Shown here: positions 1-23,592 of the stretch, piece by piece
How the letters are laid out: each line of letters begins with the position of its first letter
Position numbering within the stretch: position 1 is the stretch's first letter
IMG/VR virus record: IMGVR_UViG_3300009149_004118
Location: 1 to 23,592 of that record
Source of the DNA: a virus
Length of the DNA stretch: 23,592 bases
Reading direction: 5' to 3' (one strand)
Translations under genes and position numbers: made by a program
The notes under the pieces: generated by a model
What the model saw: only the letters and a program-made list of their open reading frames with translations
Databases searched by the model: none
What the model was told of the DNA's origin: nothing

Positions 1-45
1 CAAATTAAATTTGAGTTTTATGAAAGTTATCCTGATGAGGACTAG
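1..45 (+). CDS. 3' end of an unidentified gene (partial)
   Basis: The first 45 bases are open in frame 1 and encode QIKFEFYESYPDED followed by TAG at 43-45. The gene starts outside the window. The stop overlaps the last codons of the clamp-loader gene on the opposite strand by four bases, the same kind of tight convergent overlap seen at 5884-5887, which favours a real coding end. Fourteen residues, acidic at the C-terminus, are too few to assign a function. Confidence 0.45.
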   Translation, partial: QIKFEFYESYPDED

Positions 46-1001
46 TTTAGTATATCTCTCAACTTACCAATAATAGTCATTCCTAATACAATTGGATCTG
101 TATTTGTTTCTAACTTAGAAGAATAATCTGCGATTATATAATTACACTCAAATAGTTTATCAACATTTTTACCCTGCTCCATAGACCATTGAATAAATGG
201 AGATCCTAATACTTTAATCATTCCATCTATTTTTTCCGCTCCAAACATATTCATTAAGAAGTGATATATCTCATCATAAGTCATTGATGTATCATAGATA
301 GTTTTATATAAATCTAACCGAACTTTATTAGAAACATTTGATGATGATGTTGATTCTCCAGTTTTTATGTGTGTTTCAACATCAACCATTATTTCCCTGA
401 AATCTGGAAATTTCTTATTGATAATAGTAACCAAACTTTCTTTTGGGATTTCTTCTTCCTCTTTTGGTAAGATTGTATTGGTTATCCTTTTGTATATCTC
501 TTGTTTAAGATATTTTTCTTCTTCTAAATTTTCACAATCAAAATTTATACGAGGTATTCTTGATTTAATACCACCATCAATCTTATTTAGATGGTTTGTT
601 GTTATTATAAATCTAACAGTTTTACTATATTTCTCTATGAATGCTTTAAAGGCATCTTGGAATTGAGCTGAAACTCTTTCGAATTCATCTAAGAATATGT
701 ATTTATATTCTGATTCTGTTTCCATCATTGGTGAAAACTTACAAAAATCTTCAATTTCACTTCTAAGAATATCAATTGATGTGTAAAGTGAACTGTTTAT
801 TTCTAAGAATGGTTTATCCTTTGTGTATTTACCAACCAATATTCTAGCCAAACTAGTTTTACCCGTTCCGTAATTTCCATGAAAAATATAATTCCCATCT
901 ATTCCATTTTCAAAATGTTTCCTGATTCTGGGTAGTAAGATTACATCATCCATAGTCTTTGGACGCCACTTTTCCCATAATAATAATTTATTTACGCTCA
1001 T
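42..1001 (-). CDS. 44: Sliding-clamp loader ATPase subunit (T4 gp44-like)
   Basis: This is an AAA+ ATPase of the DNA-polymerase clamp-loader type, which opens the sliding clamp and loads it on primed DNA during phage replication. At 319 residues it has the length of T4 gp44. The N-terminus has the typical WEKWRP (9-14). Walker A is GNYGTGKT (42-49), Walker B IFLDEFE (102-108), sensor 1 TTN (134-136), and the arginine-finger region SRIPRINF starts near 147, with Ile replacing the Cys of the classical SRC motif. KKFPDFR in the lid region also matches gp44. The start ATG at 999-1001 fits the conserved N-terminus. It is transcribed away from the late structural genes, as expected for a replication gene. 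The small subunit (gp62) and the clamp (gp45) are not in the window. Confidence 0.93.
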   Translation of the reverse strand: MSVNKLLLWEKWRPKTMDDVILLPRIRKHFENGIDGNYIFHGNYGTGKTSLARILVGKYTKDKPFLEINSSLYTSIDILRSEIEDFCKFSPMMETESEYKYIFLDEFERVSAQFQDAFKAFIEKYSKTVRFIITTNHLNKIDGGIKSRIPRINFDCENLEEEKYLKQEIYKRITNTILPKEEEEIPKESLVTIINKKFPDFREIMVDVETHIKTGESTSSSNVSNKVRLDLYKTIYDTSMTYDEIYHFLMNMFGAEKIDGMIKVLGSPFIQWSMEQGKNVDKLFECNYIIADYSSKLETNTDPIVLGMTIIGKLRDILN

Positions 1002-1050
1002 ATCATGTATATTGATATTTTATAATAAGTTTTGGAGAAGATTTACTTTT

Positions 1051-1058
1051 TATATATA
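1051..1058 (+). promoter_or_regulatory. Putative late promoter box TATATATA
   Basis: TATATATA followed by CA sits five bases before the first ATG (1064) of the gp15-like gene and 26 bases before the alternative ATG (1085). The same octamer recurs before many genes in this window and resembles the T4 late promoter TATAAATA. The octamer is palindromic, so it could also serve the clamp-loader gene on the other strand, whose start is about 49 bases away. Confidence 0.5.
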
Positions 1059-1063
1059 CATCT

Positions 1064-2050
1064 ATGATAGGTGAAAGATTTAATATGGAGGATGTTTTCT
1101 TCCGAGATTTAACAGTTTGTGTATTGGATACCTTAGAAGGTCAAATACGTTGGATTAACAGATTTTCATCGGGTGATGTTCATGTGGAAGTACCTTTTTA
1201 TTACTCATTAACGGGTGATGAGAGGTTTTTATTAGATACATTTCAAGATGATGTAGTTTCTGAAAATAGATTTGTTGAGTTAAACACTGATATTATACCA
1301 AGGGGTCATATAACTATGACTGGTTTTAATATAAATTCTGATGAGTTTTCTAATCCAAATGTTTGGTTGAGAATGGTTGTTGAGAATGAGGTTGAGATAA
1401 GAAAGATTTTAGCTAAAGTTAGAGCGGTTCCTATTACAGTTAATTATGACTTGGAAATATTACTTTCTAGTGAGGTTGATACATTCAAATGTAGTCAAGC
1501 TATAATGGATACTTTGTGGTTATATAAGTTCATGTATTTTGAGCATAACTTTATGAATATAGATGCTGTTATATTGATGCCTGATGGTAATTCAATTGAG
1601 ATGGCTCGTGAAAAGAATATGTCTTCTGATAATAGTATTAAAATGAAGGTATCATTTGAGGTACAAACATATTATCCCGCTTTTAGAAAAGATAGAGTTA
1701 CTGATACCGGATATCCTAGAACTTATGGTGATGGTATGACAGATTTGAATGGTCATTCGGTAAATGGTGGATTTTCAGAGGGATTCAACTCACCATATGA
1801 TTATATAGGTGGTCAAGATCCAAATATTAATCCAGGTGATCCTGGATATGGTCAAACTGGTAGTTTCCATAGTAGCCAATCAACTGTTGGTGGTGCCAAT
1901 TTCGGAGCAGATGATTATTATCAAGTTTCACCAAAGAGAACTCGATGGTTCAATAATATATTAAAAGCTAGACAAAAATCATCTATACCGATAAACAACC
2001 CAAATTCACAAGATCCAAATAACGGAAATGACGGAAATGTAGGTAATTAA
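1064..2050 (+). CDS. 15: Probable tail terminator / sheath stabiliser (T4 gp15-like)
   Basis: The protein has up to 328 residues. Its first ~210 residues follow the pattern of T4-like gp15, which caps the tail tube and sheath and joins the tail to the neck. Recalled shared features are a VPFYYSLTGDERFLLD segment (compare VPIAYGPKEKFLAR in cyanophage relatives), a PRGHITMTGFNI strand, VPITVNYDLEILLSSEVDTF before a helix, and a closing VSFEVQTYYPAF strand. This is a recalled family match, not a computed alignment. The last ~110 residues are rich in Gly, Asn, Ser and Pro and look disordered. Two starts are possible: ATG 1064 lies right behind the TATATATA box and would give a nearly leaderless message, while ATG 1085 (MEDVFFRD) leaves a 26-base leader and matches the family start better. 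Other connector proteins are an alternative. Confidence 0.55.
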   Translation: MIGERFNMEDVFFRDLTVCVLDTLEGQIRWINRFSSGDVHVEVPFYYSLTGDERFLLDTFQDDVVSENRFVELNTDIIPRGHITMTGFNINSDEFSNPNVWLRMVVENEVEIRKILAKVRAVPITVNYDLEILLSSEVDTFKCSQAIMDTLWLYKFMYFEHNFMNIDAVILMPDGNSIEMAREKNMSSDNSIKMKVSFEVQTYYPAFRKDRVTDTGYPRTYGDGMTDLNGHSVNGGFSEGFNSPYDYIGGQDPNINPGDPGYGQTGSFHSSQSTVGGANFGADDYYQVSPKRTRWFNNILKARQKSSIPINNPNSQDPNNGNDGNVGN

Positions 2051-2092
2051 AAGAATAAACGAAAATGGTAAAAAATGACTTTTTACTATTAA

Positions 2093-2100
2093 TATATAAT
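2093..2100 (+). promoter_or_regulatory. Possible late promoter box (TATATAAT)
   Basis: TATATAAT lies in the 82-base gap before the 2133 gene, about 32 bases upstream of its ATG, followed by an A-rich leader. It is a weaker match to the recurring TATATATA box than the others. Confidence 0.3.
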
Positions 2101-2132
2101 ATAAGTTTGAAAAAAAAATAATATTTTAAAGT

Positions 2133-3416
2133 ATGAAGAATCTTAAACTCGAATTGTTTAACTTCAAGAAAAATCTTTCACTTGATCAAGAGGATGTTGC
2201 AATTATTATAGAAGGGCATATGAATGCTTGTAATGAGCACGCTGAGAAAGCTATTATAAATTCTCTTAATGAGAAGTTAAAAGCTTATACGTATGATGGT
2301 AGTGTGAAAGGTCTGTTAGAGAGTTTAAACGATGATATGTCGAACCATGAACTAATTTATGAGTTAAAAAGCTTATATAATGTTCTTAACACAAAAAATC
2401 AAGGAGAGCTTTATAGACAACCTATTAATGTTCTTCTACAAACAATTAACTTAGAATCTGATCAAGATAGAATGTCAAAGGTTTTGAATGAATTAGCTAT
2501 TTATGACTGGGTTCCAGAAATAAAAGTTTTTGTTCATAACTTAACAAAGTCACCAGAGCAAAGAACTAACTTATTAAGTGGTGGTTCGGGTGAATCAGTA
2601 TTCACTATTGTTGAGGCTGTTGAAGATGGTCATGTTGCTTTAATTAAAGATTCTTGGTTCTTACTTACAGAAAATGTTATTGAAAAAACTCTTTTAGAAA
2701 ATCACGTTAAAAATGAAGAAGATTTAAAAAGCCTTAGAATGATCGAATCAGCTATGAAGTTTGCTACTATAAACGAAGATAGAGTTAATTTTAGAGTATC
2801 TGAATATTTAACAATCGGTCTTTCGGTTGGTAAAAAAGGTGGTATCTTTATTAATGATGATGAATTAAACGAAGAAACTACATTAGAAAGTCTTTTCTCA
2901 TCTCCAATTGTTCCTATCGTGAACAAAAACTTTTATCCAATTTTACTTGAGGTATCTCAGAATATGGATAAGTTTGTTGAATTGGATGTTGTTAAAAAGA
3001 TTAATAACTTAATTAACCCTTACTTAGAATGTTTCGCATTCAATTATAAGAATACTACATTCTTATATAGATGTGATGAAAGATATGGTAATTCATTCTT
3101 TAAATATGAATCAGCTATTGAATTAGTTAATGAAGTAAGAAATGAACTTAATTATGACTTAACTTATTTTTATGAAAATAAATTAGATAGTGAGTTAATC
3201 GTTAAGAGAAAACTTGAAGATAAAGAAAGAGAAATCACTCTTAAATTAGAGGATGTAAATTTCAATATTGAAAAAGTTAAAGGTTCTATCCAAATGATTG
3301 GTGAATCAGAAGTTTTATCAACAGCTCTTGCTAACCTTGAGAAAAGAAAAACAAATCTTGATGGTGAATTATTGGGTGTTAAAGAACTTCAATACAAAGA
3401 AGTAACTAAACTTTAA
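2133..3416 (+). CDS. Unknown protein, probable virion component, C-terminal coiled coil
   Basis: I do not recognise this 427-residue protein. It is soluble-looking, rich in Glu, Asn, Leu and Lys, with no signal peptide or membrane segment. A short Gly/Ser patch (LLSGGSGES, about residues 148-156) separates an N-terminal helical part from a middle domain with mixed strands. Residues 355-427 (KLEDKEREITLKLEDVNFNIEKV...) have heptad-like spacing and should form a coiled coil. The gene stands alone between the gp15-like gene and a strong terminator at 3433-3464. An A-rich leader (aaaaaaaaataatattttaaagt) precedes the ATG, and there is no Shine-Dalgarno site. Position after a tail gene and before the late sigma factor suggests a late structural or assembly role, which is inference only. 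Confidence 0.85.
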   Translation: MKNLKLELFNFKKNLSLDQEDVAIIIEGHMNACNEHAEKAIINSLNEKLKAYTYDGSVKGLLESLNDDMSNHELIYELKSLYNVLNTKNQGELYRQPINVLLQTINLESDQDRMSKVLNELAIYDWVPEIKVFVHNLTKSPEQRTNLLSGGSGESVFTIVEAVEDGHVALIKDSWFLLTENVIEKTLLENHVKNEEDLKSLRMIESAMKFATINEDRVNFRVSEYLTIGLSVGKKGGIFINDDELNEETTLESLFSSPIVPIVNKNFYPILLEVSQNMDKFVELDVVKKINNLINPYLECFAFNYKNTTFLYRCDERYGNSFFKYESAIELVNEVRNELNYDLTYFYENKLDSELIVKRKLEDKEREITLKLEDVNFNIEKVKGSIQMIGESEVLSTALANLEKRKTNLDGELLGVKELQYKEVTKL

Positions 3417-3432
3417 TAAAAATTTTATAATA

Positions 3433-3464
3433 AAAAAATCCTCAAAGAAATTTGAGGATTTTTT
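3433..3464 (+). terminator. Rho-independent terminator
   Basis: A perfect 8-bp stem TCCTCAAA/TTTGAGGA with a GAAA tetraloop is flanked by an A run upstream and a T run downstream, 17 bases after the stop of the 2133 gene. The A and T flanks extend the pairing and would let it act on both strands. Confidence 0.9.
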
Positions 3465-3547
3465 GTTTGTTTAAACTTTTCATGATTTATGTCTATAACA
3501 TGAAAGCATGAAAGAACTGAGGTTCTATAAAAAATAAATGCTAAACT

Positions 3548-3913
3548 ATGTACTTAAATAATAAAGATCTTTATGTAGAGATTATCGTATCAAAAGCCCA
3601 GGGAAGATTAACAAGACCAGCTGAGAAAATGTTAGAGCTCCTAGCAAAGAAAACAATCAAAAAAATGAGATATTATTCAAATGATGATAAGATGGATTGT
3701 TATCAAAGTGGATTACTTGATATGTTCCAGAATTGGTTCAATTTTAATGAAGAAAAGTCGGTTAATGCCTTCGCTTACTTCACTGAGGTCTTCAAGAGAG
3801 GTATTGCAAAGGGATATAACGAACTCTATAAGAAAAAGGGTGATAACGAACATAAAATAAAATTAATCTCAATAGAGGGTTCTAATGATGGACAAGGAAT
3901 ACATTCACTTTAA
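3548..3913 (+). CDS. 55: Late-transcription sigma factor (T4 gp55-like)
   Basis: The 121-residue protein resembles T4 gp55, the sigma-like subunit that directs host RNA polymerase to late promoters. The N-terminus YLNNKDLYVEII matches YVNNKELLQAII of gp55. The following region (DKMDCYQSGLLDMFQNWFNFNEEKSVNAFAYFTEVFKRGI) corresponds to the sigma region 2-like core with the pattern D-x-I/L-x(n)-NFDE-x-K-x-x-NAFAYFT. It is shorter than gp55 (185 residues): the C-terminus stops at GIHSL, and the hydrophobic clamp-binding tail of gp55 (SLDFLYE) is not seen. The gene is followed without a gap by a 45-residue ORF (TAATG overlap). The many TATATATA boxes in this window are good candidates for the promoter it reads. 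The assignment is by motif recall, supported by those boxes. Confidence 0.8.
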   Translation: MYLNNKDLYVEIIVSKAQGRLTRPAEKMLELLAKKTIKKMRYYSNDDKMDCYQSGLLDMFQNWFNFNEEKSVNAFAYFTEVFKRGIAKGYNELYKKKGDNEHKIKLISIEGSNDGQGIHSL

Positions 3914-4050
3914 TGATACAAACATTCACTTATAATTTAGTTTCTGATCCTGGATTCAAGACATCTACAATAACATCGGTTGTTGATTATCCTAGAAATC
4001 AAATAAGAAAACGTAAAATAAATAAGATACTAAAAAACCCACTCAAATAA
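3913..4050 (+). CDS. 45-residue basic microprotein coupled to the late sigma factor
   Basis: The stop of the gp55-like gene and this ATG overlap as TAATG at 3911-3915, a strong sign of translational coupling. The product starts MIQTFTYNLVSDPGF and ends in a very basic stretch (RNQIRKRKINKILKNPLK). Its TAA (4048-4050) lies in the loop of the following terminator hairpin. No known family is recognised. A role as an RNA-polymerase or DNA-binding partner of the sigma factor, in the way gp33 assists gp55 in T4, is possible but there is no sequence resemblance to gp33. Confidence 0.55.
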   Translation: MIQTFTYNLVSDPGFKTSTITSVVDYPRNQIRKRKINKILKNPLK

Positions 4051-4065
4051 ATGAGTGGGTTTTTT
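4032..4065. terminator. Bidirectional rho-independent terminator
   Basis: CCCACTCA pairs with TGAGTGGG across a six-base loop, flanked by six A on the left and six T on the right. It ends the gp55-like/microprotein unit on the + strand. Because of the A run it can also end the glutamine synthetase transcript arriving from the other strand. Confidence 0.9.
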
Positions 4066-4083
4066 TATAAATTTTAGTTATAT

Positions 4084-5172
4084 TTATACCGAAACTGATA
4101 CTTCGCTAAATACTGTTTCTAACATTCTTTCAGTGACTTGGTATGGGTCACAATTTGAAGCTGGTCTTCTATCCTCAAAATAACCTTTCTTATCAACAAT
4201 TGATTGTGCTGGTATTCTGATACTTGTGTCTCTTGTGCTATATCCGTGTGTGAATTCGTGAATTGTTGATGTTTCATGCTCACCAGTCATTCTTTTATCA
4301 TTCTCTAGTCCATATACTAACATATGTTCTTTGTGAGTTTCTTTTAATTTCATAACAGCCTCATCTATTAATGATAATCCACCTTCTTCTCTCATTTCCT
4401 TTGTTGAGAAATTAACATGACATCCTGACCCGTTCCAATCACCACTCATAGGTTTTGGGTGTAGTGATACAATAACATTATATTTTTCAGCAACTCTTTC
4501 TAACAAGTATCTAGATACCCACATTTGATCACATCCATTTAGTGGTGTTACGGGTCCAATTTGATATTCCCATTGACCTAACATAACTTCTGCGTTTATT
4601 CCCGATATATCTAATCCAATCTCCATACACATATTCATATGTTCTTCGACTATATCTCTACCAATAACACTATCAGAACCTATCCCACAATAATAATCTC
4701 CTTGTTCTCTTGGCTCCCCTTTTTCGAATCCTAGTGGTAAAGCTCCGTTTAACCCAAATGGATTTCTATCTTTTCTTGTTAATGTATATTCTTGTTCCCA
4801 TCCGAACCAAGGTAATTCATCCTTATTTAGTGATTCATCTATACTTAATTCTTTTACTTTTTGTTCGAGTGTACTTCTGTGATTGCTTTCGTGATTACTA
4901 CCATCTGGGTTTAATACCTCACAAAATACTAATTTGTTTTTACCACCTCTGAGTGGGTCATTTGTTATAAAAACTGGGTTTAGTAAGCAATCTGTATTCT
5001 TACCCTTTCCTGCTTCTGCTTGTTTTGTTGAGCTTCCATCGAATGACCAAGTAGAGTAGTCTTCTTTTTCGAAGGAATCTTTCATTTTAATTACTTTAGT
5101 TTTACTTCTTAGTCGTTGAGGATTTGACCCATCTAACCAGATATATTCCAATTTAAGATTTTGCATTTGCAT
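4084..5172 (-). CDS. glnA: Glutamine synthetase, type II (eukaryotic-like) family
   Basis: A full-length glutamine synthetase (362 residues) that makes glutamine from glutamate, ammonia and ATP. The N-terminal beta-grasp part carries the SFDGSST motif (43-49). The catalytic domain has WFGWEQEYT (122-130) with metal-binding Glu, GINAEVMLGQWEYQIGP (191-207), the NGSGCHVNFST motif (247-257) with the substrate His, SIRIP (317-321) and EDRRPASNCDPY (333-344). Length and motifs fit the type II family found in eukaryotes and some bacteria including Bacteroidota, not the ~470-residue type I enzyme. All key residues I can check are present, so it should be active. It stands alone on the minus strand between phage genes and is an auxiliary metabolic gene, plausibly acquired from a host. 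Met1 or Met3 may be the start. Confidence 0.96.
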   Translation of the reverse strand: MQMQNLKLEYIWLDGSNPQRLRSKTKVIKMKDSFEKEDYSTWSFDGSSTKQAEAGKGKNTDCLLNPVFITNDPLRGGKNKLVFCEVLNPDGSNHESNHRSTLEQKVKELSIDESLNKDELPWFGWEQEYTLTRKDRNPFGLNGALPLGFEKGEPREQGDYYCGIGSDSVIGRDIVEEHMNMCMEIGLDISGINAEVMLGQWEYQIGPVTPLNGCDQMWVSRYLLERVAEKYNVIVSLHPKPMSGDWNGSGCHVNFSTKEMREEGGLSLIDEAVMKLKETHKEHMLVYGLENDKRMTGEHETSTIHEFTHGYSTRDTSIRIPAQSIVDKKGYFEDRRPASNCDPYQVTERMLETVFSEVSVSV

Positions 5173-5256
5173 AAAAATAGTTTTGTTTTTCTTTTTTACT
5201 ATTTTTTTAAACTTTGTTTACTTATTTACATAAAAAACACGTATTAAAATTTAATT

Positions 5257-5553
5257 ATGAACAAAGTTATTTTACAACTCTGGGAAGAATCCGAGAGAGG
5301 TTGGGGTACTAGACCCGATGGTTGTTCGATACATATCGACTTAGACCAACATAAAAAATATATCACCGAATCATATAAAGATAGAGGTGATGATGTACCA
5401 GATACTTATGAAAGGGTGGTTGGTGATGCTATCGAAGCTTTTGTTGATGATAGATTATTGTTTATAATAGAAAAAGAGAAAAGTGTTAGATTATTTGAGA
5501 ATGAATTGAATAATCTTATAAACATGGAAGAAATTATAGTAAAGCGTGATTAA
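5257..5553 (+). CDS. Conserved-looking small acidic protein, function unknown
   Basis: A 98-residue soluble protein beginning MNKVILQLWEESERGWGTRPDGCSIH. The aromatic/Gly-rich start and the IDLDQHKKYI segment look like a conserved fold, and I have an impression of similar small proteins in other bacteria and phages, but I cannot name a function. It is divergent from glutamine synthetase across an 84-base AT-rich gap with no clear TATATATA box. The start is preceded by an A/T-rich leader. Its last eight bases overlap the next gene, so the two are probably co-translated. Confidence 0.75.
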   Translation: MNKVILQLWEESERGWGTRPDGCSIHIDLDQHKKYITESYKDRGDDVPDTYERVVGDAIEAFVDDRLLFIIEKEKSVRLFENELNNLINMEEIIVKRD

Positions 5554-5887
5554 TATATTCTACATATCGTCTTTTGTATTCATTCTTATGAATGTTTATT
5601 ATGTTTTTAAGAAAAATCAATTAGATAAGCGTTTCAAGGAAAGAGATATAATGGGTATTTCTAAAATGGATTTGGTATATTATTTCACCAAAGTATTATA
5701 TTGGATTTGGATACCAATTGGGTTATTCTCGAACCAATCAGAAATTTTTTGGGTTTTGTTTGTATTAGGTTTTTTGAAATTTCCTATTTATCACTTAAAT
5801 AAGAATATTTTTAGAATCTATAATGATGTATATCCTATTTTGTGTATATCAGCACTGATTACTATTTTTGTTTATTGGTTAACTTAA
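5546..5887 (+). CDS. Small integral membrane protein, function unknown
   Basis: A 113-residue hydrophobic protein that would start with GTG at 5546, overlapping the end of the previous gene by eight bases. Three or four membrane segments are visible: residues about 3-20 (IFYISSFVFILMNVYYVF), 45-62 (YYFTKVLYWIWIPIGLF), 67-84 (IFWVLFVLGFLKFPIYHL) and 95-112. A basic loop (KKNQLDKRFKERD) follows the first segment and suggests it faces the cytoplasm. It could act at the host inner membrane, for example in lysis timing or superinfection exclusion, but nothing in the sequence proves this. Its stop overlaps the convergent gp4-like gene by four bases. Confidence 0.7.
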   Translation: MINIFYISSFVFILMNVYYVFKKNQLDKRFKERDIMGISKMDLVYYFTKVLYWIWIPIGLFSNQSEIFWVLFVLGFLKFPIYHLNKNIFRIYNDVYPILCISALITIFVYWLT

Positions 5888-6411
5888 ACGCTAAACATCT
5901 TTAGGTGATCTTCTGTTATAATAATAAACTCATAACCTTTTTTATTACACCAATTTATCATAGTTTCCCATTTATTCTTATTCTTATAAGCCATTTTTAA
6001 GTCATACTCGAAGTTTTTTAACTTCTTAGTTCCCTTTTCTGGTACACTTAGCTTACCCTCATTAAGAGCAATCACCATATTATATTCCTTTTTTGGTTTA
6101 ACTTCAACAACAACCTGTTTCAAAACACCATCTGGTGTTCTCATCTCGTAATAAAAATCAACATAGTAGGTATGTTTTTTAACTTTAGCATCGCCATTTT
6201 CAAAATGTGTCATTTGATAGGGTATGTTTAGACACTCAGCTCCCCATTTTGTTACTTGTTCGTTCATATCTAACCAAAACATAATCTTCTTTTCCCAAGA
6301 ACTTCTATAATAAAGTCCACGTTCAGCATTTAACTTAATTACTTTGTCTTTGTTTTTAGGTATAAAATTACCCCCGTGATATTTTGAATTATTTGGTTTA
6401 GAGTTTAACAT
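5884..6411 (-). CDS. 4: Head-completion nuclease (T4 gp4-like)
   Basis: A 175-residue protein of the T4 gp4 (gp50/65) type, which finishes DNA-filled heads before tail joining and has a PD-(D/E)XK nuclease-like core. Visible signatures are GGNFIPKNKDKVIK near the N-terminus, RSSWEKKIMFWLD (36-48), WGAECLNIPYQ, YVDFYYEM with the core Asp at 85, and VVVEVKPKKEY (101-110) carrying the E-x-K of the active site. Length is close to the family norm. It points away from the 6455 gene and both may share the TATATATA box at 6431-6438. It is on the minus strand although it is a morphogenesis gene, so a late promoter must read leftward here. Confidence 0.88.
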   Translation of the reverse strand: MLNSKPNNSKYHGGNFIPKNKDKVIKLNAERGLYYRSSWEKKIMFWLDMNEQVTKWGAECLNIPYQMTHFENGDAKVKKHTYYVDFYYEMRTPDGVLKQVVVEVKPKKEYNMVIALNEGKLSVPEKGTKKLKNFEYDLKMAYKNKNKWETMINWCNKKGYEFIIITEDHLKMFSV

Positions 6412-6430
6412 TATGATTATTACTTTTTTT

Positions 6431-6438
6431 TATATATA
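6431..6438. promoter_or_regulatory. Shared palindromic TATATATA box between divergent genes
   Basis: A single TATATATA lies in the 43-base gap between the gp4-like gene (-) and the 6455 gene (+). It ends 16 bases before the + strand ATG and 19 bases before the minus strand ATG. Because the octamer is its own reverse complement, one site could in principle drive both genes. Confidence 0.45.
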
Positions 6439-6454
6439 AAAGAAAAAGTTTTCT

Positions 6455-7168
6455 ATGGCTGAATTGGCAGAAAGAGTTAAAATAAATCTACTAGTTAATG
6501 GGAATGGTATTCCTGACAACTTTAAAAATAATTCTTTATACTTTTATAATAAGTATCAAGAATCATCAAAGGAAATTTTAAGTGTTTCTGTCAGTGATAT
6601 ACAACCTGGTGGGTTTTATAACTTTCATTACCTAGATACTTCTAGTTGGATGCAATTTTCTCCAGTTTTTGTTTCTGATTTTAAGAAATTTTCAAATAAG
6701 ATCATTATATTTGCTATCAACTTTAACTTTATCCCTATCGAAGTTAGAACATTATTATTTGATCAATATATTAGTGAGCAAGATTTCGAAAACGATGCTT
6801 TATTGAAAGTTGATTATAAGGGTGTTTATGATAAATTAAGGGATTTGGGATTTGAATATGCTATGGTAGAGTATGATGTTTCTAGAATTAAATTAGTACA
6901 TAAGATACAGTTAGATTTATTACCTAGATTTTTATACTCACAACATCCTAAGAATGTTTATGACCCAAAAAAGTTAATAGAGATATGGGATGCTAAGATA
7001 TCTAAGAGAGATGATAGACATAAAGAGATGATGATGGCTAGTATTGATGAATTCTTTGATATAAATAGTGAAATATCAGAAAAATATGGTGTTCTTAGAA
7101 ATCACGTTTCTAGAATACGGAATAATATGAAAAAGTTTGGACCAGGTGGTTCAAACTCATGGACTTAA
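6455..7168 (+). CDS. T4-like phage protein of unknown function, probable virion/assembly protein
   Basis: A 237-residue soluble protein. The segment GGFYNFHYLDTSSWMQFSPVFV followed by KIIIFAINFNFIPIEVRTLLFDQYI resembles a family common in T4-like phages in which a strand-rich core (…D..P..ff.. then GlNl.fiP...R..l) is followed by a variable tail; I cannot give it a firm name. The C-terminal third (residues ~185-237) is helical and charged, ending GPGGSNSWT. It lies between the head-completion gene and the portal gene, so a head or neck role is reasonable. The leader is A-rich and lacks a Shine-Dalgarno site. Confidence 0.8.
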   Translation: MAELAERVKINLLVNGNGIPDNFKNNSLYFYNKYQESSKEILSVSVSDIQPGGFYNFHYLDTSSWMQFSPVFVSDFKKFSNKIIIFAINFNFIPIEVRTLLFDQYISEQDFENDALLKVDYKGVYDKLRDLGFEYAMVEYDVSRIKLVHKIQLDLLPRFLYSQHPKNVYDPKKLIEIWDAKISKRDDRHKEMMMASIDEFFDINSEISEKYGVLRNHVSRIRNNMKKFGPGGSNSWT

Positions 7169-7179
7169 AAAAATAAAAT

Positions 7180-7539
7180 ATGTTAAAATTTTTCAAAAAA
7201 CAAAAAGAAGTGTTTGAGGGTATTGATGATACAAAACCTAGAGGTGTTAAATATACGATAGAAAGATTGAGTGAATCTGAATTTGTTTCTATTCAAAAAC
7301 AAAAGGATAGTATGAAAAAACACATTATTGATAAAGTTGATAAAATGGTTTTACAAGAAATATCTGATAGATTGTATGGTCCTCAATCTGAGGATTATGT
7401 TAAAGCATTATTAGAGTTGAATAAATCATTTAAACCAAGAGCTGGTAAATCATTCCATGATTTTTATGAACCTGGTATATCGGATAATGTAAGGGAAAAC
7501 CAGAAAAAAATAAATGAATCAATAAAACACGAGTCTTAA
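7180..7539 (+). CDS. Small charged protein, function unknown
   Basis: A 119-residue Lys/Glu-rich protein starting MLKFFKKQKEVFEG, 11 bases after the previous stop and surely in the same transcript. It is predicted mostly helical (residues 28-75), with a short GKSFHDFYEPG motif near residue 92. There is no membrane segment, signal or recognised domain. Its place just upstream of the portal gene, interrupted only by the homing endonuclease, suggests a head-assembly accessory such as a small core protein, but this is positional inference. Confidence 0.75.
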   Translation: MLKFFKKQKEVFEGIDDTKPRGVKYTIERLSESEFVSIQKQKDSMKKHIIDKVDKMVLQEISDRLYGPQSEDYVKALLELNKSFKPRAGKSFHDFYEPGISDNVRENQKKINESIKHES

Positions 7540-7550
7540 CCTTGCTTTTT

Positions 7551-8276
7551 TTATAGTTCATTAACTTTATCTTTAAATCTCCATATGTATCCAGAAGATG
7601 TATAATTATAATTATTATTATTTTTAAAGCAACAATTTGATATTGAGGTTCTTTTTATTCCAGATTTTTCAGATGATTGTCTTATAGATTCATATTCCAT
7701 TATGAGATTTCCGTCAATATCATATTGTAACACAATTCTATTCTTTATCCTAAGTGATTTAGGTTTATCTAAGTTAATTTTTTTTGGATTTTTATCTCTA
7801 AACTTCCATATATAGAATCCGGCATGTTTTAATATACCATTACAGTTTTTACTTATATTTGGTGTTGGTATACCACTTTCTCTGGATGCTTCGTTTAGTG
7901 ATTTATATTCTTTTATGAAATTACCATCAATATCATATTGTAAAACACTATTTGATATTTTTTTAATATACTCTGAATTATTTTTAGGTGTCCCTCCACC
8001 ACCTTTACGTTGATTACACTTTGGTTTGATCTTATCAATCCAATATATTTCCCTCTCTTCCCAATTATCAGAGTTACAAACCTCTATTATATCTAGTATT
8101 GGTTTTTCATTAGATTTAATCAACTTTCTAATCCAATTGGTTTTTTTTGTTTTTATATCCCTTTTAGCATCATATAAATGATTATAATATCTAACTTTTG
8201 GGTTATTACTCTTACCTATATATTTTATATCATTTGATATTGGGTCAGTTAGACTATAAATATAAATTTTGATCAT
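7551..8276 (-). CDS. GIY-YIG homing endonuclease with two NUMOD1-type repeats
   Basis: A 241-residue free-standing homing endonuclease. The GIY-YIG domain is at the N-terminus: IYIYSL (4-9), KYIGKS (18-23), conserved Arg 29 and His 33, a Glu near 75 and CNQRKGGGG (87-95). Two DNA-binding repeats follow, both starting VLQYDIDGN (about 112 and 182) and running through a small helix-turn-helix (SLNEASRESGIP..., SIRQSSEKSGIK...) to a closing (F/Y)IWKF/RF. It is antisense to its neighbours and sits between the 7180 gene and the portal gene. A TATATATA box ends four bases before its ATG. It presumably invaded the portal upstream region and cuts the same locus in phages that lack it. Confidence 0.95.
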   Translation of the reverse strand: MIKIYIYSLTDPISNDIKYIGKSNNPKVRYYNHLYDAKRDIKTKKTNWIRKLIKSNEKPILDIIEVCNSDNWEEREIYWIDKIKPKCNQRKGGGGTPKNNSEYIKKISNSVLQYDIDGNFIKEYKSLNEASRESGIPTPNISKNCNGILKHAGFYIWKFRDKNPKKINLDKPKSLRIKNRIVLQYDIDGNLIMEYESIRQSSEKSGIKRTSISNCCFKNNNNYNYTSSGYIWRFKDKVNEL

Positions 8277-8280
8277 ATCG

Positions 8281-8288
8281 TATATATA
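8281..8288 (-). promoter_or_regulatory. TATATATA box directly before the GIY-YIG gene
   Basis: TATATATA on the minus strand is separated from the ATG (8274-8276) by only four bases (ACGA.. region). If it works like a -10 element, the transcript would start at or within the start codon, giving a leaderless message. Confidence 0.45.
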
Positions 8289-8344
8289 AATTAATTAATC
8301 TGTTTATTATTATATTTTGCCACTTTAGGGGATGATGTGATTAA

Positions 8345-8352
8345 TATATATA
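8345..8352 (+). promoter_or_regulatory. Putative late promoter box of the portal gene
   Basis: TATATATA followed by CA lies 19 bases upstream of the portal ATG. It belongs to the set of TATATATA-CA sites at 1051, 15290 and 17107. Confidence 0.55.
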
Positions 8353-8371
8353 CAAAAAGTATTAATTTTTT

Positions 8372-10126
8372 ATGAGTAGTTATAACAACTTTAACGGAGC
8401 ATCAGGAACAGACTCAAATTTCGCATATACTAATTCAGCCGTTGAGAATAAAGGACTTTTTAGTCGTATTCTTAGAAACCTTTCGAATTATGGTATGAAT
8501 TATGATGATATGATAATCAGAAACCAAGTAGGTATTGGTATTAATGAGGATCCATATTCAGCTAGAGGTAATTCAATGTATGATTTCTTTAGTCAGAGAG
8601 CCGTAGCTTCTGTTTTGAATAGAAAGTCAATCCCTTATTTAGATAAAGCGTATGGTGATAAGAGAAGAATTCTAAGAGAATATTCTATTAAAGATGAAAT
8701 AAGAGATTTTTTGAGTACAATAGCAGATGAATCAATCGTTTTTAATGATGATTCTGATTTCTGTTCACCTAAAGCATTATCAAATGAATACCCCCAGGAA
8801 GTAAGAGATAAATATCAGGAGTATTTTGAGAAAATATACAATAAGTATGGATTCTCTGATAGTATAACTGCTTGGGATATGATGAGAGATTTTCTTATCG
8901 ATGGGTATATAGCTATTGAGATTATATATGATGATAAGAAAAAGAATATTGTTGGTTTTAATAGAATGAGACCAGAAACTTTAGTACCGGCTTATGAGCC
9001 AGCTATTGGACACCTATGGATACAGTTCCCAGAGGATCCACAATTGAGAAGAATATTTTTAGATTCTCAAATAGTTTATATATCATATTCAACACAGAAT
9101 GATTATTCAGAGACTTCTTATGTTGAAGGTTTGATAAAGCCATATAACCAATTAAAGATATTAGAGCAAACTAGAATAATGTTTAACGTTATAAATGCTA
9201 CTGTTTATCAAAAGTTTACGATTCCTATTAAGGGTTTATCTAGACAAAGAGCAGAAGAACAAATAGGTCAGTTGATACATGATTATTCAGAGGAAGTTGA
9301 ATGGGATGATAGTTTAGGTACACTTACTATAAATGGTGCTAAACACTTAAATTATAATAAACAAATATGGTTTCCTGAGGGAGACGCTGGTACACCGAAT
9401 ATGGAAATGGTTTCACCAGAGGGTCATGATCTTAATGATGAAACTATGTTGTCTTGGTTCTATAAAGGTCTTAAAAGAGCTTCTAAGATACCTATAACTC
9501 GATTTGAAGGAGAGAACGGTGGGGGAAATCTTTTTAGTGATGCTTCTGAGATGACTAGAGATGAAATTAAATTCCATAACTTCATTAGTAGATTAAGAGC
9601 AAACTTTAAAGAACTTATTGTTAAGCCACTTAAATTACAGATGTTAATCGAGTTCCCTGAATTAACAGAGGATGAAGTATTTACTAATAGAGTCGATATT
9701 GATTTCTATACTAATCAAATTTTCGAAGATTGGAAGAAAATAAACAACTTGGCTAAGAAATCAGAAATAGTTGGAACATTGTTAAGTGTTATGAGAACGG
9801 ATGATAAACCTTATTTCCATATTGAGTGGATAATGGATAATATATTTAAACTTACTCCAGAAGAGAAAGCTGAGAATGAGAGATATTGGGCACGTGACGC
9901 TAGTGCTGGTGATGCTTCTGGTGAAGAAGGTGGAGAAGGCGGAGGAGACTTCGGTGGAGAAGGCGGAGAAGGCGGTGGAGACTTCGGTGAATCTGGTGGT
10001 GAACTTAGTGATGTTGGCGGTGGAGACGAAGGCGGTGGAGACGAAGGCGGTGGAGACATTGGTGGTGATGTCGGTGGTGGGGACACTGGTGGTGGAGACG
10101 AAGGTGGTGGAGAATTCGAATTCTAA
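8372..10126 (+). CDS. 20: Portal vertex protein (T4 gp20-like)
   Basis: The 584-residue protein forms the dodecameric ring at the head vertex through which DNA enters and to which the tail attaches. Typical gp20 features: RRILREYSIKDEIRDFLSTIADE (stem entry), MMRDFLIDGYIAIEIIYD, VGFNRMRPETLVPAYEP, SQIVYISYST, a PEGDAGTPNMEMVSPEGHDLND core segment, and LKRASKIPITRFEGENGGGNLF...EMTRDEIKFHNFISRLRANFKELIVKPLKLQML, the long helical crown/wing region. The body ends near residue 510. The last ~70 residues are an acidic tail made almost only of Gly, Asp and Glu in GGGDEGG-like repeats, ending EFEF; T4 gp20 has no such tail that I recall. It is the first head gene of the T4 order 20-21-22-23, here broken by a minus-strand island. 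Confidence 0.95.
   Translation: MSSYNNFNGASGTDSNFAYTNSAVENKGLFSRILRNLSNYGMNYDDMIIRNQVGIGINEDPYSARGNSMYDFFSQRAVASVLNRKSIPYLDKAYGDKRRILREYSIKDEIRDFLSTIADESIVFNDDSDFCSPKALSNEYPQEVRDKYQEYFEKIYNKYGFSDSITAWDMMRDFLIDGYIAIEIIYDDKKKNIVGFNRMRPETLVPAYEPAIGHLWIQFPEDPQLRRIFLDSQIVYISYSTQNDYSETSYVEGLIKPYNQLKILEQTRIMFNVINATVYQKFTIPIKGLSRQRAEEQIGQLIHDYSEEVEWDDSLGTLTINGAKHLNYNKQIWFPEGDAGTPNMEMVSPEGHDLNDETMLSWFYKGLKRASKIPITRFEGENGGGNLFSDASEMTRDEIKFHNFISRLRANFKELIVKPLKLQMLIEFPELTEDEVFTNRVDIDFYTNQIFEDWKKINNLAKKSEIVGTLLSVMRTDDKPYFHIEWIMDNIFKLTPEEKAENERYWARDASAGDASGEEGGEGGGDFGGEGGEGGGDFGESGGELSDVGGGDEGGGDEGGGDIGGDVGGGDTGGGDEGGGEFEF
9915..10114 (+). repeat. Low-complexity GGX repeats coding the portal acidic tail
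   Basis: Short degenerate units such as GGCGGTGGAGACGAA and GGAGAAGGC recur and encode Gly-Gly-Gly-Asp/Glu blocks. This GC-rich patch contrasts with the AT-rich surroundings. Such units can gain or lose copies by slippage. Confidence 0.8.
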
Positions 10127-10142
10127 AAGATATTTAAAAAAG

Positions 10143-10174
10143 AAAACCTCTTAAAATTATTAAGAGGTTTTTTT
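10143..10174. terminator. Bidirectional terminator between portal and the minus-strand island
   Basis: AAAACCTCTTAA pairs with TTAAGAGGTTTT across a five-base AATTA loop and is followed by T's. It ends the portal transcript and, with its A run, the leftward island transcript. Confidence 0.88.
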
Positions 10175-10627
10175 ATGCTATGTTTTTTGTGTCGGGTATT
10201 TCAAAGTAAAATTGTGTTACGCTATTATCAAAGGGTAGTCTCAATTGTTTAGCTATAATTGGACAATTTGATTCCAATAGACATTTTAGTTCTTTTCCTG
10301 ATGTGTTATCTAGAATTTTAACTTCTATTTTTAATTCATCCACTTTATTATCCTTTATTATAAAAGACATTGCCCTTACGAAAAATGCTATACTTTTTAA
10401 TGATATGTCATGATCTTTTGGCTTACCCAAGCTACCGTATATTGGTGTGTTTATATTTGATATTTCTGTTACATCAAATCCGATTCTTTTACCCTCGTTT
10501 AATAAAACGTTAAGTTTTATCTCTCGTTTGTATTGTGTCCATTGTGGAAATTTAGCCAATAGCCTATCATAGTGAGTAACTCAACATCATTTTCTAAAAT
10601 AACATCATATTCTAGTAAATCACTCAT
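10173..10627 (-). CDS. Unknown protein, apparently split by a -1 frameshift
   Basis: The RNase R stop and an ATG overlap as TAATG at 10625-10629, so a coupled gene should start at 10627. That frame reads MSDLLEYDVILENDVELLTMIGYW and stops after 36 codons. The -1 frame is open from 10577 and continues as HYDRLLAKFPQWTQYKREIKLNVLLNEG to a stop at 10173. Joining the two near 10572 gives a continuous ~150-residue protein (…ENDVELL/HYDRLLAKFPQW…), while the longer part alone has no start codon better than TTG at 10559. No slippery heptamer is evident, so this may be a real frameshift mutation, a one-base sequencing deletion, or unusual recoding. No domain is recognised; the C-terminal part looks like a beta-rich fold (AIIKDNKVDELKIEVKIL, QFYFEIPDT). 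Function unknown. Confidence 0.6.
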
Positions 10628-12531
10628 TACATTTTAATGAAATCTATTTGTTTCTTATCTAAATCAACACCATTAACTATTATAGTTATATCATCACCCA
10701 ATCTTATTCTATCTCCAACGTCATTAAAAATTTGATAATTGTCTGTATCTATGTGATAGTTACCTTCCAAAGATTGATATCTTATCATACCCTCACATTT
10801 ACTTTCTTTTAATTCAACATATAAACCCCAGTCAGTTACACCAGAAACTATACCATCAAAGACTTTACCAATTTTATCTTGTAAATATTCGGCTTGTTTG
10901 TATTTAATAGAATCTCTTTGTGCTCTTGATGCTATTAATTCTCTACTTGAGCACCATTTAGCTTCATCTTCGACTTTAGTTGGATTTCCTTGTTTCTTAT
11001 TTTCTAAGAAATCAAGTAACATTCTATGTGTCATTAAATCAGGATATCTACGTATAGGACTTGTGAAGTGTGAATAGTGTGTAAATCCTAATCCATAGTG
11101 TCCTATGTTTTGTATTGTGTATGTTGCTTTAGACATACATCTTGTAACAACTGTACTTAACATATTTTCTTCTGGTGTTCCTTTAACATCCTTTAATAGT
11201 TGGTTTATAGACTTTTTAAGTTCTTCTCCTTCGCCTTCTGCTTTGAATTCGTGACCGAAAGTCTTACAAACATTAGCCAGTGCTGTTAATTTATCCATGT
11301 TAGGAGTATCGTGTACTCTAAATACGTTAGTTCTTGAATTACTTGATAGTAGTTTAGCAACAGATTTATTAGCTAATAACATAAATTCTTCAATTAGTTT
11401 ATTTGCTTCTTTTTGTTCTTTGAAATAAACACCAATTGGTTTTTTATTATCTTCTGCTAATTTGAATCGAACTTCAATACCACCCATTTCTAATGATCCG
11501 TCTTTAATTCTTTTCTTTCTTATTTTCTTAGCTAGTGTATTAAGATGATTAACCATTAATGGATAAACTCTATCTTCTCCTTTATATTTATCATCATTAC
11601 CCTCGATTATCTCTTGAGCATCTTCATAAGCAAATCTCATATCAGAGTGAATGACTGTTTTACCATGCCATTCTTTAACTATTTTCCCATCAGAATCCAT
11701 AGTGAATACTACTGAGAAAGCTAATCTATCTTCATTAGGTTTTAACGAACATATTCCATTACTTAATCTCTCTGGTAACATTGGTACACATCTATCAACT
11801 AGATATACTGATGTTGCTCTTTCATAAGCTTCATCATCTAATTTACTACCTGGTTTAACATAATATCCAACATCAGCGATGTGTACTCCTATTTCGAATC
11901 TATTATCATTTATTACTTTAAGTGATAGTGCATCATCAAAATCACGAGCATCTACTGGGTCAATTGTTATTGTTGTCACATCCCTCATATCTCTACGAGA
12001 CTTTATCTCCTTTTCTGTTATTACTTCTGGAACAAGTTCTGATTCATTTATAACATCTTGTGTGAAATCAACTGGTAATCCATATTCATACATTATTGAA
12101 TTCATCTCAGCGTTATTATCACCAACATCACCCAATATCTTAGTTATCTTAGCTTGTGGTGATTTACTATCTTCCCACTTTGTTAATTCAACAATAACCT
12201 TTTGGTTATCTTCCGCTTTTAACCCACCTTTAATATAGAAATCAACTGGTATTCTTCTACTGTCAGGTATGACGAATGTTAATTTACCATTAATGTGTAC
12301 TCTACCAACGAATTCTTTCTTATTTCTGGTGATTACATCAACTACTTTAGCTTCTAATTTCTTTTCACCCTTGAATACTTCTACTGTTACCTTATCTAAG
12401 TGTAAAGCATTTTTAGTATTTTTCTTGAAAATGAAAATTGATTTATCGTCTATTGTGATTGTTGCGTGTCTGTTTGTTGAGAACTCGATAGTACCTTCGT
12501 ACCGTTCTCCTGCTTTTATATTATTATTCAT
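10627..12531 (-). CDS. rnr: RNase R / RNase II-family 3'-5' exoribonuclease
   Basis: A processive 3'-5' exoribonuclease of the RNB family. I choose ATG 12531 (MNNNIKAGERYEGTIEF) over the upstream ATG at 12591, because AAAGGA lies four bases before it and the cold-shock-like OB fold starts there; this gives 634 residues. Order: OB/cold-shock domain(s) (about 1-130), RNB catalytic domain with TIDPVDARDFDDALSL (about 187-203, the Asp cluster that binds Mg2+) and HIADVGYYV, the RNB signature FTSPIRRYPDLMTHR (about 487-501), and a C-terminal S1 domain (from about 555, DGIVSGVTDWGLYVEL). It lacks the N-terminal helix-turn-helix and basic tail of E. coli RNase R (813 residues). In bacteria RNase R degrades structured RNA and the non-stop mRNA released by tmRNA, which matters because a tmRNA lies 7 kb away. 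Its stop overlaps the next ATG. Confidence 0.95.
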   Translation of the reverse strand: MNNNIKAGERYEGTIEFSTNRHATITIDDKSIFIFKKNTKNALHLDKVTVEVFKGEKKLEAKVVDVITRNKKEFVGRVHINGKLTFVIPDSRRIPVDFYIKGGLKAEDNQKVIVELTKWEDSKSPQAKITKILGDVGDNNAEMNSIMYEYGLPVDFTQDVINESELVPEVITEKEIKSRRDMRDVTTITIDPVDARDFDDALSLKVINDNRFEIGVHIADVGYYVKPGSKLDDEAYERATSVYLVDRCVPMLPERLSNGICSLKPNEDRLAFSVVFTMDSDGKIVKEWHGKTVIHSDMRFAYEDAQEIIEGNDDKYKGEDRVYPLMVNHLNTLAKKIRKKRIKDGSLEMGGIEVRFKLAEDNKKPIGVYFKEQKEANKLIEEFMLLANKSVAKLLSSNSRTNVFRVHDTPNMDKLTALANVCKTFGHEFKAEGEGEELKKSINQLLKDVKGTPEENMLSTVVTRCMSKATYTIQNIGHYGLGFTHYSHFTSPIRRYPDLMTHRMLLDFLENKKQGNPTKVEDEAKWCSSRELIASRAQRDSIKYKQAEYLQDKIGKVFDGIVSGVTDWGLYVELKESKCEGMIRYQSLEGNYHIDTDNYQIFNDVGDRIRLGDDITIIVNGVDLDKKQIDFIKM

Positions 12532-12541
12532 ATTCCTTTTA

Positions 12542-12943
12542 TTAGGAAATATCGTTTTGTTTATTATCTCGCTTGGATATGTTATCAACACCGTACTTAT
12601 CTATTAGTGTTTTTTTCATCTTGTTCAATACCTTATTGTTCTGTATTGGATAATCAACACCATAATTTTCTCTTAGAGATTTTTTTCTTTTTGATTCTGA
12701 ACATTTTCTACAAAAGTATTCTCCCCATTTATTATCATACTTAACATAGTTCTTAAAGATTACATCCTTTTCGATTCCACATTTGTCACACTTACACTTT
12801 ATCTTATAGTGTGATCCTTTAGATAGTAATTCAACAGGTATTATTAATAACTCACCTATTGTAACATCACTATATCCTAAATTCTCATAGTATGAATAGT
12901 TTGCTTCGTTTATTTTAACTTTTATCTCCCTAGTTATGATCAT
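12542..12943 (-). CDS. Zinc-ribbon protein with YGVD repeats, homing-endonuclease-like, possibly truncated
   Basis: A 133-residue protein ending 10 bases before RNase R. It contains a four-Cys zinc ribbon (CKCDKCG...FCRKC, about residues 50-80), then repeats of the type K-x(n)-ENYGVDYPIQNNKV and DKYGVDNISKRD. This combination is seen, to my knowledge, in phage proteins associated with homing or Vsr-like nucleases, where many YGV(D/E) units precede a nuclease domain. Here the ORF stops right after the second unit, so the nuclease part seems to be missing. AGAGG lies about six bases before ATG 12943. It may be a decayed mobile gene inserted in front of RNase R. Confidence 0.6.
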   Translation of the reverse strand: MIITREIKVKINEANYSYYENLGYSDVTIGELLIIPVELLSKGSHYKIKCKCDKCGIEKDVIFKNYVKYDNKWGEYFCRKCSESKRKKSLRENYGVDYPIQNNKVLNKMKKTLIDKYGVDNISKRDNKQNDIS

Positions 12944-13116
12944 AAAAAACCTCTAAATTTCAATTATTTATTAAAAATAGGTTCCTCTCTTCACATTCTT
13001 ACCAAACCTTCTTCAATAAAAGATTCTAGTCGGTCTATAAAAAATCCACCTTTCTAAAAATGTGATTTAACATCATCAATATATACTATGAACTGCAAAA
13101 AATAATTATTTTAAAC
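12944..13116. promoter_or_regulatory. Divergent 173-base control region upstream of the protease-scaffold gene
   Basis: This gap separates the leftward RNase R island from the rightward head genes. It holds CTATAAAAAATCCACC at 13035-13050 and the box TATATACT at 13080-13087, followed by a 29-base A/T-rich leader. The same pair of elements, with nearly the same spacing (29 and 27 bases between them), precedes the major capsid gene at 15247-15297. I see no hairpin or RNA gene here. Confidence 0.5.
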
Positions 13117-15243
13117 ATGAAACCGGTTTTAATAGTAGAAAATTCACAAAACCAACTTATTAGGGAAAGTAATGGAACTAATAAGGGGTACACATTAGGT
13201 GGTACATTCACCGAATTCGGTGTCAAGAACAGAAATGAACGTATTTATTCGGCTGATAAATTTTTACCAGCATTAAATGAGATGAATGAACGTATAAGTG
13301 GCTTAGGAGCTGTTTATGGTGAATTCGATCATCCAGACGTTTTTGACACATCACTCTCAAGAGCTTCACATATTATCACGAAGGCAAATTATGTCCAAGA
13401 GAAAAATACAGTAGAAGGTGAGATTAAATTACTAAGTACATATTGGGGTAAAGAAGCAAAAGCATTAGTCGATGACGGATGTCCTGTATTCGTATCTTCA
13501 AGAGCTGCTGGTATTACTGAATCAGATGGTTCAGTTTCCCTGAAAAAATTATTTACATATGACATTGTTGCTGACCCAGGATTTGCGTCAGCTAAAATGG
13601 ATGTTAGAGTACTTAATGAGTCATTGGGTTATAATGATGCGAAATCTAACTTTAGGATATATGAAATGTCTGACGAGTCAAAAATAAATGAGTTATTCAA
13701 TATGAACAAGAATGAGTTTGTAACAAAAAAACAATTGACTGACTACTCTAACTACTTAGTTAACGAATTAGCGACAACTAAGAGAACAGTTAATACAGCC
13801 ATTACAAAGGGTAATATAGAACCTAAGAAGATGGAACAATTATTAGAGTACTACGAAGAGTTAAATAGCTCTAATGCACAAGTAGCTAAGTATCTTGATT
13901 ATTTAGCTGAAAAAGTTCAATTCGTAGTTAATGAAAACAAAGCATTAAAAACTACATCAGAAAAATTAGTTAAGCACAATGACTATTTAGCTGAAAACTT
14001 AGAAAAAGCAATTAATTATTCTGAGTATTTAGCTGAGAATCTTGACAAGAACATTGATTATTCTGAGTATTTAGCTGAGAACTTAGATAAGAATATCTCT
14101 TATGCTGAGTATTTAGCGGAAAACGTAGATAAAAATATTTCATATTCTGAGTATTTAGCTGAGAATCTTGATAAGAACATTGCTTACTCTGAGTATATCG
14201 CAGAAAATTTAGATAAGAACATTGCTTACTCTGAGTATATCGCAGAAAATTTAGATAAGAACATTGCTTACTCTGAGTATATCGCAGAAAACGTTGATAA
14301 TAACATCGCTTATTCTGAATACTTAGCTGAGCACGTTGAGGGTAACATTGCTTACTCTGAGTACATCGCAGAACATTTAGATGATAACATCGCTTATTCT
14401 GAGTATGTAGCTGAGAATCTTGACAAATCTATTAACTATCAAGGAATGATCGTTGAAAGATTAAATGGAGATAAATTATTTGAATCTGTTGAAGGATCTG
14501 AAAACTTCCCATCTTTAGAAGATGCTGGTTTCGAAGCTTTCGAGGATGAAGATGATGAATGTGAAACTGAATTATCTCAAGAGTTAGATAATGAAGAAGA
14601 TTTTGATGGTGTTGATGAATCTGTTAATACAGATACAACAATCGTTGAAAACAAAGAAGAAGAAACAGAAGAAGAAGATGAAGAAGAAGAAGCTGCTGAT
14701 AACCATATGGTAGACGGTAATAGTGATTCTGAATTATCTGAATCTATTGATAAATTAATTGAAGAAGCTAAAAAACGAAAAGTTTCTGAAACAGCAGATG
14801 TAAATTTCTTAAAATTTATGTCTAAATCACAAGTTGATAGCTTTTATGCACTTACTAATGACGAACAAGAGTCAGTTAAAGTCCATATAAACGAAAGAGA
14901 CTACTTTACTCAAAAAGAAGTTTTATCATTAATTGCTGAAGCACTTTCAACTAAGAACGAATCTCTTGAAGAGAGAATCATCAGATTGATGCCTGATAAC
15001 ATTAAGCCAATCTGGGAACAATTAAACGACCCTTCTAAGAAGTCTATCTTGTCACAAGCTAGATTATATCCAGAAGACGTTTTAACAACTGAAGCTCAAG
15101 TTGAACATTTTTGGTCAACTAGAAAGCTTAAGACAAATGAGTCTGTAACAAAGAAACTTGTATCACACGAAAGCCTTATCCAAGAAGATAAACTTTCAGA
15201 TAGTGATGTTCAAGCGATAATGGAAAGATTCAAAAATATTTAA
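13117..15243 (+). CDS. 21: Prohead protease fused to a repeat-rich scaffold (T4 gp21 + gp22-like)
   Basis: A 708-residue fusion. Residues 1-170 are a prohead protease of the T4 gp21 (S77) type: GTFTEFGVKNRNERIYS, catalytic His 72 in YGEFDHP, VEGEIKLL, and the serine motif FVSSRAAG (126-132). T4 gp21 itself is about 212 residues. The rest looks like an assembly core. Residues 170-286 are helical. Residues 287-440 are eleven 14-residue units (consensus YSEYLAENLDKNIA), two heptads each, suited to a long coiled coil. About 465-530 is highly acidic. The C-terminal ~180 residues form a charged helical domain. In T4 the protease and scaffold are separate genes 21 and 22. The L/I-A-E in each repeat matches the consensus cut by gp21-type proteases, so the scaffold may be shredded by its own protease after assembly. 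The major capsid gene follows directly. Confidence 0.9.
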   Translation: MKPVLIVENSQNQLIRESNGTNKGYTLGGTFTEFGVKNRNERIYSADKFLPALNEMNERISGLGAVYGEFDHPDVFDTSLSRASHIITKANYVQEKNTVEGEIKLLSTYWGKEAKALVDDGCPVFVSSRAAGITESDGSVSLKKLFTYDIVADPGFASAKMDVRVLNESLGYNDAKSNFRIYEMSDESKINELFNMNKNEFVTKKQLTDYSNYLVNELATTKRTVNTAITKGNIEPKKMEQLLEYYEELNSSNAQVAKYLDYLAEKVQFVVNENKALKTTSEKLVKHNDYLAENLEKAINYSEYLAENLDKNIDYSEYLAENLDKNISYAEYLAENVDKNISYSEYLAENLDKNIAYSEYIAENLDKNIAYSEYIAENLDKNIAYSEYIAENVDNNIAYSEYLAEHVEGNIAYSEYIAEHLDDNIAYSEYVAENLDKSINYQGMIVERLNGDKLFESVEGSENFPSLEDAGFEAFEDEDDECETELSQELDNEEDFDGVDESVNTDTTIVENKEEETEEEDEEEEAADNHMVDGNSDSELSESIDKLIEEAKKRKVSETADVNFLKFMSKSQVDSFYALTNDEQESVKVHINERDYFTQKEVLSLIAEALSTKNESLEERIIRLMPDNIKPIWEQLNDPSKKSILSQARLYPEDVLTTEAQVEHFWSTRKLKTNESVTKKLVSHESLIQEDKLSDSDVQAIMERFKNI
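13975..14436 (+). repeat. Eleven in-frame 42-bp tandem repeats in the scaffold region
   Basis: Eleven consecutive 42-base units encode 14 residues each. The central units (about 14179-14304) are almost identical in DNA, for example gcttactctgagtatatcg followed by cagaaaatttagataagaac, while outer units differ mainly at synonymous positions. This points to recent copy-number change in the middle and older copies at the edges. Confidence 0.95.
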
Positions 15244-15246
15244 TGT

Positions 15247-15297
15247 CTGTAAAGAATCCACCTTGGTAAAAATCAAGATTTCAAAGGGTTATATATA
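15247..15297 (+). promoter_or_regulatory. Putative promoter of the major capsid gene
   Basis: CTGTAAAGAATCCACC at 15247-15262 is followed 27 bases later by TATATATA-CA at 15290-15299. The ATG is 30 bases further on, behind a leader made almost only of A with a few T and G. The arrangement copies that in front of the protease-scaffold gene. Confidence 0.55.
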
Positions 15298-15327
15298 CAT
15301 TAATTAAAAAAATAAAAAAGAAAAATT

Positions 15328-17037
15328 ATGTCACACATTAGAATAGACAAACAAAAAGCAATGAAGAAATGGTCTCCAGTATTAGAGAACATGGGAGTTG
15401 CTGGCGAAGATAGACTTGATTGGATGTCTGAGTATGCTGAATTTCACTCTATAAATGAAAACGCTTATGCTAACGCATCTAACGTTTCAGGTATGGGAGG
15501 TGTTATAGCAGCACAACCATCATCATTAGCTGGTTCTACAATCGGAAACGCTTGGTCAGGAAATGGTGGTTCACTTGGTTCAGGTGATGTTGGTCAAAAC
15601 CTTTTACCAGTAGCGATGAAAATTGCAGCTCAAACAATCGGTTTAGATTTAGTAGCAGTTAAACCTTCTCCGGGTCCAAAAATTGATTTATTATATATCG
15701 ACTTTAGATATGATGATGCTCATTTAGGAAACGAAGATGAAAGACCACAAGTATTTAAGATAGCACCAAACGCTTTATTCACGAATATGGCAGCAGTTAT
15801 CACTGGTCTTAGAGGTCAATTGACAACTAACACAATCGCTGAAACAGTTGGTGGTTTAACATCAAGAATGTGGAATAACATCGGAACTGGTGCAGCAGTA
15901 GTTGTAGAACCAGCTAACAAAGCGGGAGAAGTTGAATTTTTAGGATTCTCTAGAATTGACGGTTATCCAATGTTCAGAGCTTACAGACAATTTAATACAT
16001 CACATACTGCTGTTGGTACTGCTAACAACACTTGGGGGTTTGATGCAACAAGAAACACGTTCACAGCAACGGCTTCTATGGCTTCTCAAATCACTAACTT
16101 AGGTGGTGTAGTATTGAGTGATGAGCCTACTATTGAATTAGTATCAGCTCTTGAAGATCACATTCCTGGTTTCTCTGCAAACTGGATGTCATCTGCAAAT
16201 GGTGCTTCAGGTAACTATCCAATGGATAGAGATATGGACGATAAGAGATACTCTGGTATCATCGGACCAAAAATTAGTTCTAAAACAGTTGCCGTAGGTA
16301 CTATTGAAGTATCTTCAGCTCTTAGAAGAACTGAAATTGAAGATATCAAAGCTAACACAGGTATGGATATCGTTCAAAAAATGGAATCAATTCTTGTTAA
16401 TGAATTATCTCAAACAATCTCTAAGCAAATTGTTGCTAAGATATTTGAAATGGGTGATCTTAACAGATTGTCAGCTCCAGCTAGTACAGCAACAACTACA
16501 ATTGTTAATCCAACGATTTTCGATTTAGATACGGCTTACGCATCTGCTGGTGTTGGTGTTGGTGGTGAAACTACTCACGCTGTTCAAAGAAAGCTTGTAA
16601 CTAAGATAGCTCACGCTTCTAACTACATTGCTACAGAGGGTCGTGTTGGTCCAGCTCAATACCTTATTACAAATGGGGGATTAGCAGCAGCACTTTCTGA
16701 CATCTCTGGTTATACACTTAACCCAGTTAAGTCTAAAATCAATGGACAAAGTCAATTATACCCAGTAGGTTCAATTGGAGATATTTCAATATATGTTGAT
16801 CCATATATGAGATATAACGACAACAGAATCGTTCTTGGTAGAAAGAACAACCCAGACCAACCAGGTATTATTTTCGTACCTTACTTAATGGCACAGTCTA
16901 TATCTGTAATCTCTGAAGCGACTTTCGCTCCTAGAATGTTACTAAGATCTAGATACGCTGTAACAGAAGTTGGTTGGTTCCCACAAAAGCAATTTATGAC
17001 TATCAACGTATTAGATGCAGAGCAATTCTTAAACTAA
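15328..17037 (+). CDS. 23: Major capsid protein (T4 gp23-like)
   Basis: The 569-residue protein forms the hexamers of the icosahedral head (HK97 fold). Features of T4 gp23: an N-terminal helix with MKKWSPVLE (compare NKWKPLLE), a Gly/Ser-rich segment after it, LLPVAMKIAAQTIGLDLVAVKPSPGPKIDLLYIDFRY (compare the AFDICGVQPMNSPTGQVFALRAVY region), TSRMWNNIGTGAA, EDIKANTGMDIVQKMESILVNELSQTISKQIV, and the C-terminal IYVDPYMRYNDNRIVLG (488-504) with ATFAPRMLLRSRYAVTEVGWFP. A likely maturation site is INE/N at residues 42-45, cutting off a 44-residue propeptide; T4 cuts its protein after Glu 65. Codon use is richer in C-ending codons than in neighbours, typical of a highly expressed gene. Confidence 0.96.
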   Translation: MSHIRIDKQKAMKKWSPVLENMGVAGEDRLDWMSEYAEFHSINENAYANASNVSGMGGVIAAQPSSLAGSTIGNAWSGNGGSLGSGDVGQNLLPVAMKIAAQTIGLDLVAVKPSPGPKIDLLYIDFRYDDAHLGNEDERPQVFKIAPNALFTNMAAVITGLRGQLTTNTIAETVGGLTSRMWNNIGTGAAVVVEPANKAGEVEFLGFSRIDGYPMFRAYRQFNTSHTAVGTANNTWGFDATRNTFTATASMASQITNLGGVVLSDEPTIELVSALEDHIPGFSANWMSSANGASGNYPMDRDMDDKRYSGIIGPKISSKTVAVGTIEVSSALRRTEIEDIKANTGMDIVQKMESILVNELSQTISKQIVAKIFEMGDLNRLSAPASTATTTIVNPTIFDLDTAYASAGVGVGGETTHAVQRKLVTKIAHASNYIATEGRVGPAQYLITNGGLAAALSDISGYTLNPVKSKINGQSQLYPVGSIGDISIYVDPYMRYNDNRIVLGRKNNPDQPGIIFVPYLMAQSISVISEATFAPRMLLRSRYAVTEVGWFPQKQFMTINVLDAEQFLN

Positions 17038-17065
17038 TAACTAACATAGTTAGCTTAAAATACCG

Positions 17066-17092
17066 AAAAAAGACCCTTAATGGGTCTTTTTT
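17066..17092 (+). terminator. Rho-independent terminator after the capsid gene
   Basis: A6-GACCC pairs with GGGTC-T6 across a TTAAT loop, 29 bases after the capsid stop. Confidence 0.92.
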
Positions 17093-17106
17093 CTTTTTAA
17101 ATAATT

Positions 17107-17114
17107 TATATATA
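17107..17114 (+). promoter_or_regulatory. TATATATA box four bases before the NFACT-R start codon
   Basis: The octamer is followed by CACT and then ATG at 17119. The upstream gene ends in a strong terminator, so transcription of this gene should restart here. No later in-frame ATG lies near the N-terminus, so the message would be leaderless if the box works as a -10 element. Confidence 0.55.
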
Positions 17115-17118
17115 CACT

Positions 17119-17508
17119 ATGATTAAAAACTATAATTTATACTTAGAGAGTAAGAAAGATAAATTTCCAAATATTAAGAAAATTGAAGCAAAAGGTTTCT
17201 TTATCTATATAGGTAGGGATGCTAAATCTAACGACCATTTAACATTTAATGTTGCTTATGATGAGGACATTTGGATGCACGCTAAGGGTGTTCCTGGTAG
17301 TCATGTTGTTATAAGAGTTAGTGAGAATTTACCAACTAATGAAATTATAAGATATGTTGCTGGATTAGCTAAGAAAAATAGCAAAGCTAGTAAGGAAGAG
17401 AATGTAACTGTTGTTTATTGCCAAAGAAGATTTGTTAAGAAGGAAAAAGGTATGAATGATGGTCAAGTTAGGGTTGATTATATCAACGCTTATGAAATTG
17501 TAGTTTGA
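17119..17508 (+). CDS. Stand-alone NFACT-R domain protein (RqcH/Rqc2 C-terminal domain fold)
   Basis: A 129-residue protein that is almost only an NFACT-R (DUF814) domain. Visible signature: GFFIYIGRDAKSNDHLTFNVA (about 26-46, compare G..IYVGRNA.QND.LT), then DIWMHAKGVPGSHVVIR (50-66), the hallmark D-x-W-x-H-x(n)-PGSHVV-x-R. A helix (NEIIRYVAGLAKKNSKA) and a final strand pair (VTVVYCQRRFV, VRVDYINAYEIV) complete the fold. In RqcH (bacteria) and Rqc2/NEMF (eukaryotes) this domain is part of the ribosome-quality-control factor that binds obstructed 60S/50S subunits; here the NFACT-N, HhH and coiled-coil parts are absent. Isolated NFACT-R proteins have been proposed to act on RNA. It has its own TATATATA box and lies 2 kb upstream of the tmRNA. 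Confidence 0.88.
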   Translation: MIKNYNLYLESKKDKFPNIKKIEAKGFFIYIGRDAKSNDHLTFNVAYDEDIWMHAKGVPGSHVVIRVSENLPTNEIIRYVAGLAKKNSKASKEENVTVVYCQRRFVKKEKGMNDGQVRVDYINAYEIVV

Positions 17509-17512
17509 TATT

Positions 17513-17521
17513 TAATATATA
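17513..17521 (+). promoter_or_regulatory. Possible late promoter box (TAATATATA)
   Basis: In the 36-base gap before the metallopeptidase gene, TAATATATA lies 23 bases before the ATG, followed by an A/T-only leader. It is a looser match to the TATATATA set. Confidence 0.3.
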
Positions 17522-17544
17522 GATTAATAAAATAAATTTTTATA

Positions 17545-18900
17545 ATGGCGGGAGAAACTAAAAGAGTGCAGTTTTCAGATAGATTAAAAAAAATTCTTAA
17601 AGATTTAGAGGATAATAATAACTATTTAGCCTTTGAGCTACTTTGGATGGCTGATCCGACTGCAAAATATCATAATGGACTTGGTATAACCAATGTTGAT
17701 TGTGGTACAGATAAATCATCAGACTTTAATTTTACTGTTGTTATTGATGGTAAGAAAAATACAATGAAAATTGGTAAATTTATTAGATATTATTTTTCTA
17801 ATTTATTTGGGAATGATGAGATATCAAAATTTGTTCACACTTTTAATAGAGTTAAGAATGGTGCTAAGGCTGAACAAACAGGTAAGAAAGTTGAAATACC
17901 CGAATTTAGTTATAATCCAAAAGACCCTAGGTCTACATTCCTTTCACTTGTTACAAGAACATATCCTCATCCACATGAGGAAGAAGTTATGAAATTCTTA
18001 CCGAAAGGATTAGATAAAGATGAATTTGGTAATTATTATAAAGTAATTGCTGGTGATGATACTACAATGTTTAGTTCTCACTTAGATACTGCTGATAGAA
18101 GTCCAGTACCTACTAATCTATTTACTAAAGAAGAGGATGGTGATGAGATAATCTATACTGATGGTAATACAATATTAGGAGCTGATGATAAGTCTGGTGT
18201 TACTGTTATGATGTATATGATGGCTCATAATATACCTGGTATTTATTACTTCTTTATTGGAGAGGAAAGAGGTGGTATTGGTTCTAATCAACTAGCTAGT
18301 GTTTATGATAAATTTGACTTCTTAAAGAATGTTAAGAAATGTATTTCTTTTGATAGAAGAAGAACAATTTCTGTTATAACACACCAAATGGGTGGTCGTT
18401 GTTGTTCTGATGCCTTTGGTACAGGACTTTGTAAAGAATATAATAAACAAGGACTTAATTTATCGTTAGATAATGGTGGTGTTTATACCGATTCTGCTTC
18501 ATTTATGGATATTATACCAGAATGTACTAATTTATCAGTTGGTTATTTGAATGAACATACAGGAAGAGAAGAACAGAATATGACATTCTTAATACAATTA
18601 TGTGAAACTTCTATTAATGTTGATTGGGCTGGTTTACCAGTTGCTAGAAAAGTGGGTTTGAACCTTGAGTTGGTTAAAAAACACAAATCTTTAATAGAAG
18701 TTATTAAAGATGGTGCATTTGCATTAGAGGTTAAGATGGTTGGGTATGATGATAAAATATTTATAAGAATAGATTTGGATGATACTAACATAGTAACTGT
18801 TTACGATACCTTAGGTATTATACAAAACTTACTTGATAAACATAAGGTGGATAGTATGGTAATGTTCGATGAAACATATATTAAAATAGAACTAAACTAA
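17545..18900 (+). CDS. Zinc metallopeptidase of the M20/M28/M42 (aminopeptidase-like) clan
   Basis: A 451-residue protein. Residues ~115-360 form a co-catalytic zinc peptidase core with the full ligand set expected of clan MH: His 179 in SSHLDT, Asp 214 in GADDKSG, Glu 240/241 in GEERGG (catalytic base plus ligand), Asp 270 in SFDRR and His 338 in NEHTG. DNGGVYTDSASFMD before the last ligand is like the M42/M20 substrate loop. The N-terminal ~110 residues and the C-terminal ~75 (a small alpha/beta domain with VKMVGYDDKIFIRIDLDD) are extra and unassigned. Known relatives are aminopeptidases, dipeptidases or deacylases, so peptide trimming in the cytoplasm is likely; the substrate is unknown. 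It lies between the NFACT-R gene and an acidic protein one base downstream, upstream of the tmRNA. Confidence 0.85.
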   Translation: MAGETKRVQFSDRLKKILKDLEDNNNYLAFELLWMADPTAKYHNGLGITNVDCGTDKSSDFNFTVVIDGKKNTMKIGKFIRYYFSNLFGNDEISKFVHTFNRVKNGAKAEQTGKKVEIPEFSYNPKDPRSTFLSLVTRTYPHPHEEEVMKFLPKGLDKDEFGNYYKVIAGDDTTMFSSHLDTADRSPVPTNLFTKEEDGDEIIYTDGNTILGADDKSGVTVMMYMMAHNIPGIYYFFIGEERGGIGSNQLASVYDKFDFLKNVKKCISFDRRRTISVITHQMGGRCCSDAFGTGLCKEYNKQGLNLSLDNGGVYTDSASFMDIIPECTNLSVGYLNEHTGREEQNMTFLIQLCETSINVDWAGLPVARKVGLNLELVKKHKSLIEVIKDGAFALEVKMVGYDDKIFIRIDLDDTNIVTVYDTLGIIQNLLDKHKVDSMVMFDETYIKIELN

Positions 18901-18901
18901 G

Positions 18902-19402
18902 ATGAAGAATTTTAACGATTATAAAAAGTTTCTAGAGAAAGAAAATATAAGAGAAGATGAATATTCTCATCTTAATGATGATATTAATGGTAGATGGGAT
19001 GATTCTAATTATGAAGATGATGGATATCAATATTTGAATAATGGTGGATCTAGAAGTGAGTCTTCTTTCAGAGATGATGAATATGAATATGAAGATGATG
19101 GTGATGAGCAAGATGATGTTCAACACTTATTATATCTATTAAGAACTATGTTTAAGAACAACGGTATTGATGTTGAGATAGAACATAAGAATATGGATAT
19201 TATGATATATTGTATAATGGAGAAAAAGGAAAGATTGAGGGATGTTATGAATGTTTTATCTGTTGCTAATAAATTGAAAAAAGATATATTACCACAATAT
19301 GATTGTGAGTTCGAAATGTGGGAAACTAAAAAAGGTAATCCTATGTTAACCTTTAACTTCTATTATAGAGAAGGATTGGGTGATGATGGAATACCATTTT
19401 AA
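18902..19402 (+). CDS. Acidic N-terminal, two-part protein of unknown function
   Basis: A 166-residue protein whose ATG comes one base after the metallopeptidase stop, so the two are probably co-translated. Residues ~15-75 are an extremely acidic, low-complexity stretch rich in Asp, Glu, Tyr and Ser (DDEYEYEDDGDEQDD). Residues 76-166 look folded: a helix (VQHLLYLLRTMFKNN), IDVEIEHKNMDIMIYCIMEKKERL, another helix and FEMWETKKGNPMLTFNFYYREG, an alpha/beta pattern. An acidic tail plus a small domain suggests a protein-binding partner or nucleic-acid mimic, but no family is recognised. The N-terminal MKNFNDYKKFL resembles the opening of the NFACT-R protein (MIKNYNLYLE). Confidence 0.8.
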   Translation: MKNFNDYKKFLEKENIREDEYSHLNDDINGRWDDSNYEDDGYQYLNNGGSRSESSFRDDEYEYEDDGDEQDDVQHLLYLLRTMFKNNGIDVEIEHKNMDIMIYCIMEKKERLRDVMNVLSVANKLKKDILPQYDCEFEMWETKKGNPMLTFNFYYREGLGDDGIPF

Positions 19403-19405
19403 TCA

Positions 19406-19471
19406 CTGTAAAAAATCCATTAAATAAAATTTACAACTTTTTTGTCTTTTTAGATATTATATATATCTTTG
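19406..19471 (+). promoter_or_regulatory. tmRNA promoter region
   Basis: TTTG at 19441-19444 and TATCTTTG at 19464-19471, 19 bases apart, match the Bacteroidota housekeeping promoter (TTTG at -33, TAnnTTTG at -7). A phage-type TATATATA overlaps it at 19458-19465, and CTGTAAAAAATCCAT, the motif seen before the head genes, lies at 19406-19420. Either start would give a 5' leader of roughly 15-25 bases before the tmRNA acceptor stem, for removal by RNase P. Confidence 0.6.
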
Positions 19472-19494
19472 TAAGATAGTAATTACAAATACTT

Positions 19495-19875
19495 GGGGAT
19501 GTCATAGAATAGATTCGCAGAGTAAGGGTGGTTATGCAGGTATCGGATTGTTAATTAACCGATTAATAAATTAAATAGCAAAATAGTAAACGGAAACGTA
19601 ACAGAAGTAGCAAGCAAAGAAGATTTAGTATTTGCTCTACAAAACAACCTACTTAACGTAGGAGAGTTAGAAACAGCGTAAGCTGGGAGAAAACTCAAAA
19701 AAATTCTCCACCTGATTCACACAGTTGAAAAATGTGAGACCGTTGTTTGTTGATTTTTAGAAGTCTTTTCAAAAAAATTAACTATTTTGTAAGTTTAGAA
19801 AAACGTACTAAGCCTGTAAATGAATAATTATTGTTAACTGAGGAAGACACGATGGGCAGTACATCGTCATCTCCA
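19495..19875 (+). ncRNA. ssrA: Phage-encoded tmRNA (transfer-messenger RNA) with a 29-residue tag
   Basis: tmRNA frees ribosomes stalled on broken mRNA and adds a peptide tag. The 381-base gene starts GGGGATG and ends CATCTCC-A; these seven-base ends pair with the G3:U70 wobble that alanyl-tRNA synthetase reads and the discriminator A. After the 5' strand comes TAGATTCGCAG (family GGATTCGACGG). P2 pairs TGCAGG (about 19536-19541) with CCTGTA in TAAGCCTGTAA near the 3' end. AAATAGTAAAC precedes the resume codon GGA (19592-19594), Gly as in Bacteroidota tags. The tag runs 29 codons, begins GNVTEVASKE, contains LVFAL and ends NVGELETA; its TAA (19679-19681) lies in the loop of hairpin CAGC-GTAA-GCTG, the usual P5 placing. 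Hairpins such as GGAGAA/TTCTCC and TCACA/TGTGA follow, as pseudoknot parts. The T arm has an abnormal loop. CCA is not encoded in full (ACAA). No SmpB gene is seen nearby. Confidence 0.92.
19592..19681 (+). other. tmRNA tag reading frame (29 codons, resume codon GGA)
   Basis: From GGA at 19592 the frame is open to TAA at 19679-19681. It starts GNVTEVASKE, passes through DLVFALQNNLL and ends NVGELETA. Known Bacteroidota tags are about 9 residues and end in ALAA (for example GENNYALAA). The FAL here lies where YAL would be, and the frame then continues another 13 residues. Confidence 0.8.
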
Positions 19876-19881
19876 CAAGAG

Positions 19882-19917
19882 CCAACTGAGCTGTACGTAA
19901 TCAGTTGGATTTTTTTT
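19882..19917 (+). terminator. Terminator directly after the tmRNA
   Basis: CCAACTGA pairs perfectly with TCAGTTGG across an 11-base loop, followed by AT7, starting seven bases after the tmRNA discriminator base. Confidence 0.93.
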
Positions 19918-19919
19918 AA

Positions 19920-19950
19920 CCTCACTTCCTACATGGGAGTGAGGTTTTTT
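19920..19950 (+). terminator. Second tandem terminator
   Basis: CCTCACTTCC pairs with GGGAGTGAGG (one G:T pair) across TACAT, then T6. Together with the previous hairpin it isolates the tmRNA from the genes downstream. Confidence 0.9.
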
Positions 19951-20026
19951 GATAAAATTAAATTAAATAAAAATGAAAATGCCAATAGATAGAATATGTG
20001 AGTAAATAAAAAATAACTTACATATT

Positions 20027-20347
20027 ATGAGCAAACACACAAACAAACACTGGTTAAGAGAAAAAGAATATATTTCTCTTGTTAGAGAAGAACACCACTT
20101 ATATTCTACGCTTTGTAGATATAGATGGAGAATAACTCCTAATCAGAGATTAGCTGAGGTAGATGAGAAATTAAAACAAAAGTTTTTCAACGAAAGCCGT
20201 GGTAAGTATCGAACTGCGCCTAAATGGTATAGAAAGGTATTGAACCGTTCACAAAGAGCTAAATCAAAACAAACACTTTATAGAGAGTTGCAAGGTTATG
20301 ATGTATCATACGAGGATAACTATAAAAATTGTGCCTGGTATTGGTAA
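20027..20347 (+). CDS. Small basic protein of unknown function
   Basis: A 106-residue Arg/Lys/Tyr/Trp-rich protein. Its middle, KFFNESRGKYRTAPKWYRKVLNRSQRAKSKQTL, and the end NCAWYW look like a small family I have the impression of having seen in other large phages, but no function is known to me. The strong positive charge (roughly one residue in four is Arg or Lys) suggests nucleic-acid or ribosome binding. It follows the tmRNA and its double terminator by 76 bases; the gap contains a nine-codon ORF and an A/T-rich leader, and no TATATATA box. SmpB, the protein partner of tmRNA, is also small and basic, but this sequence shows none of the SmpB motifs. Confidence 0.78.
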   Translation: MSKHTNKHWLREKEYISLVREEHHLYSTLCRYRWRITPNQRLAEVDEKLKQKFFNESRGKYRTAPKWYRKVLNRSQRAKSKQTLYRELQGYDVSYEDNYKNCAWYW

Positions 20348-20352
20348 ACTAA

Positions 20353-20372
20353 TTTATATTTTTAAATATAAA
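20353..20372. promoter_or_regulatory. AT-only inverted repeat upstream of the NADAR gene
   Basis: TTTATATTT and AAATATAAA form a perfect 9-bp inverted repeat around TT, ending four bases before the NADAR ATG at 20377. It could be an operator, a promoter element or a weak RNA hairpin near the ribosome site. Confidence 0.35.
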
Positions 20373-20376
20373 TGAT

Positions 20377-20862
20377 ATGATTAACAAATTCGAAGGTCGG
20401 TACCGATTTCTGTCAAATTTCTACCCTTGTGTTATAGAACACCAAGGAATTTCATACCCATCAAATGAACATTATTATGTTGCTATGAAAGTGACTGATG
20501 AACAATTCATTAATGGTAGGTACTATACACCTGGTGATTTCAGGGAAATGATAGCGACTATTAAAAGTGCGGCTATTGTTAAGAAATTAGGTCAAAAAGT
20601 TAAAGTGCGTAAGGATTGGGATTCAAAGAAGATAGAATTTATGAATTGGGGTGTTAGAGAAAAATTTAACAAAAACTCAACTCTTAGAGAATTATTACTA
20701 TCAACTGGTGAAGAAGATCTAATCGAGGGTAATTTTCATAAAGATACCTTTTGGGGTGTTTGTAATGGAAAGGGTAAGAACCATCTTGGTAAAATTCTAA
20801 TGGATGTTAGAAGGGAATTGAGAGGTGAGAAGAGAGTTGGTTTGGAATCTATACTAAAATGA
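20377..20862 (+). CDS. NADAR-family protein (YbiA/COG3236-like ADP-ribose N-glycosidase fold)
   Basis: A 161-residue single-domain protein. FEGRYRFLSNFYPC (5-18), SYPSNEHYYVAMK (26-38) with conserved Glu 31, DWDSKKIEFMNWGVREKFNKNSTLRELLLSTG (80-111) and TFWGVCNGKGKNHLGKILMDVR (124-145) are the NADAR signature (x-W-G-x(n)-G-x-N-x-LG-x-x-LM-x-x-R). Members cleave N-glycosidic bonds in ribosyl compounds; some remove ADP-ribose from guanine and act as antidotes in DarT-type toxin systems, and many occur in phages. In a phage it may undo host ADP-ribosylation defence or handle NAD+ derivatives; which one cannot be read from sequence. It lies upstream of a homing endonuclease and an adenine methylase. 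Confidence 0.93.
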   Translation: MINKFEGRYRFLSNFYPCVIEHQGISYPSNEHYYVAMKVTDEQFINGRYYTPGDFREMIATIKSAAIVKKLGQKVKVRKDWDSKKIEFMNWGVREKFNKNSTLRELLLSTGEEDLIEGNFHKDTFWGVCNGKGKNHLGKILMDVRRELRGEKRVGLESILK

Positions 20863-20903
20863 TGTGGATATTTACTTAACTTCGGAGGGAAGTGATAATA
20901 CCT

Positions 20904-20911
20904 TATATATA
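20904..20911 (+). promoter_or_regulatory. TATATATA box inside a 14-bp palindrome
   Basis: CCTTATATATAAGG (20901-20914) is a perfect palindrome containing TATATATA, four bases before the GTG start of the LAGLIDADG gene, the same four-base spacing as at 17107 and 8281. Confidence 0.45.
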
Positions 20912-20915
20912 AGGT

Positions 20916-21737
20916 GTGAGAAAATTAAAATATTTAACAGAAGAAGAAGAGCTTGAAGTCTTTAATGAAAGAGAATCGGGTAATAAAAGAAAAGATATAC
21001 TATCTAAGTGGGGTATATCAGAAAGACACTATAAAGATATTATACTTGAGAATGGTGGTGTTTTTAACAATCTAACACAAAAATATAATTTTAACGAAGA
21101 CTACTTTGAGACAATTGATTCGGAAGATAAAGCCTACTTCTTAGGATTTATTATTGCTGATGGTACTATCAATTGTGATAATAACTCAATTCGTATAATA
21201 CAAAAAGAGACTTATATATTATATGAATTTAAGAAATGTGTAGATTTTGAAGGACCAATTTTTACCAGAAAAGATGGTAAGATATCTTACATTACTATGT
21301 CCTCATCTAAAATGAAAAATGATTTAGATAAATTGGGAATATATTCAAATAAAACAATGTTTGTTAAATACCCAGATATACCAAGACATTTACAAAACCA
21401 TTTCATTAGGGGTGTCTTTGATGGTGATGGGTGTATCTCGATGAGAAGGGATAAAAGAGATAATTCAGTTAGGGGTCAATTTAATATATGTTCGGGTAGT
21501 CACGACTTCATAAGGGACTATTATAATAAATTGGTTGGGTATGCTGGTCTGGGTGGTAAGAATAAAATAAGATGTCCAAAAGGAACTTATTACGTTTGTG
21601 ATTGGGGTAGTATGAGTGATATCGAAAAAATATATGAGTTCTTGTATGAAGACTCTACGATATATTTGAATAGAAAAAGGGAAACTTTTGATGAGATTGT
21701 TTCTATAACTAAAAGTAAGAAAAAATATAGAAAATAA
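20916..21737 (+). CDS. LAGLIDADG homing endonuclease
   Basis: A 273-residue monomeric LAGLIDADG protein with both core helices: YFLGFIIADG (74-83) and FIRGVFDGDG (163-172), each ending in the catalytic acid. The N-terminal ~45 residues (EEEELEVFNERESGNKRKDILSKWGISERHYKDII) look like a helix-turn-helix DNA-binding extension. The start is GTG at 20916; no ATG is available upstream in frame close by. It is inserted between the NADAR and methylase genes in the same direction. It lacks an intron or intein context, so it is a free-standing mobile gene targeting this intergenic region in related phages. Confidence 0.93.
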   Translation: MRKLKYLTEEEELEVFNERESGNKRKDILSKWGISERHYKDIILENGGVFNNLTQKYNFNEDYFETIDSEDKAYFLGFIIADGTINCDNNSIRIIQKETYILYEFKKCVDFEGPIFTRKDGKISYITMSSSKMKNDLDKLGIYSNKTMFVKYPDIPRHLQNHFIRGVFDGDGCISMRRDKRDNSVRGQFNICSGSHDFIRDYYNKLVGYAGLGGKNKIRCPKGTYYVCDWGSMSDIEKIYEFLYEDSTIYLNRKRETFDEIVSITKSKKKYRK

Positions 21738-21766
21738 TTTCTAAAAAATATAAAACCAATAAAAAT

Positions 21767-22738
21767 ATGTCTGTTATTAGCTATTTCGGAGGCAAGTCCT
21801 CAAAAGTATTTCATCAATTTATAAATACTAGAATACCAAAAGATGGTATCAAAACTTATTTAGAACCATTCTCAGGTGCAATGGGAACGTATATGGACGA
21901 CCCGAATCTTAAATTCGATACAGTTATCTATAATGATAAGAACCGTCACCAGGTGAACTTATATAAGTGTTGTCAGAACCCAACAGAGATGTTGTTAGCA
22001 ATAGATAATCTAAAAAATGGATTATTACACACCACAGAAACAGATCCAATAAAAAATTGGGATTTTTATAAAGCTATTTATAAAACATATCAGAAGAATG
22101 ACTTCTTAGATGATATGAATTTTGAGATTGGTGATTATGAAAAAGCTGCTATGTATGCTTTCTTAATCACATCAGCACATAATTCAGTTTATCCAAGAGG
22201 TGCTGGGTTTAATGGGTATAAGAAGAATAATGGTAAACTTAAAATAGAAGCGCTAGTTAATAAATTAAAGAAGGGTACTTATACAGATAAGTTAGAATCT
22301 ATTACAGAATTTTATAATATCGATTTTGAAGAGTTGATAAATAAATATGATTCAGTAGATACATTTCTTTATTTAGACCCACCTTACGCTCGATTTGACG
22401 AAGCTAAAGGTGTTGATGATGCTAGGAGACTATTCTGGTATGGTTGTGATGATGAGGGAGTATTTGGACCAGAATCTCATAGGAGATTATTAGAGTTACT
22501 TAAAAAGACTGATTGTAGATGGTCTTTATCTTATTATTACTTTCCTTTATTAGAAGAGTTATTACCAAGAGACCAATATATTTGGGTTGAGAAAGAAGTA
22601 TTTAGAAGTTCTGCTCATGGTGGGAATAATTCAGATAATAAAAAGGTACAAGCTAAAGGTGTTGAGATGCTTATTATGAATTATGACCCAGAAACGGGAG
22701 AAAAAATTAATAATATGGATGTCGAATGTGAATTATGA
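21767..22738 (+). CDS. dam: DNA adenine N6-methyltransferase (Dam / D12 class)
   Basis: A 323-residue methyltransferase that would methylate adenine at N6 using S-adenosylmethionine. D12-class motifs: YFGGKSS (6-12), motif I EPFSGAMG (33-40), VIYNDKN (54-60), a helical target-recognition insert (residues ~100-170, with AHNSVYPRGAGFNGYKKNNGK) and the catalytic LDPPYARF (203-210). The C-terminal YIWVEKEVFRSSAHGGNN...EMLIMNY closes the domain. Length is somewhat above E. coli Dam (278) and T4 Dam (259). The likely role is protection of phage DNA from host restriction or marking of replicated DNA; the recognition site is not known. Its last 20 bases overlap the next gene. Confidence 0.93.
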   Translation: MSVISYFGGKSSKVFHQFINTRIPKDGIKTYLEPFSGAMGTYMDDPNLKFDTVIYNDKNRHQVNLYKCCQNPTEMLLAIDNLKNGLLHTTETDPIKNWDFYKAIYKTYQKNDFLDDMNFEIGDYEKAAMYAFLITSAHNSVYPRGAGFNGYKKNNGKLKIEALVNKLKKGTYTDKLESITEFYNIDFEELINKYDSVDTFLYLDPPYARFDEAKGVDDARRLFWYGCDDEGVFGPESHRRLLELLKKTDCRWSLSYYYFPLLEELLPRDQYIWVEKEVFRSSAHGGNNSDNKKVQAKGVEMLIMNYDPETGEKINNMDVECEL

Positions 22739-23477
22739 GATAGTTGATGTTTTTGAGAGTATAAAGGATGATATTTTTATACCACAGTCTTATATATCTA
22801 TCAATAATAACTTAAAGAATTTTAATAATTTTAAGATTAGTATTTCTGTTCCTTTGAATGGTAGTGATTTAGGGCTTGATGTTACTTCTGAGTTGGTTAA
22901 AACTTTGAGAAATGAAATGAATCAACATATTAGTAAGAAAATATTAAGTGGATTATTTTCTACACCTAAATTTGATTATATTGATATAAGTGATTGTGTA
23001 AATACACACACATCTGTTAATAGAATGATTGACTTTATAATATCTGATTATGATCATAAATTTATAATGACTAATTCACAATTATCTAGTTCTTTGTGTG
23101 ATAGTGCCAAATTCCATTTTCAGAAGATAGTTAGTGGTTTTTCAGTTGGTTCCGGGGCGTTTCCTCATCAAATAGGGTGTATATCTAGACATGATATCTA
23201 TTGTGATCCATTCATGAAATTTGACGATAATAGAATTTGTTTATTTGATAGTTGTGAGATAAATATAGAAAATCTTAATCACTCGATAATTGCCGCTAAT
23301 ACTTTTGCTCCTAAGATGGTCGTAAGTTATGATTTAGCTTATAGTTTGGGTGATTCCAAGGTTCTATTTGTATTAGATGGTGATGAATCATCTACATCTT
23401 ATAAACAATACAAACAATTACAACGTGATATAAAAATAGATTCTTTATTAGATGGTAAAGAAGAAAATACCCTGTAA
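22719..23477 (+). CDS. Compact capsid-protein paralogue (HK97-fold, gp23/gp24-related)
   Basis: I choose ATG 22719 (MSNVNYEIVDVFESIKDD), 20 bases inside the methylase gene, giving 252 residues; an upstream ATG at 22683 would add 12 residues. The C-terminal half mirrors the major capsid protein of this window: IYCDPFMKFDDNRICLF (160-176) against IYVDPYMRYNDNRIVLG; NTFAPKMVVSYDLAYSLGD against ATFAPRMLLRSRYAVTEVG; FIMTNSQLSSSL against YLITNGGLAAAL; and LVKTLRNEMNQHISKKIL against LVNELSQTISKQIVAKIF. It lacks the first ~300 residues of the capsid protein. It could be a vertex protein like T4 gp24, a decoration or core protein, or a decaying duplicate. The fold is intact over the conserved part and the reading frame is clean. 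Confidence 0.72.
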   Translation: MSNVNYEIVDVFESIKDDIFIPQSYISINNNLKNFNNFKISISVPLNGSDLGLDVTSELVKTLRNEMNQHISKKILSGLFSTPKFDYIDISDCVNTHTSVNRMIDFIISDYDHKFIMTNSQLSSSLCDSAKFHFQKIVSGFSVGSGAFPHQIGCISRHDIYCDPFMKFDDNRICLFDSCEINIENLNHSIIAANTFAPKMVVSYDLAYSLGDSKVLFVLDGDESSTSYKQYKQLQRDIKIDSLLDGKEENTL

Positions 23478-23592
23478 AACAAAACACTACCCAATGGTGG
23501 TTAGTGGTTCTGATGGTGATGGATTCACTTTAAATGATGAGGGTTATATGTTTGTTGATAAATTAGTCTTAATTGATAGTAAAGACGGTACA
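23452..23592 (+). CDS. 5' end of an unidentified gene (runs off the window)
   Basis: An ATG at 23452 overlaps the end of the capsid paralogue by 26 bases and opens MVKKKIPCKTKHYPMVVSGSDG, which continues to the window edge (…DKLVLIDSKDGT). A second in-frame ATG at 23494 (MVVSGSDGDGF) would give 17 bases of spacing instead. The visible 47 residues have a basic start and then an Asp/Gly-rich strand pattern; there is not enough to assign a function. Confidence 0.6.
   Translation, partial: MVKKKIPCKTKHYPMVVSGSDGDGFTLNDEGYMFVDKLVLIDSKDGT

Follow-up and report, generated by a model that had tools for sequence, protein, structure and literature searches.

Positions 19,495 to 19,875 of the window (the whole 23.6-kb stretch of viral DNA that was analysed) had been read in an initial annotation as the tmRNA of a phage, with a long tag that does not end in ALAA. 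This raises the question whether the element is a working trans-translation RNA owned by the phage and, if so, what becomes of the proteins it would tag. The reading as a tmRNA held up in comparison with a syntenic family of 57 members and in the covariation of its helices. The features on which the analysis rests are listed in Table 1.

Table 1 Features of the tmRNA locus and of neighbouring genes, with their positions in the window, strand and supporting evidence.
Feature	Position	Strand	Evidence
RNase R	10627..12591	-	TIGR02063 654.7 bits (cut-off 597.85); RNB domain 372 bits
Stand-alone NFACT-R domain protein (domain of RqcH/NEMF)	17119..17508	+	PF05670, E 7e-16
Peptidase T / M28-like peptidase	17545..18900	+	phrog_4191 peptidase, E 1.7e-64; TIGR01883 weak; conserved neighbour
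Bacteroidota-type promoter TTTG-N19-TATCTTTG	19441..19471	+	Exact match to TTTG-N19-21-TAnnTTTG
tmRNA gene (acceptor 5' end to discriminator A)	19495..19875	+	Rfam RF00023 and homologue family
Acceptor stem (P1), 5' strand GGGGATG with G3	19495..19501	+	7/7 pairs with 19868-19874
D-loop equivalent TAGAATAGA (canonical TGGATTCGA)	19505..19513	+	Compared with L104 (TGGCTTTGAC) and 30 Bacteroidota tmRNAs
Start of P2, TTCGCAG	19514..19520	+	Pairs with CTGAGGAA at 19838-19845
PK1 stem ATCGG/CCGAT	19542..19563	+	100% of cells paired over 5 pairs; compensatory changes at 2 of these
Tag frame: resume codon GGA, 29 codons GNVTEVASKEDLVFALQNNLLNVGELETA, stop TAA	19592..19681	+	Frame open in 57/57
P2 3' strand with tmRNA hallmark CTAAGCCTGTAAATG	19808..19830	+	Matches Rfam tmRNA GACUAAGCAUGUAG; paired, covarying
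Noncanonical T-arm: 6-bp stem ACGATG/CATCGT, loop GGCAGTA	19849..19867	+	Alignment, covariation
Acceptor 3' strand CATCTCC with U70, discriminator A	19868..19875	+	Sequence
Intrinsic terminator CCAACTGA..TCAGTTGG-A-T8	19882..19917	+	Seen directly in sequence

Identity and descent of the tmRNA gene

Taken alone, the window makes a weak case, and the argument for a tmRNA rests on its relatives. ARAGORN called no tmRNA in the window and Rfam reported nothing at its gathering threshold. Under permissive settings, the tmRNA model RF00023 (model positions 1-374) could be aligned over its full length to 19495-19878, with an E-value of 0.012 and a score of 11.9 bits, which does not reach the gathering cut-off of 47 bits. 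Rfam matches to PyrR, the L10 leader and STnc630 in the same region were rejected as chance hits driven by the terminator.

Searching with two neighbouring proteins of the window, we collected 115 IMG/VR loci, most of which carry the tmRNA element at the same position. Many of the IMG/VR contigs are near-duplicates and several loci stem from the same phage populations; the homologue set comprises 57 distinct usable tmRNAs, the window counted in, and leaves out two more rows that were truncated or misplaced. The region also matches the huge-phage genomes LR745206 (634,780 bp) and LR756502 (642,428 bp), at whose tmRNA loci ARAGORN likewise found nothing. A conserved order of capsid gene, NFACT-R gene, peptidase gene and tmRNA is shared by the huge-phage homologues.

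Four syntenic homologues (L104, L110, L113 and L116) scored 50-57 bits with Rfam, above the cut-off, and ARAGORN called tmRNAs in three of them (L104, L110 and L113), which are among the most divergent homologues. Since divergent syntenic relatives are thus recognised by Rfam and ARAGORN, the window clade is a derived branch of genuine tmRNA and, through these four homologues, the window tmRNA belongs to RF00023 by descent. The Rfam and ARAGORN check that the initial annotation had advised was negative for the window and positive for some of its relatives, and the blanks on the window, considered as a refutation, were set aside once the relatives had been examined.

The gene is flanked by expression signals. 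Bacteroidota promoters follow the consensus TTTG-N19-21-TAnnTTTG, and the match in the window ends 23 nt upstream of the tmRNA 5' end; the pattern (spacer 17-23) lies within 80 nt upstream of the tmRNA in 29 of the 57 homologues, compared with 0.09 expected from shuffles. The terminator that had been proposed right after the tmRNA stands as well, with a terminator-like site within 90 nt in 56/57 sequences.

Several other features of the window and its relatives were recorded. A NADAR-domain protein (20377-20862) adjoins the tmRNA in most loci, and one of its NCBIfam relatives is named as an anti-phage family. A glutamine synthetase (GlnII-like, 4084-5172) also occurs in other huge phages including a 735-kb one, and the bacterial relatives found for it are at most 52% identical. 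The ORF at 22683-23477 is similar in sequence to the C-terminal portion of the major capsid protein (15328-17037), with CDPFMKFDDNRI in the former and VDPYMRYNDNRI in the latter, and is perhaps a capsid paralogue. Two ORFs beside structural genes (7551-8276 and 20916-21737) were judged by eye to be probably homing-endonuclease-like. The 735-kb phage itself contains a tmRNA-like stretch (L190; LR756501 718388-718731, minus strand) that scores 21 bits end to end and has a possible 33-residue tag, GDYKMNAEDMMSIPTSLTGKVATESFVEDLVLA, without a clearly assignable acceptor or T-arm.

Covarying helices and a rebuilt elbow

The acceptor stem forms all seven pairs both in the window, with the G3:U70 pair claimed in the initial annotation, and in all 57 distinct homologues, and pairs 5 and 6 have changed on both sides. 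At pair 3, alignment A1 has G:U in 43 of 47 rows and A:U in four, which is partly caused by five rows with shifted 5' ends; owing to these shifts the counts for the acceptor err on the low side. The gene does not encode CCA, the acceptor being followed by A-CAA. In P2 and PK1, upstream of the tag, helices 2-5 show compensatory changes, the second strand of PK1 lying outside the test. The helix between TTCGCAG and CTGAGGAA has them at four of six pairs, with 99.3% of cells paired. P2 is thereby confirmed, and the GATTCG signature that had been reported at 19512-19517 proved to be misregistered, being mostly the start of this covarying helix and no D-loop signature; the D-loop itself is TAGAATAGA, which aligns with the canonical TGGATTCGA.

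RNAalifold, applied to 47 window-clade sequences, recovered the acceptor, P2, PK1 and the T-stem unprompted. The named structure comprises 40 pairs; of its 1875 pair cells, 97.7% hold standard pairs, in comparison to 36-50% when the strands are slid by 1-3 columns. Both-side changes occur at 19 of these pairs, and there are 154 double-change cells versus 40 in shuffles.

The T-arm, which the initial annotation did not describe, departs from the canonical form. In 44 of the 47 window-clade sequences a 6-bp T-stem carries a seven-base NGC... loop, and the D-loop equivalent has AG (A12 and G13, unchanged in all 47), whereas all 30 Bacteroidota tmRNAs compared have a 5-bp T-stem with a TTC-type loop, and the Bacteroidota D-loop has GG. 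The window tmRNA accordingly does not meet the canonical description of a 5-bp T-arm with UUCRANN loop and D-loop GG, while L110, L113 and L116 fit it, with the T-arm form of Bacteroidota. The failure of ARAGORN and Rfam on the window is explained by the D-loop TAGAATAGA together with this T-arm. Compensatory changes support five of the six T-stem pairs. Because the outermost A-U never varies (47/47), a 13-bp acceptor/T arm is our best inference and not proven. The constant A12-G13 and an equally unchanged G-C in the T-loop would fit an altered tertiary contact between D-loop and T-loop, and we infer that the altered elbow as a whole co-evolved with the phage SmpB. An intermediate clade (L100, L108 and L115) has the T-loops TTCATC, AGCGAAA and ATTCGCAC, which are possible steps between canonical and window-type elbows.

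In other respects the RNA resembles the one-piece tmRNA of Bacteroidota (ssrA, RF00023), with which it shares the G3:U70 acceptor, P2, PK1, the CTAAGC..GTA hallmark, the position of the resume codon (about 94-98 nt) and a glycine there, as in host tags of the GENNYALAA type. The distance in Rfam score is nevertheless large, with 12 bits for the window and 105-198 bits for 59 of 61 Bacteroidota genomes. The phylum was sampled for this comparison since a Flavobacteriaceae MAG reached via the glutamine synthetase contained no full tmRNA.

A long and conserved tag frame

The tag frame is open in every one of the 57 sequences, whereas not one of them has either of the other two frames open. The tag runs from a GGA (Gly) resume codon at 19592 to a TAA at 19679-19681, as the initial annotation had proposed. 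Its further claim that the stop lies in the loop of P5 found no support in conservation, as the region after the tag varies. Across the family, the tags comprise 27, 29 or 30 codons and their lengths change by whole codons only. The consensus is G(N/K)(V/T)NEVGTxEDLVAALQNN(M/L)L..EEL..V/A, in which Asp12, Val14 and Leu17 (alignment columns) are invariant, the second half is variable and the last residue is Val in 34 and Ala in 23 tags. For the first 17 codons, pN/pS is 0.56, compared to 0.70 and 1.26 in the shifted frames. The constraint on the peptide is real but moderate and not strict. The tag frame of the window contains no ATG, GTG or TTG and so cannot be an ordinary small gene; 15/57 sequences do have a start codon upstream in the same frame. 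Loss of the tag frame or of the acceptor pairing among relatives had been named as grounds for rejecting a tmRNA, and both are kept in every relative.

The tag differs clearly from that of Bacteroidota, where 29 of 30 tags have 9-10 residues and end in AA, the one odd tag being probably a misassignment by ARAGORN. The length of about nine residues given for host tags in the initial annotation thus agrees with our survey. With 29 residues and the end ETA, the window tag does not match the ClpXP-type ssrA pattern (short, hydrophobic, LAA or MAA end), nor does any relative carry the host pattern. The nearest relatives of the tag peptide among annotated phages are found only in LR745206 and LR756502. 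A Pfam search with the peptide gave no match, and neither did a mycobacteriophage tag used as a query.

Partner genes and the fate of tagged proteins

As the window is only a fragment, SmpB, ClpC and ClpP were seen in relatives alone, while RNase R and NFACT-R are encoded in the window. The five related records with a length of at least 385 kb all have SmpB (Pfam), as has the 735-kb phage; the proteins of LR745206 and G002 reach about 170 bits with TIGR00086, above the equivalog cut-off of 119. The same five records contain an AAA+ protein of the ClpC/ClpB/ClpA type, about 710 residues long, with a VGF stretch, which we take to sit where ClpC has its ClpP-binding loop. ClpP was found in four of the five, in up to three copies, one of them within about 3 kb of smpB in LR756502 and G003. 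In L141 and L142, smpB is clustered with a divergent third ClpP and with thioredoxin-like, sigma-factor-like and YqeY-like genes. Lon, absent from all 11 records searched, was ruled out as the tag protease.

An RNB-domain protein is present in four of the five records. The RNase R gene lies between the portal and head-protease genes on the opposite strand, in a similar place in LR745206, G002 and G003 and elsewhere in LR756502. Of the 106 loci with sufficient sequence upstream of the peptidase gene, 103 have the NFACT-R gene, fixed between the peptidase and major capsid genes. RNase R is a known nuclease of trans-translation, which in E. coli is recruited via the 3' end of the tag frame, and NFACT-R is part of RqcH (PMC8012679).

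From these components we propose the following mechanism. The tmRNA would be transcribed from its own Bacteroidota-type promoter, ended by the intrinsic terminator, trimmed, supplied with CCA and charged with alanine through G3:U70. With phage SmpB it would enter ribosomes that have stalled on broken mRNAs, a situation to be expected often while the host is being taken over; translation would resume at GGA, add Ala and the 29-residue tag, and stop at UAA. Phage RNase R could then destroy the mRNA, and the tagged protein may be removed by the phage ClpC-like protein and ClpP or left alone by an ALAA-specific ClpXP route of the host. The parts required up to the stop at UAA (promoter, chargeable acceptor, SmpB of relatives and conserved tag frame) are supported by sequence evidence; for the two later steps we rely on inference from the gene content and from a tag that is conserved and unlike that of the host.

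Two readings would deny the RNA such a role. It might be a tmRNA pseudogene in decay, or a structured RNA of another kind with no more than a resemblance to tmRNA, as the missing ARAGORN call, the subthreshold Rfam score and the lost UUC of the T-loop would allow; this is scarcely credible in view of compensatory changes in all main helices, nearly complete pairing, a tag open in all relatives and syntenic relatives above the Rfam cut-off. A decoy that titrates SmpB or tmRNA function of the host and so blocks host trans-translation, similar to the tmRNA fragment of mycobacteriophage DS6A, would have a precedent in a TLD-only phage tmRNA relative (PMC4131195) and be in line with an elbow unlike that of the host. 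A decoy, however, could do without a tag, whereas the frame has stayed intact throughout, and the phages bring their own SmpB, which makes this reading improbable. Both are thus disfavoured by the intact tag, the phage SmpB and the covariation. We consider it most likely that the element is a working, phage-owned trans-translation RNA, with the reservation that RNA or peptide data are lacking and that alanylation, SmpB binding and tagging are inferred. We hold with good confidence that a T4-like huge phage of Bacteroidota here has a functional one-piece tmRNA, which acts by the steps proposed above, the later two being inferred.

The fate of the tagged protein is less certain. The tag could be passive and kept mainly as RNA, for example for folding or to recruit RNase R as the 3' end of the E. 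coli tag frame does (PMC8012679), with ribosome rescue as the sole function and no special protein fate. The modest pN/pS, the variable second half and a hairpin predicted inside the tag region are compatible with this possibility, which remains doubtful as long as it must account for an open frame in all 57 sequences, a length held at 27-30 codons by whole-codon changes, three invariant residues and a V or A at the end of every tag. The same terminal residues, small and hydrophobic as in AAA+ C-degrons, and the ClpC-like and ClpP proteins of the phages also speak against a tag that spares or localises useful truncated phage proteins and is no degradation signal; the lack of the terminal AA seen in 29/30 Bacteroidota tags and a conserved EDLVxALQNN core that could, by inference, form an amphipathic helix would suit such a tag, which we regard as unlikely. 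The initial annotation suggested that tagged proteins might escape host ClpXP or be redirected, which is plausible, though untested, and gains support because the related genomes encode SmpB, ClpC-like protein and ClpP. Delivery of tagged proteins to the phage ClpC-ClpP in place of host ClpXP is an inference and has not been shown: both phage proteins could serve other ends, and there is no evidence as to which protease, if any, recognises the tag. It may be speculated that the phages run a self-contained orthogonal trans-translation, in which a tmRNA with rebuilt elbow (13-bp acceptor/T arm and new T-loop/D-loop contact) is read only by phage SmpB, the tag is a private degron for phage ClpC-ClpP, and RNase R and NFACT-R clear mRNA and ribosome. 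This proposal is tentative and may well prove wrong.

Long tags are known in mycobacteriophage tmRNAs. Phage tmRNAs listed earlier are those of mycobacteriophages (Bxz1 group, Wildcat) and Bacillus phage G, which likewise have the gene in a large phage genome (PMC4131195). Phage G differs by a 13-residue tag (AKLNITNNELQVA), a score that passes Rfam (67.6 bits) and a canonical GTTCGACT T-loop. tmRNA and SmpB have been mentioned in huge phages, using ARAGORN, and the largest members of the Mahaphage clade were predicted to infect Bacteroidetes (Al-Shayeb et al. 2020, PMC7162821); the main-text passages searched in that study contain neither this tag or T-arm nor the set of ClpC, ClpP and RNase R. 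Mesoplasma florum offers a precedent for a different protease, as its longer, non-ALAA tag is read by Lon and not by ClpXP (PMC9382460); in the huge phages no Lon was found, and they encode ClpC-like protein and ClpP instead. In the literature searched, mostly titles and abstracts, neither the tag nor the T-arm nor the combination of SmpB, ClpC, ClpP and RNase R was found described.

Single phage tmRNAs were already known. The present one has diverged beyond standard finders and has a long conserved tag, in phages that also bring SmpB, ClpC-like protein, ClpP and RNase R. Because standard finders miss such diverged tmRNA, surveys that depended on ARAGORN or on Rfam cut-offs will have arrived at numbers that are too low. 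A tRNA-elbow geometry outside the canonical T-loop may, moreover, work on the ribosome. If the proposal is true, a virus would own a whole line of ribosome rescue and protein disposal inside its host. Such a line would provide an orthogonal degron of natural origin, and with it the reason for phages to carry tmRNA could be tested directly.
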